A stretch of DNA of 64,000 nucleotides from Methanogenium organophilum (GTDB lineage: Archaea; Halobacteriota; Methanomicrobia; Methanomicrobiales; Methanomicrobiaceae). Position numbers and translations under genes: made by a program. Shown piece by piece: positions 1 to 64,000 of the stretch. Where the stretch lies: contig NZ_CP113361.1 in assembly GCF_026684035.1 (NCBI RefSeq), positions 2,046,001 to 2,110,000 of the forward strand, given 5' to 3'. Below the pieces are notes generated by a model. The model had not been told where the DNA came from. It did no database searches and saw only the letters and a list, made by a program, of their open reading frames with translations. Numbering within the stretch: position 1 is the first letter of the stretch; every line of letters begins with the position of its first letter.

Positions 1-588
1 ATGCTGCAGAAACGGATACCGGCCAGCCGGCCTGTTTCAGTTCATTTGTGGGAAGGGACGGAAGAGTATCAGAGATATCGTGATACTGAAGATGGCATAT
101 CTCCCTATGCATCTCCCCCTCTTTTTGGGGCTGTCATTAAAGGGAACAGCAAGTCACATGACGAGTGGGGAATATCAGTTGACGATGGGATGCAGCTTGC
201 ATCGATGACACGCAAGCAGATGAAAAAGATTCCCTCCATGAAAGATAGTGTTTCACAGCTGAAACCGGTCCTGATTGGAGGCAATCCGGATTCTGATATC
301 TGTCTTATATCCTGGGGTTCAAATGCACCACTCTGCCGTGAGGCAGCACAGGTTATGGGAATAAAATCGGTTCAGCCAATTGTTGTGCATCCGTTTCCAG
401 CATCTGAGATGACTGCAGCGACCTGTTGTTCTGTGATGACATTTCTTCTTGAGGATAACTATTCCGGTCAACTCGCGGATATCTGTGAGGCGCATGGTAT
501 TCCGGTCGATATTCGTCTCCCGCGTTTTGATGGAAGGCCATCTGCAATCGATCAACTGATCGAAGACCTGTGGGGGCTGGTTGGATGA
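1..588 (+). CDS. 2-oxoacid:ferredoxin oxidoreductase alpha subunit, C-terminal part (5' truncated by window edge)
   Basis: The frame is open at the first base, so only the last 195 residues are seen. They match the C-terminal part of 2-oxoacid:ferredoxin oxidoreductase alpha subunits, with the segment SDICLISWGSN near residue 98 and the HPFP turn near residue 130. The enzyme interconverts a 2-oxoacid with CO2 and acyl-CoA using ferredoxin; in methanogens it mainly runs in the biosynthetic direction. The stop overlaps the start of the beta subunit gene (ATGA), so the two are translationally coupled. No separate gamma or delta gene follows, which suggests a two-subunit enzyme with gamma fused to the alpha N-terminus; that part lies outside the window. 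The substrate (2-oxoglutarate, pyruvate or broad) cannot be decided. Confidence 0.85.
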   Translation: MLQKRIPASRPVSVHLWEGTEEYQRYRDTEDGISPYASPPLFGAVIKGNSKSHDEWGISVDDGMQLASMTRKQMKKIPSMKDSVSQLKPVLIGGNPDSDICLISWGSNAPLCREAAQVMGIKSVQPIVVHPFPASEMTAATCCSVMTFLLEDNYSGQLADICEAHGIPVDIRLPRFDGRPSAIDQLIEDLWGLVG

Positions 589-1433
589 CGAAAGGGCTTA
601 TTACCGATGCCCAAAATACCTGGTGCCCGGGATGCGGCAATTTTGCCATACAGCATGCATTAAAAGACGTTATTCTGCGTCTGGAATCAGAGGGAGTTCC
701 TCGCGAAAATATTGTTCTTGTTGTGGGTATCGGATGCCACGCAAAGATGGCAGATTACCTGAATGTAAATTCATTATATGCTCTTCACGGGAGGGCGGTT
801 TCATTTGCGACAGGGATTTGCATTGCCCGTCCTGACCTGTTTGTGATCTGCTGTGTGGGGGACGGCGATGCATATGCGGAAGGTATTGCTCATCTGCTGT
901 TTGCAGCAAAACGGAATGTGAATATGACTGTTCTTGTGCACAATAATCGTGTATATGGGCTGACGAAGGGGCAGGTAACACCAACCTCGCCTCTGGAGTA
1001 TCACGGAAAGTCGAATCCTGATTCCAGAGAGGGAATCGCGCTGAATCCTCCTGAACTACTGTTATCGGTCGGTTGTAGTTATATTGCGCGGGGATACAGC
1101 CGGCGACAGGAGGAGCTGAAAGGACTGATTTATGATGGCATCGTGCATCCAGGTTTTTCCTGTATTGACATCCTTCAGATTTGTGCAAGTTTTCTGGATA
1201 AAACAAAGGAGTATGATCGCCAGGTGTATGTTCCTCTTGATCATAATCCTGAAGATTTTGATGCAGCCTGTCGTCTGGTGCGGGAATATTCCTATGAAGA
1301 TTCCGGAAATATCCCTCTGGGGGTGGTATTTCATGAGGAACGGGATATCTTCCATGTAGGTACTCCTTTCTCTCGTCAGAGATATACTGATAAAAAGGGG
1401 TTCATTCTGCGTTTCATTGAAGAACGTAAATAA
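585..1433 (+). CDS. 2-oxoacid:ferredoxin oxidoreductase beta subunit (TPP-binding)
   Basis: 282 residues from the ATG overlapping the alpha stop. CPGCGN (residues 14-19) and IGCH (49-52) are typical of the beta subunit. GDGD (92-95) followed by NN (120-121) forms the thiamine diphosphate/Mg2+ site. The TKGQ motif (127-130) is the form seen in two-subunit 2-oxoacid oxidoreductases rather than the TGGQ form of four-subunit pyruvate enzymes. The C-terminal extension beyond residue 200 also fits that class. It forms the catalytic unit with the upstream alpha subunit. The substrate is not resolved; 2-oxoglutarate or a broad 2-oxoacid range is most likely. A ferritin gene follows after about 80 bp and is probably a separate transcription unit. 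Confidence 0.92.
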   Translation: MTKGLITDAQNTWCPGCGNFAIQHALKDVILRLESEGVPRENIVLVVGIGCHAKMADYLNVNSLYALHGRAVSFATGICIARPDLFVICCVGDGDAYAEGIAHLLFAAKRNVNMTVLVHNNRVYGLTKGQVTPTSPLEYHGKSNPDSREGIALNPPELLLSVGCSYIARGYSRRQEELKGLIYDGIVHPGFSCIDILQICASFLDKTKEYDRQVYVPLDHNPEDFDAACRLVREYSYEDSGNIPLGVVFHEERDIFHVGTPFSRQRYTDKKGFILRFIEERK

Positions 1434-1513
1434 ATTCTGCCTTTTCAATGCATAGGTATTTATGTTACGCATTGTTAATGAGCAGTGTTGACGTCATTCG
1501 AGGTGATGAGATG

Positions 1514-2032
1514 ATGAATCAGAGAATTCTTGAGACAATCAATGAGCAGATAAAATGGGAGCTGTATTCCTCCTATCTGTATCTTTCCATGTCGGCATGG
1601 TATGATTCAATTGGACTGCGGGGGTTTGCAAACTGGGAACGGATTCAGGCGATGGAAGAACGTGACCATGCACTGAAATTTTATGATTATGTACTTGCCC
1701 GTGGCGGAGTTATTGAGCTTCAGAGTATTGATGCCCCCCCTTCTTCCTGGGAATCTCCGGAAAAGGCATTTGAGTTTCAGTATGCGCATGAACAGTCCGT
1801 TACTGCAAAGATCAACAATCTTGTTGAGATTGCACTTGAAGAGCGTGATCATGCAACATATAACATGCTGCAGTACTTTGTGGATGAACAGGTTGAAGAG
1901 GAGGACAATGCACATACTGTTCTCGAACAGTTGAGGATGGTCAGCGATGAAGCGGGGAAGAGCATTCTCTTCATGATTGATAAGGACCTTGCCGCAAGGG
2001 TATATAATCCGCCAGTGACTCAGGCTGAGTGA
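1514..2032 (+). CDS. Ferritin (non-haem iron storage protein)
   Basis: 172 residues, the normal length for prokaryotic ferritin. It is a four-helix bundle protein that assembles into an iron-storing shell. Ferroxidase ligands are visible: E16 (KWELYSSYLY), E49 and H52 (EERDHALKF), with further acidic residues in EERDHATYN. Two ATGs lie in tandem (1511 and 1514); the Shine-Dalgarno GAGGTGAT at 1500-1507 gives better spacing to 1514, so that start is used. The gene stands alone, with a T-tract directly downstream. A role in iron storage and protection from reactive oxygen is inferred from the family. Confidence 0.93.
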   Translation: MNQRILETINEQIKWELYSSYLYLSMSAWYDSIGLRGFANWERIQAMEERDHALKFYDYVLARGGVIELQSIDAPPSSWESPEKAFEFQYAHEQSVTAKINNLVEIALEERDHATYNMLQYFVDEQVEEEDNAHTVLEQLRMVSDEAGKSILFMIDKDLAARVYNPPVTQAE

Positions 2033-2046
2033 ACCGGGACTTACTC

Positions 2047-2053
2047 TTTTTTT
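2047..2053 (+). terminator. T-tract terminator after ferritin
   Basis: Seven consecutive T residues begin 14 bp after the ferritin stop codon. Oligo-T runs without a hairpin are the usual archaeal termination signal. No stem is visible here. Confidence 0.45.
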
Positions 2054-2168
2054 GTTATTATGAATTCTATCGATATTTATCTCTGCGAATATAATGGTGT
2101 TCGGCTGCGTGTTCAATTTATTTTATCTGAACTCGCCACCAAACGTGTATACTTATTTGGTGGTGAAT

Positions 2169-2672
2169 ATGAGCGATAGATTTGTACCAAAACGTGTATT
2201 TTTTACCTGTGGTGCTGGCCGTAGTCCGGATGAACTGACGTCATTTGAGATGGCATTGCGGGATGCATCGATTGAATGCTATAATCTTGTTACGGTAAGT
2301 TCTATACTGCCCCCGAAATGCAAAATTATCTCGAAGGGGGAGGCACTTCCCGATCTGCACCCGGGAAGTATTGTCTTTACGGTATTTTCGCGCCTCTCGT
2401 CCAATGAACCTCACCGAAGGATATCCGCATCTATTGGGGTTGCAATCCCGGAAGATATGGAATCCCACTGGGGCTACTTTACCGAGCATCACTCATTTGG
2501 TCAGGGTCCGGAACAATCCGGAAGATATGCGGAGAAACTTGCAGAGGATATGTTTGCCAGCCTCTCGGATAGCGCACTTAAGCGCACCATGAATATGACA
2601 AAGAGTGCAGTTGTGGGAGATGAGGGGCACTGGACAACTGTCATTGCAGCGGCAGTATTTCTGATGGACTAA
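2169..2672 (+). CDS. Pyruvoyl-dependent arginine decarboxylase (PvlArgDC)
   Basis: 167 residues. The proenzyme cleaves itself between two serines, and the second becomes the pyruvoyl cofactor that decarboxylates arginine to agmatine, the first step of archaeal polyamine synthesis. The cleavage site is visible as TVSSI, with the Ser44-Ser45 pair, followed by PPKC. The start is the ATG at 2169, preceded by GGTGGTGA; the frame is open further upstream but those residues do not resemble the family N-terminus. The downstream region (2673-3465) has no recognised gene, so this is monocistronic. The length matches the Methanocaldococcus enzyme (about 165 residues). Confidence 0.93.
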   Translation: MSDRFVPKRVFFTCGAGRSPDELTSFEMALRDASIECYNLVTVSSILPPKCKIISKGEALPDLHPGSIVFTVFSRLSSNEPHRRISASIGVAIPEDMESHWGYFTEHHSFGQGPEQSGRYAEKLAEDMFASLSDSALKRTMNMTKSAVVGDEGHWTTVIAAAVFLMD

Positions 2673-3465
2673 TTTGTCAGTTGTATGTGGTGGGAACTAT
2701 TATATATTGGATTGTGGTTGGGTTCGACTTATGATGGGTGTTTGGCCAAATTATAAAAAAATATAAATACTGGTATGTCAAATATCGATCTGTCCTCTTT
2801 GGTGGCGGAGATACCGGGTCACTACAGTTTTCATTTTTTGGATCGTGCGCTCAATTGGATGAAATAACGGTTTAGACACTTTTCCTCCAATCTGAATTTT
2901 CATTCTCAGTGCACTCATAATCCCTGTCGGTGAAGTACCTTTGATATTGTTCCGGTCAGTAAACCGGAATGTGGATGTCTGTGTGGTGTCGTTTAGAAAA
3001 CTGCTCGTCTCTTCTTTGAGTCTATGGGTGAGAAGACATTTTCAGGGGATGATATGCTCTGGCACCTTATCTGAATCACAAAATCGGGAGCGGGATTATT
3101 TGGTTTTCGTTGGCAATAATTTCGCGCAGATATTTTCCTTTGATTTGGGGGTGTGATATTCATCGGGGGGTAGTATCCTCAATATCTGCTCCGGGAAGAT
3201 CAGAGTATCTATCTGTGTTCATCGTGATAATTCCGGGAGGGGTGGGCGAAGAAATGATTGAGGCCTTTATCGTCATACAATGTGGTGTTTCTGGTGCTGT
3301 TCGGGGGAATGGAGGTTTCAACAATTGATATCGTTGTGTGTCGGGGAAATAAGTCCGGTTATGCCGGGATAATATATTTTCCTGAATTTGGATCTTCTCT
3401 CTTTGTGAGAAAGCTCTCTCAACGGATTAATCTGCGTTGCAGCAATTTTTCCTTGGAAAAAAGAA
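2673..3465. other. Gene-poor intergenic region, about 790 bp
   Basis: No convincing gene. Plus-strand frames of 71-75 codons (2941-3156, 3110-3328, 3258-3485) overlap one another, lack ribosome sites and have no family resemblance. The one notable element is a TATA-like stretch, TTATAAAAA at 2751-2759 followed by ATATAAATA at 2761-2769. A 30-codon frame (ATG 2775, stop 2865-2867) starts just after it. If the first TATA box is used, transcription would start near 2780, past that ATG, so a short non-coding RNA is as likely as a peptide. The right end holds the 3' end of proS on the other strand. Confidence 0.5.
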
Positions 3466-4899
3466 TTAATAGGTCCGTGCAATAATTGCCGGGCGTGCTG
3501 GTTTCCCGCAGATGATGCATGTGCCTTCAGTATCATCGATATATGCGCTTTGGACATCGGTACCCAGAACACTGACGTCAATCTCTGTTTCAATGGAGGT
3601 GGCACATTCCTTACATCCACACCACTGGATGACAGCCACGCCCTTGCCTGCCGCCTCACGCGCTTCTTCCAGAGAAGACACGGACATTATCTGTTCCTGC
3701 ACCTTCTGTTCTGCCCGTTCTTTCAGGTGTCCTGTAAACTGTTCCATTATGGCTTTTACTTCAGGTATCAGTGCATCTCTCGTGACGGTGTTCTTTTCTC
3801 CCAGCCGCGTCACAGCCATGACTACACCATTATCAATATCACGCGGACCAATCTCTATCCTGAGTGGCACACCGCGCATCTCCCAGTGATAATATTTTGC
3901 ACCGGGCCGAAGGCTCCGGAAATCTGTTTTTACCCTGAAACCGGCCTCTGTTAGTTCCATCTCAAGTTTTTCTGCTGCTAACCGGATCTCTTCTTCACGC
4001 TTTTTTATGATGATAGGAACAATCGCAATCTGCACGGGCGCGACAGCCGGTGGAAGAACCAGTCCCTTGTCGTCACCATGCATACTGATGAGTGCCGCAA
4101 TGCAGCGTTCTGATATACCATAGCAGGTCTGGTATGCGAGCTGCTGTTCTCCCTGTGCGTCCTCGTAGGTGATATCAAATGTACGGGAGAAATGGTCACC
4201 CAGATGATGGGCTGTTCCAACCTGAAGGGTTTTTCCATCGGGCATAATGGCATCGGTTGCAAGGGTATAATCCGCACCGGGGAACTTATCCCATTCCGGA
4301 CGGCGTGAGACGATGACCGGGACACAAAGCCGGTCATAGAATGTACGATATAGGTCCACTGCATCATTGACCTGTGCCTGAGCCTCTTCCCAGGTAGCAT
4401 GGACGGTATGCGCTTCCTTGAATGAAGTTATCTCTCTCAGGCGAATGAGTGGACGGGTATGTTTTGTCTCATAGCGGAATGTATTCACGATCTGGTAGAG
4501 TTTTATCGGAAGATCTGCATGAGATCTGACCCACAGGGCATACATGGGGTATATAGCCGTCTCGGATGTGGGACGGAGTGCAAGTGGAACGTCAAGTTCA
4601 CTCGTTCCGCCGTGGGTGACCCAGTATACCTCCTCTTCGAATCCTTTGATATGCTCTGCTTCCTTCATGAATTCATTTTCCGGGATCAAGAGCGGAAATA
4701 GAGTCTCATCATGGTCTTTATCCAGTAATTCCCTGAGGATTGCATAGGTTGCCTTTCGCATGGCAAATCCATGTGGGTACCAGACATAAACGCCCTTCAC
4801 CGGATACCTGACATCCATTATTTCTGCCTGCCAGAGAATGTCATTGTACCATTCACTGAATGTTTCTTTCGCCGGGAGTGCGCCTTTATCTTCCTGCAT
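3466..4899 (-). CDS. proS: Prolyl-tRNA synthetase (archaeal/eukaryotic type)
   Basis: 477 residues, the archaeal/eukaryotic length, without the editing insertion of bacterial ProRS. It charges tRNA-Pro with proline in the cytoplasm. Class II signatures are present: the RPTSET loop, motif 2 ([12 protein letters not shown]) and the later [11 protein letters not shown] segment. The C-terminal zinc-like domain shows WCGCKEC and CIICG cysteine pairs, and the chain ends in the conserved tyrosine (ARTY). The ATG is preceded by AGGTGAATGAG. A SpoIIM-family gene lies 11 bp upstream on the same strand, so proS may be the last gene of a three-gene unit with the two membrane-protein genes. The only tRNA-Pro seen in this window is about 18 kb away. 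Confidence 0.97.
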
Positions 4900-4910
4900 A
4901 TCTCATTCAC

Positions 4911-5477
4911 CTAGATAAATAACTGTATGATTTCTGGCGTAATAAACCCCTCTATAATCGCTGCAATTCCAAGAAGGGGGAGAACATAGGCGAGGAATCG
5001 TTTGCCGTTTTCCTGTGCCGCAGAGATGGCATCCCCGGTGCCATGCAATTCTTTCCAGAGTTCTTCTCCAAGTAGCAGACCAAACATGCCTGCGAGTACA
5101 AGTGCGGGGATCTCAAATATTCCATGCGGGAGTACTCCTGCAAGAATTACATAGAGTCCCTGTTCCTGCCGAACGTATTCGACAACAAGGCCGATCACAA
5201 ATCCGTTTACGGAGAGAATCAGGGTTGTGATCAGACCAAAGGATGCTCCGCCGATGAAAAGAATGACAGATGTTTCGGTATTGTTTGCAAAGATATTTGC
5301 CGCAACAACGGCCGGGTTTTCGGATTCAATATCTTCGAACACCTCTTCGTTCATCAGGGAAATCAGTTCTTCTCCGATGGACTCGTCCGTATGGACGGCA
5401 AAACCGCCGAGAATTCCGGTGAGAATGAGGATCGCTGCGGTAATGAGTGCAGCCCTTAGGTATCTCCGATCAAACAT
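4911..5477 (-). CDS. SpoIIM-family (DUF95) integral membrane protein
   Basis: 188 residues with about five hydrophobic segments (roughly residues 9-28, 72-98, 105-135, 158-175 and a short C-terminal one). The PHGIFEIPAL motif near residue 115 is the signature of the stage II sporulation protein M family. Archaea do not sporulate; in this lineage the family is widespread and its role is unknown, so no function is assigned. Its start overlaps the end of the upstream DUF63 gene by 8 bp, showing coexpression. The fixed pairing of the two membrane proteins suggests they work together in the cytoplasmic membrane, but this is inference. Confidence 0.85.
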   Translation of the reverse strand: MFDRRYLRAALITAAILILTGILGGFAVHTDESIGEELISLMNEEVFEDIESENPAVVAANIFANNTETSVILFIGGASFGLITTLILSVNGFVIGLVVEYVRQEQGLYVILAGVLPHGIFEIPALVLAGMFGLLLGEELWKELHGTGDAISAAQENGKRFLAYVLPLLGIAAIIEGFITPEIIQLFI

Positions 5478-6315
5478 AGAGTATCATCCGTACCATATCC
5501 CTGATGCCCGGTGCCATGCCGACAACAATCATTGCAAGAATGATCAGGTGCCATAACTGGCTGTTTCCTTCTTTTCTGTACATTTCAAGCACATAAATGG
5601 CAGGGATTATTACCGCAAGTTTCAGCGCGAACATCGAAAATGCTGTGCCTGTGGCTTCTATCAGGTGGGACCCCACAACATGGACTTCAACATACGTCAG
5701 TTCGTGGAGGTCAATACCAAAACTGGTAGCACTTGCATCAAGCATGTGGCCAAAAATAAGCAGTTTATAGAGAATATCGTCGGCAAAAGACCATTTTAGA
5801 CCATACCGGAGCAGACTCCAGACCGCTGCTGATGAAACCGCTGCCATTGCAAGAATTGTTACGAGCACTCCAAGCGCGATGCGTGTCTCTGTGATGCCAA
5901 AATATACCAGAACTGCTGCTGTTATGATACAGGCGCATATTCCCCCCGCTGCGTAACCTCTGGTGTATGATGCAATCAGACCGTTTTTCTCAAGTGTTCT
6001 TGCAATGACGAGCAAGGTAACGGTGATGAAGAAGACGACAAAGAAGATGACTGGCGTTACCAAAATGACATTCCATGGCCGGGGGATAATTCCCGTATCT
6101 TCAACAACCCGCAGTAATCCTCCGAGAACGACGAATGGGATGGTTGATACAATAAACTCCTGATCAATATCAATACCCGTCTTTTTCAGCCACCGGTATA
6201 CCAGATAAACGGCAAGAATGAGGATGAGTGCATAGGTGAGTGTATCGACGATAGTATAGGGTTCACCATTTAATGTTGGACCAACGTAATATTTGTATAT
6301 AAAATCCCAGATCAT
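5470..6315 (-). CDS. DUF63-family archaeal membrane protein
   Basis: 281 residues with about seven predicted membrane spans and short loops. The N-terminal WDFIYKYYVGP, the FVVLGGLLRVVEDTG region near residue 70, and FGHMLDASATSFGID near residue 195 fit the archaeal DUF63 family. The biochemical function is unknown. It begins only 13 bp from the divergent egsA start and overlaps the downstream SpoIIM-family gene by 8 bp. Transcription away from egsA must start within or very near the egsA promoter, so the two directions may compete. Confidence 0.85.
   Translation of the reverse strand: MIWDFIYKYYVGPTLNGEPYTIVDTLTYALILILAVYLVYRWLKKTGIDIDQEFIVSTIPFVVLGGLLRVVEDTGIIPRPWNVILVTPVIFFVVFFITVTLLVIARTLEKNGLIASYTRGYAAGGICACIITAAVLVYFGITETRIALGVLVTILAMAAVSSAAVWSLLRYGLKWSFADDILYKLLIFGHMLDASATSFGIDLHELTYVEVHVVGSHLIEATGTAFSMFALKLAVIIPAIYVLEMYRKEGNSQLWHLIILAMIVVGMAPGIRDMVRMILYV
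6296..6304 (+). promoter_or_regulatory. TATA box of egsA (probably leaderless mRNA)
   Basis: TATATAAAA is centred about 29 bp before the egsA ATG at 6329. In archaea transcription starts about 25-27 bp after the TATA centre, so the mRNA should begin at or just before the ATG. No Shine-Dalgarno precedes the ATG, which agrees with leaderless translation. The box lies inside the first codons of the divergent DUF63 gene. Confidence 0.6.
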
Positions 6316-6328
6316 TTAATGATAGTAC

Positions 6329-7408
6329 ATGAGTCCTGACGGTATAAAATTACTCAAAACACCTGTTTTGGATAAATCAAAATGGATGCAGCTGCCACGT
6401 GATGTTATTATAGGTCATGATGTGCTCGCGCAGCTGCCAAAGGTTTGCGAGGACCTTCAGGTATCCGGCTCTGCGCTTGTATTCAGTGGGAAGGGGACTA
6501 TGGATGTTGCAGGCAGCCAGGTTCTTTCACTGGTTCGGGAGGTGATGGATGCTGAGCTCTTTATTGTCGATACTATAACGCCGGAGATCATTTCTGAGGC
6601 GGAAGAGGCAGGGAGCGGTGTTGATGTCTTTATCGGTGTGGGGGGCGGCAAGGTCATTGATACTGCAAAAATTGTTTCATACAACTGCTGTCGGCCGTTC
6701 ATCAGTATCCCTACAGCGGCATCTCATGATGGTATTGCATCATCGCGTGCGTCCGTACCGGTGAAAGGAGGGAGTGTATCACTGGAGGCAAACCCTCCTA
6801 TCGCACTCATTGCTGATACGGGCATTATCGCTGCAGCACCCCACCGTCTCCTTGCGGCAGGGTGTGCAGATGTGATATCTAACTATACTGCCATTCTTGA
6901 CTGGGAACTTTCCCACCGCCTGCGGGGAGAGCCCGTTTCTGAGTATGCAATAGCACTTGCACGAATGACTGCAGAGATCATCAGTAAAAATGCTGATCTC
7001 ATTAAACCACATTCTGAGGAGAGCGCATGGACCGTCGTTAAAGCACTGCTCTCATCGGGTGTAGCAATGAGTATCGCAGGTTCATCCCGCCCCGCATCGG
7101 GTGGAGAACACAAATTCAGTCATGCCCTTGATCAGATTGCTCCGGGAAAAGGACTGCATGGTGAGCAGTGCGGTATTGGGTCAATTATCACCATGTATCT
7201 TCATGGTGGTGACTGGAGAGGTATCCGAACCTCTCTGAAAAAGATTGGGGCGCCGACAACGCCGAAGGAGATGGGGATTGATGACTATTCTGCTGCGCAG
7301 GCTCTTGTCCTTGCCCATACTATCCGTCCGGAACGGTTTACCATTCTTGATATGGGTGTGACGGAAGAGGTCGCTCGGGAACTGATTGCTATGCTGTATG
7401 AGGAATAA
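6329..7408 (+). CDS. egsA: sn-Glycerol-1-phosphate dehydrogenase
   Basis: 359 residues, the usual length. It reduces dihydroxyacetone phosphate to sn-glycerol-1-phosphate, which sets the archaeal stereochemistry of membrane lipids. The NAD(P)-binding glycine cluster GGGKVIDTAK is at residues 105-114. SIPTAASHDG (about 124-133) and the metal-ligand histidine segments GEHKFSHALD and GLHGEQCG (about 258-280) are conserved in the iron-dependent alcohol dehydrogenase-like superfamily. The first ATG is used because the TATA box at 6296-6304 places it at the expected 5' end; an internal Met20 is possible. A UPF0179 gene follows after 2 bp. The partner lipid enzyme geranylgeranyl reductase is about 9 kb away. 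Confidence 0.96.
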   Translation: MSPDGIKLLKTPVLDKSKWMQLPRDVIIGHDVLAQLPKVCEDLQVSGSALVFSGKGTMDVAGSQVLSLVREVMDAELFIVDTITPEIISEAEEAGSGVDVFIGVGGGKVIDTAKIVSYNCCRPFISIPTAASHDGIASSRASVPVKGGSVSLEANPPIALIADTGIIAAAPHRLLAAGCADVISNYTAILDWELSHRLRGEPVSEYAIALARMTAEIISKNADLIKPHSEESAWTVVKALLSSGVAMSIAGSSRPASGGEHKFSHALDQIAPGKGLHGEQCGIGSIITMYLHGGDWRGIRTSLKKIGAPTTPKEMGIDDYSAAQALVLAHTIRPERFTILDMGVTEEVARELIAMLYEE

Positions 7409-7410
7409 AA

Positions 7411-7866
7411 ATGACTGAAAAAGGCGAACGCACAAAGATTACGCTGGTGGGGAAGACCCTCGCACGGGAGGGGGTTGAATTTGTGTATCGGGGAGAGGTC
7501 CGCGAATGTGAGGGCTGCAGGCTCAGGAAAGTCTGCCACAATCTTCGGCCCCATCGGCGGTACCGGATTGTGGGAATACGGACAACAACACTCCATACCT
7601 GCCATGTCCATATGGACGGAGCGTATACAGTGGAGGTGGTTGAATCTGAGATACCTACAGCAGTGCCGGCAGAACGTGCAATCCTGAATTCTACTGTAAC
7701 CTATGAGGCAGGCTGCACACAAAGCGACTGTGCCAATTTTGATCTCTGTAATCCCGAAGGCATTGTTTCCGGTGATGGATACCGAATTGCTTCGATTGAT
7801 GACGAGGCTGTTATTGCCTGTGAGCTTGGAAAACGGATGAAACAGGTTCTTCTGAGCCCGTATTAA
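7411..7866 (+). CDS. UPF0179-family cysteine-rich protein
   Basis: 151 residues. The family is confined to archaea and its role is unknown. Two cysteine clusters are seen: CEGCRLRKVC near residues 34-43 and CTQSDCANFDLC near residues 107-118, plus an HTCHVHMDG segment between them. This pattern is suited to binding iron-sulphur clusters or zinc. The gene follows egsA after 2 bp with GAGGAAT as ribosome site, so it is cotranscribed. The stop abuts the convergent ADP-ribosylglycohydrolase gene with no spacer. Confidence 0.85.
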   Translation: MTEKGERTKITLVGKTLAREGVEFVYRGEVRECEGCRLRKVCHNLRPHRRYRIVGIRTTTLHTCHVHMDGAYTVEVVESEIPTAVPAERAILNSTVTYEAGCTQSDCANFDLCNPEGIVSGDGYRIASIDDEAVIACELGKRMKQVLLSPY

Positions 7867-8751
7867 TCAATCTTTTTTCATTATCCAGAGTGACTTCCCA
7901 CAGGCGATTACCTCATTCATTCCTTCCGTCTTCTGGAGCCATTCGCGAGGCAATGCTTCTAAACCATATTCGGCGCCCTTCAGCGCGCCGGCGAGGGCGG
8001 CAATGGTGTCTGTATCTCCTCCCAGCATTACTGCCTGGGTGACGGCATCGGTAAACGATTGTGCATGAAGAGCGATAGATAATGTCGCGTGAAGGGTATC
8101 AAGTGCATCCATGGATGGGTTCAGCGGGAAGTGTTCCGGGGAAATAATCCGCTCACGCACGTCATGGTTTTCACAGGTATTGTATGCCCTCTCTGCTGCG
8201 TGGGGAAGATTGTCTCCCCGGATCAGACATGAGATCAGAGTGTTGAATGCTGCTGATGCTTCACATGCAACGGGGTGAAAATGAGTGATCCTTGATGCGG
8301 CAATGCTGTATGCCCTGACATTTTCCGGAGGGTAGACAATTCCAATGGGTACGCCCCGCATTACACTGCCGTTTGTCCGGCCACCTCCCGTCTCTTCAAA
8401 GAGCGTCTGTGCAGCTTCCAGTGGAGCGCATCCGTTTTTGATCCGACCAAAGACCTCTCGTGAGGTTGGACCGTAGAATTGTGAATCCCGATCAAATTCA
8501 TGAATTAGAGCCATTATTGCATCATATTCATCAAAATATCTGCATTTGATGATTGATTTTGATATTGAGAGTGTTTGCATTGTGTCATCCGTAAACTGGC
8601 CATACATTATCGGATTTAATCCGAAATATCCTGTTTCACGGATGCTATGTTCCGGTGGCGGACCTCCTTCATACGGCGCACCAAATGCATCTCCGAGAGC
8701 CAGTCCGGCGAGTGCCGCAATTGCACGTGAAATCTGCGATATAAAGATCAC
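7867..8751 (-). CDS. ADP-ribosylglycohydrolase family protein
   Basis: About 294 residues. The family removes ADP-ribose from proteins or small molecules with two Mg2+ ions. LALGDAFGAPYEGG at the N-terminus, the TDDTMQT motif near residue 55 and GGDTDTIAALAG near residue 260 supply the metal-binding aspartates, so the enzyme looks active. The frame extends 71 codons further upstream, but that part overlaps the divergent UPF0058 gene and has no family match. I place the start at the GTG at 8751. A GGTGATC ribosome site overlaps this GTG and stands 3 nt before an in-frame ATA at 8742, so a rare ATA start is the alternative. The natural target is unknown; nothing nearby encodes an ADP-ribosyltransferase. 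Confidence 0.88.
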   Translation of the reverse strand: MIFISQISRAIAALAGLALGDAFGAPYEGGPPPEHSIRETGYFGLNPIMYGQFTDDTMQTLSISKSIIKCRYFDEYDAIMALIHEFDRDSQFYGPTSREVFGRIKNGCAPLEAAQTLFEETGGGRTNGSVMRGVPIGIVYPPENVRAYSIAASRITHFHPVACEASAAFNTLISCLIRGDNLPHAAERAYNTCENHDVRERIISPEHFPLNPSMDALDTLHATLSIALHAQSFTDAVTQAVMLGGDTDTIAALAGALKGAEYGLEALPREWLQKTEGMNEVIACGKSLWIMKKD

Positions 8752-8804
8752 CAATAAACTATATGTTCTCGTGATTAGTAGTAATTCTAAGGATTGGTGA
8801 TCTG

Positions 8805-9071
8805 GTGCAGAAAGAGGAACTACTACATCTTCACATGCTCTTTGTCCATGTGAAAAAGTACTATGAAGCGACGTACGGGGACGAGGTTTGCACAGCCGGA
8901 TATGATGGTCTTTCCATCTCACCGGTGCACATTCATAAAAATAAATCCTGCCATAAGGAGGCAATTCTCATGCTGGGCGATGAACTTGTTTCATATCTGA
9001 AGTCCAAGGGTCTTGCTTCACTTGATTATCAGGAGTATTCGACTCCTGATGAGGTTATTGCCGGTCAGTAA
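8805..9071 (+). CDS. UPF0058-family small protein
   Basis: 88 residues from a GTG start with the strong ribosome site GGTGATC at 8796-8802. The sequence ELLHLHMLFVHVKKYYE, followed by ISPVHIHKNKSCHKEAI, matches the archaeal UPF0058 family; the histidines and cysteine of the second segment look like a metal site. The function is unknown. It lies 5 bp before elp3, so it is probably the first gene of the elp3-priS-GINS run, and it is divergent from the ADP-ribosylglycohydrolase gene. Confidence 0.85.
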   Translation: MQKEELLHLHMLFVHVKKYYEATYGDEVCTAGYDGLSISPVHIHKNKSCHKEAILMLGDELVSYLKSKGLASLDYQEYSTPDEVIAGQ

Positions 9072-9076
9072 ACGGT

Positions 9077-10654
9077 ATGCAGGACAATGATGTTCTCCGG
9101 GAAATCATTTCCCGGCTCTCTTTTCCAGGAATTTCTTCTGCAGATGTTCAGAAGATAAAGATAGAGGTTGCAAAAAAATACCACTTGTCTGAGATTCCGA
9201 AAAATTCATCGATACTTGCAGCCGCGGCTGATGATGAATATGAAGCGATGCGTACCATCCTTCAGGTTAAACCCACGCGGACGCTCTCTGGTGTGGCACC
9301 TGTTGCAGTGATGACTTCTCCACATCCGTGTCCGCATGGTATATGCCTGCCCTGTCCGGGTGGGCCTGATCATCCGTTTGGATCGCCCCAGAGCTATACC
9401 GGCGAAGAACCTGCGGCACTCCGCGGTCGTCAGTATGCGTTCGATCCATATGTGCAGGTGCGCCAGCGAATTTTACAGTTCGAAGAACTGGGCCATCATA
9501 TTGACAAGGTTGAGCTGATTGTTATGGGGGGGACGATGACAGCCCGGGATCCTGTTTATCAGCAGTCATTTATGGGTTCGTGCATCCGTGCTATGAATGA
9601 GTATGGGGGTGATGTCCTTCCCGATGACGGCGCCACGTATGAAGAACTGTGTCACAGGAATGAGACTGCAAAAGCGCGGTGTATTGCTGCAACATTTGAG
9701 ACGCGTCCGGACTGGTGCAAAAAAGAGCATATCGATCGTATGCTTTCCCTTGGGGTAACGAAGGTTGAACTGGGTGTTCAGCAGCTAAAAGACGATATCC
9801 TTGAGTATAATCGTCGTGGGCATGGGGTTGCGGAGAGTATCTCTGCAAATACTCTGCTCAGGGATGCCGGAATTAAGGTTGGTTTTCATGTCATGCCGAA
9901 TCTCCCTTCAGCAACGATGGAGGATGACCGGTGGATGTTTGAAGAACTCTACCGTAATCCCTCATACCGACCGGATTTCCTCAAGATTTATCCGACACTT
10001 GTCACTCCGGGTTCAGAGATTGAAGCCTTGTGGGAGGCAGGAGGGTATGTAACATATCCGGAGGACGACCTGATTGACCTCATTGCCTTTGGCAAATCAT
10101 GTATTCCGGAATATACCCGCCTCCAGCGTGTCCAGCGTGACATCCCGGCACGGCTGATTGTATCCGGTTCGCATCACAGCAATTTCCGTCAGCTTACCAT
10201 GAAACGGCTTCAGGAGGGGGGTGAAAACTGCCGGTGTATCCGCTGCAGAGAAGCAGGACGCGCCCCGGTAAGCGGTGATGCAGTAATTGAGACGATGACG
10301 TATGAGTGTTGTGGGGGAACGGAGCATTTTATCTCCGCTGTGGCCGCTGATTCTCTCATTGGATTTATTCGTCTGCGGTATCCGGGTAATCCCTGGCGTG
10401 CTGAATTGTCCGGATGTGCTCTTATCCGTGAACTGCATGTATACGGCTCTCTTGTCCCCCTGAAAAAAAGTGGAACAAAAACACGTGAGTGGCAGCACCG
10501 GCAGTATGGGGCATGCCTCCTGCAGCAGGCAGAAGAGATGGCGGCATCAGCGGGATATCGCTCGGTTGCCGTCATGAGTGGTATCGGTGTCCGGCCATAT
10601 TATGCCAGGCACGGATATGAACGTTCAGGGCCATATATGGTAAAGAGGGTCTGA
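9077..10654 (+). CDS. elp3: Elp3-type tRNA uridine(34) acetyltransferase (radical SAM + GNAT)
   Basis: 525 residues, the archaeal Elp3 length. The enzyme modifies C5 of wobble uridine 34 in tRNA with a carboxymethyl-type group, using a radical SAM domain and an acetyl-CoA-binding GNAT domain. The radical SAM cysteines are in CPHGICLPC (C85, C90, C93), followed by PGGPDHPFGSPQSY. The C-terminal acetyltransferase domain covers about residues 370-525 and ends in GVRPYYARHGYERSGPYM. Archaeal Elp3 acts without the other Elongator subunits, and none are seen here. It overlaps the primase gene by the ATGA junction at 10651-10654. Confidence 0.96.
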   Translation: MQDNDVLREIISRLSFPGISSADVQKIKIEVAKKYHLSEIPKNSSILAAAADDEYEAMRTILQVKPTRTLSGVAPVAVMTSPHPCPHGICLPCPGGPDHPFGSPQSYTGEEPAALRGRQYAFDPYVQVRQRILQFEELGHHIDKVELIVMGGTMTARDPVYQQSFMGSCIRAMNEYGGDVLPDDGATYEELCHRNETAKARCIAATFETRPDWCKKEHIDRMLSLGVTKVELGVQQLKDDILEYNRRGHGVAESISANTLLRDAGIKVGFHVMPNLPSATMEDDRWMFEELYRNPSYRPDFLKIYPTLVTPGSEIEALWEAGGYVTYPEDDLIDLIAFGKSCIPEYTRLQRVQRDIPARLIVSGSHHSNFRQLTMKRLQEGGENCRCIRCREAGRAPVSGDAVIETMTYECCGGTEHFISAVAADSLIGFIRLRYPGNPWRAELSGCALIRELHVYGSLVPLKKSGTKTREWQHRQYGACLLQQAEEMAASAGYRSVAVMSGIGVRPYYARHGYERSGPYMVKRV

Positions 10655-11805
10655 TGAATCCTGCTACCCGTGAATATATCCGTCAAAAATTCGCTGCGTA
10701 TTATGCACACGCTCAGGTGTTTGTGCCCCCATCTCTTCGGGAGCGTGAATGGGGATTTATTCCGTTTGACGAAACGTCAAAGTTCTCAATGCGTCGTCAT
10801 ATGGCATTTCAGTCACGTGAGGAATTGGCATCCTATGTCCGGGCGACTGTGCCCCGTCATATGTATTTTTCCACGGCGTACTATGAATTGCCGTCAGCTC
10901 CGACGATGAATGACAAAAACTGGGTGGGTGCGGATCTGATCTTTGATCTTGATGCAGATCACATTGTCCAGAAAGTATCTTATGATGTCATGCTTACCCG
11001 GGTGAAAGAAGAAACCCTGAAACTTATTGACATGCTCACAGATGAACTTGGATTTTCCAAAAGGAGTCTGGCACTGGTCTTTTCAGGCGGCCGAGGGTAT
11101 CATATCCATATTCGGGATATAGAATGTCGGGAATGGGGCAGTTCACAGCGGCGTGAACTGGTAGACTATGTCTGTGCTATTGGTATTGATTCCGGGTTCA
11201 TGCTCACCTCTCATCAGGGGGGGGTAGGGGGGTGGCCCGCACGGTATCGTTCCTCCCTGCGGGAAGAACTGCAGCGTATCCGCGATATGGGAGCACATGA
11301 CGGGGTGAAATATCTCTCATCCCTGCGCGGCGTGGGTGAGGGTTCGGCACGTTCGCTCTTTGATGAAATAGATGCGGTCATCGCATCGGTCAACGATCTC
11401 TCTTCGCAGGTGGTTCTAATGAAGAATAATGCGCTTCGGGCTCTCACCGGCGAGGATTATGAACCTATGAAACAGCTGCTCCGGTCGCAGGCTGCTCTGA
11501 CCGATGAACCGGTTACAACCGATATTAAACGACTGATACGGGCGCCTGGTTCTCTGCATGGTGGTTCCGGGTTCCGGGTAACAGAACTTGCGTCCGTTGC
11601 GGACCTTGAGCGGTTTGATCCTCTTGTTGATGCCGTTGTTGATTTTGGTGGGAATATGGTATCTGTGGAATGTCCGTTCCCTCTCACAATGCCTATGATG
11701 GGTCAGGAATATACTATTGAGAAAGGGGTAAACCGGGTGCCTGAAGAATTGGCAGTATTTCTGTGCTGCAGGGGCATAGGGGAGATAACTGCCCCGGATT
11801 TTTGA
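10654..11805 (+). CDS. priS: DNA primase small (catalytic) subunit
   Basis: 383 residues. It synthesises RNA/DNA primers at the replication fork together with the large subunit PriL, which is not in this window. The catalytic acidic motif DLDAD is at residues 98-102 (D98 and D100 bind metal). SGGRGYHIH at 144-152 forms the nucleotide-binding site, and RAPGSLHGGSG near residue 295 contributes the triphosphate-binding region. It overlaps elp3 and is followed 24 bp later by a GINS gene, an arrangement common in Euryarchaeota that links primase to the replicative helicase assembly. Confidence 0.97.
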   Translation: MNPATREYIRQKFAAYYAHAQVFVPPSLREREWGFIPFDETSKFSMRRHMAFQSREELASYVRATVPRHMYFSTAYYELPSAPTMNDKNWVGADLIFDLDADHIVQKVSYDVMLTRVKEETLKLIDMLTDELGFSKRSLALVFSGGRGYHIHIRDIECREWGSSQRRELVDYVCAIGIDSGFMLTSHQGGVGGWPARYRSSLREELQRIRDMGAHDGVKYLSSLRGVGEGSARSLFDEIDAVIASVNDLSSQVVLMKNNALRALTGEDYEPMKQLLRSQAALTDEPVTTDIKRLIRAPGSLHGGSGFRVTELASVADLERFDPLVDAVVDFGGNMVSVECPFPLTMPMMGQEYTIEKGVNRVPEELAVFLCCRGIGEITAPDF

Positions 11806-11829
11806 TGAGCAGAAATGGAGAGCAGATGA

Positions 11830-12489
11830 ATGGAGCTTGAAGATCTGCGGATTGTTATTCTTGATGAACGCGAAAGCGGAAAACTCACAACGATATCTCC
11901 GGATATCTTTGAAAAAGCGCAGGAGCGGTTGCGAGAACTGTACTCCCAGGCACAGTCCATCGATAATTTTCTGACTGACCGTGGCTCAGATCTCATGAAT
12001 GAGATTGATAGTCTTAAGGTTACGTTGAATGACATTTCCCGTGAAAGGTTCAAAAAAATCCTGAAGATGGCCATAAATCAGATGGATACGCATTATGTGG
12101 ACCCTCTGGAACTTCGGAAGATGATCTCCGAAGAGCGGGAGATGTACGATGATATCCGTGCAGCAATTTCAACCTGCCGACACTCTCTGATCGACGGCGC
12201 GATAGCTGAGAGGATGAAATCCGTCCCGGAAACTCCTCTGTCGGTGTCGGAAGACGGAGGGGCAGATCTCCCTGATGAGGGGGAGGTGTGTTCCGGTGAA
12301 TCGGAAATCCCCGTTCCGATCGGTGGGGGGTATGACCTGGTTCATGTCCTTGATGATATCGAACCTTTTATGGGGACTGACGGAAGAATATATAGTCTTA
12401 TTAAAGATGACCTGGTCTCGCTTCCTCTCAGGAATGCGCAGGTACTTTATGAACGCAACATAGCCTTAAATATTAAGGTAAGTAAATAA
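11830..12489 (+). CDS. GINS complex subunit (Gins51-type)
   Basis: 219 residues. GINS joins Cdc45/RecJ-like protein and MCM in the archaeal replicative helicase. The order is a helical A domain (about residues 1-115), an acidic linker (about 130-160) and a C-terminal B domain with DLVSLPLRNAQVLYERNIA near residues 195-215. A B domain at the C-terminus is the Gins51 (Sld5/Psf1-like) arrangement. Placement directly after priS supports the call. The start ATG at 11830 is preferred because the ATG at 11826 runs into a stop at once. The linker is poorly conserved in this family, so its low complexity is expected. Confidence 0.85.
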   Translation: MELEDLRIVILDERESGKLTTISPDIFEKAQERLRELYSQAQSIDNFLTDRGSDLMNEIDSLKVTLNDISRERFKKILKMAINQMDTHYVDPLELRKMISEEREMYDDIRAAISTCRHSLIDGAIAERMKSVPETPLSVSEDGGADLPDEGEVCSGESEIPVPIGGGYDLVHVLDDIEPFMGTDGRIYSLIKDDLVSLPLRNAQVLYERNIALNIKVSK

Positions 12490-12526
12490 TATTGGGATTC
12501 AATATCCACATAAAGGGGCTTATTCC

Positions 12527-12805
12527 ATGAAAATGCCAACGAAATTTAAAACCTACTGTCCTTATTGCAGGAAACATGAGACCCATGAGGTCGAAAGGGT
12601 GAAGCGCGGGAAAGATATGCATCTTCATTGGATCGACAGGCAGAAAGACCGCCGGGGTAAAGTCGGGAACAGAGGAAAGTTCTCAAAGGTGCCTGGTGGC
12701 GACAAGCCTACAAAGAGAATCAATGTGAGATACCGCTGCACCGTATGCGGCAAGGCTCATCTGCGTCGTGGCGTAAAAGCTGGTAAATTTGAACTGGTGG
12801 AGTGA
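12527..12805 (+). CDS. rpl44e: Large ribosomal subunit protein eL42 (L44e)
   Basis: 92 residues, very basic. Binds near the E-site of the large ribosomal subunit. A zinc ribbon is formed by CPYC (residues 11-14) and CTVCGKAH near residue 72. HWIDRQKDRRGKVGNRGKF is the characteristic central segment. It is followed by rps27e with a 6-bp spacer, and the two are almost always neighbours in archaea. ATG 12527 is followed two codons later by a second ATG; the first is kept because it fits family length. Confidence 0.97.
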   Translation: MKMPTKFKTYCPYCRKHETHEVERVKRGKDMHLHWIDRQKDRRGKVGNRGKFSKVPGGDKPTKRINVRYRCTVCGKAHLRRGVKAGKFELVE

Positions 12806-12810
12806 TTGAA

Positions 12811-13002
12811 ATGGTACGTATCAACAGAGAAAACCGGAGCGCTTTCTACAAAGTAAAGTGTCAGGACTGCGAAAATGAACAGATTATCTTCCAGCGGGCA
12901 AGCACAGCTGTTGACTGTGTTGTCTGTGGAAGTGTCCTTGCAGAACCATCTGGCGGGAACGCTAAGATTCATGCAGAGATTATCGAAGAGTTGAGTGAGT
13001 AA
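12811..13002 (+). CDS. rps27e: Small ribosomal subunit protein eS27
   Basis: 63 residues. Zinc-ribbon protein of the small ribosomal subunit with CQDCENEQ and CVVCGSVL cysteine pairs. The start is the ATG at 12811 with the ribosome site GGAGTGATT overlapping the end of rpl44e; the frame is open three codons further up from a GTG, but this would add non-family residues. It overlaps the region in which aIF2-alpha translation begins. Confidence 0.95.
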   Translation: MVRINRENRSAFYKVKCQDCENEQIIFQRASTAVDCVVCGSVLAEPSGGNAKIHAEIIEELSE

Positions 13003-13006
13003 TCCT

Positions 13007-13792
13007 ATGCTAGAGAGAGAGTGGCCTGACGAAGGTGAACTTGTTGTCTGCACGGTTACAAATGTGAAGGATTTTGTTGCATTTGTGACCTTGGATGAAT
13101 ATGGTGAACGTGAGGGCCTGATACCTATTGCTGAGGTTGCCCGGGGCTGGATTAAGCACATCAGGGATTATGTCCGTGAAGGTCAGAAGGTTGTATGCAA
13201 GGTTCTCCATGTTGAAAGATCCAAAGGCCATATCGATCTCTCGCTGAAGGATGTAAATGACCATCAGCGTAAAGAGAAGATCCATGAATGGAAAAATGAG
13301 CAGAAAGCCCGGAAATGGATCTCGTTTGTCTCAAAGGCATCCGGAACTGATGAGGAATCAATACAGAGTGTATTTTATCGCGAGTATGGGGCATTATTCC
13401 CGGTATTTGAAGATGTCCTCACGGATGAGTCCGGGACGATCGCTCGCCTAAACCTTGATAAAAAGGTTTCAGATGCGCTGATCTCGGTCGCGAACGAAAA
13501 TGTAAAACTATCCAAGGTTACCATTACCGGAAATCTGATTCTTACATCTACCAAACCGGACGGAGTGAATGTAATTCGTCGTGCGTTACGCAGCGCTCAG
13601 CCAACGATTGAGGGGGTTGAGATTGAACTGGTGTATGTTGGTGCCCCAAAATACCGTGTGAAAGTGACTGCACATGACTACAAGACCGCTGAAAAGGCGA
13701 TTAACAAAGTTGCGAAAGCCGCAGTTGGTGTTGTGGAACGTGCGGGCGGCACCGGAGAATTTGTCCGGAAAGCACGTTCTGGTAAAAATTAA
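13007..13792 (+). CDS. Translation initiation factor aIF2 alpha subunit
   Basis: 261 residues. Part of the aIF2 heterotrimer that delivers initiator Met-tRNA to the ribosome. The N-terminal S1 (OB-fold) domain covers about residues 1-85, with GLIPIAEVARGWIKHIRDYV and HIDLSLKDV. A helical domain (about 90-170) and a C-terminal alpha-beta domain follow. The start is the ATG at 13007 with GAGTGAG as ribosome site; an in-frame GTG at 12995 is an alternative. Its stop codon overlaps the start of the short nop10 gene (TAATG). The gene set rpl44e-rps27e-aIF2alpha-nop10 is a widespread archaeal operon. Confidence 0.96.
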   Translation: MLEREWPDEGELVVCTVTNVKDFVAFVTLDEYGEREGLIPIAEVARGWIKHIRDYVREGQKVVCKVLHVERSKGHIDLSLKDVNDHQRKEKIHEWKNEQKARKWISFVSKASGTDEESIQSVFYREYGALFPVFEDVLTDESGTIARLNLDKKVSDALISVANENVKLSKVTITGNLILTSTKPDGVNVIRRALRSAQPTIEGVEIELVYVGAPKYRVKVTAHDYKTAEKAINKVAKAAVGVVERAGGTGEFVRKARSGKN

Positions 13793-13947
13793 TGGTTGGA
13801 AGAATTCGACGATGTCCGTCTGACGGATCATATACACTCAATTTTTTTTGTCCGCACTGTGGCAATCAGACCCGGACTGCACATCCGGCACGATATTCCC
13901 CGCAGGACAGATATGGTAAATATCGACGGAGAATTCGTTATGGATGA
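13792..13947 (+). CDS. nop10: Ribosome biogenesis protein Nop10
   Basis: 51 residues, found by translating the gap in the third frame. Nop10 is a core subunit of archaeal H/ACA ribonucleoproteins, which carry out pseudouridylation, and also binds Cbf5. The zinc site is reduced: the second pair is CPHC at residues 20-23, but the first pair is CPSDG, so only one cysteine (C8) remains where the family usually has CPxCG. The C-terminal AHPARYSPQDRYGKYRRR is the family hallmark. The ATG overlaps the aIF2-alpha stop, and the last codons overlap the start of the PAC2-family gene. The upstream partner genes match the conserved operon. Confidence 0.93.
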   Translation: MVGRIRRCPSDGSYTLNFFCPHCGNQTRTAHPARYSPQDRYGKYRRRIRYG

Positions 13948-14686
13948 TATTCGTATAAAAAAGCTCACGGATAAGGACTATCATGCTGATATTCTTATTG
14001 AAGGTCTTCCCGGTGTTGGGCAGGTTGGAAAACTTGTTGCTGAGCATATGATTGAAGAACTGGGCGCTGAAAAGATTGCAGAGATCACATCAATATTCTT
14101 TCCTCCACAGGTGCTGATCGATGAAACCGGTGTTGCGCGCCTTTCCTGTAATGAAATTTATGTGGTTAGTAAAGATGATCTCTCGATCGCGTTTCTTGTA
14201 GGCGACGTTCAGAGTGGGTCTCCTGAAGGGCATTACCTGCTTGCAGATGCGTATCTTGATGTCGCAGAAGAACTGGGAGTAAAACGAATTTATACTCTTG
14301 GTGGGTATGGGACCGGCCATCTGCAGGACGAGATTCAGGTACTGGGAGCGGTGAATAATTCTGACCTGCGGGAGACTGCTGAAACTGCAGGGGTAATTTT
14401 CTCACATGATGAGCCGGGTGGCGGTATCATTGGCGCCTCGGGGCTTCTCCTGAGTCTTGGTGCTGAGCGTGGAATCGAAGGGATGTGCCTGATGGGGGAA
14501 ACCTCCGGGTACATTGTTGACCCCAAGAGTGCACATGCGGTTCTTGGTATCCTGAATGTTCTGACAGGCCTTGATATTGACGACACGAAGCTGGAAGAAC
14601 GTGCTGTTGAGATGGAAGGGATTGTTGAAAAGATTCGAGAACTTGAGAATGCAAAGGCCGATGAAGAACTCAGCTATATCGGCTGA
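13940..14686 (+). CDS. PAC2-family (proteasome assembly chaperone-like) protein
   Basis: 248 residues from the ATG at 13940, which overlaps nop10 by 8 bp. The family shares the fold of eukaryotic proteasome assembly chaperone 2. DILIEGLPGVGQVGKLVAEHMI (a longer motif; key residues G25, P27, G28, G30) and GGYGTGHL near residue 125 are the conserved signature; the chain ends in a short helical, coiled-coil-like segment. A role in proteasome assembly is assumed from the family and not shown for archaea. The frame is open 48 codons upstream, but that stretch is the shadow of nop10. Confidence 0.88.
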   Translation: MDDIRIKKLTDKDYHADILIEGLPGVGQVGKLVAEHMIEELGAEKIAEITSIFFPPQVLIDETGVARLSCNEIYVVSKDDLSIAFLVGDVQSGSPEGHYLLADAYLDVAEELGVKRIYTLGGYGTGHLQDEIQVLGAVNNSDLRETAETAGVIFSHDEPGGGIIGASGLLLSLGAERGIEGMCLMGETSGYIVDPKSAHAVLGILNVLTGLDIDDTKLEERAVEMEGIVEKIRELENAKADEELSYIG

Positions 14687-15963
14687 TCTGGCAATCAGCG
14701 CAGATATTCATAATCATTCTCCTTTTTTTGTGGTCGTTTCAATAGTGATGTTTTCTGTCTGCCTTTCTGGGGCAGGCCTAAAACAAAGGTCATAGGTATT
14801 CTGTGAGCAGGCGACCCTGTTCATTCCGGGTAGCGTTCTTTGTGGGAAACATGGACAATGATGGGGCATCCTCATTGTTCCGACGATTGAGGTGGAGGCG
14901 GAGAGATGGATCATCATCTCACCATGGTAGATATCTTATAGCGTTGCAGCGGCAATTGTGGAGATCTTTCTACCGGTTAGTAGGATAATATCTGAACATA
15001 CGGGAAGTAGTATCTCTCTTTTCCACCGGGAGAAGGTGTCCTGGAATCTGTTATGCACTGCGGGGGTTTTCGGGCTGGTCTTGACTCCATGGGCGGGGAT
15101 GTCAGGAATATGCCAGCCACGTGAATAGGGAAAAATTCGATATTTCCCATTTCTGGGATTAGGTACCTTATGCAGACAGCTTGTATGGGCAGGTATTACT
15201 GAACCGGATGGGTTGGTGTTCTCCTCTCACATTATGATGCGCATGTTCCTCTTTCCTCTGCATGGAGGGAGACAAGTATGGCACTTGTATTTTTCTCTCT
15301 CAGTATAAATTCCGGGGTATAACAAGCATAATTTTTCCGGGGTAGGAAGTGCAAAATGGGCACATATCCCGCCCGGAAGTTGATCCGCCTGTAGAAATTT
15401 CTCTCTCCTGCGTGTTTTCAGAAAATAATTACTCTGGATATATCCGGAGACATTTTCTGCATAAATATGAATTCCGGAAAGCCAATTATATGACGCCGGT
15501 CTCAGACATTCTGTGGTCTCGAGACGTTCATTCTAATTTTCTCTCCTTCTCTCCATTATTGGGGTTTTCAGGACGTGCCGATGTATATCAGAAATCATTT
15601 CCGATCATTTCCGATGAATGTCTCAGAGGGACAATGTCTGGATAGGATTGTAACCAATAGCGGGGAAGAGAGACAGTGTCGGCTAATATAAACAGGATGG
15701 TTATACGCGCGTTGATATTTATGTTCACCCCTCTAATTATTCTCTGAGCGATTTCTCAGGAAATGTGCGAATCTATAGGGAAATATGTACGGGATGCCGG
15801 ATAATTTCTGCATATTGAAAATTATCCGGAAAATTGGTTTTATGGATAGATGCTGGGATGCGGTTGATCTTTGGTACTGCAGAGGGTTTTGTGCGTCCTT
15901 CCCCCTGGCACATGTAAGAATTAATGGATCTGTTTTAATTTTCAGGCAGTCTGAAAGGAAGGG
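14687..15963. other. Gene-poor intergenic region, about 1.28 kb
   Basis: No gene can be supported. Frames of 61-98 codons (14571-14795, 14803-14988, 15349-15645, 15785-15979) have no ribosome site, no family match and codon usage unlike the neighbours. No tRNA, SRP RNA or RNase P RNA signature was found by eye. There are short direct repeats (ATCATTTCCG twice near 15590-15615) and a perfect 11-bp inverted repeat at 15797-15829, listed separately. It may hold a degraded gene or unrecognised small RNA. Confidence 0.5.
15797..15829. repeat. Perfect 11-bp inverted repeat with 11-nt loop
   Basis: CCGGATAATTT, an 11-nt spacer, then AAATTATCCGG. The arms pair perfectly. The element lies about 165 bp before the ferredoxin gene, upstream of its likely TATA box. 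It could be an operator, the terminator of an unrecognised transcript in either direction, or a small-RNA stem. Confidence 0.6.
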
Positions 15964-15969
15964 TTATAC
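15964..15969 (+). promoter_or_regulatory. TATA-like box of ferredoxin-geranylgeranyl reductase operon
   Basis: TTATAC is centred about 27 bp before the ATG at 15994. No Shine-Dalgarno sequence is seen, so the message may be leaderless. This placement supports 15994 over 15976 as the start of the ferredoxin. Confidence 0.4.
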
Positions 15970-15993
15970 TTCCGAATGACCAAATTATTCAAA

Positions 15994-16173
15994 ATGCTTG
16001 TCATCAAAAGGGAAGTTTGCGGCTACTGCGGTGCCTGTGTTTCGGTCTGTCCGAAAGGTGCACTCGAACTGGTAGATGCGTATCTTACCGTTGATCCTGA
16101 CACCTGTACAGAATGTGGGATATGTTCCGGAATATGTCCTCTTGGCGCTCTGGAGGTGAAGAATGCAGAGTAA
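15994..16173 (+). CDS. Two-cluster [4Fe-4S] ferredoxin
   Basis: 59 residues. Two classical iron-sulphur motifs: [11 protein letters not shown] with its distal CP, and [12 protein letters not shown]. It is a small cytoplasmic electron carrier. It overlaps the geranylgeranyl reductase gene by 11 bp, so it is its likely electron donor: archaeal digeranylgeranyl-glycerophospholipid reductases take electrons from ferredoxin in several studied methanogens. An upstream in-frame ATG at 15976 would add six residues; 15994 is preferred because of TATA spacing and the usual ferredoxin length. Confidence 0.92.
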
Positions 16174-17356
16174 GTACGATGTTCTGGTAATCGGAGGAGG
16201 TCCTGGTGGTGCTATGGCCGGAAAGGCTGTTGCAGAGGCGGGACTTTCCTGCTGCATTGTAGAAAAGCGCCCGGCAATCGGTGCGCCTGTGCGGTGTGCA
16301 GAGGGTGTGGGTAACGAAATATCAGAACTGGTTGATCTGGATCCCAAATGGATATCATCAAAGATTGAAGGTGCTCAGCTTATTGCTCCTGATGGACAGG
16401 TTCTTGAACTGAACCCTGAGATGGCTGGCAATGAAGTTGGCTATGTCCTTGACAGAAAAATCTTTGATCGTGATTTGGTCTGGAAGGCTGCAAATGCAGG
16501 CTGTGATGTTTTTGTTAAGTCGCGTGCAAGCGGTGCTATCATCAAAGACGGTAAGGTATGTGGTGCAACAATAGAGCATGGAGGAGAGACATTTGATGTA
16601 TATGCTGATGTGGTCATTGCAGCAGATGGTGTTGAATCCAAGTTTGCACGCTGGTGCGGTATTAACACAACTGTTCCCATGGCGGAGATTGAAACCTGTG
16701 TGCAGTACCTGATGACCAATATTGACATTGACCCCGGCCTGAATGCGTTTTATCTTGGGCGTGAGGTTGCCCCGGAAGGATATATCTGGATATTCTCTAA
16801 AGGTGACCGCACGGCAAATGTCGGCATTGGGATCTCCGGAAAGATGTGTAAAGACGGCAAGCGGCCAAAAGATTATCTGGATGCCTTCATTGCAGAACAT
16901 CTTCCCAATGGGAAAATAATCGAGTTAATTGTCGGCGGTGTTTCTGCCTGCAAACCACTGGAATGTACGGTGGCAGACGGGCTCATTATTGTCGGTGACG
17001 CAGCGAGACTGAGTGATCCGATAACCGGCGGCGGCATAATCAATGCAATGTATACCGGAAAACTGGCCGGTGAGGTAGCAGCAGAGAGTATTGCAGCCGG
17101 AGACTGCAGTAAAAAAACCCTGATCAAATATGATACGGAGTGGCGGAATTCTAAAATGGGGAAGGCCCTGAAACGTAATTATCAGGTCAAAGAGATCTTC
17201 ATTAAATTAAAGGACGAAAAACTGAATTCCATCGTAAGTTCGGTGAATAAACTAGATATGGAAATATTTGATACCAAATATCTTATCCGTGAACTGGTCA
17301 AATACAACCCGTGGCTGTTAAAAGATATTGGAACCCTCAAACGGCTGTTAGACTGA
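16163..17356 (+). CDS. Digeranylgeranylglycerophospholipid reductase family flavoprotein
   Basis: 397 residues. It hydrogenates the double bonds of geranylgeranyl chains to give saturated archaeal ether lipids, acting at the membrane surface. An FAD-binding dinucleotide fold is at the N-terminus ([18 protein letters not shown], about residues 7-24), RCAEGVG near residue 50 is the family's conserved cysteine segment, and [16 protein letters not shown] near residue 280 is the second FAD-binding site. The gene overlaps the ferredoxin gene, implying coupled translation. The product links with EgsA in lipid synthesis. Related members reduce free geranylgeranyl diphosphate, so the exact substrate is inferred. 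Confidence 0.92.
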
Positions 17357-18013
17357 ATTTTTCAGCTGCCGGTTGAGAATATTCAGACACTCTTTTTCTG
17401 CATCCTTCTTCGTAAAGACAATGATTTTATCTCCTTTGCGTATGCGCACTTTGCCACTTGGAATGATGATGTCTCCTTTCTGGCGTTTAATTGCAATGAA
17501 CACAAAGTCTGTCACATCAAGTTCCTTGATTTCATGATCAATCATCGGAGCATTGTTGTCGACATCGATTTCAAAGATGGATCCTCCGGGTATTGATGCC
17601 AGTTGGTGAAGTTCGGTATTTTCTGACCAGAAATACAGGCGTTCAGCCACCAGTTCATCAGGGTTTTCACTGATGTGGACGCCAACCTCCTTGAACATCT
17701 CGGAATGTTCATTCTGGTTTACGATGGAGACTACATTTGGGACATTGAATTTTTTTGCCAGCCAGCAGGCCATCAGGTTAACTGCGTCGTCACTTGTTGT
17801 TGCAATGAGTGCCTGTGCACGATCGATTCCTGCATCCAGAAGGATTGATTTGTCGGTTGCATTTCCGGCAATAGCAAGGACATCATAATGGTCGATAATC
17901 TCATTGCAGCGTTCCTCGTCCTGATCAATAACTGCAACTGAATTTCCATTTGCAACAGACATTGCTGCGAGGGCCCTGCCGATACCTCCGAGACCAATGA
18001 TGATGATATACAT
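17348..18013 (-). CDS. TrkA-type potassium channel/transport regulator (TrkA-N + TrkA-C)
   Basis: 221 residues. A nucleotide-binding RCK domain (TrkA-N, residues 1-120) with the glycine motif GLGGIGR at about 7-13 and the acidic residue in VIDQDEE; a TrkA-C ligand domain follows (about 140-221). Such proteins gate Trk/Ktr-type potassium transporters in response to NAD(H) or nucleotides, but no transporter subunit is encoded beside it. The start is the ATG at 18013; the frame extends seven codons upstream without support. Its 3' end overlaps the convergent geranylgeranyl reductase gene by 9 bp. It is divergent from rnhB and shares one symmetrical TATA region with it. Confidence 0.9.
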
Positions 18014-18033
18014 CAAGATGCGTATCGAACACA

Positions 18034-18047
18034 CCTATTGATATAGG
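18034..18047. promoter_or_regulatory. Palindromic, possibly bidirectional TATA element between trkA-type gene and rnhB
   Basis: CCTATTGATATAGG is an inverted repeat centred at about 18040.5. Its centre is about 24 bp from the rnhB ATG and about 28 bp from the trkA-type ATG. Either strand offers a TATA-like sequence (GATATAG or CTATATC), so one element may serve both leaderless messages. Confidence 0.5.
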
Positions 18048-18063
18048 TTGTGGATTGAACCGT

Positions 18064-18708
18064 ATGTACGTGATATGTGGTGTTGATGAAGCCGGAAAGG
18101 GATCTGTTCTGGGTCCGATGGTAATTGCAGGCGTTTCTGCCCCGGATATGGATATTGTCGCATCAACGGGCGTTGCAGATTCAAAAACCCTTTCACGAAA
18201 CCGTCGTGAAATTATCTACCGTGAGATTACGGAAAATTTTCTATTCGCCTGCAGAATTATTTCTGCTGAAGAAATCGACCGTCTCCGCGCAGAAATTTTA
18301 ATGAATGAGATCGTTGCGCAGGCACATGCGGAGGTGATCCGGAAACTTCCTTCCTGTACGGCATTTGTGGATGCCTGTGATGTTAATGCCGAACGATACG
18401 GGAGAACGGTAGGGGGGTATGCAGGTGATGGATATTCTGTAATATCCGAACATAAGGCAGATGTCCGGTATGCGGTGGTTAGTGCCGCGTCAGTTGTTGC
18501 AAAAGTGACGCGTGACAGATGCATCGATCTGCTTCATGAGGAATTTGGAAATTTCGGGAGTGGATATCCGTCAGATCCTCTGACGATACAGTTTCTTGAA
18601 GACTATATTAAAGAATTCATGCAACCTCCGTCCTGTGCCCGAACGTCATGGGAAACGACACGAAGGATCATGGATCGGTTGTCACAGGCCACTCTCTTTG
18701 ATTTCTGA
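18064..18708 (+). CDS. rnhB: Ribonuclease HII
   Basis: 214 residues. It cuts the RNA strand of RNA-DNA hybrids and single ribonucleotides in DNA. The catalytic acidic residues are visible: GVDEAGKG (D and E near residues 6-7), FVDACDVN with its aspartate near residue 104, and a later aspartate in KVTRDR. The start is the ATG at 18064; an in-frame TTG three codons upstream lacks support. The gene is followed by repeat cluster A, not by another gene on the same transcript. Confidence 0.95.
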   Translation: MYVICGVDEAGKGSVLGPMVIAGVSAPDMDIVASTGVADSKTLSRNRREIIYREITENFLFACRIISAEEIDRLRAEILMNEIVAQAHAEVIRKLPSCTAFVDACDVNAERYGRTVGGYAGDGYSVISEHKADVRYAVVSAASVVAKVTRDRCIDLLHEEFGNFGSGYPSDPLTIQFLEDYIKEFMQPPSCARTSWETTRRIMDRLSQATLFDF

Positions 18709-18713
18709 TGAGG

Positions 18714-19340
18714 GACAAATGTCGTCAATTACATAATGAAGAAACCAGATGTCTGTATCTCGCACCCTCCCGTACAGGGTGCATCCTCTGAGGGGGCTGT
18801 CGGGAGGGAAACCAATGACTGTGAGGCATCCTGATAACTTTGCCTGAGTCGTAAACAGAAATCCCCCCTCTCCCGCACGACCGTGGTCGTGCTCCTCCTC
18901 CCCCCTCCGGGGTGAGGCAGTTCATGGGATAGACGATGTGTAGGGTTTGCACAATCAATTTCCTGCGAGAACAGATCTCCCCAATGCACATAATGAAGAA
19001 ACCAGATGTCTGTATCTCGCACCCTCCCGTATAGGGCACATCTCTTGAGGGGGCTGTCGGGAGGGAAACCAATGACTGTGAGGCATCCTGATAACTTTGC
19101 CTGAGTCGTAAACAGAAATCCTCCTCTCCCGCAGTTCATGGGAAAGAGGGTGTATGGGTTGCCCTACTAGTTTCCTACCCGAACAAATGTCCCCAATTCA
19201 CATAATGAAGAAACCGGATGTCTGTATCATGCACACACCCGTACAGGGCGCATCCCTGAGGGGTCTGTCGTGTGTAACCCCCAGACAGTAAAGCATCAGG
19301 ATAACTCAGCCTCAAAACTAAACCCCCTCTCATCCATCCG
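18714..19340. repeat. Intergenic tandem repeat cluster A (about 255-bp units)
   Basis: Unit 1 is 18732-18988 (257 bp), unit 2 is 18989-19200 (212 bp), unit 3 starts at 19201 and decays after about 130 bp; 18714-18731 looks like the tail of an earlier unit. Units begin with CATAATGAAGAAACC. Shared inner blocks include GAGGGGGCTGTCGGGAGG and CTGATAACTTTGCCTGAGTC. Unit 2 lacks about 42 bp present in unit 1, which contain the GCACGACC hairpin; the missing piece lies between two copies of GCA. Overlapping minus-strand frames (18725-19139) follow the repeats and are not treated as genes. The same family occurs at 35.7-36.3 kb. Confidence 0.9.
18875..18892. repeat. Hairpin in repeat unit A1
   Basis: GCACGACC-GT-GGTCGTGC: 8-bp perfect arms with a 2-nt centre. 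The counterpart in cluster B (36065-36082) has GCACGGCC-AC-GGCCGTGC, so the sixth pair changes from A-T to G-C on both sides, which keeps the pairing. Confidence 0.85.
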
Positions 19341-19441
19341 GCATATGGACTAATTTGAATGAATTCATATCACAAAATATCAACATAATGGACAAACCGT
19401 CATACAATCGTTTATCATCACTGAAGCCAACGATATAATGA

Positions 19442-20740
19442 ATGGAATGGCTATTCATCGGCATTATTGCAGTAATTGTGTATGCCCTTGTTGCTGGTTA
19501 TATTAAATATTCTCACATATGGGAAGATCATATCACCTTTTATGGACCAATTCTTGCACTGAAGACTGAAAAGGTCGGATTCTTTGATTATTTCAGGAGA
19601 CAGGCCGGATTCTGGCGTGGATATGGGACATTGGGCGCAATCCTTGTGGTAGTTATCTCGGTTCTCATGTCTGCCCTCCTTGTTCTTGGAGTGTACAGCT
19701 CCCTGATGAACCCTCCTGCACCGGAAGGAATTTATGAACCGCAGAATATTCTTGCTATTCCCGGAGTGAATGATTTCATTCCGATTACCTATGCTGTCAT
19801 TATCGCGTTTTTTATTACCCTTCTTGTCCACGAATTTGGACATGCTATTCTTTGCAGGGTTGAAGATATCCGGGTAAAAAGCACTGGCATACTCTTTGCA
19901 GTCATTCCCATCGGTGCCTTTGTTGAGCCGGATGAAGAGGAGGTTGAAAATGCACCCCGTCCGTCAAAAATTCGGATGTATGGCGCGGGTATTACTAACA
20001 ATCTTGTTGTAGCACTGGTTTGTTTTGTGGCCATTGTCGGTTTAATGGGCATGGCAACTCCCTTGTCCACACCAATAGTTAAGGGTGTCTACGTGGGCTA
20101 TCCTGCGGACCTCTCGGGAATATCTCCCGATTCGGTGATTTCTGCTGTTGATGGGGTTCCGGTGGAATCAGTACATGATGTGTCTGACATTCTGCAGACA
20201 ACTGCTCCGGGGGATACACTCTCTGTTACAACGCTAAAGGATGGTATGTATTCCGACTATTCCCTTGTTCTGGAAGAATGGCCAAAAGATCTCAGCAATA
20301 AGACCAGTGGATTTATGGGTGTTGTGTATTATTCTCCGGAATCGGCTCAATTGGCATTTAATACCTTTGTCAAAAGCCCCATTGGTCCACTCCTGCTCCT
20401 TTATGTGCCCATTAATACTGTCATTGATGATGATAGCCTGAATCTGGGAATCCTTGCTTTCGATGTTGCATATGCTGAGATGTGGGATGTGCCATTCTCT
20501 GGATTCTGGGGTGTGGTTCAGGTATTGTTCTGGACATTCTGGTTCAATCTGGCAGTGGGGACATTCAACGCTCTCCCGTTCATTCCACTTGACGGCGGGT
20601 ATATTATGCAGGAAGGAGTGACAGGAATTCTGGAAAAGCGTGGGCGAAAAGACCTTGTTCCGTTTGTGGTATCTCTTATCAGTTCATTTATGGTGGCAGT
20701 GATGCTTCTTTTACTGGTTATTCCATACATATTTGGATGA
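19442..20740 (+). CDS. Site-2 protease family membrane metalloprotease with PDZ domain
   Basis: 432 residues. An intramembrane zinc protease of family M50. The first zinc motif HEFGH is at residues 130-134 and the third ligand is in PLDGG (D384). A PDZ-like domain lies between, around residues 215-285 (GVYVGYPADLSGISPDSVIS). About six membrane spans are predicted, including residues 3-22, 66-88, 115-140, 185-207, 360-380 and 405-430. Such proteases release membrane-bound regulators or process signal remnants, but the substrate here is unknown. The gene lies after repeat cluster A and has no partner on the same strand nearer than the TPR gene (135 bp). Confidence 0.9.
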   Translation: MEWLFIGIIAVIVYALVAGYIKYSHIWEDHITFYGPILALKTEKVGFFDYFRRQAGFWRGYGTLGAILVVVISVLMSALLVLGVYSSLMNPPAPEGIYEPQNILAIPGVNDFIPITYAVIIAFFITLLVHEFGHAILCRVEDIRVKSTGILFAVIPIGAFVEPDEEEVENAPRPSKIRMYGAGITNNLVVALVCFVAIVGLMGMATPLSTPIVKGVYVGYPADLSGISPDSVISAVDGVPVESVHDVSDILQTTAPGDTLSVTTLKDGMYSDYSLVLEEWPKDLSNKTSGFMGVVYYSPESAQLAFNTFVKSPIGPLLLLYVPINTVIDDDSLNLGILAFDVAYAEMWDVPFSGFWGVVQVLFWTFWFNLAVGTFNALPFIPLDGGYIMQEGVTGILEKRGRKDLVPFVVSLISSFMVAVMLLLLVIPYIFG

Positions 20741-20875
20741 AGGTCTCTTGAATACCTGTTTCAGCCATATTTTTTGATTATTCTGCACCATGATCGGGGC
20801 TGGCATGAAAAACGATACTTATGTATAAGGATTGTGTAATAGAATTATACTATCAAAGAATGGGTATTTCCATAT

Positions 20876-21607
20876 ATGTCGAGAATTCCGGCGAATAAAC
20901 TATACGCCCTTGGCTGGTATAATGAAGGCATTGCTCATCTGAAGATCAATCAGTTTGAAGAAGCGATGCAGTTTATCAATACCGCTCTTGATGCGTTGCC
21001 GGAAAATCCGGATTTTTTAATCGGCAAAGGCGATGTGTATCTTTCTCTCGGTAACTATGAGGAAGCCTATTATTACTTCCGGAGGGCCGCCGATAATGAG
21101 CCTGACAATTTTCGTGCATGGCTGAATATGGGGACGGCGCTCATGCGCCTCGGAAATTATACCGATGCCCTCGCGTGCTATCGCCAGGCAAATATTGTCA
21201 GGGATCATAATGGGGAAGTCTGGCTTGGGATTGGCATCTGTCTTCTTAATCTGGGGGAGACGGATGAGGCTTCAAATGCACTGAAGACTGCAATTCGATT
21301 GAAGCCGAATCAGCCCGCCCTCTGGTATCATCTTGGACGTATTGAACGTGATACCAGGAAGGCCCTCAACCTTCTTATGCGTGGGTATAGGATGGATCCT
21401 GACAATATTGATATTCTGCTTGAGATGACCCGGATCTATATCCAGTTGGGAAACCAGGAAGAGGCAGGGAGAGTCCTTGAACGGGCATATGAAATATCTC
21501 CCAAAAATCAGCGTGTTGTTGAGATGATGGAATACTATGTTCTTGAAACGACGTGGAATGAGGTATTTGATAAACCCTATGACTATAGTTCAGAAAATGG
21601 GGAATAA
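20876..21607 (+). CDS. Tetratricopeptide repeat protein
   Basis: 243 residues made almost wholly of TPR units. At least five can be seen: around residues 12-45, 46-79 (GKGDVYLSLGNYEEAYYYF), 80-113 (NMGTALMRLGNYTDALACY), 114-147 (GIGICLLNLGETDEASNAL) and 148-180, with a further one at 180-213. TPRs form a helical solenoid for protein binding. No signal peptide or membrane span is visible, so it is cytoplasmic. The partner cannot be named. Convergent with the DUF89 gene 5 bp downstream. Confidence 0.88.
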   Translation: MSRIPANKLYALGWYNEGIAHLKINQFEEAMQFINTALDALPENPDFLIGKGDVYLSLGNYEEAYYYFRRAADNEPDNFRAWLNMGTALMRLGNYTDALACYRQANIVRDHNGEVWLGIGICLLNLGETDEASNALKTAIRLKPNQPALWYHLGRIERDTRKALNLLMRGYRMDPDNIDILLEMTRIYIQLGNQEEAGRVLERAYEISPKNQRVVEMMEYYVLETTWNEVFDKPYDYSSENGE

Positions 21608-21612
21608 TCTAA

Positions 21613-22473
21613 TTATTCATGTCTCAGCATTGCAATTCGTGACCCTTTTGGCACCCCAATAGAATCTGCTATGGGTGCGCATTTTACCGTCATGCAGTAT
21701 GCAACGGGTGGCAGCCCTTCAACTTCAGTCAGGGATTCGTAATTTGCCATGCCTTTTGCAATGATAACTGTGGCATTTTCGATTGCATTTCGTAGATTTT
21801 CCGGTGCCAGAGCGGGGTTGTATCCGAGTTCAGCTATTCCATTGGTGTTGGTCATCAGTTCATCGCAGATAGAATCAATTTCAGCAGTATGGGCATCTTC
21901 CAGGGTTGCATCATTGATGATCGGCCCTCCACGAACGACCACGGAGATGTGGGCCCCCTGACGTTTCAGATGTCGTATCAGGTATGAATCAAAGATGATC
22001 TCTCCACAGTTGTCACAGAGGAAGACCACTCTTTGTGACAGTTTCAGTATTTCATCTGTGTCGTCAATGGTCAGGCCCTTTTTGAATTCATTTCTGAAGT
22101 GCGCAGTAAGGTTGTCTGTAACGGTATGTTCGTTTGAGCCGTAATCAAGTGTGTTTCCGATAATTGCTGCAAGACAGAGATCGGAAAAACTCATCTCATC
22201 GGTAAGTACCTGTTCGCATACCTTCCGCGCATCTTCATTATCTTTGACCTTGAGGTGGTAGTATGGATCGGATGAACCCATTTCACGATACGCAAGACGA
22301 TGAATCTTGCTTGAGATTTGGGGTCCTGCATCAGGTATTTTGTAGAGTTCAATAAGAAGATCCCTACATTTTCGGGTTATTTCTCCTGTCTTTTCGGGTG
22401 CTGTACCGATAAGATTACATTCGTATTCAATGCGGGATAAAAGACATTCAAAACACGTTTCCGTAATTTTCAT
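21613..22473 (-). CDS. DUF89-family (ARMT1-like) metal-dependent protein
   Basis: 286 residues from the ATG at 22473, chosen because GGAAGT precedes it; nine extra upstream codons have no support. The N-terminal CFECLL cysteine pair, LCDNCGEIIFDSYLI near residue 150 with a metal-binding Asp-Asn pair, and KGMANYESL near residue 246 match the DUF89 fold, whose studied members are damage-control phosphatases acting on sugar phosphates or metabolite side products. The substrate in archaea is unknown. Immediately upstream is tRNA-Pro on the same strand. Confidence 0.88.
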   Translation of the reverse strand: MKITETCFECLLSRIEYECNLIGTAPEKTGEITRKCRDLLIELYKIPDAGPQISSKIHRLAYREMGSSDPYYHLKVKDNEDARKVCEQVLTDEMSFSDLCLAAIIGNTLDYGSNEHTVTDNLTAHFRNEFKKGLTIDDTDEILKLSQRVVFLCDNCGEIIFDSYLIRHLKRQGAHISVVVRGGPIINDATLEDAHTAEIDSICDELMTNTNGIAELGYNPALAPENLRNAIENATVIIAKGMANYESLTEVEGLPPVAYCMTVKCAPIADSIGVPKGSRIAMLRHE

Positions 22474-22491
22474 ATAAACTTCCAAAAATAA

Positions 22492-22566
22492 TGGGGCCAC
22501 TGCGATTCGAACGCAGGTCAGAAGACCCCCAGTCTCCTAGGATGGTCCAGGCTACCCTATGGCCCC
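22492..22566 (-). tRNA. tRNA-Pro (anticodon GGG)
   Basis: 75 nt. Acceptor GGGGCCA pairs perfectly with TGGCCCC, followed by discriminator A; CCA is not encoded. The anticodon stem GGAGA/TCTTC encloses the loop CTGGGGG, which gives anticodon GGG. The T arm is CTGCG, TTCGAAT, CGCAG. No intron is seen. Confidence 0.95.
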
Positions 22567-22614
22567 GCCTTATAGTGTTTGTTTGCTTTCTTTATCTAAC
22601 TTCCTTTTTGAAAA

Positions 22615-22821
22615 TTAGATTTTAATATTTTTAAATTCTTCAACATTCTTTGTCAGTTGTTCGATCTCATTTGATGTCAGGTTAACCTTCCCATTCAGGG
22701 AATTCATTTCTGAAAGTAGCTGGTTAATTCTGGTATGCATCAGTTTTACTACAAAAAGGAGAAAAACGATTACTATTCCGAATAATATCAGCATTCCTCC
22801 TTCTGCTGTTGTGCCTATCAT
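22615..22821 (-). CDS. Small membrane protein with coiled-coil tail (MinD-linked)
   Basis: 68 residues. One membrane span (about residues 8-27, MLILFGIVIVFLLFVVKL) followed by a hydrophilic helix with heptad spacing (about 30-65). The start ATG overlaps the stop of the MinD-like gene (ATGA), so it is translated with it. The protein family is not recognised. By position and build it may anchor or activate the MinD-like ATPase at the membrane; this is inference only. Confidence 0.7.
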   Translation of the reverse strand: MIGTTAEGGMLILFGIVIVFLLFVVKLMHTRINQLLSEMNSLNGKVNLTSNEIEQLTKNVEEFKNIKI

Positions 22822-23609
22822 TTCTTTCCCTTGAATATTGAACGTGCCAGTCTGTCAATAAAACCCTCCCGAGCTTTTTCACTATCCAGGGTTTCTGGAT
22901 ATGGTGTGCCAGCAAGGTTTGCTGCAATTTTTCTGTAGGCTTTTGCTGCGTCTGAATCTGGATATTTGATCACCAGTGGTGATTTATATGCCGCTGACCG
23001 CCTGGTATTGGGATCCTCGGGGATTATCCCGATTACTTTTACTCCTAAGACTTCCTCCATTTTTTGTTTAGAAACTTCTGTATTTTCCATTGTAGCCCGT
23101 GTGAGGATTGCACCTTTTACACTTCCCCCTACAAGCTCAGTAAGTATCTTCGTCTTCAATGCATCCACCATCGATGATAATTCCGGATTAACTATCAGAA
23201 TAACTTCATCTGCGATGGCGAGCGGAATAACTCCGTCACGACTGATTCCTGCCGGTGCGTCTATGATGAGAAACTCGCATTCCCCTATCAACTCACGCAT
23301 AACATCCCGTAATCGGTCAGGATCAGCATTCTGGAATCCTTTCAGTGATATACCGCTCGGAACAACTTTGACACCACAGGGGCCTTCATAGACTGCTTCA
23401 GATACCTTTGCGTTACCGGCAAGAACTTCGTGAAGTGTTATCGGGACATCTTCCATTCCCATAATGATGCCGAGGTTTGCCATCCCCATATCAGCATCCA
23501 TCACGTAGGTTTCTTTTCCCAGTTCAGCAAGGCATGTGCTCAGATTGGCCGATGTTGTGGTCTTACCCGTTCCCCCTTTTCCCGACGCAATAGTGTAAAC
23601 TTTAACCAT
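22818..23609 (-). CDS. MinD/ParA-family ATPase
   Basis: 263 residues. The deviant Walker A motif KGGTGKT is at residues 11-17, Walker A' MDADMGMANLG near 38-48 and the switch segment IIDAPAGISRD near 114-124. Such ATPases dimerise on ATP binding and often associate with membrane or DNA to place other components. A lysine-rich C-terminal helix (about residues 245-263) could be a membrane-targeting helix. GAGGT precedes the ATG. It is coupled to the small membrane protein and lies 168 bp downstream of the roadblock-like gene on the same strand. Its cargo is unknown. Confidence 0.92.
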   Translation of the reverse strand: MVKVYTIASGKGGTGKTTTSANLSTCLAELGKETYVMDADMGMANLGIIMGMEDVPITLHEVLAGNAKVSEAVYEGPCGVKVVPSGISLKGFQNADPDRLRDVMRELIGECEFLIIDAPAGISRDGVIPLAIADEVILIVNPELSSMVDALKTKILTELVGGSVKGAILTRATMENTEVSKQKMEEVLGVKVIGIIPEDPNTRRSAAYKSPLVIKYPDSDAAKAYRKIAANLAGTPYPETLDSEKAREGFIDRLARSIFKGKK

Positions 23610-23777
23610 GAATACCTCTCAAATTCGTGGATTATACACAGTAGTTCTGTGGTTTTGTAATATTTAATATGTATGGGTTATTGCAAATCAAAAGTGATGG
23701 GTGAAATGTCTTTTTTGATGAAGTTATACATAATGTTTATAAAAAAATCGTGAGATATCTGAACAAGCTATAAATAC

Positions 23778-24314
23778 TCATAGCCATTTTGAGAGGATGA
23801 CGCCACCATCGCGTCTCATCATATCTGCCTGTTCAGGATTTATTTTATTGGTGGTTCTGAATAATATCAATAATTCCTCACCCCGGTAATTGAGGGGTAT
23901 AATGTGAGTATCTCCAATTTCTGTCATCCCATTTTCCTGATATCTTGCGGTAAGATTTGCCGCTTCTCTTTCACTGTCGGCGTGTGATGAGGCGAGAGAA
24001 AATCCATCCTTTGATGCAAGTGTTGCCGAGTCAAGAGTGTATTTCCGTGCATATCTTTTCATACTTTCATTTATGTCAGATGCCCCCTCTGTGAGGTTGA
24101 TGTCGGGCATTATGGTGCGCTTAGGTTCGGGACTTTTTTGTTCTGGGGGTAATTTTTTTGTTGACTGTGTCTGCTTTTTTTCCTGAATATCGGTCTTTTT
24201 GGTGTCTGATATCTTATTCTGAAGATCGAAGATCTTATAGGTCAGAATAATCAGGGCCATAAACAGGATAACAATAATCGCGCTCAGAATTATCAAATAC
24301 ATATCATCATTCAT
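23778..24314 (-). CDS. Membrane-anchored protein with roadblock-like C-terminal domain
   Basis: 178 residues. A membrane span at about residues 5-27 is followed by a charged, Lys/Gln/Pro-rich linker (about 30-75) and a compact domain (about 80-178). The segment LDSATLASKDGFSLASS and the hydrophobic strand EELLILFRT resemble the Roadblock/LC7 fold, but the match is weak by eye. Its start overlaps the end of the upstream gene by 8 bp, showing coexpression. A separate, clear roadblock protein is encoded on the opposite strand 1.3 kb away. The function is unknown. Confidence 0.65.
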   Translation of the reverse strand: MNDDMYLIILSAIIVILFMALIILTYKIFDLQNKISDTKKTDIQEKKQTQSTKKLPPEQKSPEPKRTIMPDINLTEGASDINESMKRYARKYTLDSATLASKDGFSLASSHADSEREAANLTARYQENGMTEIGDTHIIPLNYRGEELLILFRTTNKINPEQADMMRRDGGVILSKWL

Positions 24315-25488
24315 TTATATTTCCTGCCCGTTTTTTTTCATTTTTAGCATCACTAATCAGGTAATCAAGATCAAGCTCTCTAATGACATCCCTGAAATTC
24401 TCTCGTACCCTGGATTCCATAAGTTCCATGTCCATATTTTCAAGTCTGTTTACTTCCTGTGCGAAGTCGTCAAGTTCTTCATCATCTTCATCCTTCTCTG
24501 AGATCTGGCTTTCTGGTGTTGGTTCTTCGGAAAGTACCGGCGGCAGTTCCGGTGGCTTCTCTTCAGGAATTGTCTGTTTGGATTCTGGTATTTTGCTTTC
24601 TTCTGCGCTTTTCTCCTCGCTGAATATATCTTTGACTTCAATGATTTCCCGTGATATGGATGTGATTGAAACTCCTGTTCCTTTGGTCCAGTTATTGGCC
24701 CAGTATCCTTCATTGAATTCCAGGGCAAGATCCATCTGGTGCTGGGACAGATCATACGTTTCAGCATTCACGTTTTTTTCAAAATTCTTTTGAATTTCCT
24801 GTATGGCTTCTTCCCCGTATTTTGGGGGATAATCAATCATAATACACAGGCCATTGCGGTAAATGATTGATGCCTTACGAATCCCCATTTCGATGATCAT
24901 ATATCCTGAAAAATTATTTTCTTCAGCAGTGCGGACCGCATCAAGAAGGGTGATGGATGTTTGGCTGGTAATGAATTTTCCCCGGGGGAGCTGAAATTCA
25001 CGTTTCGGTTTCCGGATTTTTGGATTTACTGCAGGTCTGAATTCAAAAATGGTGTTTATACTGTCTGTTGAATCTGGTCGAATTGATTCTTCTGAGATCT
25101 GTTGTCTTTTCACCTCGGCCATAATTTTTGATTCATTTATTGGGCTGTTTTCCGTTTTGATTTTTTGCAATGGTTCTTTTTTTGGAAAAACAACAGTACA
25201 GCCGGGATTAAACTCGTTGCTCAGGCTGAGTTGCGTTTCAGTGAAGGTATATAGCTCGGCTGAAACCGTTGACGGGTCCATTTCAATCCTTTTATATGCA
25301 TCGAATCCGCAGAATTTTCCTGTTTTTGCCAGTATGCATCTCCCTTCCCTAAAAACGGTGGAAGCAATATCAGAATTTATGTACAGGTTGCAATGCCCGG
25401 TGAATTTTTTTTCAGAAAATTCTTTAAAGAGTTGAGATGGCACAATATCTTTTTTTATTGAATGCAGCGTCCCCCGAGGCAATTGCAT
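24307..25488 (-). CDS. Archaeal protein with two copies of a QLPRG-type domain (DUF2226/PATAN-like)
   Basis: 393 residues. Two related domains are visible: one at residues 2-100 beginning QLPRGTLHS and one at about 170-270 beginning QLPRGKFITS. Each continues with an aromatic FSGY/FTGH turn and a FREGRC or YRNGLC strand, which resembles the archaeal DUF2226 family and the signal-linked PATAN/DUF4388 fold; I cannot confirm which. The C-terminal third (about 290-393) is acidic, Glu/Pro-rich and likely disordered, ending in a helical part. No membrane span. Overlaps the next gene. Its neighbours suggest a role in signalling or positioning, which is inference. Confidence 0.65.
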   Translation of the reverse strand: MQLPRGTLHSIKKDIVPSQLFKEFSEKKFTGHCNLYINSDIASTVFREGRCILAKTGKFCGFDAYKRIEMDPSTVSAELYTFTETQLSLSNEFNPGCTVVFPKKEPLQKIKTENSPINESKIMAEVKRQQISEESIRPDSTDSINTIFEFRPAVNPKIRKPKREFQLPRGKFITSQTSITLLDAVRTAEENNFSGYMIIEMGIRKASIIYRNGLCIMIDYPPKYGEEAIQEIQKNFEKNVNAETYDLSQHQMDLALEFNEGYWANNWTKGTGVSITSISREIIEVKDIFSEEKSAEESKIPESKQTIPEEKPPELPPVLSEEPTPESQISEKDEDDEELDDFAQEVNRLENMDMELMESRVRENFRDVIRELDLDYLISDAKNEKKRAGNINE

Positions 25489-25663
25489 ATTATTTAAAAG
25501 TTAAAATTATATGGTAATAAACCTGTTGTCCCTTTCATGGACGGTAATGATTTCTCTTTGTGGTTAATGGTTCAATATTCATTGTGCACCAATAAATAGA
25601 ATACATATATGTGATATGGAATCTAATTTGAATTTATCCTCAGGATTTATGTGAGGCATTGCT

Positions 25664-26035
25664 GTGAGTGACAGGATTTCAATCAAAAAGCAGATTGCAA
25701 CATATCTGGAAGAATGTGTGGCTCTTGACGGGGTTTCGGGATGTATGATTGTTTCCCGTACGGGTGCGCTTATGGGTGAAAAGATTGATCAGGGAGTATC
25801 TGCTCTGTCTTTTGCAGCAATGAGTGCGACGATTCTTGGTTCTGCTGAAGCAGCAGCAGGCCTGATGCATTTTTCTCGCCCCGCTTCAGTTTTTGTTGAG
25901 CTGGATGATGGCGGAATTATAATTTTGGGAGCTGGGAAGGCTGCGTTAATAGCGGTAATTATTAATAAATCGGCCGATATACAATCCTTAAAAAGGGACC
26001 TGGCGGTTATTACGAATAAAATTGGGGAGAAATAG
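25664..26035 (+). CDS. Roadblock/LC7-domain protein
   Basis: 123 residues from a GTG start. A single Roadblock/LC7 domain (MglB-like) with VALDGVSGCMIVSRTGALMGE at the N-terminal strand pair and AALIAVIIN near the C-terminus. In bacteria such proteins are partners of small Ras-like GTPases such as MglA; no GTPase gene is present nearby. The stop lies 2 bp before the receiver gene, so the two are one operon. The protein is soluble. Confidence 0.88.
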   Translation: MSDRISIKKQIATYLEECVALDGVSGCMIVSRTGALMGEKIDQGVSALSFAAMSATILGSAEAAAGLMHFSRPASVFVELDDGGIIILGAGKAALIAVIINKSADIQSLKRDLAVITNKIGEK

Positions 26036-26037
26036 AG

Positions 26038-26667
26038 ATGTATACGATTCTAATCGTTGATGACAGCCCGATGATCGTTGACGTATTTGTTGCAATGCTT
26101 GAACGTGGCGGATATCGGCCTATTGCAGCCTATAGTGGCAATGAATGTCTGGAAGTCCTGGAAGACGTCAGGCCTGATCTTATCCTTCTGGACATCATGA
26201 TGGAGCCGATGGACGGGTGGGAGACGCTTGAAAATATTAAGATGAATTCTTCGACTGCTGATGTCCCGGTGATGATGCTCACAGCAAAGCAGCTGACTCC
26301 TGATGAAGCGCAGGAATATGGTGCGTATATTGAAGATTATATTATGAAGCCGACGACGCACCGTCAGCTGTATGATGCCATTGAATATGTGCTGAAACGG
26401 CAGGAAAAGATCAATCTGGATATTGAAGAGGCAAAGAGCAAAGGCACCGATTCAAATATTATTGAAGAGTATGAGCGACTGAGTAAAAGTGCAGATGTGT
26501 CTCGTCGTCTTCTGAAGATTTTGGAATCTACCTATAATCTCAACGATTCCAATGTCAAGGTCGGTGAGAATATCCAGCAGGCAATAGAGAGTATGGAGAT
26601 GAGCATAAAATACCAGGAAGAGCGGCTTGAACAGATCTCCAAAGAATATTTCAATCTAAAAAAGTGA
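26038..26667 (+). CDS. CheY-like response regulator with coiled-coil C-terminal region
   Basis: 209 residues. A receiver domain covers residues 1-122 with acidic pair D8/D9, phosphoacceptor D52 (LLDIMM), T82 and K104 (MKPT). The remainder (about 125-209) is helical with heptad-like patterns and no DNA-binding domain, so output is likely by protein contact. No histidine kinase lies nearby, so phosphorylation must come from elsewhere. Starts 2 bp after the roadblock gene. Confidence 0.92.
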   Translation: MYTILIVDDSPMIVDVFVAMLERGGYRPIAAYSGNECLEVLEDVRPDLILLDIMMEPMDGWETLENIKMNSSTADVPVMMLTAKQLTPDEAQEYGAYIEDYIMKPTTHRQLYDAIEYVLKRQEKINLDIEEAKSKGTDSNIIEEYERLSKSADVSRRLLKILESTYNLNDSNVKVGENIQQAIESMEMSIKYQEERLEQISKEYFNLKK

Positions 26668-26676
26668 TGAAATCAA

Positions 26677-27105
26677 CTATTTCTCTTCTTTTCCCAGGTA
26701 AATTATTGCTATTGTCAGAACCAGTATGGCAACGATAGCGAGGACGACTTCTCCAAGGAGGAGTGCTGTCAATGGTTCGGTATCAAAAAAGAGTAGTCTT
26801 CTGACCATAGCGGTAATTCCTGCAACCAGTATGGGTCGGATCTGAATGGTGTGTGTGCGCAGGTAGCCGGTCACCGTCTCCATGATTTCAATTATTACAA
26901 TGGTGAGGAGCACTGCATGCAATGCTTCCATCATGCCTGGTTCTTTTGCTCCGGCTATAATCATCTGAAATCCGGTAATAGCATCAAAAAGTGACAGGAT
27001 GGCAAGTATCAGCAGAATAACTGCAACAAACACATAGATCAGGTATGTGCCGGACCCCAGTATCCCAATGATCTTTTCTTCGATGTGTTCGTATTCTTTT
27101 TTCAT
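26677..27105 (-). CDS. PsiE-family membrane protein
   Basis: 142 residues with four predicted membrane spans (about 20-42, 60-82, 90-108, 115-138). The arrangement, with ETVTGYLRTHTIQIRPIL near residues 76-93, fits the phosphate-starvation-inducible E family. The function is unknown even in bacteria. Convergent with the response regulator gene, 9 bp apart; upstream is a short non-coding gap before tRNA-Lys. Confidence 0.8.
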   Translation of the reverse strand: MKKEYEHIEEKIIGILGSGTYLIYVFVAVILLILAILSLFDAITGFQMIIAGAKEPGMMEALHAVLLTIVIIEIMETVTGYLRTHTIQIRPILVAGITAMVRRLLFFDTEPLTALLLGEVVLAIVAILVLTIAIIYLGKEEK

Positions 27106-27272
27106 TGTTTCTACACTATGGCTGATTCTTTATTTGTCTTTGTATTGGTGGTGATGCTTTCTGCGCGGGAATTGGTGTTGTATGGGTGATTATCTCAGAT
27201 CTCCTTTTTATGTGTGGGATAGTATTATATGTGTGTTCGTCCAACTTGTTATGCTGATTCGATCAGTGTTTA

Positions 27273-27346
27273 GGGCCCATAGCTTAGCTAGGAAGAGCGC
27301 CTGGCTTTTAACCAGGTGGTCGGGGGTTCAAATCCCTCTAGGCCCG
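27273..27346 (+). tRNA. tRNA-Lys (anticodon TTT)
   Basis: 74 nt. The anticodon stem CCTGG/CCAGG encloses CTTTTAA, giving anticodon TTT. T arm GGGGG, TTCAAAT, CCCTC. Acceptor GGGCCCA pairs with TAGGCCC, leaving a C-A mismatch at the sixth pair. CCA is not encoded. It lies 85 bp upstream of the RNA polymerase operon. Confidence 0.93.
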
Positions 27347-27431
27347 TTGCCACAATGGCATGTGGCGCAAAGTGTGATTTTTTGCGGTGATGCATCTGAA
27401 AAAAATATCAGGTACTGATTAGGGGCGCTAG

Positions 27432-27686
27432 ATGGACACCAAAGTTTTTTCTGTAACTGAACATGTGATGGTCCCAGAACATTACATAATGACCCGGGAG
27501 GAAGTAGAGAATCTTCTGCAGAAGTATGATATCTCCTACGACCAGTTACCCAAAATCTATCATGATGATCCAGCTGTAAAGACGGTTGGCGGAAATGTCA
27601 ATGATGTTATTCGAATTGTACGTAACAGCCAGACGGCAGGCCTTGCGGAATCTTTCCGGATGGTTGTCAAGAGGCCGAAAAAATAA
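27432..27686 (+). CDS. rpoH: DNA-directed RNA polymerase subunit H
   Basis: 84 residues. Small subunit (RPB5 C-terminal homologue) of archaeal RNA polymerase. The segment [19 protein letters not shown] and the C-terminal [10 protein letters not shown] are typical. First gene of the polymerase operon, which continues with rpoB''. A 12-bp spacer separates it from the TTG that opens the rpoB'' frame. Confidence 0.96.
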
Positions 27687-27707
27687 ATCTTATTGAGGGT
27701 GATCTCT

Positions 27708-29267
27708 CTGCTTGACACAAATGTATTATCTTCAGCCTATTTTTCGCGGGAACATGTCGCACGCCATCAGCTGGATTCCTATAACAATTTTCTGGATTTT
27801 AATCTTCAGAAAGTTGTGGATGAGCAGCGGATTATTGAGACCGATATCGGTCAGCGTGGTAAAGATAATGATCCCGTGTGGGTTGAACTCGGTAAAATAG
27901 AAGTATTAAAACCAGTTGTACGGGAAGCGGACGGGTCTCAGTCCAGTCTTTTTCCCAGTGAAGCACGGCTTAGAAATTTGACTTATGCAGCACCTATTCA
28001 ACTCGATATGGTGCTTGTACAGGGTGATGAGCGTCAGGAGGCCATTGTAACAACAATTGGTCAGCTGCCTGTTATGATCGGCTCTCAAAGCTGCAATCTG
28101 TGCGGAATGTCTGATGAAGAGCGGATATCCTTTGGAGAAGATTCTCATGACCCTGGTGGTTATTTCATCGTTAATGGATCGGAACGTGTGTTGATGACTC
28201 TCGAGGATCTTGCCTCCAACAAGATCATGACAGAATATACGGAGCGGTATAATGAGAGAATTTACGTTGCGAAAGTATTCTCTCAGTTCCGTGGATATCG
28301 TGCGCTTGTCATCGTTGAACGGAACCGGAAGAACCTGCTCGAAGTATCCTTCCCGTCTGTCGCCGGTCATCTCAGATATGTTGATCTGATGCGTGGACTT
28401 GGGCTGGGTAACGATCTCGATATTGTGCATGCAGTATCTGATGATGAACAGATTCTTACCTTCATGATGCAGAACCTCGAAGAGAGTGAGTGTGATGACA
28501 CGGAAGAGGGGATTATGTATGTCGGCAAGAAACTTGCTCCGAATCAGACGAGAGATTACCAGCGGAAACGTGCGGAATTTGTTCTTGATAACTATCTCCT
28601 TCCTCATCTGAATTATCTGATGCCTGAAGGACTCAAAGAAGAGGATCCCGGATATCAACAGGCAACCGAGAGTGTCAGGCTTGCAAAGGCGTATTTCCTT
28701 GGCAGAATGGCAGAGGCATGTTTTGATCTTGTCCTCGAGAATCGGCGGATTGACGATAAGGATCATTACTCAAACAAGCGGCTCAAACTTGCCGGAGATC
28801 TTATGGAAGATCTCTTCCGGATATCCTTAAACCGGCTGACCCGTGATGTTAAGTATCAGCTTGAGCGTGCAAGCATGCGTCACCGTGATCTCTCTATCGG
28901 GACTGCAGTCCGTGCGGATGTACTGACCGAGCGGCTGCTCCATCCTCTTGCGACAGGAAACTGGGTTGGTGGACGTACCGGTGTGTCGCAGCTTCTTGAC
29001 AGGATTGATCATATGGCTGTAGTATCTCACCTGCGTCGTGTAATCTCTCCGTTGTCTCGTTCACAGCCGCATTTCGAAGCCCGTGATCTTCATCCAACTC
29101 AGTGGGGGCGGATTTGTCCTTCAGAGACTCCGGAGGGTCCAAATTGTGGTCTGGTAAAGAACTTCGCCCAGATGGTAGAAATATCAAAAGGTGTGCCTGA
29201 TGAACAGGTTGTCAACCGGATGCTCTACAATCTGGGTGTTGAAGAGCTTAAACGGGAGGTATTATGA
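27708..29267 (+). CDS. rpoB2: DNA-directed RNA polymerase subunit B''
   Basis: About 519 residues: the N-terminal half of the second-largest subunit, split in methanogens. It holds the protrusion and lobe regions. [11 protein letters not shown] near the N-terminus and the end segment [30 protein letters not shown] (a long conserved block; key residues DLHPT and [10 protein letters not shown]) are diagnostic. No in-frame ATG lies near the expected N-terminus. The frame opens with TTG (27693) and GTG (27699), but the ribosome site GAGGGTGATC at 27695-27704 is best placed for CTG at 27708, which would give a family-like start (Met-Leu-Asp). The 3' end overlaps rpoB' by 4 bp. Confidence 0.93.
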
Positions 29268-31090
29268 GCAATAGTCAGAAAAAGTCCCGTGTTTTTGTTG
29301 ATGGTGCGTTGATTGGTCTTTCTGACTCGCCCAAAGAGCTTGTGACACGGGTCAGAAAAATGAGGCGCCGCGGTGAGCTGTCAGCCGAGGTTAATATCTC
29401 CTTTAAGGAATACAATGGGGATATTATCATTCATACTGACCGGGGCCGTGCCCGCCGTCCTTTGATTGTGGTTGAGGAAGGAAAGCCTCTTGTTACGGAC
29501 GAGGATATAGAGTGGCTGAAATCCGGTGAAATTGATTTCATGGACCTGATCTCACGTGGTATTGTGGAGTTTATCGATGCAGAGGAAGAAGAGGACCTTT
29601 TCATTGCCATGAGTGAATCAGAAGTAACGCCTGAACACACCCATCTTGAGATTGACCCGGCACTGATCCTTGGTATCGGAGCAGCACATGTTCCGTTCCC
29701 TGAGCATAATGCATCCCCTCGTGTTACGATGGGTGCTGGTATGATCAAACAGGCACTCGGGTTTGGCTGTTCGAATATGAAACTTCGTCCGGATACCCGT
29801 GGCCATTTTCTTCATTATGCGCAGAAGCCGCTTGTTCATACCCAGACATCGAAGATCATCGGCTCTGATGACCGGCCGGCCGGGCAGAATCTTGTTGTTG
29901 CTATTCTTTCATATGAAGGATTCAATATTGAGGATTCTCTCATTTTTAATCAGGGGTCACTTAACCGCGGTGTTGGACGTTCACACTTTTTACGAACATA
30001 TGATGGCGAAGAACGTCGATACCCTGGTGGACAGGTCGATAAAATCGAGGTCCCGGATGAGGAAGTGTCGGGAGCACATGGTGCCGAATATTATCAGAAT
30101 CTGGACACCGATGGTATCATCAACCCGGAAACCGTTGTTCATGAAAAGGATATTCTTATCGGCAAAACCTCTCCGCCCCGGTTCCTTGAAGAACCATCTG
30201 GTGAGCTTATTACCGTTGAGAAGCGCAGGGACACCTCAGTCACCATGCGAAGCAATGAACGGGGTATTGTTGATACGGTCATCCTTACCGAAGGAGAAAA
30301 CAGTTCCCGTCTGGTCAAAGTGCGCACACGTGACCTCCGTGTTCCTGAAGTTGGTGACAAATTTGCATCCCGTCACGGACAGAAGGGTGTTGTGGGTCTG
30401 ATTGTCCCCCAGGAAAATATGCCCTTTACGGAAGCAGGAATCGCACCCGATCTGGTTATCAATCCACATGCAATTCCGTCACGTATGACCATCGGACATA
30501 TGCTGGAGATGCTTGGAGGAAAGGTTGGTTCGATGGAAGGACGGCGCATCAATGCCACCGCGTTCTCCGGAGAGCCGGAAACGGTTCTCAGGGAATCACT
30601 TGCCAAACTCGGGTTTTCTCATAATGGCCGGGAAGTAATGCGCGATGGTATCACCGGAAGACAGTTCCACGCTGATATTTATGTTGGTGTTATCTACTAC
30701 CAGAAGCTCTACCACATGGTATCTTCGAAGATGCACGCCCGTTCCCGTGGGCCTGTGCAGGTGTTAACCCGTCAGCCAACAGAAGGACGTGCCCGTGAGG
30801 GAGGTCTCAGATTTGGTGAGATGGAGCGTGATGTCATGATCGGACATGGTGCGGCAATGGCGCTGAAAGAGAGGCTTCTGGACGAATCTGACAAGGTTGA
30901 ACAGTATGTCTGCGCCAAGTGCGGAATGATTGCGTTCCTCGATCGTAACCGGAATGTTACCCGCTGTCTTGCATGCGGGAATGAGACCGACATCTATCCG
31001 GTTGAGATGAGTTATGCATTCAAACTTCTCCTTGATGAGATGAAGAGTATGGGTATTGCACCCAGAATGCACCTGGAGGACCAGGTATAG
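29264..31090 (+). CDS. rpoB1: DNA-directed RNA polymerase subunit B'
   Basis: 608 residues: the C-terminal half of the second-largest subunit, including the catalytic-centre wall and hybrid-binding region. Conserved blocks include [12 protein letters not shown] near residue 225, [13 protein letters not shown] near residue 365 and the C-terminal zinc site CAKCGMIAF with CLACGNE. The ATG overlaps the rpoB'' stop. It forms the active polymerase with A' and A''. Confidence 0.97.
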
Positions 31091-31102
31091 GGGGATCGAA
31101 AT

Positions 31103-34908
<3,806 letters not shown>

Positions 34909-34918
34909 GAGCAAAATT

Positions 34919-35209
34919 ATGGATTTCGAAAGCTCATTGCGCCGCGCAATAAAAACAGGAACAGTAAAAAGCGGCCAAAAATCAACAAAAGAATGCATTG
35001 AAAACAAGACAGCCCAGCTCGTTGTTGTTGCTGAGAACTGCCCGGAAGAATTTGTCGCATCAATTTCCGAAACATCAGATGTCTTTGTCTATACGTATGA
35101 CGGATCCAGTGTCCTTCTCGGAAAGACATGTGGCCGGCCTCATATGGTAAGTGCGCTCGCAGTTGTTGATGCAGGTGAGTCTGATATTCTTTCACTCAAG
35201 AGGGCATAA
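34919..35209 (+). CDS. rpl30e: Large ribosomal subunit protein eL30
   Basis: 96 residues of the L7Ae/L30e RNA-binding fold. Begins MDFESSLRRAIKTGTV, with KTAQLVVVAENCP near residue 38. The start is 34919, preceded by AGGAGC; ten extra codons upstream overlap rpoA'' and lack support. Its place between rpoA'' and nusA is conserved in Euryarchaeota. Confidence 0.95.
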   Translation: MDFESSLRRAIKTGTVKSGQKSTKECIENKTAQLVVVAENCPEEFVASISETSDVFVYTYDGSSVLLGKTCGRPHMVSALAVVDAGESDILSLKRA

Positions 35210-35210
35210 T

Positions 35211-35660
35211 ATGGGAGAAATTGTACTGAATGAACAGAGCCTTCAGCTGATGGCTCAGTTTGAGCAGCTGACCGGTGCGGGAAGCAGAGACTGCATCATC
35301 GATGAGAGAAACGAACGTCTGATCTTCGTTATAAACCCGGGTGAGATGGGTCGCGCAATCGGAAAACAGGGCTCAAGTATCAAGAAGGCCTCTGATGACC
35401 TCGGTAAGCGTATTGAGGTCGTTGAATTCTCCGATGACGCAGAACAGTTCTTACGGAATTGTTTCCTTCCCGCACGCGTTACCTCTGTCCAGTTTGAAGA
35501 AAATGAGGAAGGTGACCTCGTCGCATTTATCGATGTGGTTGAGGAAGATCGCGGCATTGCTATCGGCAAAGCAGGAAAGAATATTTTTAAGGCAAAATGT
35601 CTTGCAGAACGTCAGCACGACGTTGCGAATGTTCAGCTTGTTCAGGATGACGCTGAATAA
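35211..35660 (+). CDS. nusA: NusA-like transcription termination/antitermination protein
   Basis: 149 residues made of two KH domains, the reduced archaeal form lacking the bacterial N-terminal and S1 parts. The KH GxxG loops are GKQGSS near residue 50 and GKAGKN near residue 118. GAGGG precedes the ATG, one base after the rpl30e stop. It probably binds nascent RNA and polymerase. It ends the operon here: the usual following genes (rps12, rps7, EF-2, EF-1A, rps10) are absent. Confidence 0.95.
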   Translation: MGEIVLNEQSLQLMAQFEQLTGAGSRDCIIDERNERLIFVINPGEMGRAIGKQGSSIKKASDDLGKRIEVVEFSDDAEQFLRNCFLPARVTSVQFEENEEGDLVAFIDVVEEDRGIAIGKAGKNIFKAKCLAERQHDVANVQLVQDDAE

Positions 35661-35668
35661 TTCCTGTC

Positions 35669-35675
35669 TTTTTTT
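35669..35675 (+). terminator. T-tract terminator after nusA
   Basis: Seven T residues start 9 bp after the nusA stop. This is the likely end of the RNA polymerase operon transcript before repeat cluster B. Confidence 0.5.
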
Positions 35676-35991
35676 CCCTGATATTTATTGAACTGACATA
35701 ATCATCGAGACGTGTCGATAGTCATTGATATTCATCTACACTCATCTTGACTGTATTTCCATGCGGGGGATCCCCTGACTGTAAGTTATCTGGGACAACG
35801 TTATAGCCATAGGACCGGGCCAGGAATTCCCCTCGCTCCTTAGGGGGGAGGTAGTTCATGGCATATGCACTGTACGGGTTGCACCACAATTTTTCTGCCA
35901 GAAGAAATGTTTTCAATTCACACAATGAAGAAACCAGAAATCCAATATTCTGTCCCCTTTCGTACAAGGCGCATCGCTTGAGGGGGCTGTC

Positions 35992-36006
35992 GGGGGCGAA
36001 GCCCCC
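35992..36006. repeat. GC-rich hairpin in repeat unit B2
   Basis: GGGGGC-GAA-GCCCCC: 6-bp GC arms with a GAA loop. It recurs in unit B3 near 36248-36262. In cluster A the matching place reads GGGAGGGAAACC and cannot form the same stem, so this stem is not kept in every copy. Confidence 0.8.
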
Positions 36007-36064
36007 TGACTGTTATGCCTCCGTCCAACTCATCCAAAATCCGAAAAGAGAACCCCCTACTCCC

Positions 36065-36082
36065 GCACGGCCACGGCCGTGC
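36065..36082. repeat. Compensatory-changed hairpin in repeat unit B2
   Basis: GCACGGCC-AC-GGCCGTGC. It equals the A1 stem except for one pair changed on both arms and the central dinucleotide. A further perfect stem, CCTCCCCCC-TCT-GGGGGGAGG, follows at 36087-36107. Confidence 0.85.
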
Positions 36083-36326
36083 TCCTCCTCCCCCCTCTGG
36101 GGGGAGGCAGTTCATGGGATACGCATTGTACGGGTTGCACCATGATTTTTCTGCCAGAAGAAATGTTTTAATTCACATAATGAAAAAACCAGAAATCCAA
36201 CCTTCTGTCCCCTTACGTACAGGGTGTATCGACATGTGGGGGCTGTCGGGGGCGAAGCCCCCTGATTGTGAGGCATCAGTACAACTCAGCCAAACATCTT
36301 ACCCCTAAAAAAAGATATTCGAAAAT

Positions 36327-37358
36327 TTATACCCGTTTTTTCATCCAGGTAGAGAGTAGTCCGAAACAGCCGGTGAGCATCATGTCACCATACGGCGATG
36401 CCTGATACGCATCCGGGAGAATCTTTCTGCGGTTCGGACCGGTAACGGCGATGAGTGACGGGCTGCATGTACGGTTTACCGCAGCACCGTGCCCATGGTC
36501 GTTATACACCTCTTCATTTGTCAGAGTACCGTTATGCAGTTTTGTGAGATACTGCCTGCATGTTCCGTCATTCATGAGCACCCGCGAGTGATGTTCAAAG
36601 ATACCGCAGATCTCATCTCCTTCTATTGTTACTGCCAGGGTGTGCCCATTTCCGGCGTTTACAATGGTGACGCCACGGTCCTTTGCCTCATTCACTATCG
36701 GATCCTGAAGAGCCCCGAAGATCGCGGCAGCGCCAGTGTCCATCACGAGCGCATGCGGCCTGATATCACGAATTGCCTGCATCCGTGTCATAGATGTGTG
36801 CGGGGGATCCTGTATGAGTGAGCGGATATTCCAGTCTCCCCTTTCAAGCATTTCTTTCAGATGGAGGAATCTGAATTTACGGTTACTCATATTCGGGCTG
36901 TAACCATGATCCTGTACTGCAACAGCCAGATGATTTGGATAGGGAATACCAAACCGTGAAAACGTCTCCCGGAGCTCAGTTTCCATATAATCTCCGGTCC
37001 GGATGATTACCGCATCCTCAGGGGGAGTATCGGTGATAGCCACCCCGAGGCTCTGTACATATTCCAGGTTGTCACGGATGGTGAGCGCGGCTGTCGGGGA
37101 TGCGGAGAGTTTCAGCCCTTTTGGCAACCAGTGCTTGATTACCTGGGTATTTTTTCCCCCTCCCATCACCGGTCCTGCAAGATGGACTGGCTGCCCCTTC
37201 TCTGCTGCCTTCTCAATTGCCATCCCGGTGATTACATTTGGTGACGGCAGAACCATTTTCACCGAATTTTCAATCGGCTGGTCGGGTGTATAGAGTAAAA
37301 TATCCTGCGTCCCCCTCCCGATATCCAGGAGGAGAACAGGAACGTCTGGTCCTCTCAT
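36327..37358 (-). CDS. DUF1786-family protein (ASKHA-like fold)
   Basis: 343 residues. The N-terminal LLLDIGRGTQDILLY looks like the phosphate-1 loop of the actin/hexokinase/Hsp70 superfamily; VMDTGAAAIFGAL near residue 210 and VNAGNGHTLA near residue 235 look like further nucleotide-binding segments. Database entries of this family are sometimes named pyruvate formate-lyase activating enzyme, but no radical SAM cysteine motif is present and I do not accept that name. It follows the anaerobic ribonucleotide reductase gene after 28 bp on the same strand, so a link to that enzyme is plausible but unproven. It is the last gene before repeat cluster B. Confidence 0.8.
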   Translation of the reverse strand: MRGPDVPVLLLDIGRGTQDILLYTPDQPIENSVKMVLPSPNVITGMAIEKAAEKGQPVHLAGPVMGGGKNTQVIKHWLPKGLKLSASPTAALTIRDNLEYVQSLGVAITDTPPEDAVIIRTGDYMETELRETFSRFGIPYPNHLAVAVQDHGYSPNMSNRKFRFLHLKEMLERGDWNIRSLIQDPPHTSMTRMQAIRDIRPHALVMDTGAAAIFGALQDPIVNEAKDRGVTIVNAGNGHTLAVTIEGDEICGIFEHHSRVLMNDGTCRQYLTKLHNGTLTNEEVYNDHGHGAAVNRTCSPSLIAVTGPNRRKILPDAYQASPYGDMMLTGCFGLLSTWMKKRV

Positions 37359-37386
37359 ATTAATGCAATATGGGAGGTGAAAATAG

Positions 37387-39588
37387 TTAAACTTCTACCC
37401 GTCTGTCCGCAACAGAAAAGGAGGATTCCGGATTCTTTTCTGACCGGTACTCCTTGAACTGTCTGAGGGATACGGTGAGGTCACGGGTAAAGGCAAAGTA
37501 GCCAATCTGGGTATTTCTGCAGAGATTCATTGCCATATCCATCAGGCCACGAGGGTCGGGTCGTGCCTCCCCGAGCCAGATATGGAAGATATTGCCCCCA
37601 TCAACGATGGGGAAGAATACATGTTCAATCTCCATGCGTTTTGTCAATGGAACGTCTGCACCCGGTGTCACATGTGTCCCATTAGTATAATACACCGGCA
37701 GATCAAATTTCTGGCCCAGTTCAGGAATGGTTGCCTCCAGATCACCCTTGACGATTCTTTCGGCATGTGCCTTGAATCTTTGGTCTATCAGGTCTGCGAT
37801 GGCAAAGCGCTGTCCGGTTGTTTCGGCCGGTGTTCGTGCGAGAGCGATGGTCATGCCTGATTTCTGTGAGAGTTCATGTGAATAGAGTTCCATCTCTGTC
37901 AGGGCTCGGATTGCAAAATTGAATGCCTCACGGCTTTCGTGTAACTGGTATCCGGTATGATGCTGCACCATTTCATTGATACCGACAATACCAATGGTAT
38001 AGACCAGTCCCTCAAAATCAACGCCAACAGGACCCCGCTCTTCCATATCAGGATCATTGGGGTCTTTTGGACGCTGCATGGCAAAGGGCATTCTCCCGGT
38101 TGCCCGGATATGATTCATCCAGCGCCGTTTTATATGGAATATTTCAACAGAGACATCCATCAGTTTTTTGAGTTCTGCAAAGAGCCGTTCATCGCTGCCC
38201 TCTGCTTTGAAAGCTGCACGGGGACAGTTTACCGATAATACCTGCCATGAACCCATTGAGAAGTGCTTTCCGTCTTTGAAAAGCATCTTCTCGTCAAATT
38301 CATCATCATCTTCTGCGAGGGATGAGAACTGATACGCACAGCACTGGTAACAGGATATTCCTTCTCCGGCGCCGCGGTATGCCGGTATCTGGTTGTCATA
38401 ATAGGGTGTGCCGTATTTGGATGCGAGCTCAAAGGTCATCAGGTAGAGATCATGATATGTTGGAAGATCTGGGTTTGTGGCATTATATTCCTCGTCCTCT
38501 GTCATGAATTCGGGTTCAATACTGATCTCTGGTTTCGGGAAATTGAATGGTTTTCCCCAGTAATCCCCTTCCAGCATCACTTCCATCAGGGCTTTAAAGA
38601 GAAGTCGTACTTCCCGTTCAAATTCACCATATATACGTTCCGGTGCCTGTACGCCGTTCCAGACCTTCCCTTTATATACACAGGGTTTTTCTTTCCAGAG
38701 ACCGGGAACTCCCGGTGAGAGCTGGACTGATGAGAAGACGACCTGGCCGCCACGGGCGACCATCATCTGTGTCATCTCATACACAAACATCTGCATGAGT
38801 TGTTTGATGTCAAGATACGAAAACCCTTCAAAGTACGGGGCAAGAAATGTCAGGAAATTGTAGTATCCCTGTCCGCCGGCAAAGTTTGTCTGGGCGCTCC
38901 CGAGTGCCTTCACTGCGTGGAGGACGGCGACTTCGGCACGTTTTGCAGGGCCCGCGACAGATGCCTTTGTACCACTGCCGTCGGGCATAAGACCATAATA
39001 GAAGAAGTAGCGCAGGTCCCAGTCCTGGCAGAACGGTCGTGTGCCAAAGTATTCAAGGTCATGGATATGAAGGTCTCCTGCCAGATGATAGTCAGCGAGT
39101 TCCGGAGGGAGCTGAAGCAGGTACTGCTCTTTACTGATCTTGTCCGCCTTCTTTTTGTGGGATGTCTCCGCATTTTCCTGCAGGTTTGCGTTATCGTGTG
39201 CCTCAAATCCCCTGCCAACATCGATTAAATGTGCATCATAAACAGGGGTTCCGACGCGTGTGCAGACATTTCTGTAACTGGTTAAATCGCGTTCAAGAAG
39301 TGTGATATTGAGAATTTCCCGGATCAAAGGGCCGGAAAGAGATTTTAACTTCAGTTTTTTAATTTTGTTTTCCACTTCAAGCGCAATCTCGCGTGCAAGC
39401 TCAACGTCAGCACCAACACTACCATAAAATGTTTCAACCAGTTGTGTCTCTTTGAGAATCTGCGTTACGATTTTTTCCCTGTCCCATTCAACAATATGGC
39501 CCCTCGATGTCCTGACTTTTGGAAGTGTGGGTACATAGAAGCCATCAAGTGTCTGCTGAGTCTCTGCATGACGGGGATTTTTTGGCAT
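37387..39588 (-). CDS. nrdD: Anaerobic (class III-type) ribonucleoside-triphosphate reductase, C-terminal radical module missing
   Basis: 733 residues. Expected to reduce ribonucleotides to deoxyribonucleotides anaerobically. An ATP-cone domain covers about residues 20-110. GDLHIHDLEYF with the downstream cysteine (FCQDWDL) is near residue 171, and CCAYQF and NCPRAAF near 412 and 452 are the expected thiyl-radical region. NTQIGYFAFTRDLTV (about 692-706) is the conserved lead-in to the zinc-binding cysteines, but here it is followed by only 27 residues with no cysteine and no RVxGY glycyl-radical motif. No alternative frame encodes them. The start is the ATG at 39588 (GGAGAG upstream). The gene follows the glutaredoxin-like gene with one base between. 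Confidence 0.88.
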   Translation of the reverse strand: MPKNPRHAETQQTLDGFYVPTLPKVRTSRGHIVEWDREKIVTQILKETQLVETFYGSVGADVELAREIALEVENKIKKLKLKSLSGPLIREILNITLLERDLTSYRNVCTRVGTPVYDAHLIDVGRGFEAHDNANLQENAETSHKKKADKISKEQYLLQLPPELADYHLAGDLHIHDLEYFGTRPFCQDWDLRYFFYYGLMPDGSGTKASVAGPAKRAEVAVLHAVKALGSAQTNFAGGQGYYNFLTFLAPYFEGFSYLDIKQLMQMFVYEMTQMMVARGGQVVFSSVQLSPGVPGLWKEKPCVYKGKVWNGVQAPERIYGEFEREVRLLFKALMEVMLEGDYWGKPFNFPKPEISIEPEFMTEDEEYNATNPDLPTYHDLYLMTFELASKYGTPYYDNQIPAYRGAGEGISCYQCCAYQFSSLAEDDDEFDEKMLFKDGKHFSMGSWQVLSVNCPRAAFKAEGSDERLFAELKKLMDVSVEIFHIKRRWMNHIRATGRMPFAMQRPKDPNDPDMEERGPVGVDFEGLVYTIGIVGINEMVQHHTGYQLHESREAFNFAIRALTEMELYSHELSQKSGMTIALARTPAETTGQRFAIADLIDQRFKAHAERIVKGDLEATIPELGQKFDLPVYYTNGTHVTPGADVPLTKRMEIEHVFFPIVDGGNIFHIWLGEARPDPRGLMDMAMNLCRNTQIGYFAFTRDLTVSLRQFKEYRSEKNPESSFSVADRRVEV

Positions 39589-39589
39589 A

Positions 39590-39859
39590 TTACTCTCTCC
39601 GAAGCAATGGATTAACGACTTCCTCACGAACACCTTCTACACCAAAGAGATCCTTTGATATCAGGAAAGTTGTTCCAACCTGTAAAACCGGCGCCTCACG
39701 TACAAATACACCATTTATTCTGAGTTCTGTCAGTGCCTCTGCGTCCATCATATTGCGGATGGCATATTCGATACCTGCCGCATCCAGATATTCTTTTAAA
39801 AGTTCGCAGTTCGGGCAGTTTTCAAGTGTATATACATTGATCTTGGCTGCATCTGTCAC
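39590..39859 (-). CDS. Glutaredoxin/NrdH-like redoxin
   Basis: 89 residues from a GTG start preceded by GGGGGAT. A thioredoxin-fold protein with the active site CPNC near residue 15 (VYTLENCPNCELL), followed by the cis-proline segment EAPVLQVG. It ends directly before nrdD. NrdH-type redoxins reduce some archaeal class III reductases in place of formate; in Methanosarcina barkeri such a redoxin is supplied by ferredoxin-disulphide reductase. The role here is inferred from family and position. Confidence 0.9.
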   Translation of the reverse strand: MTDAAKINVYTLENCPNCELLKEYLDAAGIEYAIRNMMDAEALTELRINGVFVREAPVLQVGTTFLISKDLFGVEGVREEVVNPLLRRE

Positions 39860-39985
39860 AGAAAAAAATCCCCCATGGATTCGTATACCAATGTTATGTC
39901 TGAACTAAAAATAATACTTCTTTCCTGTTCGCGTATTCGGAGGCATGGGTAACCCTATCTGATAAAAAGTTCAATATATCTGTAT

Positions 39986-40525
39986 ATGGTCCGGGCGTTT
40001 TTTGCTGTTGATCTCTCTTGCGATATTAGGAACCAATTCTATACTGTGCAGGATATTCTCAGGAACAGTGATGCAAAACTGACCTGCGTTGATCCGTCTC
40101 TTGCGCATATCACCATGAAGTTTCTGGGGGAGATTTCCGATGATGTACTGCATGGGATACGGGATATAATGTCTGAATTCTCATTTGAACCGACAGATAT
40201 TGCTGTTTCTGGAGTTCAGCTTCATCCAAAAAAACGCCCCCGTATTGTCTGGGCAGATGTATCAGATAACGGATGGGGTGGGGTGACTGTTGCAGAGATG
40301 GACAGGCTTCTTACCCCTCTGGGCATCCCATCTGAAACCCGGATTTTTACTCCTCATGTAACTCTTGCGCGTATCAAACGCTACGATCGTTCCCTGCGCG
40401 CAGCCGTGGAAGCGGTTTCTGAACATTCATTTGGGAGGATGACTGTTGATACCATCACTCTGAAAACAAGTACGCTCACGCCACGCGGACCGGTGTATGA
40501 GGATGTCATGGAGATTTCAGCATGA
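39986..40525 (+). CDS. thpR: RNA 2',3'-cyclic phosphodiesterase (2'-5' RNA ligase family)
   Basis: 179 residues. The two HxTx motifs that define the 2H phosphoesterase active site are HITM (near residue 41) and HVTL (near residue 123). The enzyme opens 2',3'-cyclic phosphates on RNA ends and shows 2'-5' ligase activity in vitro. It overlaps the CCA-adding enzyme gene by 4 bp, so the pair may share a role in tRNA end processing. A TATA-like GATAAAAAG at 39961-39969 sits about 21 bp before the ATG, so the message may be leaderless. Confidence 0.93.
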   Translation: MVRAFFAVDLSCDIRNQFYTVQDILRNSDAKLTCVDPSLAHITMKFLGEISDDVLHGIRDIMSEFSFEPTDIAVSGVQLHPKKRPRIVWADVSDNGWGGVTVAEMDRLLTPLGIPSETRIFTPHVTLARIKRYDRSLRAAVEAVSEHSFGRMTVDTITLKTSTLTPRGPVYEDVMEISA

Positions 40526-41892
40526 CCCCGAGAAATGCAACGGAAAAGGAAGTGTTGTCTGTTATCCGTCCTGAAAAAGAAGAGCGGGATGACATCTGCA
40601 CTGTTGCAGAGATGCTTGTGAAGGCGGTAAACGAGAGTGGCACTGCAAAGGGGATGGTCGTTGGTTCTGTCGCACGCAATACCTGGATCAGTGGTGACCG
40701 CGACATTGATGTGTTTATGCTGTTTCCCCCGGAATTGCCCCGTGAATCACTTGAAGAAGAGGGGATTGTTCTGGGGCGGTCCATTGCATCCCGTTTCGGC
40801 GGGAAGTTTGTTGAGAAGTATGCGGAGCACCCGTATATCAACACGACCATTTCCGGGTTTGATGTGGATCTTGTTCCCTGTTATGCGGTGACAGATGCTG
40901 CACGCATTCAGAGTGCTGTTGACAGAACGCCGTTTCACACCCGGTATATCCAGTCTCACATCAGTGGTCTTGAGGATGATGTCCTCCTCATGAAACAGTT
41001 TTCAAAGGCAGGAGGGGTGTATGGCTCTGATCTGATGACAGAAGGGTTTGCGGGGTATCTGTGCGAACTGCTTGTTCTTACCTATGGGGGATTCAGTGAA
41101 CTGATTGAGGCCTGCAAGTCCTGGCAGACCGGAAAGACGATTGATATTGCCGGTCATCAGGGGAAACACTTTGATGATCCCCTTGTAGTGATTGATCCGG
41201 TCGATCCGAACAGGAATGTAGCTGCATCAGTCTCACTGGCGAAGATGGGGGAGTTCATCGAACTCTGCCGGGGCTATTTCGAATTGCCCGGCAAGGAATA
41301 TTTTTTCCCCCCGGTAAGAAATGCCATTACCAGAGACGAATTTGAACTGATTCTCGCGGAGCGCGGGACGGGGCTCTATAGTATTAGTTTTGCAACGCCA
41401 CACCAGATTCCTGATATTGTGGTCCCGCAGCTGCGGAGAAGTACTGCAGGTATTGCAGCCCTCCTGGAACGGCATGGGTTTGTCGTCAACCGGTATGATG
41501 CTGCAATGGGTGATGACCGCTGTTATTTGCTCTTTGAGCTCTTGGTGGACCATCTTCCTCCTCTGTATGTTCATACCGGACCACCGGTTGAGAATGCGGA
41601 AAATGCAGGTAAATTCAGGGAAAAGTATCTCCGTTATAATGTATTGTCCGGCCCGTTCATCAATGGTGATGGGAGATATGCGGTTGAGATATTACGGAAA
41701 TGGGTGGATGCCTATGCACTCCTCGCGTCAGATGATCTCTTTTCTGCAAGGTTGGGAAAGCATGTGGTGAAGTCGATGAAAAAAGATTGTGATGTGAGGT
41801 GTGGTGCTGCCTGCTGGGATGAAAATATCTGTGATTTCCTAAGTGCATTTTTTAATAAAATTTCATCTGTCAGTGCACTGAAAAAGCTGTAG
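40522..41892 (+). CDS. cca: CCA-adding enzyme (class I, archaeal)
   Basis: 456 residues, the family length. It adds or repairs the 3' CCA of tRNAs using CTP and ATP, needed here because neither tRNA in the window encodes CCA. The nucleotidyltransferase motif GSVARNTWISGDRDIDVFM near residues 47-65 has the metal-binding aspartates D61 and D63. VDLVPCYAV near residue 115 gives the third acidic residue. Coupled to thpR. A leader region and the glutamate-synthase-like gene follow after a 378-bp gap. Confidence 0.96.
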   Translation: MTPRNATEKEVLSVIRPEKEERDDICTVAEMLVKAVNESGTAKGMVVGSVARNTWISGDRDIDVFMLFPPELPRESLEEEGIVLGRSIASRFGGKFVEKYAEHPYINTTISGFDVDLVPCYAVTDAARIQSAVDRTPFHTRYIQSHISGLEDDVLLMKQFSKAGGVYGSDLMTEGFAGYLCELLVLTYGGFSELIEACKSWQTGKTIDIAGHQGKHFDDPLVVIDPVDPNRNVAASVSLAKMGEFIELCRGYFELPGKEYFFPPVRNAITRDEFELILAERGTGLYSISFATPHQIPDIVVPQLRRSTAGIAALLERHGFVVNRYDAAMGDDRCYLLFELLVDHLPPLYVHTGPPVENAENAGKFREKYLRYNVLSGPFINGDGRYAVEILRKWVDAYALLASDDLFSARLGKHVVKSMKKDCDVRCGAACWDENICDFLSAFFNKISSVSALKKL

Positions 41893-42070
41893 GAAAGAGC
41901 AAGCAGGGGGGGCGGTGACACCTCCTCCCGACTTAACTGATATTTTTTGAATATTGTAAAATTTCAATACGAAGGGTTCGGGTATCAGATTAAACCGAAA
42001 TCTTCCCGAATATTTTTCATTCATTTTCTCCCACAATAATGGTATTTGGGGAACTGATCATTTCTATAAT

Positions 42071-42078
42071 CTATATAG
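42071..42078 (+). promoter_or_regulatory. TATA-like box of glutamate-synthase-like gene
   Basis: CTATATAG, with AATATTTATT downstream, is the best TATA candidate in the 378-bp gap after cca. It predicts a start near 42100 and a leader of about 170 nt. The rest of 41893-42070 shows no gene. Confidence 0.4.
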
Positions 42079-42114
42079 AAATATTTATTAATGCAGGAAA
42101 GAAGATTCTTGTAG

Positions 42115-42130
42115 ACATTCATAGGAATGT
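42115..42130. promoter_or_regulatory. Inverted repeat near predicted transcription start of glutamate-synthase-like gene
   Basis: ACATTC-ATAG-GAATGT, perfect 6-bp arms with a 4-nt spacer. It lies just after the predicted start near 42100 and could be an operator. No identical element is found at the other nitrogen genes. Confidence 0.45.
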
Positions 42131-42150
42131 GAATGATGAAAGGTATATCT

Positions 42151-42171
42151 CCTGATATGCCGCTTATCAGG
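42151..42171 (+). promoter_or_regulatory. Stem-loop in leader of glutamate-synthase-like gene
   Basis: CCTGATA, 7-nt loop, TATCAGG. The arms pair perfectly. It is followed by an AGGAAA...TTTCCT inverted repeat (42170-42189). The leader may be structured or carry a protein-binding site. No known riboswitch consensus was recognised. Confidence 0.45.
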
Positions 42172-42270
42172 AAAATGATAAATTTCCTGTAATTCAAAAG
42201 TCAGACGTATCGCAGGACATATGTGAATGAAACTGAGATTCCTGCAATACCAGAAATTTGGAGGATTATT

Positions 42271-43863
42271 ATGGCAAATCTTAAAACACCCAATTCGGAT
42301 GAGGCAATTCACACGTTCAACCGTTCAAAAAGTATTGTACCGATGTCAGGCATGTGTTCACGATGTGTTGACGGATGTAAAGGAAATTGTGATATCTGGC
42401 TTTCATCTTTCAGAGGCCGTGAAGTACTGTACCCCGGTCCTTTTGGAGAAGTAACAGCAGGTGCAGACAAAGACTATCCAATCGACTATTCTCATCTCAA
42501 CATTCATGGATACGCAGTGGGTGCCCGTGGACTTCCAAAAGGGATAAAGGCAGACTCTGATACGGCAGTATTCGATGATGTTGACACTGAAGTGGAGTAT
42601 GGGTGGGACATCAAGGTCCCGATGAAAGTCCCGATCTTCACCGGAGCACTTGGTTCAACTGACATTGCACGTAAAAATTGGGAACATTTTGCAATTGGTG
42701 CAGCCATTGCAGGAATCACTCTTGTGTGCGGTGAAAATGTCTGTGGTGTCGACCCCGATCTTCGGCTCGACAGCAATGGTAAGGTGGCAAGTTCACCTGA
42801 GATGGATAGAAGAATTGAGACATACAAGAAATTCCATGAGGGATACGGAGAGCTTCTTGTTCAGCTCAATGTTGAAGATACGCGTCTTGGCACCGCAGAA
42901 TATGTATCCAGCAAACACAATCTCGAAACCATTGAACTGAAGTGGGGGCAGGGTGCAAAGTGTATCGGCGGTGAAATCAAAGTGGGTTCACTTTCACGTG
43001 CAACAGAACTGAAAGAACGTGGATACATTGTTCTTCCGGACCCAACACGCCACGATGTTCAGAAAGCATTCGAAGATGGTGCAATTAAAGAATTTGAACG
43101 TCATTCACGCCTCGGGTTTGTTTCGAAAGAAGGATTCCTCGAAGAAGTGGATCGTCTTCGTGACATTGGTTTCAAGCGTGTCACACTCAAGACCGGCGCC
43201 TACTCAATGAAGGAACTTGCGATGGCAATACGCTACTCTGCAGAGGCAAACATCGATCTTCTGACAATTGACGGTGCTCCGGGCGGAACCGGGATGAGTC
43301 CATGGCCAATGATGAACGAATGGGGTATCCCGACATTCTATCTCCAGTCTCTTGCATACGACTTTGCAACACAGCTTGAGAAGAAGGGCTACCGTGTTCC
43401 TGATCTTGCAATTGCCGGTGGATTTGCTGACGAAGCAAATGCATTCAAGGCGCTCTGTATGGGTGCACCTTATTTCAAGGCGGTCTGCATGGGCAGGGCA
43501 CTTATGATCCCGGGCATGGTTGGAAAGAACATTGCCAAATGGCTTGAGAATGATGAACTGCCTAAGAGCGTTTCAAAGTATGGTTCTTCAGTTGAAGAGA
43601 TCTTTGTATCCTACCAGGAGCTCAAAGAGAAGTTCGATGGAAGAATCGACGAGATCCCGCTCGGCGCAGTTGGAATCTACACCTATGCTCAGCGGTTCAG
43701 AACAGGAATGCAGCAGATCATGGCAGGAAGTCGCAACTTCAGCTTCAGTTCAGTTTCACGAAACGATCTGATGGCACTCACCCCTGAAGCAGCAGAAGTA
43801 TCGGGCATCCCCTACGTCATGGAATCATACCGGGACGAAGCACTCGATATTCTTCTCGAATAA
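42271..43863 (+). CDS. FMN-binding glutamate-synthase-family protein with N-terminal cysteine cluster
   Basis: 530 residues. The body (about 60-490) is a TIM barrel of the glutamate synthase central-domain type: LLTIDGAPGGTGMSP near residue 348 and the downstream GGFADEANAFKALCMGA are the FMN/substrate signature. The N-terminus holds CSRCVDGCKGNC (about residues 27-38), four cysteines that could bind a cluster or metal. There is no amidotransferase or GXGXG domain, so it cannot be a full glutamate synthase alone. It differs from the split enzyme encoded at 51.5-55.8 kb. GGAGGA precedes the ATG at 42271. The function is unknown; a ferredoxin-linked FMN oxidoreductase is likely. Confidence 0.85.
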   Translation: MANLKTPNSDEAIHTFNRSKSIVPMSGMCSRCVDGCKGNCDIWLSSFRGREVLYPGPFGEVTAGADKDYPIDYSHLNIHGYAVGARGLPKGIKADSDTAVFDDVDTEVEYGWDIKVPMKVPIFTGALGSTDIARKNWEHFAIGAAIAGITLVCGENVCGVDPDLRLDSNGKVASSPEMDRRIETYKKFHEGYGELLVQLNVEDTRLGTAEYVSSKHNLETIELKWGQGAKCIGGEIKVGSLSRATELKERGYIVLPDPTRHDVQKAFEDGAIKEFERHSRLGFVSKEGFLEEVDRLRDIGFKRVTLKTGAYSMKELAMAIRYSAEANIDLLTIDGAPGGTGMSPWPMMNEWGIPTFYLQSLAYDFATQLEKKGYRVPDLAIAGGFADEANAFKALCMGAPYFKAVCMGRALMIPGMVGKNIAKWLENDELPKSVSKYGSSVEEIFVSYQELKEKFDGRIDEIPLGAVGIYTYAQRFRTGMQQIMAGSRNFSFSSVSRNDLMALTPEAAEVSGIPYVMESYRDEALDILLE

Positions 43864-43870
43864 TCTCCTC

Positions 43871-43876
43871 TTTTTT
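43871..43876 (+). terminator. T-tract terminator after glutamate-synthase-like gene
   Basis: Six T residues begin 8 bp after the stop. The following 230 bp up to the convergent HAD gene show nothing else recognisable. Confidence 0.4.
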
Positions 43877-44104
43877 CCAACGATTTTCTTTACAATCAAA
43901 CCGGAGATCTCTCTCTCTGATGCATTCGCCTGGTTTTGTATCTGAAAAAAGCGGTCAGTGTGCCATGGCGAATTCCTTCTGATTCAACAGGATGATCGCC
44001 TCATGTTCACTGGGGTTCGTATTGGGGTTCCCGGCTGATGGTGATTATCCGGGGGATCATTTTTGGGTGTCGGTGTTCATCATCTGATGGATGGAGATAT
44101 GCGA

Positions 44105-44887
44105 TCACATGCTGTTACCGATAATTTCCGGCAGTTCCTGAACCGAATTGATAATCCGGTTGGGAACAATCCCACTTTTCTTTAATCTTTCGTTGCTGAA
44201 TTTTCCGGTTTTAACAAGAACTCCTCTCATGCCTGCTTTCTGGGAGCCTTCAATATCGCTAAAGATATCGTCCCCCACCATTAGTGCCTGTGACGGATTA
44301 ATATTCATTGAATCAAGTGCTGTTTTAAAAAATGCAGGGGATGGTTTTCCGACAAGGTGGGCCTGAGTTTCACTTGCATATTCAAGCCCGCACACAAACG
44401 GCCCTGCAGAAAGGGAAAGTCCTCCATTGTCCATCCAGTATCGGTCTTTTTCCAGAGCATAGAGCGATGCACCGTCAATAAGCAATCTGAACGCTGTATT
44501 CATTGAGGAATAATCAAAATTATCCCCTGCATCGCCCACAATAACCGCTTCGGCACCGGAGTCACACTGGGTAATTCCGTCAACAAGAAGATCCTTCTCT
44601 ACGTCCCCCTCGGTCAGGAAAAAACACTTTTGAATGTTGTTTTCTTTCAGGAGCGATACCAGGGCTATTGCAGGGGTGAAGATCAAATGCTCCGGAATGT
44701 CGAGTCCATTTATACTCAGTTTTTGCGCGATTGACGTCCGCGATTTTCTGGTGGTATTTGAAAGACACCTGAACGGGATATGGTTCTCCCTCAAAAAATG
44801 TATGGATTCTATGGCCCCGGGAATGGGAGAATCGCCAGTATACAGGACGCCATCGATATCCAGAAGAACTCCTTTTATGCATTCCAT
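44105..44887 (-). CDS. HAD-superfamily phosphatase (NagD/PGP-like)
   Basis: 260 residues from the ATG at 44887, which has GTGAT just upstream; Met codons 16 codons earlier lack support. The HAD motif I is LLDIDGVLYTGD near residues 7-18, motif II is CLSNTTRKSRTS, and motif IV is MVGDDIFSDIEG near residue 200. The cap domain is of the C2 (NagD) type. It is a Mg2+-dependent phosphatase; the substrate (sugar phosphate, phosphoglycolate or pyrophosphate) cannot be judged from sequence. Confidence 0.9.
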   Translation of the reverse strand: MECIKGVLLDIDGVLYTGDSPIPGAIESIHFLRENHIPFRCLSNTTRKSRTSIAQKLSINGLDIPEHLIFTPAIALVSLLKENNIQKCFFLTEGDVEKDLLVDGITQCDSGAEAVIVGDAGDNFDYSSMNTAFRLLIDGASLYALEKDRYWMDNGGLSLSAGPFVCGLEYASETQAHLVGKPSPAFFKTALDSMNINPSQALMVGDDIFSDIEGSQKAGMRGVLVKTGKFSNERLKKSGIVPNRIINSVQELPEIIGNSM

Positions 44888-45112
44888 GTACATCACGTTT
44901 TTGGATAATTGGTATGAATTTATGTTTTTCAACAATAAAATTGCGGTGCATTCCTGAAATTTTCTCTAATATTTTGATATATGGGTATTTTCATTTCTGA
45001 AGGGATGTGGGGAGAATAGGGTGCGGAATTATGTTCGGGATAAAAAATGAATTGGTGAAAATATTCTAAGAGAAATGAGGGTTTGGAAAATTATGTGTTT
45101 TATCTAATCTTC

Positions 45113-45433
45113 CTAAGCCTTGTCCCTGACAGGTATTGACATCTCTATGGGGATGATAAAGATCTTTCCATCGCCTGCTTCACCCGTTACTGCTACTCTC
45201 CGGATGATTTGTGTGATTTCTGCAACCTCATCATCTTCGACAACCATCTCAACTTTTACCTTTGGGATGAGGTCGACATTGACCTTTCTGCCCCGGAACT
45301 GAAGGGAAATTCCACGCTGTGCACCCCTGCCGTGAACATTTGTGACTGTCATTGCAAAGTGGCCGCCTTCATCAAGGGCAGCCTTGACATCCTCAAGCTT
45401 TTCGGGCCGTATGATTGCTTCAATCTTCTTCAT
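45113..45433 (-). CDS. glnK: Nitrogen regulatory protein P-II (GlnK)
   Basis: 106 residues. A trimeric sensor of 2-oxoglutarate and ATP/ADP that blocks AmtB and may act on glutamine synthetase. The T-loop runs from about residue 37 to 55 (GRGAQRGISLQFRG, then VNVDLIPK). The position of the uridylylated Tyr51 of Escherichia coli is Val51 here and residue 46 is Phe, so control by uridylylation is excluded. The VTGEAGDGKIF segment (B-loop, nucleotide site) is intact. It lies 12 bp downstream of amtB in one operon, the usual partner arrangement. Confidence 0.95.
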   Translation of the reverse strand: MKKIEAIIRPEKLEDVKAALDEGGHFAMTVTNVHGRGAQRGISLQFRGRKVNVDLIPKVKVEMVVEDDEVAEITQIIRRVAVTGEAGDGKIFIIPIEMSIPVRDKA

Positions 45434-45445
45434 TTTAAATCCTCC

Positions 45446-46642
45446 TTATGCCTCTACTGTCTCGCCGTGCTGGGAAATGTCCAGACCGACGTATTCTTCC
45501 TTCTCATCCACACGAAGGCCCATCACCTTGTCAACAACCTTTGCAAGAATGTATGTCACCACAAAGGCGTAGACCATGGCAGCCACTGCATCCAGCAGCT
45601 GTATGAGGAACTGATTCACATTGCCGTATATCAGACCATCAACACCGCCGATGACAGCTGTTGCAAAGATACCGGTCGCAAGAGCACCAAACAGGCCGCC
45701 AACACCGTGAACTGCCCATGCATCCAGCGATTCATCAATGCCCTTCTTCTGTCTCCACAGGAGTGCAGAATAACAGACCAGTCCGGCAAGTGCACCAATG
45801 ACAATGGAGGCCTTCACGTCAACAAATCCTGCGGCAGGCGTGATTGCAACCAGCCCTGCTATTGCGCCGGATACAATACCCAGTGTTGCGGGTTTCCCCC
45901 GTATCCATGACGCGATCATCCAGGCAAGTGCACCGGCGGCAGCGGCAGTGTTTGTCACAACAAATGCGTTTGCTGCGATACCATCCGCGGCAAGTTCGCT
46001 ACCTGCATTGAATCCGAACCATCCGAACCACAGCAGTGCTGCACCCAGAAGGGTGATCGGAACATTGTAGGGTTCCATCCCATACTTCCCGAAGCCCTTA
46101 CGGACACCAAGAACCAGGCAGAGCGCAAGAGCTCCGAACCCTGAACTGATGTGGACGACGGTGCCACCTGCGAAATCAAGTGCACCAAGCTGCGATGCCC
46201 ATCCGCCTCCCCATGCCCAGTGTGCAAGGGGATCATAGACAAGTGTTGTCCATAACAGCCCAAATACAATGAATGAACTCAGTTTTACCCGTTCAGCAAC
46301 ACCTGAGGTGATGATCGCAAGTGTCAGGGCCGCAAATACGAGCTGGAACACCATGAACAGGATGTCGGGGATGCCGTCGCCATCCAGTCCGACACCGGCG
46401 AGCATGAAATGGTCAAGACCACCGATGAACCCGCCAATGTCCGGACCAAATGCCAGACTGTATCCGAATACAACCCACTGGATACTTACCACGGCAAATG
46501 CCACAAAGGCAAGGCCCACCATTGAGATGATATTTTTTCGTCTGACCATTCCGCCATAGAACAGGCCAACAGCAGGGGTCATGAGCATGACCATTGCCGT
46601 ACATATGATGATAAAGGCGGTATCACCGCTACTAATTGCCAT
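45446..46642 (-). CDS. amtB: Ammonium transporter AmtB
   Basis: 398 residues with about eleven membrane spans. A trimeric ammonium channel of the cytoplasmic membrane. The pore histidines are visible in AHWAWGGG near residue 145 and in [10 protein letters not shown] near residue 303; [12 protein letters not shown] near residue 26 is a family hallmark. The C-terminal tail (about 370-398) is the GlnK-binding region. No signal peptide cleavage is obvious. The gene precedes glnK and has a palindrome just upstream. Confidence 0.96.
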
Positions 46643-46669
46643 GTTTCAAACCTTTTTTATCTTATTACT

Positions 46670-46685
46670 CCGAATATTCTTTCGG
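46670..46685. promoter_or_regulatory. Palindrome upstream of amtB (candidate NrpR operator)
   Basis: CCGAATATTCTTTCGG on the plus strand: CCGAA-N6-TTCGG, perfect 5-bp arms, 28 bp before the amtB start. The published NrpR operators have the same layout with a 6-nt spacer (GGAA-N6-TTCC type in Methanococcus; CGGAA-N6-TTCCG in Methanosarcina). The arm bases differ, so assignment is inference. Confidence 0.55.
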
Positions 46686-46759
46686 ATTTCTCGTTTTCTT
46701 CATTACGGGACAATTCAAACAATAAGGGGAGAGGGACAGTCTCCCCTTATATTTCTGTT

Positions 46760-48094
46760 TTAGAACCTTGTCAGGTAATGTTCAACTTCCCAGGGGTGAA
46801 CCGACGTCCGGAATGAATCCCATTCAATCTGTGCGATGGTGTTAAGACCATCAATGACGTGGCTTCCGAGTACATCGCAGATGAGGGTGTCTTCCATGAG
46901 GTGCCTGTTTGCGGTAATCAGGTCTGATGGAAGGGTGTCAATATGTGCCTTGCTCCGCTCATCATCGGTCATCTCGAAGATGTTCTGATTCACGCCTGCA
47001 GGGGGATCGAGCTGCTTTTTAATTCCGTCCAGACCTGCAGCAAGGATTGCGGCAAAGGTCAGGTATGGATTGCAGGTTGGATCAGGACTCCTGAGTTCCA
47101 TCCGTGTACTGCTGCCACGAGGGGCGGGAACGCGGATGAGGGCTGTACGGTTCGATGCACTCCAGCTCACATAGACGGGTGCTTCATATCCGGGCACCAG
47201 CCGCTTGTACGAGTTGACCGTTGGATTGGCGATACGGGTGATGGCCTTCACGTGTTCAAGCACACCGGCAATGAACTGCTGGGACATTTCTGAGAGCTGA
47301 AGGGGTGCTTCAGGATCATAAAATGCATTCTTTCCGTCTTTGAAGAGGGATGCATTCACATGCATTCCGCTTCCGTTGATGCCAAATCTCGGCTTTGCCA
47401 TGAATGTAGCATTCAATCCGTTCTTGAGCGCAATGGATTTGGTTGCATACTTGAAGGTGATGACGTTATCGGCGGTCTTCAGGGCGTCACCATACTTAAA
47501 GTCAATTTCGTGCTGGCTTTCAGCGACCTCGTGGTGGGATGCCTCAATCTCAAAACCCATGTCCGTTAATGCGAGAACAATCTCAGCGCGGACATCCTCT
47601 GCCAGATCTGCCGGTGCAAGGTCGAAGTACCCGCCCTTGTCCTGTGAAACTGTGGTGGGCATGCCATCCTGATCAAGCCTGAAGAGGAAGAACTCAAGTT
47701 CGGGGCCTGTGTTAAAGGTGAATCCCATCTCCTTTGCTTCAGCAAGTGTCTTCTTCAGAATGTACCGGGGGTCGCCTTCAAATGGGGTTCCGTCAGGAAG
47801 ATATACGTCACAGATAAATCGTGCAACCGGGGAGTCACTGCCTCTCCAGGGGAGGAGGGAGTATGTTGACATATCCGGCTTCAGGACCATGTCGGATTCT
47901 TCAATACGAGCGAATCCTTCAATAGAAGAACCATCAAATGAGATTCCGTCCGTGAGAGCTTTTTCCGTCTGCCAAGCTGGAATTGCCACATTCTTTGGCA
48001 ATCCCTGGATGTCAGAAAACTGCAGGCGCACAAATTTGACCTTGTCTGCCTCAATTCTCTCTAATATTTTTGCAACATCAGTAGACGATGTCAT
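46760..48094 (-). CDS. glnA: Glutamine synthetase type I
   Basis: 444 residues. Makes glutamine from glutamate, ammonia and ATP; forms a dodecamer. FDGSSIEGF near residue 53, ELEFFLF near residue 129, FMAKPRFGINGSGMH near residue 240 and APRGSSTRMELRSPDPTCNPY near residue 327 (key residues R, E, R, D) are active-site segments. The adenylylation tyrosine of some bacterial forms is replaced by phenylalanine (NIFEM), so that control is absent, as is usual for the alpha type. It is transcribed alone, 117 bp upstream of amtB on the same strand. Confidence 0.97.
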   Translation of the reverse strand: MTSSTDVAKILERIEADKVKFVRLQFSDIQGLPKNVAIPAWQTEKALTDGISFDGSSIEGFARIEESDMVLKPDMSTYSLLPWRGSDSPVARFICDVYLPDGTPFEGDPRYILKKTLAEAKEMGFTFNTGPELEFFLFRLDQDGMPTTVSQDKGGYFDLAPADLAEDVRAEIVLALTDMGFEIEASHHEVAESQHEIDFKYGDALKTADNVITFKYATKSIALKNGLNATFMAKPRFGINGSGMHVNASLFKDGKNAFYDPEAPLQLSEMSQQFIAGVLEHVKAITRIANPTVNSYKRLVPGYEAPVYVSWSASNRTALIRVPAPRGSSTRMELRSPDPTCNPYLTFAAILAAGLDGIKKQLDPPAGVNQNIFEMTDDERSKAHIDTLPSDLITANRHLMEDTLICDVLGSHVIDGLNTIAQIEWDSFRTSVHPWEVEHYLTRF

Positions 48095-48117
48095 GGGTTA
48101 TCATAGCTACAAAGGAG

Positions 48118-48126
48118 TATTTATAG
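48118..48126 (-). promoter_or_regulatory. TATA box of glnA
   Basis: CTATAAATA read on the minus strand, centred about 28 bp before the glnA ATG, which points to a leaderless or nearly leaderless message. Immediately upstream lies the inverted repeat at 48129-48146. Confidence 0.6.
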
Positions 48127-48128
48127 AT

Positions 48129-48146
48129 ATCACCCCATTTGGTGAT
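48129..48146. promoter_or_regulatory. Inverted repeat next to glnA TATA box
   Basis: ATCACC-CCATTT-GGTGAT: perfect 6-bp arms with a 6-nt spacer, just upstream of the TATA box where the B-recognition element sits. A regulator bound there could block TFB. It does not share arm bases with the amtB palindrome. Confidence 0.45.
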
Positions 48147-48257
48147 CTGGAATCATAATCTATATAGTAATATATTGTTATTGTGGGCCGTGGGGTGGGT
48201 GTTTGTGAGGAATGTAATTTTTCAATACTGGTTCGCGGGAATAAAAAATGGGGGGAG

Positions 48258-49265
48258 TCAGGAATTTTCTGTAATCAGGTAGTTGATGGCATTCTCTGAA
48301 ATTACTCCCGCATATTCTCCGACCCTGCGGAAATTTTCAACACAATACCCAATTGAGACAACGCCTGGTGCACCCAGATCAAAAAGCCACGCTGAGATGT
48401 CGTTGCATTTTTCTGAAAATCCTCTTACCTCGGTGATTATTTCATTTGCTTTCAGAATGTCTTTTTCAAAAAGCGATTCCATACTGTCCTCAAAAATCTG
48501 AAGGGATTCCCGACTTTTAACCTCAATTATTTCAATAATTTTCTTTTCAATGGAGGTGTACATGAGGCTTCGGATACTTTCAGCAATCTTGACAACGTGG
48601 TCGCCCACACGTTCGATGACACGCGAAATCTGCAGATAGATGAGGGCCAGCTCAATGTGGATGCCCATGTCGCGGGATAATGAAACATTCCGTAGCAGAA
48701 GATTGAACTGGCGTGCAACAAGCCAGTAGAGTCGGTTTACATCACGATCGCGAAGAATTACGTCCTCGACGAGTTCCTCATCACGGGTTTTCAGCGCAAA
48801 CACTGCATCCCGCTGCATACCGGCAACAATTACGCCCATTCTCCGAAGGGTGCTGGAAAACGGCATTTCTCCTGGATTTAGCAGGTCGCGGATCACGATC
48901 TTTTTGTCTGTCTGATCAGAAACCTCCTGCCCTACTGTTCGTTGGGTAAATTTCCGTACCGATTTGTGCACCCAGGATGGGATCCTCCCTGGTGAGATTA
49001 TTTCAATAACATTATAGCCCGCCACATAGGCGCCAATAAGAGAGCGAAATAGTATGTCAGCACTGTCGTATCGGGTCAGATCAATTTTTTTCACCCGCTC
49101 TGACGCCTTGCCTGATATTTTTGGTGTGATGGTGAGCGACCCGTCGGGCTGAATAATCAGGCCCACAGGATCATTTTTATGTATTTCTGAGGTCCGTATC
49201 CATTCTTTCGGGAGCGAAACAATAAAAGACGACCCGCCCGTTACCTGAACTTTCCGGATTTCCAT
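48258..49265 (-). CDS. AbrB/PhoU-domain phosphate uptake regulator
   Basis: 335 residues. An N-terminal AbrB-like DNA-binding segment (about 1-45, VTGGSSFIVSLPKEW) is followed by a linker and PhoU helical repeats (about 120-330, with ISRVIERVGDHVVKIAESI). Archaeal proteins of this build are thought to control phosphate transport genes. No phosphate transporter gene is in the window, so the targets are unseen. GGGAG precedes the ATG. Divergent from nrpRI across a 349-bp gap. Confidence 0.9.
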   Translation of the reverse strand: MEIRKVQVTGGSSFIVSLPKEWIRTSEIHKNDPVGLIIQPDGSLTITPKISGKASERVKKIDLTRYDSADILFRSLIGAYVAGYNVIEIISPGRIPSWVHKSVRKFTQRTVGQEVSDQTDKKIVIRDLLNPGEMPFSSTLRRMGVIVAGMQRDAVFALKTRDEELVEDVILRDRDVNRLYWLVARQFNLLLRNVSLSRDMGIHIELALIYLQISRVIERVGDHVVKIAESIRSLMYTSIEKKIIEIIEVKSRESLQIFEDSMESLFEKDILKANEIITEVRGFSEKCNDISAWLFDLGAPGVVSIGYCVENFRRVGEYAGVISENAINYLITENS

Positions 49266-49614
49266 AGATTAATTCTCCCGTCCTGAACACTACATTGATC
49301 TCCGGATATAATAATAGATTGTCTATAAATATATATATACTATATATTGGCGCGGGGCCTGCCAATTATCCAAAACAGGTCAAATGGGTGTGTAAAAATG
49401 TACGGGGGATTTCTGTAAACGCCTGTAAAATCGGGAAAAAGGAAGCAGGGCGGATGTCTGCCACGTCTGTTGGGATGTTACAGGAATCGATGTCACAAAA
49501 AATGCCTGTTTCATCATATTTTCAAAACATAGATATGAATGAATCTTCAAATTATCATATGGATGAATTCTTCTCTCTTCTGCGGTGCTTCAATCGTAAT
49601 GGGGTGGTTGTAAG
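49266..49614. other. Divergent promoter region of PhoU-like gene and nrpRI, with possible short ORF
   Basis: A long TATA-rich stretch at 49322-49350 (TATAAATATATATATAC) could drive either direction. If it drives nrpRI the leader is about 240 nt. Within it a plus-strand frame starts at ATG 49454 (54 codons, stop 49616-49618) and ends by overlapping the nrpRI GTG (GTGA), which would allow coupled translation. The peptide has no known relative; it is reported here as a possibility and not as a gene. Confidence 0.4.
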
Positions 49615-50574
49615 GTGATCTTTGAACGTTCAGAGAGAAAATCCGTTGAAATATTGCGCATTCTTTCAGAACAGCAGGGGCCTCTCGGAGCGAAGCGTCT
49701 CAGCGAACTTTTGGCTGAACGGGGTTTTGCAATGTCAGATCGGGCAGTACAGTATTATCTGCAGTACCTCGATGAGAAGGGATTTACCCGTAAAGTTGGA
49801 AATAAAGGGCGGGTTCTTACAGCAGAGGGTTCTTCTGAGGCAGAGGATGCCCTTGTTGATGACCGCATGGGGTTTGTTATATCCCGGCTTGAACAACTTT
49901 CTTTTAATGTAACATTTAATCCGGAGACGTTGAAGGGGGATATTGCCTACAACCTGACGTTTGTACCGTATGATGAGATCAAAAATGTTACAAAGGCATT
50001 TGATGATGTTGTTGCCCGTGGATATAACTTTTTTCGGGGCTACTCGATAACCGACAACGATCCACGTCTCCCTCCCGATAATGTCGGCTTTATTTCTGCC
50101 TGTTCAATAACAATGGACGGGGTTCTCCAGAATAATGGGATTGGCGTTGATATTGTGTATGGGGGCAGATTCCGTATTACTGATAACACTCCCGTGTGTT
50201 TTGATGACCTGATCGGGTATCGGGGAACAACAATTGACCCTCTGTATCTTTTTATTAATGCAGGCCTGACGTCTGTTCGGAGTCTGGTTGATACCGGGAG
50301 TGGGGTCGCACTTGCAAATGTCAGGGAAGTGACTGTTCAGGCGAAAGAAAGGGTGGAGAAGATTATTGATGATATGGCTGATTGCGGTTTTATCCGCCCG
50401 GTTGGTATAGGCACAAGTCCTTTCAACCTGCGCCCAAACCCATACCGTCTTTCAATAGTATTTTACAGTGGAATGAATCTGGTGGCGAATGCGGTTGAGT
50501 GCGGATGCAATATAAATACAGAAATTGGGGCCGGCCTCATTCCATTTTCAAGAATTGCTGACAATAAGAGATGA
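49615..50574 (+). CDS. nrpRI: Nitrogen repressor NrpRI (winged helix + NrpR domain)
   Basis: 319 residues. A winged-helix DNA-binding domain at residues 1-65 (SVEILRILSEQQGPLGAKRLSELL, helix-turn-helix; key part LGAKRLSELL) and one NrpR (DUF128-type) effector domain at about 85-319. NrpR represses nitrogen genes and is released by 2-oxoglutarate; in Methanosarcina the single-domain NrpRI works with NrpRII. Starts at GTG 49615; GGGGTGG at 49602-49608 is a possible ribosome site. The 3' end faces nrpRII. The effector domain holds a cysteine pair (ECGCNI) near residue 300. Confidence 0.92.
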   Translation: MIFERSERKSVEILRILSEQQGPLGAKRLSELLAERGFAMSDRAVQYYLQYLDEKGFTRKVGNKGRVLTAEGSSEAEDALVDDRMGFVISRLEQLSFNVTFNPETLKGDIAYNLTFVPYDEIKNVTKAFDDVVARGYNFFRGYSITDNDPRLPPDNVGFISACSITMDGVLQNNGIGVDIVYGGRFRITDNTPVCFDDLIGYRGTTIDPLYLFINAGLTSVRSLVDTGSGVALANVREVTVQAKERVEKIIDDMADCGFIRPVGIGTSPFNLRPNPYRLSIVFYSGMNLVANAVECGCNINTEIGAGLIPFSRIADNKR

Positions 50575-50613
50575 ATTGCCCTCATCCACCCTTTTTGTTC
50601 ACGCCCGGATTAC

Positions 50614-51360
50614 CTATTCAATTTCATCAATATGGACCAGCCTCGATGCGGAAATCAGCCCTTTCATTGCTGTCGTATCTGCCCACCGTCCTGATTCTAT
50701 AAATGCACCTATTGGGTTTGCTCCGCCAATCATCACAATACCCTGATAATTTGTTGTGATGGGGACGCCAAACATGGATCTGTTTGGATTTCCGACATCC
50801 AGAATGCCGGTAAAACCAACTGCCCCAAACTGGTCGAGAAGTTCAAAGAGGAGCGGCTCTGCTTCCATATGGGATTCACGTATATTTGCAAGGATACTGC
50901 CCTTCCCTGAATGGATTACTTCCCGGATGGCAGTTGATCCCTGGTCGATCATCACCTGCGTCGGATCAATCGTTGTTGCATCATATCGTATCAGGGACGT
51001 AAACCTGCGTGGGCTGTGATCCCTGATCTCCAAGAGGCCGCCCCCGATTGGATTTATCGGGATTCCATTTCTCAGTAGTATCGCGTCAAGCGTGATGCTG
51101 CACATTGTTACAATACCATAGTGACCTTTTGGTATTGTTCTCCCCCCAATCTGTTCACCCGGTTCGGCAATGAGCATTCTGTCACTTACGCAGATGCCTG
51201 CAGTATACGATTGATGAATAATTTCAACGGCATAATCCCGATCTTCTTCTTTAATCAGGGTGAGATTGAAGATCACCTTGCCCATCTCGGTTGATGGATC
51301 GTATGTTACCTGAAGTGCATACTCATCGATGCGATGATTGACAAATTTAAGTTGTTTCAT
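50614..51360 (-). CDS. nrpRII: Nitrogen regulator NrpRII (NrpR domain only)
   Basis: 248 residues, a single NrpR domain without DNA-binding part. TMCSITLDAILLRNGIPINPIGGG (a long motif; key SITLD and GGG) and TTIDPTQVMIDQG match the effector domain of NrpRI (SITMDGVL, TTIDPLYLFIN). In Methanosarcina mazei the NrpRII protein bridges NrpRI to general transcription factors. The gene is convergent with nrpRI, 39 bp apart, and lies downstream of the glutamate synthase operon but has its own TATA box. Confidence 0.9.
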   Translation of the reverse strand: MKQLKFVNHRIDEYALQVTYDPSTEMGKVIFNLTLIKEEDRDYAVEIIHQSYTAGICVSDRMLIAEPGEQIGGRTIPKGHYGIVTMCSITLDAILLRNGIPINPIGGGLLEIRDHSPRRFTSLIRYDATTIDPTQVMIDQGSTAIREVIHSGKGSILANIRESHMEAEPLLFELLDQFGAVGFTGILDVGNPNRSMFGVPITTNYQGIVMIGGANPIGAFIESGRWADTTAMKGLISASRLVHIDEIE

Positions 51361-51377
51361 AGTATTTCCCTCTGGTT

Positions 51378-51412
51378 GATACCGGGAGATTCAAATATTG
51401 TGGTACGGTATC
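51378..51412. promoter_or_regulatory. Inverted repeat in nrpRII leader
   Basis: GATACCG, 21-nt spacer, CGGTATC. Perfect 7-bp arms, 17 bp before the nrpRII start and downstream of the predicted transcription start. The spacing equals about two helical turns, so two protein half-sites are possible; autoregulation is a guess. Confidence 0.4.
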
Positions 51413-51453
51413 GCATAGTCCAGAAATCATATGCAGTTCCTAATTAGGATTTG

Positions 51454-51463
51454 TATATATAAA
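51454..51463 (-). promoter_or_regulatory. TATA box of nrpRII
   Basis: TTTATATATA read on the minus strand, about 100 bp upstream of the nrpRII ATG and overlapping the region just after the FrhB-like gene. It suggests nrpRII can be transcribed apart from the glutamate synthase operon, with a leader of roughly 70 nt. Confidence 0.5.
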
Positions 51464-51469
51464 AAGAGG

Positions 51470-52507
51470 TTATTTGTGGATTCGTTCTGATTTTTTCTGG
51501 GAGAGTTTCTCTATGATATTGAGATCCGTAATGTCATTTTCGATAATGAGTCTGCCGGTTTCTGCTGCATGGTTGACAAATCCCGCTCCTACGGGTGTCC
51601 TGATAATGACGGTGGTTTCGCCGTTGGGGCTTCCGATGGAACCGGCCGAAATATCTGAATCAACTGCTGTCAAATCACCACATGCATGGCATCCCTTTCG
51701 GACGCAGTCTTCAAGGGCATCCAGTGGCATTTCTCTGGTCACATTATCTGTGCAGTCAATGATCAGTTTTCCCCGTACGTCAAGTTTTTCGATCTCCCAT
51801 GGCTCAATTGATAATTCATGAACGATTTTGTCTTTTATGAGCATTTCATAATCGAATGTTTCCGTACAAAAGAGGCCGATGATCAGGCGGATTGCTCTGC
51901 CGAAAGGCCTGAGCAGGTCATGGTCTGAATCCTTCATCATCCGTGCCGCTGATGCTGCACAGGGGACGCCGACTACTGCAATTCTCTCGATTTTCTGTGT
52001 GACGACCGCAGACTTCAGTGCTGCAAGGGTGGGGACCCACCAGGCATATCTGCTGCCTGCCGTTGCTATCAGGGTTTCTGTCTTTGTGATAACAACGGAC
52101 TGTGGTTTTTGTGTCCACGGATCGGCGGTTACGGTAACGATGGCATCCACAAGTCCCTCTTCCAGGGCGTTAGCAAGGATGGCTGTTACCGCCCCTCCGC
52201 TCTGGCGTTTTTTCACGTCAAATCCGGAGTGGGCAGCAATTATTCTCGTATATTCGCCAATGCCTGTTTTTTTCATTCTGGATTCATACTGATCTCCGGT
52301 TCGTGGGCAGACAGCGTAACATGCGCCGCATGGGACATTATCTGTTACTTCCTTACAATATCCGGTCTGGATAGGTGAGTTGCTATTTTTATCATGAGCA
52401 AATACGATGGCATCTGCAGGACAGACTGCAACACATGCGCCGCACCCCGAACAGATATCTCTGTCCCATACCTCTTCTTTCAGGTTCTGATAATTTTTAC
52501 CTGGCAT
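51470..52507 (-). CDS. FrhB-family F420-binding subunit, linked to glutamate synthase
   Basis: 345 residues. An N-terminal [4Fe-4S] motif CSGCGACVAVCP (about residues 16-27), a second cluster CGACYAVCP (about 62-70) and a coenzyme F420-hydrogenase beta (FrhB) domain with QSGGAVTAIL near residue 102 and KGCHACGDLTAVDSDISAG near residue 270. FrhB proteins carry FAD and iron-sulphur clusters and exchange electrons with F420. As fourth gene of the glutamate synthase operon it is the likely electron input, giving an F420H2-dependent glutamate synthase; this has been proposed for homologous methanogen clusters. The start is the ATG at 52507 (GGGAGTGAAC upstream). Confidence 0.9.
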   Translation of the reverse strand: MPGKNYQNLKEEVWDRDICSGCGACVAVCPADAIVFAHDKNSNSPIQTGYCKEVTDNVPCGACYAVCPRTGDQYESRMKKTGIGEYTRIIAAHSGFDVKKRQSGGAVTAILANALEEGLVDAIVTVTADPWTQKPQSVVITKTETLIATAGSRYAWWVPTLAALKSAVVTQKIERIAVVGVPCAASAARMMKDSDHDLLRPFGRAIRLIIGLFCTETFDYEMLIKDKIVHELSIEPWEIEKLDVRGKLIIDCTDNVTREMPLDALEDCVRKGCHACGDLTAVDSDISAGSIGSPNGETTVIIRTPVGAGFVNHAAETGRLIIENDITDLNIIEKLSQKKSERIHK

Positions 52508-52512
52508 TCTGT

Positions 52513-53265
52513 TCACTCCCAACAATATTTTCCTGCAAATGGCCGTGCACTGGAGGGCCCGATATGGACGTACTCATCACTGAATAATTCCGGTTCATCC
52601 ACATTAAACTCCCTGCAGTATTTTTCGATATATGGGCGGATTTTTTCCCGGTCAGCTTCCGTAAAGGGTTTTTTTGCGGCCCCTATTCCGAGGAGGTGAT
52701 CCGGCACCTCTCCGCGTATAAAGAGTTCCCCTCCGTGGATTCCTGTACCTATTCCCCGTTCATCAACAGGGCACTGGTCTGTGCCCCGCCCGAGGACCAG
52801 GAGAATGCCTCCGGCCATATATTCTCCCAGAAATGCCCGTGTACCTCCGCCAACAACAAGTGCCGGATATTTATCTTTGTATGCTTTCATGTGGATACCG
52901 CCACGATATCCAATGCTGTCACGCACATATACTTCCCCGCCCCGCATAGAATGGGCAACCGCATCGCCTGCGGTTCCATGGATGAAAATTGTTCCACTGT
53001 CCATGGTGTTTCCGGGAGCATGTTCAGCGTTGGCATGGACAATACAGGTGGGGCCCGACATAAACATGCCGAGGTCTCCGCCGGGAACACCATTGACAAT
53101 AATTGTTACATTATCACCACGAAGTCCGTTTCCGATAAAGCGCTGGCCATTGACATTTTCAAGAATGATCTCTGTTATGCCCTCTTTTATTGCTGCGCGT
53201 ATCTCTTTGTTCAGTGGTGTGTAATGCATGCCTTTAGCATCAATTATCCGCGTATTTTTCATCAT
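52513..53265 (-). CDS. Glutamate synthase GXGXG-domain subunit
   Basis: 250 residues: the C-terminal beta-helix domain of glutamate synthase as a separate protein. Repeated glycine turns such as GDNVTIIVNGVPGGDLG, GTAGDAVAHSMRGGEVYV and VVGGGTRAFLGEYMAGG show the GXGXG helix. In the fused enzyme this domain holds the ammonia tunnel together and contacts the FMN domain. ATGA overlap with the preceding synthase-domain gene; the FrhB-like gene begins just beyond its stop. Confidence 0.93.
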   Translation of the reverse strand: MMKNTRIIDAKGMHYTPLNKEIRAAIKEGITEIILENVNGQRFIGNGLRGDNVTIIVNGVPGGDLGMFMSGPTCIVHANAEHAPGNTMDSGTIFIHGTAGDAVAHSMRGGEVYVRDSIGYRGGIHMKAYKDKYPALVVGGGTRAFLGEYMAGGILLVLGRGTDQCPVDERGIGTGIHGGELFIRGEVPDHLLGIGAAKKPFTEADREKIRPYIEKYCREFNVDEPELFSDEYVHIGPSSARPFAGKYCWE

Positions 53266-54779
53266 GCGCCAGCTCCTACGGTTTTCACATCAAGGATAGA
53301 GAGGATGTTTTCATCAAGCATATAGCCCCTGAGGCGGTCACGGTTCCCCCGCATACTTTCGATGGAATTAATCCCTGCAGCACCCATCAGTTCGGCGATT
53401 TCAAGGGTCCATCCATGAATCAGGTTTGACACATTTTTATACATAATATCCGGATCAATCCGGGAAGTGAGATCCTCGCGTTGTGTTGCAATTCCCCATG
53501 GGCACATGTTCCGGTAACAGCTTCCGCACACTCTGCATCCAAGGGACACCAGTGCAGCTGTGCCGATGTAGACAGAATCGGCACCGAGGGCGATGGCTTT
53601 CGTTACATCAGCACTGTCACGGATGCCGCCTGATGCAATAATGGAGATCTCATTTCTGATGCCCTGTTTGTTGAGTTTTTCATCAACTGCAGCAATAGCT
53701 GCTTCAATGGGTATTCCGACATGGTCACGGAACACCCGGGGTGCTGAGCCTGTTCCGCCACGGAATCCGTCAATGACAACCGCATCAGCAGATGATCGTG
53801 CAATGCCTGCAGCGATGGCAGCTACATTGTGGACTGCTGCAATCTTTACAAAGACGGGTTTTTTCCATTCGGTGGCCTCTTTCAGGCTTCGAACAAGCTG
53901 AGAGAGATCTTCAATTGAATAGATGTCGTGGTGGGGGGCAGGGCTGATTGCGTCGCTCGATTCCGGGATCATTCGTGTTTTTGATACATTTTCGTCGACT
54001 TTTTCGCCAGGAAGGTGGCCGCCAATTCCCGGTTTTGCCCCCTGCCCGATTTTTATTTCAATCGCTGCGCCACGTTCAAGATAATCGATGTCAACGCCAA
54101 AACGGCCGGATGCTATCTGAACGATCATATTGTTCTGATAGGGGTAGAGGGATTTGTGCAGTCCACCTTCTCCTGTTCCCATAAATGTTCCCACGTCAGA
54201 TGCACCACGTGCCAGGGATAGTTGGGCGTTGAGGGATATGGCACCATAACTCATGTGTCCTATCATAATGGGTGTTTCACATTTCAGATTGGGCGCCAGT
54301 TTGGTAGTGAGGTCAATATCTCCCGCAGCGTTCTTTTTGACCTCAATTTGCCGGGGTTTTTTCCCGATATATGTCCTGAGCTCTATTGGTTCGCGGAGCG
54401 GGTCAATCGATGGATTTGTTACCTGACATGCATCGAGGAGGAGCCTGTCAAAGATCGGGGGCACCTCAAGAGTATTTCCCATTCCGGTCAGGATAATCTT
54501 TCCAGATTCTGCCTGTTTATAGATTGCTTCACGGGCTTCCCGTGACCATACCGGGTGTGAGCGATAATCTATTGGCTTTTCTTCGATGTTGATTGCATCG
54601 CGTGGGCACATAGCGACACAGCGGTGGCAGCCGGTGCATGCACGTGAAAAGGTTATGATCTTGTTCCCTTCACGGCGGAACGTTCCATATGGGCAGTTTT
54701 CTATGCACCGTTCACAGAGCATGCAGAGACTGTCATCTATCGTCACTTTATATTTTGGCGGAAGACTTCCGATTGGCAT
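53262..54779 (-). CDS. Glutamate synthase FMN/iron-sulphur (synthase) subunit with N-terminal ferredoxin domain
   Basis: 505 residues. N-terminal two [4Fe-4S] motifs (CMLCERCIENC near residue 19 and CTGCHRCVAMC near residue 46), then the TIM-barrel synthase domain (about 120-480) with GEGGLHKSLYPYQ, DGFRGGTGSAPRV and the [3Fe-4S] motif CRVCGSCYRNMCPWG near residue 425. It converts 2-oxoglutarate and ammonia channelled from the amidotransferase to glutamate. The start is the ATG at 54779, which overlaps the amidotransferase stop (TAATG); a longer frame upstream is a shadow of that gene. Confidence 0.94.
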   Translation of the reverse strand: MPIGSLPPKYKVTIDDSLCMLCERCIENCPYGTFRREGNKIITFSRACTGCHRCVAMCPRDAINIEEKPIDYRSHPVWSREAREAIYKQAESGKIILTGMGNTLEVPPIFDRLLLDACQVTNPSIDPLREPIELRTYIGKKPRQIEVKKNAAGDIDLTTKLAPNLKCETPIMIGHMSYGAISLNAQLSLARGASDVGTFMGTGEGGLHKSLYPYQNNMIVQIASGRFGVDIDYLERGAAIEIKIGQGAKPGIGGHLPGEKVDENVSKTRMIPESSDAISPAPHHDIYSIEDLSQLVRSLKEATEWKKPVFVKIAAVHNVAAIAAGIARSSADAVVIDGFRGGTGSAPRVFRDHVGIPIEAAIAAVDEKLNKQGIRNEISIIASGGIRDSADVTKAIALGADSVYIGTAALVSLGCRVCGSCYRNMCPWGIATQREDLTSRIDPDIMYKNVSNLIHGWTLEIAELMGAAGINSIESMRGNRDRLRGYMLDENILSILDVKTVGAGA

Positions 54780-55825
54780 TATTCTGTCCTCCCGATAACG
54801 GGTTCTCCGGCGCGTGGCATCCATACCCGGTCCGGGGATGGTTCCATAACACGGATCGCTGCCTCCTCACTTGAGAGATACAGGCGGTCCCCTGCAACTG
54901 CCGCAACAAGCGGGCGGAGTTTGATCCTGTCGGTAATTCCTGCAATTCCTTTCGAATTTGCTACAACAATTGCAAACGGTCCGTTCATCATGGCAGGGCT
55001 GTATGTCATTCTCAGGGCAGTATTGAACCCCCGTTCCTTTTCAGGCATTCTGTCAATATCGTCCCAAAATGGGGGTGCAAGCGCTTTGAATGCTATTTCT
55101 GCCGGAAGTTTGTGCTGTCTCTGGAGAAGGTCCGTTAAGTATGCGACCACTTCTGTATCGGTATGCATGGTGCAGACATAGCCAAATCCCTCAAGATATC
55201 GCTTGTTTGTCCCGTATGATGTGATCTCACCATTATGGACGACTGTCCAGTCAAGGAGATTAAAGGGATGGGCGCCCCCCCACCACCCTGCGGTATTGGT
55301 TGGATATCTGTTGTGGGCAAGCCAGATATATCCTTGATAATCCTGAATGCGGTAGAAATCAGCTACCTCTTCCGGCCATCCGGCTGCCTTGAATACGGCA
55401 ATATTTTTTCCGGTAGAGTATATGAGGGCACCGGGTATTGTCGTATTGACCTTTTGCATCAGGTACACGAGAATATCTTCTTCAGATGCTGTTGTGCCAA
55501 GGGCCATCACATTTGGTTTAAAGAAATATCTCCACGGGATGTGCCGCTTTTTAAGGTTGGGCTGTTCAAACGTAGGTATCTGTTCATCATGTTTTACAAT
55601 CCCCAGTTTTTCCAGTTCTTCTTCGACTGCTGTCTTTGGCTCGATAAGATTGTCGTAAAAAACGTGGACTGCGTAGTACTCTGCAAATTCGGGGAATGCC
55701 CCGTAGACCGCATACCCCGATCCTTCGCCATTACCCCGTTCATTCATCAAGGATAGCGCCTCTTTGATTGCCGAACCATCCATTGGGTTTTTCTTTCTGT
55801 CGATGACGCTGATTATTCCGCACAT
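54779..55825 (-). CDS. Glutamate synthase class-II glutamine amidotransferase subunit
   Basis: 348 residues. Starts Met-Cys-Gly: the cysteine at position 2 is the catalytic nucleophile of class II amidotransferases once Met is removed, so the ATG at 55825 is chosen over the first ATG at 55834. GTGATC stands 3 nt before it. WLAHNRYPTNTAGWWGGAHPF near residue 170 (key LAHNRYPTN) and VVHNGEITSYGTNKRYLE near residue 195 are the Arg/Asn/Gly active-site segments. It hydrolyses glutamine and feeds ammonia to the synthase subunit. First gene of the four-gene operon. Confidence 0.94.
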   Translation of the reverse strand: MCGIISVIDRKKNPMDGSAIKEALSLMNERGNGEGSGYAVYGAFPEFAEYYAVHVFYDNLIEPKTAVEEELEKLGIVKHDEQIPTFEQPNLKKRHIPWRYFFKPNVMALGTTASEEDILVYLMQKVNTTIPGALIYSTGKNIAVFKAAGWPEEVADFYRIQDYQGYIWLAHNRYPTNTAGWWGGAHPFNLLDWTVVHNGEITSYGTNKRYLEGFGYVCTMHTDTEVVAYLTDLLQRQHKLPAEIAFKALAPPFWDDIDRMPEKERGFNTALRMTYSPAMMNGPFAIVVANSKGIAGITDRIKLRPLVAAVAGDRLYLSSEEAAIRVMEPSPDRVWMPRAGEPVIGRTE

Positions 55826-56231
55826 AATGATCACAAATTGTTTAGAGATATGTGGTATTCCATTTGAAGTTATTCTCTTTCGTAGGTGAAGTGGTCAGTA
55901 ATCTATGTTTTTTATCATAAATAATTACATACCTTTATACATGTGGGGAGGAAGTTTCCTTCAGATTGTGGATTTGCCCTCCAGACGGTGTTTATGACTT
56001 GCATAATCAGATCGTATTTTTCATGTTCAAAAACGGGAAATAACAAAATAATTCCTGGATTTTCCTGTGGATGCTTACACCTGAGTTGAATTAATTATAC
56101 CCCGGGCCATTCCCTGCATGACCCGCCACAAGCCGTACCTGTTCTTCTTTACGACAAAGGAAAGGGTTATGTCCCCTTTTCTGCAGTCATTCTCCTGATA
56201 TATGGCCGGTTATATACGGATGTGTACGCAT
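55826..56231. other. Intergenic region between glutamate synthase operon and ygiQ-type gene
   Basis: About 400 bp without a gene. The part next to 55826 should hold the promoter of the glutamate synthase operon; a TATA-like TGTATAAAG (minus strand, near 55935) and an A-rich GATAAAAAAC (near 55905) are both candidates. The rest shows nothing recognisable. Confidence 0.45.
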
Positions 56232-58052
56232 TCATCCCTCGTGCTTCCGCGTTTTTCGTGGATATTTTTTGAGGTTTGTTGATTTTTTGTTGCGCACCGT
56301 GGGATTATTCCGTTGAATTGATTTTTCATTTCGTTTCTTAGCTGTTATGTTCCCGGTGACGATTTTGAATTTTCTCTCCTCCAGATTTTTAATATTGCGT
56401 TCAACAGGTGTGGGTTCCCCGGTAAGAGGGTCATATCCCAAATAATACATCGCAGTTGAGCGAGTCAGGGGGGTTGGAGTGAATATCTGAGTCTGGTTTC
56501 CGGACAATCTGTTTTTTGTGAGAAATTCGATGGTCTCTTCTGTCTCTGCAGTTTCTTCTCCGGGATGTCCTGCAATTATATAGGGTGTTATTTTCAGTGG
56601 GTTCCCTTCTTCAGAGGAGATCGTTCGGGCCCGCTTCAGAAATTCCGTAAATACGTTGGGAGATGGTTTGTTCATCAGATGTGTTACTCTTGTGCTCCCT
56701 GATTCCGGTGCGATCTTGATTCTTCCCGGCGTGTAGGACTGTATACATCTGCGAATAAGTTCGTCATCCATTATTGCCGGGTCAAACCGAAGACCTGAAC
56801 TAATGAACACATGGTTTACCCTCCGGATATCTGCTGCATCACTCAGTAATTCGAGATAATCCCTCGTTCCCGGAATAAGATTTTTGCATCCTGCCCCATC
56901 TTTCAGGCAGTCATGCTCGCGGCATCCTCCAATGCGGCAGGATGATGCATACATATTGGCTGACGGGCCACCGATATCAGTAATCGTCCCGCTAAATCCT
57001 TTTTTAGATGCAATTTTGGATACTTCCTGCAGGATTGATTGTTTGCTGCGGGATACGATCTCCGGCCCCTGGTGAGCGGCAATGGAACAGAATGAACACC
57101 TGCCATAACAACCCCGGTGTGAGGTGACTGAATGTTCTATCATCCGGAATGCAGGGATGTCTCTGTATCGTGGATGAGGCTCCCGCCTGAATGGAAGGGC
57201 GTATATTGCATCAAGTTCCTCCGATGTCAGGAGGCGCCGGGGAAACTGAACAAGGGACCGCGTGTCATGCATCTGTACCAATGGTTCGACATCCCTGTTC
57301 TGGTAGAAAAGGGTGAAAGCCTTCTGAAATGCTTCTTTATTCTCTTTGACGTCTGCAAAGGAGGGTAACACAACTGCCCCGGGAATGACTTCACTGGCTC
57401 TTCTGATGACAGCTGTTCCAAGAACCTCCATTGTGTCCGGGCTGTTTCCCTCAGATAATTCCCTGATACAGTCAACCATCGGGTATTCGCCCATTCCATA
57501 GACCAGAATGTCAGCTTTTGAATCGAAGAGTATGCTTCTCCTCACAGAATCTGACCACCAGTCATAGTGCGTTATCCTCCTCATTGATGCTTCAATGCCG
57601 CCGATGATAATCGGCACTTCACGGCAGACGCTTCTGATTTGGCTTGTGTAGACATTGATTGTTCTGTCGGGACGAATCCGGTATTTTTTTGCGTCTCCTT
57701 TTTTTGAGAAATATGGTTCTCCGTTTTCACAGTACGCATCATCCTTGCGGGGGATTTTCGATGCGGTGTAATTCATTACCATTGAATCCATTGCTCCGCC
57801 GGAGACTGCAAACGCAATCTTTGGTATCCCCAGTGCAAGGAATGATTGAGGATCTTTCCATTTTGGCTGGGATAGTATGCCGACACGATAGCCTTTTGAT
57901 TCAAGCATTCTTCCGAGTACGGCCATGGCAAATGAGGGGTGGTCGATGTAGGCGTCCGGGGTAACGATTACTACATCGCACTGGTCCCACTTGCGCTGTT
58001 TCATCTCTTTTTGTGTGGTTGGGAGGAACATAGATTTTTCACGTTTTGCCAT
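56232..58052 (-). CDS. YgiQ-family radical SAM protein
   Basis: 606 residues, the family length. The order is a cobalamin-binding-like N-terminal domain (about 25-170), the radical SAM domain with CYGRCSFC near residue 310, and the C-terminal YgiQ region with further cysteine groups (CRIGGCREHDC near 370). The basic C-terminal tail (about 570-606) is likely disordered. The reaction is not known in any organism. Transcribed alone; divergent to no gene, followed by a 400-bp gap. Confidence 0.9.
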   Translation of the reverse strand: MAKREKSMFLPTTQKEMKQRKWDQCDVVIVTPDAYIDHPSFAMAVLGRMLESKGYRVGILSQPKWKDPQSFLALGIPKIAFAVSGGAMDSMVMNYTASKIPRKDDAYCENGEPYFSKKGDAKKYRIRPDRTINVYTSQIRSVCREVPIIIGGIEASMRRITHYDWWSDSVRRSILFDSKADILVYGMGEYPMVDCIRELSEGNSPDTMEVLGTAVIRRASEVIPGAVVLPSFADVKENKEAFQKAFTLFYQNRDVEPLVQMHDTRSLVQFPRRLLTSEELDAIYALPFRREPHPRYRDIPAFRMIEHSVTSHRGCYGRCSFCSIAAHQGPEIVSRSKQSILQEVSKIASKKGFSGTITDIGGPSANMYASSCRIGGCREHDCLKDGAGCKNLIPGTRDYLELLSDAADIRRVNHVFISSGLRFDPAIMDDELIRRCIQSYTPGRIKIAPESGSTRVTHLMNKPSPNVFTEFLKRARTISSEEGNPLKITPYIIAGHPGEETAETEETIEFLTKNRLSGNQTQIFTPTPLTRSTAMYYLGYDPLTGEPTPVERNIKNLEERKFKIVTGNITAKKRNEKSIQRNNPTVRNKKSTNLKKYPRKTRKHEG

Positions 58053-58281
58053 TCTTTTAGTGTTTTATACCAGATTTGTTGCCTATACGTTGATTTTTCA
58101 GGTAACAATCCAGGAGTTTTCCGGGAGTACTGCATTTCGGGGAAAAATACCGGACAGTTCTTTGTCGACGAATGTAAAAAATGTCTGGTAAATAGCATTT
58201 ATCGGATTTATTCTATTTTGGATTGGAATGAATTCCGTGTCATAGAGATAACACAGAATACCTTTGTTTTTGATCTCCGGT

Positions 58282-59559
58282 TTAAACCCAGCCACGGAGC
58301 TTCATGGCATCAACAATGCGGGATAATGCAACCGCATATGCTCCCATTCGCATGTCCAGGTTGCATTCTTTTGATGTCGAGAGCACTTCATGGTATGCAT
58401 GGGTCATTTTTTTATCAAGACGTTTACGAACTTCCTTAGCGGTCCAATACCACATGCACCTGTTCTGGACGATCTCAAAGTATGATACTGTTACTCCGCC
58501 TGCATTGCAGAGGATATCAGGTATGACATGAATTCCGTTCTGATTGAGTATATTATCCGCCTCAGGTGTGGTTGGACCATTGGCAAGTTCTGCAAGAATT
58601 TTTGCTTTTATGTTTTTTGCATTATCCCGGGTAATAACATTTTCAAGAGCAGCCGGAATTAATATGTCCACGTCGAGTTCAAGGACTTCGGTATTGGTAA
58701 TTGTTTTGGTATTTGGTGCGTATATAACGGATTTTGTTTTCGCCTTATGTTGTATCACGTCTTTAATATTCAGGCCGTCCGGGTTGTATATACCGCCTCT
58801 GGAGTCACTGACTGCCACAACTTTCGCATCAAAGAGTTTCTCTGCCAGTCTTGCGGCAGATGAACCTACCTGTCCAAATCCCTGGATTGCGATGGTTGTC
58901 TGGGAAAGATCAATCTCCAGTTCTTTTGCTGCCTCACGAATGGTGTACATGCCGCCCATTGCCGTTGCGTTATTTCTGCCGACTGAACCACCTACGAGGA
59001 CGGGTTTGCCTGTCACGGCGCCAAACTGGTTTTTTCCGGATACCTTTGAATATTCATCCATCATCCAGGTCATGATCTGTGGGGTGGTGTATACATCAGG
59101 TGCCAGAACATCAACATCCGGCCCAATGAATTTCCAGATCCGGTCAATATATGAGCGGCTCAGGCGTTCAAGTTCTCCTTCAGAGAGTTCTTTGGTATTG
59201 CAGATGATACCGCCTTTACTGCCTCCGAGTGGCAGATCAAGCAGTGCACATTTCCATGTCATCCATGCAGCAAGAGCTTTTACGGTATCGACTGTTTCTT
59301 CAGGGTGGAACCGGATACCGCCTTTTGCCGGACCAAGCACATTGTTGTGTATTACCCTGAACCCGGGAAATACTCTGGTAGTTCCATCATCCATCTTTAC
59401 CGGAACAGATACCTGAACCTGCTGCATAGGGTTTTCAAGCATCCTCATTACCTCGTCTTCCAGTTCAAGAATCTTAGCACACTTATATACACACTCATGG
59501 AGTTGGTGCTGTGCCATTTCAAAAGTGGTGATATTTTTTAGTGTGACAGGTCCCGGCAT
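58282..59559 (-). CDS. gdhA: Glutamate dehydrogenase
   Basis: 425 residues. Interconverts glutamate with 2-oxoglutarate and ammonia using NAD(P), giving a low-affinity route beside GS/GOGAT. GPAKGGIRFHPE near residue 80 and LPLGGSKGGI near residue 112 hold catalytic lysines; VLAPDVYT near residue 153 the catalytic aspartate. The dinucleotide fold is near residue 225 (AIQGFGQVGSSAARL). Coenzyme preference is not judged. A TATA-like TTTAAGTA about 29 bp upstream suggests a leaderless message. Confidence 0.96.
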   Translation of the reverse strand: MPGPVTLKNITTFEMAQHQLHECVYKCAKILELEDEVMRMLENPMQQVQVSVPVKMDDGTTRVFPGFRVIHNNVLGPAKGGIRFHPEETVDTVKALAAWMTWKCALLDLPLGGSKGGIICNTKELSEGELERLSRSYIDRIWKFIGPDVDVLAPDVYTTPQIMTWMMDEYSKVSGKNQFGAVTGKPVLVGGSVGRNNATAMGGMYTIREAAKELEIDLSQTTIAIQGFGQVGSSAARLAEKLFDAKVVAVSDSRGGIYNPDGLNIKDVIQHKAKTKSVIYAPNTKTITNTEVLELDVDILIPAALENVITRDNAKNIKAKILAELANGPTTPEADNILNQNGIHVIPDILCNAGGVTVSYFEIVQNRCMWYWTAKEVRKRLDKKMTHAYHEVLSTSKECNLDMRMGAYAVALSRIVDAMKLRGWV

Positions 59560-60091
59560 ATCAACTAACTGATCATTTTGATACTTAAATGATTATGCAT
59601 TTTCAGGATTAACAGATCGTGTGACGGGGTTCATGAGAACCAGATTTTTGCATTGTATATCGGGTGTTTTTCGTCTCAAACGATATTTTCGTTTGTAATA
59701 TCCATATCATAGATGACTGCGGGAATGCTTTCCTGCCGTACCGTTTTTGTTCGTTTCCAGGTGTCATTGTTGTTATGGGGAACCGGATATTCTGTGAACT
59801 CTGTTTCCCCCTGAACTGATGTTCTGTCAATATCTTCGGACGATACTGTGCTTCGGTTCTTATGAACAGCATGGTTGGGTGTTCTCCTTTATGCAGAGTC
59901 CCGCCAGGCTGTCAGGGGTCATACCCGGGGGATGGCGAAATGTCCCTCTGTTTTTGCCTGTTTAGGGTGTGTGCTGTAACGGTGTTTCCACAGACATAAT
60001 GGAGAATTCATGTGACCTTCACTCTCACTGTTCGGCGTAGAGCCAGCACAATTGAACAGACTTCTGATGAGAGTCCTGTTCCCAAAAAAGG
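59560..60091. other. Intergenic region between gdhA and npdG
   Basis: About 530 bp. A minus-strand frame of 87 codons (59609-59872) has no family match or ribosome site and is rejected. Only the two divergent promoters at the ends are visible; nothing else is recognised. Confidence 0.5.
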
Positions 60092-60097
60092 TATATC
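60092..60097 (+). promoter_or_regulatory. TATA box of npdG
   Basis: TATATC is centred about 25.5 bp before the ATG at 60120. No Shine-Dalgarno is seen, so the message is probably leaderless. Confidence 0.5.
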
Positions 60098-60119
60098 TGA
60101 ATATGGTATATGAAAGTGT

Positions 60120-60767
60120 ATGAAAGTTGGAATAATCGGCGGTACAGGGGGTATCGGAAAAGGGATGGCACTACGGCTGTCACAAAATCATGAAGTTATT
60201 ATCGGTTCCCGAAAAGAAGAAAAAGCATCTTCATCATGTGACGACTGCTGTGATTTTCTGAAAGAACTTGGTCTTCCCTTTAATCTTATGCCATCCACGA
60301 ACCAGGGGGTCGTTGACAATGCTGATATCGTGGTATTTGCGATCCCTCCGGAAACGCTGCAGGTTACGATTGATTCATTAACCGGACTGGAAGGCAAGAT
60401 TGTTGTGAGCCTGATGAACCCGATGGAAAAAGGGGATTACTTCAAATACGTCCCTCCCGAAGAAGGATCTGCGGCTCTGGAACTCCAGAGGATGCTCCCG
60501 CAGTCAAAGGTCATTGCCGCATTCAACAATATCCCTGCCAAAAAATGGAACCAGATCTCAGAAGTCCTTGATTATTCTGTCTGTGTCTGCGGTGACCATG
60601 ACGAGGAGAAACAGATAATAATGGAACTGGTAAATTCCATATCTGAACTGGAGGCCCTGAACGCGGGACCACTTGCCGTTTCTGCAACGGTAGAAGCAAT
60701 AACTCCGCTGGTAATTAACATTGCTAAGTTCAACAAGATGCGTGACGTAGGCGTATACTTCAGATAA
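60120..60767 (+). CDS. npdG: F420-dependent NADP oxidoreductase
   Basis: 215 residues. Transfers hydride between F420 and NADP, supplying NADPH for biosynthesis or, in alcohol-using methanogens, F420H2. The NADP-binding motif GGTGGIGKGMALRL is at residues 7-20 with basic residues just after the second strand (SRKEEK). VFAIPPETL near residue 73 and the AFNNIPAKKW segment near residue 140 match the F420-binding cleft of the family. It is a single gene, flanked by a TATA box at the predicted distance. Nothing nearby encodes an alcohol dehydrogenase. Confidence 0.95.
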   Translation: MKVGIIGGTGGIGKGMALRLSQNHEVIIGSRKEEKASSSCDDCCDFLKELGLPFNLMPSTNQGVVDNADIVVFAIPPETLQVTIDSLTGLEGKIVVSLMNPMEKGDYFKYVPPEEGSAALELQRMLPQSKVIAAFNNIPAKKWNQISEVLDYSVCVCGDHDEEKQIIMELVNSISELEALNAGPLAVSATVEAITPLVINIAKFNKMRDVGVYFR

Positions 60768-60965
60768 AAACCGATAGATCGGTATCTGGTCTGACGTCCC
60801 GGACAGTGCAAGGGTATCTCATCATATGCCTGTGAATTGTGTGTCAACACAGAGCTGATGAAGGGATCTTCTGTACTATCTGCTGGGGTATATCCTATTT
60901 TTTTGGGTAATATTCATGACTGAAATGTATGGAGAAACGGTATGAAACAGGAAAAAATGCCGGTA

Positions 60966-62075
60966 TTATTCGTAATTCAGTGTGGATTCTGAGAGGGGGG
61001 CTCCATAATCTTCAAGCCATTTTGCATCCGGATTTTTGGCAAAGATCATGAATTTTCCGATATTATTATGGTCTGCCGCCTGATGGTATTTCATATAGGT
61101 ATATTTGTCGTCTGTAGCAAGAATTTCAATCTTACCACTTTTATGGGACATGACAAATTTCACTCTCTTCGCAAGTCCCGAGCAGGTTCTTTTCGCCTTC
61201 TCAAGTAAGTGGTATGTCTCCTCAATGGGAACCGAGAAATGGTAGTTGCCGATTGTCGGTCTGCACTGAAAGATATAATAGGGCGCAATGCCTGCTGCTG
61301 CAAGTCTGCCTAAGAGTTCGCTGAGAACCTTGGGGTCATCATTTACCCCACGCAGTACTGGTGTCTGATTTGTCGGTTTCGCACCGGCTTTCGTCAGGAG
61401 ATTAACAGCCTCCAATGCCTCGTTTGTCAGTTCTTTAGGATGGTTGAACTGCGTCATTATGTAGATGCGCTTCTCTTTCGTACTGTATTTTTCAATCATT
61501 TTCAGAAGTGAAGGGTCACCTGTAATGCGGCATGGATCGTACGCCGGCATCTTGCTGCCAATTCTGATGATCTTCACGTGGTCAATCTCCCGTACCTGTT
61601 GCACGATGGGTTCCAGCCTGGATGTTGCAAGTGTGAGGGGGTCTCCCCCGGTGATTAACACATTTGAGATCTCGGTATGGCTCCTGATATAGGCAAGATC
61701 TTCTGAGAGGTCATTGATCGTCTCAGATTCTGCGTCCATGAAGATACGTTTTCTGAAGCAGAATCTGCATATTCCTCCACATACATCGCTCACAAGCATC
61801 AGGGCAGTCGGGCCGTATTTGTGCTGGATGCCGGGAAGAACCGTATTGTCACTCTCTGTTGAAGGGTCCAGGTCTCCCCAGTTGTCCAGTTCATCTATAT
61901 CCGGCAGGATGATGCGCCGAATCGGGTCATTTTTATTGTTCCAGTCAATAAGAGAGAGGTAATATTCACTTGCACGAAAGGGAAATCTTTTTTCAACTTT
62001 TCTGAGTTTGGCGGCATCATCTTCCGGGATTTCTTTTATATCATCAATTTTTGTAATATATCTGGGGTGTGTCAT
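60966..62075 (-). CDS. KamA-family radical SAM aminomutase
   Basis: 369 residues. CGGICRFCFRKR near residue 99 provides the radical SAM cluster cysteines, with TGGDPLTL near residue 144. The family includes lysine 2,3-aminomutase, which with an acetyltransferase makes the osmolyte N-epsilon-acetyl-beta-lysine in methanogens, but this protein is shorter than typical AblA (about 420) and no acetyltransferase gene follows. The substrate therefore stays open. GAGGTGAAC precedes the ATG. A TATA-like stretch lies near 62180-62197, giving a leader of about 85 nt. Confidence 0.85.
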   Translation of the reverse strand: MTHPRYITKIDDIKEIPEDDAAKLRKVEKRFPFRASEYYLSLIDWNNKNDPIRRIILPDIDELDNWGDLDPSTESDNTVLPGIQHKYGPTALMLVSDVCGGICRFCFRKRIFMDAESETINDLSEDLAYIRSHTEISNVLITGGDPLTLATSRLEPIVQQVREIDHVKIIRIGSKMPAYDPCRITGDPSLLKMIEKYSTKEKRIYIMTQFNHPKELTNEALEAVNLLTKAGAKPTNQTPVLRGVNDDPKVLSELLGRLAAAGIAPYYIFQCRPTIGNYHFSVPIEETYHLLEKAKRTCSGLAKRVKFVMSHKSGKIEILATDDKYTYMKYHQAADHNNIGKFMIFAKNPDAKWLEDYGAPLSESTLNYE

Positions 62076-62395
62076 ATGTTCACCTCATTTTGCGGGACAA
62101 GTGTCGACGTGGAATGGGAAGAGAAGATAGGCGTAGGAGATCCGGGAACCTGGCTTTCGAGTCGATGAACGTCGCTTCGCTATAATATATATTTCAATGA
62201 ATGAGCTATTAAATCTATAGTACTTCGGTCCTGAATACATAATTGCGGGATTTTTTGTCATCTGATAAGGGAACATCTCTAAAAAATATGCCTGAATGCA
62301 CGCCATCCGGGACTGTTCCTATTTCCCGCTTATAGTGCCAAATAATAGTTATGCATTTTGCATGTATGGGCTGATTTCGATAAGCCCTTTGGCTG
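62076..62395. other. Intergenic region upstream of KamA-family gene
   Basis: 320 bp. It holds a TATA-rich promoter (62180-62197, minus direction) and the 3' flank of the TPP-enzyme gene. Two minus-strand frames (62085-62306 and 62215-62568) overlap known genes or lack support and are rejected. Confidence 0.45.
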
Positions 62396-64000
62396 TTAGC
62401 GGTAAAAGCGTACCGGATCGGTTTCAATATCGATGATCGTCGGGCGAGTGGAGTTAATTGCCCCGGAAACTGCTGTTCTAAGCATTTCGGGTTCTTCCAC
62501 ATGAATACCAATGCCACCGCATGCTTCTGCGTATGCAGCAAAATCCGGATTGTGGAGGTCTGTTGCATAATTTGGATACTGCTCCATCATCTGTTCAACC
62601 TGTATCATCCCCAGTTCATGGTTATTCAGAATAATAACCACTATGGGGAGATGGTATTTCACTGCGGTGACAAAATCGCCCATTGCCATTGAAAATCCTC
62701 CGTCACCGGTGATGCAAAAGACCGCCTTGTCGGGATAGGCGAGTTTTGCTGCAATCGCACCCGGAAGACCAAATCCCATGGTCGCAAGGTATCCTGACAT
62801 GGCAAAGCGCTGCCGTTTCATCCGGAAATTTCTGCCAAACCACCATTGGTTCTCCCCGACATCAAGGGATATGACGGCATCTTCCGGGATGACCTCAGAG
62901 AGTACTTTCATAATAAACGGCGGTCGGATGGGTTTTTTAGTGGCATCCGCCTCGGTATCCCGGATCGCGTACCACTCCCGTTTCCGGGATGCGATTTTTT
63001 CTTTTGTGTGGTCTGTGCTGCGTTTCTTCAGGAGAGGGAGGAGTGCAGCGAGAACCTGATGTATGTCTCCCCAGAGTGGTGTGGTTTCCGGGGATACGCC
63101 CAGTTTCACGGGGTCAATATCCACCTGGATGATGGGTTTTGTCAATGGTACGTTAGTATATTTGGAAAATCCGACACCAAGGGTGATGATGAGATCCGCT
63201 TCATTCACCCATTCACGGGCGGCGGGCGACCCCACATTGCCAAGTATGCCCAGATTCCAGGGGTGGGTGTCTGGTAAGAGCCCTTTTGCACGGAAGGTAG
63301 TGATTATGGGTGCACTGCACGTCTCTGCGAATACGGCAACATCATCCGCATATTCATATGCCCCCCATCCTGCAATGACGACCGGATTTTCTGCACCTTC
63401 AATGATCGCTGCAGCCTTTGTGATGATCTCTCTCTCCGGAAGTATTGATGCTTCACTGCACCGCTCTTTTTTGATATTTTTCGCTTCAAGCGGTAATTTC
63501 TGGATGTTGTTTGGTACTGAGAGCTGGGCAACACCATGCCGGAGTTTTGCGTATTTCAGGGCGCGGGTGAGGAGGAGGATGGTCTTATCCCGGTCATAGA
63601 TTGTGTTGTTGTATACAGAGACGGGCCGGAAGAATGCGTCCTGATCGATCTCCTGAATACCACCCGGACCGGAATACTGAGCTTCAACCTGACCATTAAT
63701 GCAAATGAGAGATGCATGGTCTTCCTTTGCATCATAGAGTCCTGTGGCGCAGTTTGTTGCACCCGGTCCCGCGATAGTGAGGCAGGCGGCAATATTGCCT
63801 GTCAGTTTGTTATAGGCAGATGCGGCCATGGCCGCGTTCTCCTCATGGCGGACAACGATATAGCGTACATCGTCATTTTTTCTGACTGCATCAACAAGGC
63901 CAAGAGATGAGGTGCCCGGAAGACCAAAGATCAGATTCACCCCCCATGCAGCGAGTTCTGCGATGATTACATCTGAGACGGTTTCACTGGCAGATGCATG
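62396..64000 (-). CDS. Thiamine-diphosphate-dependent enzyme, acetolactate synthase/pyruvate oxidase-like (5' end beyond window)
   Basis: 534 residues are seen; the frame is open to the window edge, beginning with residues HASASETVSDVIIAEL, so the start codon lies just outside. Three typical domains: an N-terminal pyrimidine-binding domain with RHEENAAMAASAY (catalytic glutamate), a central domain (about 200-330), and a C-terminal pyrophosphate-binding domain with GDGGFSMAMGDF and NN near residue 452. The sequence is nearer to pyruvate oxidase/acetolactate-synthase-like enzymes than to sulphopyruvate decarboxylase. It is not assigned to isoleucine/valine synthesis, because the regulatory subunit is not visible beside it. 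Confidence 0.9.
   Translation of the reverse strand, partial: HASASETVSDVIIAELAAWGVNLIFGLPGTSSLGLVDAVRKNDDVRYIVVRHEENAAMAASAYNKLTGNIAACLTIAGPGATNCATGLYDAKEDHASLICINGQVEAQYSGPGGIQEIDQDAFFRPVSVYNNTIYDRDKTILLLTRALKYAKLRHGVAQLSVPNNIQKLPLEAKNIKKERCSEASILPEREIITKAAAIIEGAENPVVIAGWGAYEYADDVAVFAETCSAPIITTFRAKGLLPDTHPWNLGILGNVGSPAAREWVNEADLIITLGVGFSKYTNVPLTKPIIQVDIDPVKLGVSPETTPLWGDIHQVLAALLPLLKKRSTDHTKEKIASRKREWYAIRDTEADATKKPIRPPFIMKVLSEVIPEDAVISLDVGENQWWFGRNFRMKRQRFAMSGYLATMGFGLPGAIAAKLAYPDKAVFCITGDGGFSMAMGDFVTAVKYHLPIVVIILNNHELGMIQVEQMMEQYPNYATDLHNPDFAAYAEACGGIGIHVEEPEMLRTAVSGAINSTRPTIIDIETDPVRFYR

Follow-up and report, generated by a model that had tools for sequence, protein, structure and literature searches.

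A probable natural split of the class III ribonucleotide reductase in the Methanomicrobiales, with the radical glycine on a separate small protein

Within the literature searched, every described cellular class III ribonucleotide reductase (RNR) carries its glycyl radical on the same chain as the catalytic body. A QCCR/A finger loop is the mark of the NrdD3 type, as given in PMC9669993, and the same paper describes a class II enzyme, NrdJa/NrdJb, that is divided between two chains, one with the barrel and one with a C-terminal zinc domain. Class III genes in pieces are known from single phages, where adjoining nrdD fragments often lie around introns, inteins or homing genes (PMC3653736). Small spare parts that replace a damaged radical domain have been shown for pyruvate formate-lyase only, and were speculated on for other enzymes (PMC8683613, 2021). 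No paper in the literature searched names an order-wide split NrdD or a split class III radical subunit.

The nrdD gene described here lies in a 64,000-nucleotide stretch of the Methanogenium organophilum genome (the window). It very probably encodes the catalytic half of a class III RNR that is split in two (Table 1). Residues 132-706 cover positions 1-510 of the 562 of the Pfam NRDD profile (PF13597), and TIGR02487 is matched from 2 to 529 of 581; both matches to the ten-stranded barrel domain are above cut-off. PF02867 is not matched by this protein, the PF02867 loci of the same genome being located elsewhere. An earlier sequence-only reading of the window had claimed that the enzyme ends before the zinc and glycyl-radical module, and the stop of the profile at position 510 bears this out. 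Its description of the C-terminus was likewise accurate: exactly 27 residues follow NTQIGYFAFTRDLTV, with neither a cysteine nor RVxGY among them, and a serine occupies the place of the TVC cysteine of fused relatives. Unlike in canonical single-chain class III RNRs, barrel and glycyl radical domain are thus not combined on one polypeptide. The proposed ATP cone is recognisable, but it scores slightly below the Pfam cut-off (23.2 versus 25.8 bits). The GDLHIHD, CCAY and NCPRAA motifs were located as had been read, and their residues are unchanged across 16 aligned bodies; QCCAY corresponds to the NrdD3 finger loop.

The NrdH-like gene that had been noted as a neighbour is indeed present upstream, its stop codon ending 1 base before the nrdD ATG. 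A gene of the nrdH type adjoins nrdD in 29 of 30 relatives' loci, as in NrdD3 systems, and its product is likely to be the electron donor. On the other side, a DUF1786 gene (36327-37358) starts 29 bases beyond the end of nrdD, a family whose Pfam name is putative pyruvate formate-lyase activating enzyme; it follows nrdD in 14 of 30 relatives' loci, for which the flanks were limited.

Table 1. Position of the reductase genes, and of the domains and motifs of the catalytic body; entries with a contig label are genome coordinates, all others refer to the window
Feature	Position	Strand	Remarks
nrdD body	37387..39588	minus	733 aa, ATG at 39588; NRDD profile 1-510 of 562
ATP cone domain, residues 24-104	39277..39519	minus	Pfam PF03477, E=1e-4
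GDLHIHD motif, residues 171-177	39058..39078	minus	
Finger-loop QCCAY, residues 415-419	38332..38346	minus	NrdD3-type double cysteine, candidate thiyl cysteine
NCPRAA motif, residues 454-459	38212..38229	minus	
NTQIGYFAFTRDLTV lead-in, residues 692-706	37471..37515	minus	zinc and radical domain comes next in fused enzymes
27-residue tail after the lead-in	37390..37470	minus	
nrdH-like glutaredoxin gene (CPNC)	39590..39859	minus	PF00462, E=3.6e-6
Radical module gene, 120 aa	G000:C1:1594841-1595203	minus	~488 kb from the body, outside the window
NrdG2 activase (radical SAM)	C1:230945-231472		TIGR02495, 153 bits vs cut-off 131.15
Class II-type reductase loci	G000:C1:1064111-1065532, 1076478-1077899		open frames of 742 and 573 aa, ~12 kb apart

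The NRDD profile matches the genome of the window in two places only, namely the body and, with profile positions 503-562, a stretch at C1:1594853-1595017. Among the explanations offered by the sequence-only reading, that of a separate gene for the radical module is the one that held: a stand-alone CxxC...CxxC...RVxGY protein, of the kind it had proposed to look for, is encoded here and accompanies the body across the order. This module combines a zinc knuckle CxxC-x4-CxxC with RVTGY, in a region that includes CPLCGQAVCPECGSHDVSQVSRVTGYLADVAGWNQGKQQELKDR, and N-terminal to it there is a second cysteine-rich ribbon (CHTC...CPCCG...CPLDHCHC). In a comparison with solved structures it matches the end of the 8P23 NrdD chain, RITGY included (E=7e-7). 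Zinc site and RVxGY domain of a class III RNR are hence present in the body-module pair, the module supplying both. AlphaFold gave models too poor for use with both module and body (mean pLDDT 64 and 51). In 21 genomes the modules are all 120 aa long and align without gaps, with Arg92, Thr94, Gly95 and Tyr96 invariant. The gene has pyrF on one side and a zf-like gene weakly similar to CbiZ on the other, and it lies behind deoxyhypusine synthase. This synteny is kept in nearly every examined member of the Methanomicrobiales, and in most of the checked loci the stop codon overlaps the next start (ATGA). By its sequence the module is a stand-alone radical domain, and as such it would act in trans. 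An activase, NrdG, had also been suggested as a search target, and an NrdG2 was found above cut-off. Since no glycyl radical domain of the pyruvate formate-lyase type (PF01228) was detected in the genome, NrdD is the only partner detected for the module; for the same reason we rejected its identity as a GrcA of the pyruvate formate-lyase type.

This division of the enzyme extends across the order. Both halves were found in 55 of 60 relatives' genomes and neither in two; the remaining three, two with the module only and one with the body only, are all 71-82% complete. In a wider sample of order genomes at least 90% complete, at least two NRDD matches were obtained for about 67, and none for eight that all belong to one genus. 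A search with a module profile found the module in 53 order genomes and did not find it in five of the genus without NRDD matches; in the two genomes of this genus that were tested, NrdG2 was not found above cut-off either. As the patterns of body, module and activase match across the tested genomes, their presence and absence go together. NrdD from other parts of the phylum is fused and covers the full profile (1-562). A tree of the catalytic bodies places ten split ones in a single clade (support 100) among fused enzymes, and the body of the window is 68-70% identical to the nearest fused ones, which are of the Methanosarcinales type. All bodies of the order with a readable end terminate at one common point. 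A sequencing error, which had been considered as an objection to the truncation, or a hidden frame, was rejected on account of this identical end.

Two further observations concern nrdD genes in the order. In several members the body ORF is 1,170-1,727 aa long with broken profile matches (G029, G030, G032, G035, G037, G044, G045, G049, G050, G053, G059 and others), and these long insertions are probably one or two inteins. One genome encodes, besides the split enzyme, an additional complete NrdD of a distant type (L078, G011:C1:590703-592373), 569 aa long and with its own RVSGY.

Whether the split enzyme works has to be judged against the possibility, raised by the sequence-only reading, of a truncated paralogue. 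In one form of this rival the body would be non-working or regulatory, and a class II NrdJ would do the work. Class II enzymes are indeed present in most members of the order, and the two class II-type loci in Methanogenium give it reductases besides class III; in this genome NrdD may be dispensable. Yet dN/dS ranges from 0.03 to 0.04 for pairs of bodies and from 0.03 to 0.11 for pairs of modules, values that indicate purifying selection on both halves. With a ratio near 0.04 and invariant catalytic motifs, the body looks like the working protein that had been favoured from the start, and its truncation is the same order-wide. Moreover, four genomes of the order combine a split NrdD with the lack of a detectable PF02867 enzyme. 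Both halves, together with an NrdG2 that scores over its cut-off, were found in Methanomicrobium mobile BP (G025) and the related genomes G026 and G027, as well as in a Methanocalculus that is 99% complete (G042). A profile search of these draft genomes for class I/II enzymes (PF02867) gave no hit, with the three Methanomicrobium genomes in agreement. For M. mobile and this Methanocalculus, no reductase other than the split NrdD was found. The full second reductase that had been named as a counter-argument thus exists in Methanogenium as two class II-type loci, but is missing from some members of the order, and we consider it very unlikely that the body is a relic.

It is similarly improbable that the body runs on another radical source, with the small glycyl module serving a different enzyme. 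Such a division would fit the ~488 kb between the two unlinked genes and the overlap of the module with the zf-like gene of weak CbiZ similarity rather than with nrdD. It is difficult to reconcile with a module that is the very end of the NRDD profile, with a genome in which no other glycyl radical enzyme was detected, and with the co-presence or co-absence of body and module, a pattern shared by NrdG2 in the genomes tested. The other source invoked by the sequence-only reading is not needed. The probable inteins in the long nrdD frames of several relatives might suggest that a split intein joins the halves after translation. This we regard as extremely unlikely: the body has 27 residues past the break without any cysteine, and the module opens with a conserved zinc ribbon in a frame of 120 aa, in which no intein motif was seen. 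As intein pieces were not seen at the break, we rejected this candidate. We thus favour, with high confidence, a naturally split class III reductase of the NrdD3 type whose radical subunit would be a separate 120-residue protein. The sequences themselves show the two halves and their residues, the conservation and loss that the halves share, and purifying selection acting on both.

From the parts found and from known class III enzymes, a mechanism can be outlined for this two-subunit enzyme. NrdG would generate the glycyl radical on Gly95 of RVTGY in the small subunit, which would then dock to the body, presumably by its zinc ribbons. In the docked state its loop might enter the barrel and hand the radical to one of the finger-loop (QCCA) cysteines, yielding a thiyl, while NrdH would re-reduce the active site as the putative electron supply. 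Because the radical chain is separate, cleavage by oxygen would cost 120 residues only, and a cleaved small subunit could possibly be swapped for a new one.

Relatives of the module also occur beyond the order. Stand-alone versions of 117-120 aa were found in the Methanosarcinaceae, in six genomes of one genus and a single genome of another, all of which also encode an NrdD with its own end; dN/dS of these modules is 0.10-0.24. One of them (L179:5019-5363, G102) has a C-terminal end that looks degenerate past the radical loop. In IMG/VR, 16 viral contigs (about 14 distinct) contain a stand-alone module, several of them together with terminase, portal, baseplate, primase or Sak4 genes. An NrdD body was not found in the searched contigs, which may be fragments. 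With a Methanosarcinaceae module as query, the viral scan returned one contig. The matches listed from phage and plasmid collections were limited to the NrdD ends of annotated complete enzymes and to unannotated records, and none of these listed matches spanned 80% of the module.

In a tree based on 47 columns only, the stand-alone modules form one clade against the fused ends (100/97), and the knuckle spacing of four residues occurs in all 17 stand-alone modules checked but in no fused enzyme checked. Clade and common spacing together indicate that the small subunit is one family and that the main enzyme of the Methanomicrobiales lost its own end, a loss which may have come after the spare part had been acquired. 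In Methanosarcinaceae and viruses, the related small subunits probably serve as spare radical parts or as boosters, and by analogy to T4 Y06I and pyruvate formate-lyase, a viral module may supply or repair the host reductase. That class III glycyl radical subunits in general form a mobile, exchangeable family, obligatory in the Methanomicrobiales, spare in some Methanosarcinaceae, and virus-borne as boosters plugging into or repairing the host reductase, is a wider proposal for and against which we see the case as evenly balanced.

Some viral sequences deviate from this pattern. Three modules (L196:5956-6285, L200:5989-6309 and L201:5989-6309), two of them identical in the module stretch, have an insertion of about 33 bases at RVTGY, which brings a stop codon in L200 and L201. 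It may be a small intron, another recoding device or damage; the RNA folds around the L196 and L200 insertions were no better than those of shuffles. Small viral proteins of 51-126 aa that end in glycyl loops of the type RRITGYL...KRAELKDR (L230, L240, L241, L243, L244, L246 and L250) are devoid of the zinc cysteines. The L241 contig encodes a 728-aa NrdD without the loop, followed by a 98-aa ORF with it.

A reductase with an always separate radical subunit would allow radical installation, docking and oxygen repair to be studied as separate steps. The split also offers an explanation for viruses having nothing but the small part, and this viral occurrence suggests that a catalytic radical is workable as an exchangeable component. 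At the same time it is a warning, as annotation would label the enzyme of a whole methanogen order as truncated.

Among the closest known systems is the Methanosarcina-type NrdD3, with which the enzyme shares the QCCA finger loop, the adjacent nrdH, NrdG2 and a radical module of the same profile. In NrdD3 the zinc/glycyl-radical domain is fused, whereas here this domain forms a protein of its own that has an additional N-terminal zinc ribbon, and its CxxC-x4-CxxC knuckle differs from that of fused enzymes, where the last CxxC comes 9-14 positions after the preceding cysteine. With GrcA/YfiD of E. coli and Y06I of phage T4, the module has in common that it is a small stand-alone radical-glycine domain with an additional N-terminal part and viral occurrences. 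The likeness to GrcA drawn by the sequence-only reading stands for the way in which the module would work but not for ancestry, the module being homologous to the end of NrdD rather than to pyruvate formate-lyase. GrcA/YfiD serves as a spare part only; the Methanomicrobiales likely possess a two-subunit class III reductase with an obligatory radical subunit, since no such end is present on the body itself. NrdJa/NrdJb is similarly divided, but, as described in PMC9669993, it is a class II enzyme with an adenosylcobalamin radical, whose separated part lacks a radical glycine. Finally, in contrast to the adjoining nrdD pieces of single phages, the split in the Methanomicrobiales is fixed and order-wide, with an unlinked subunit.
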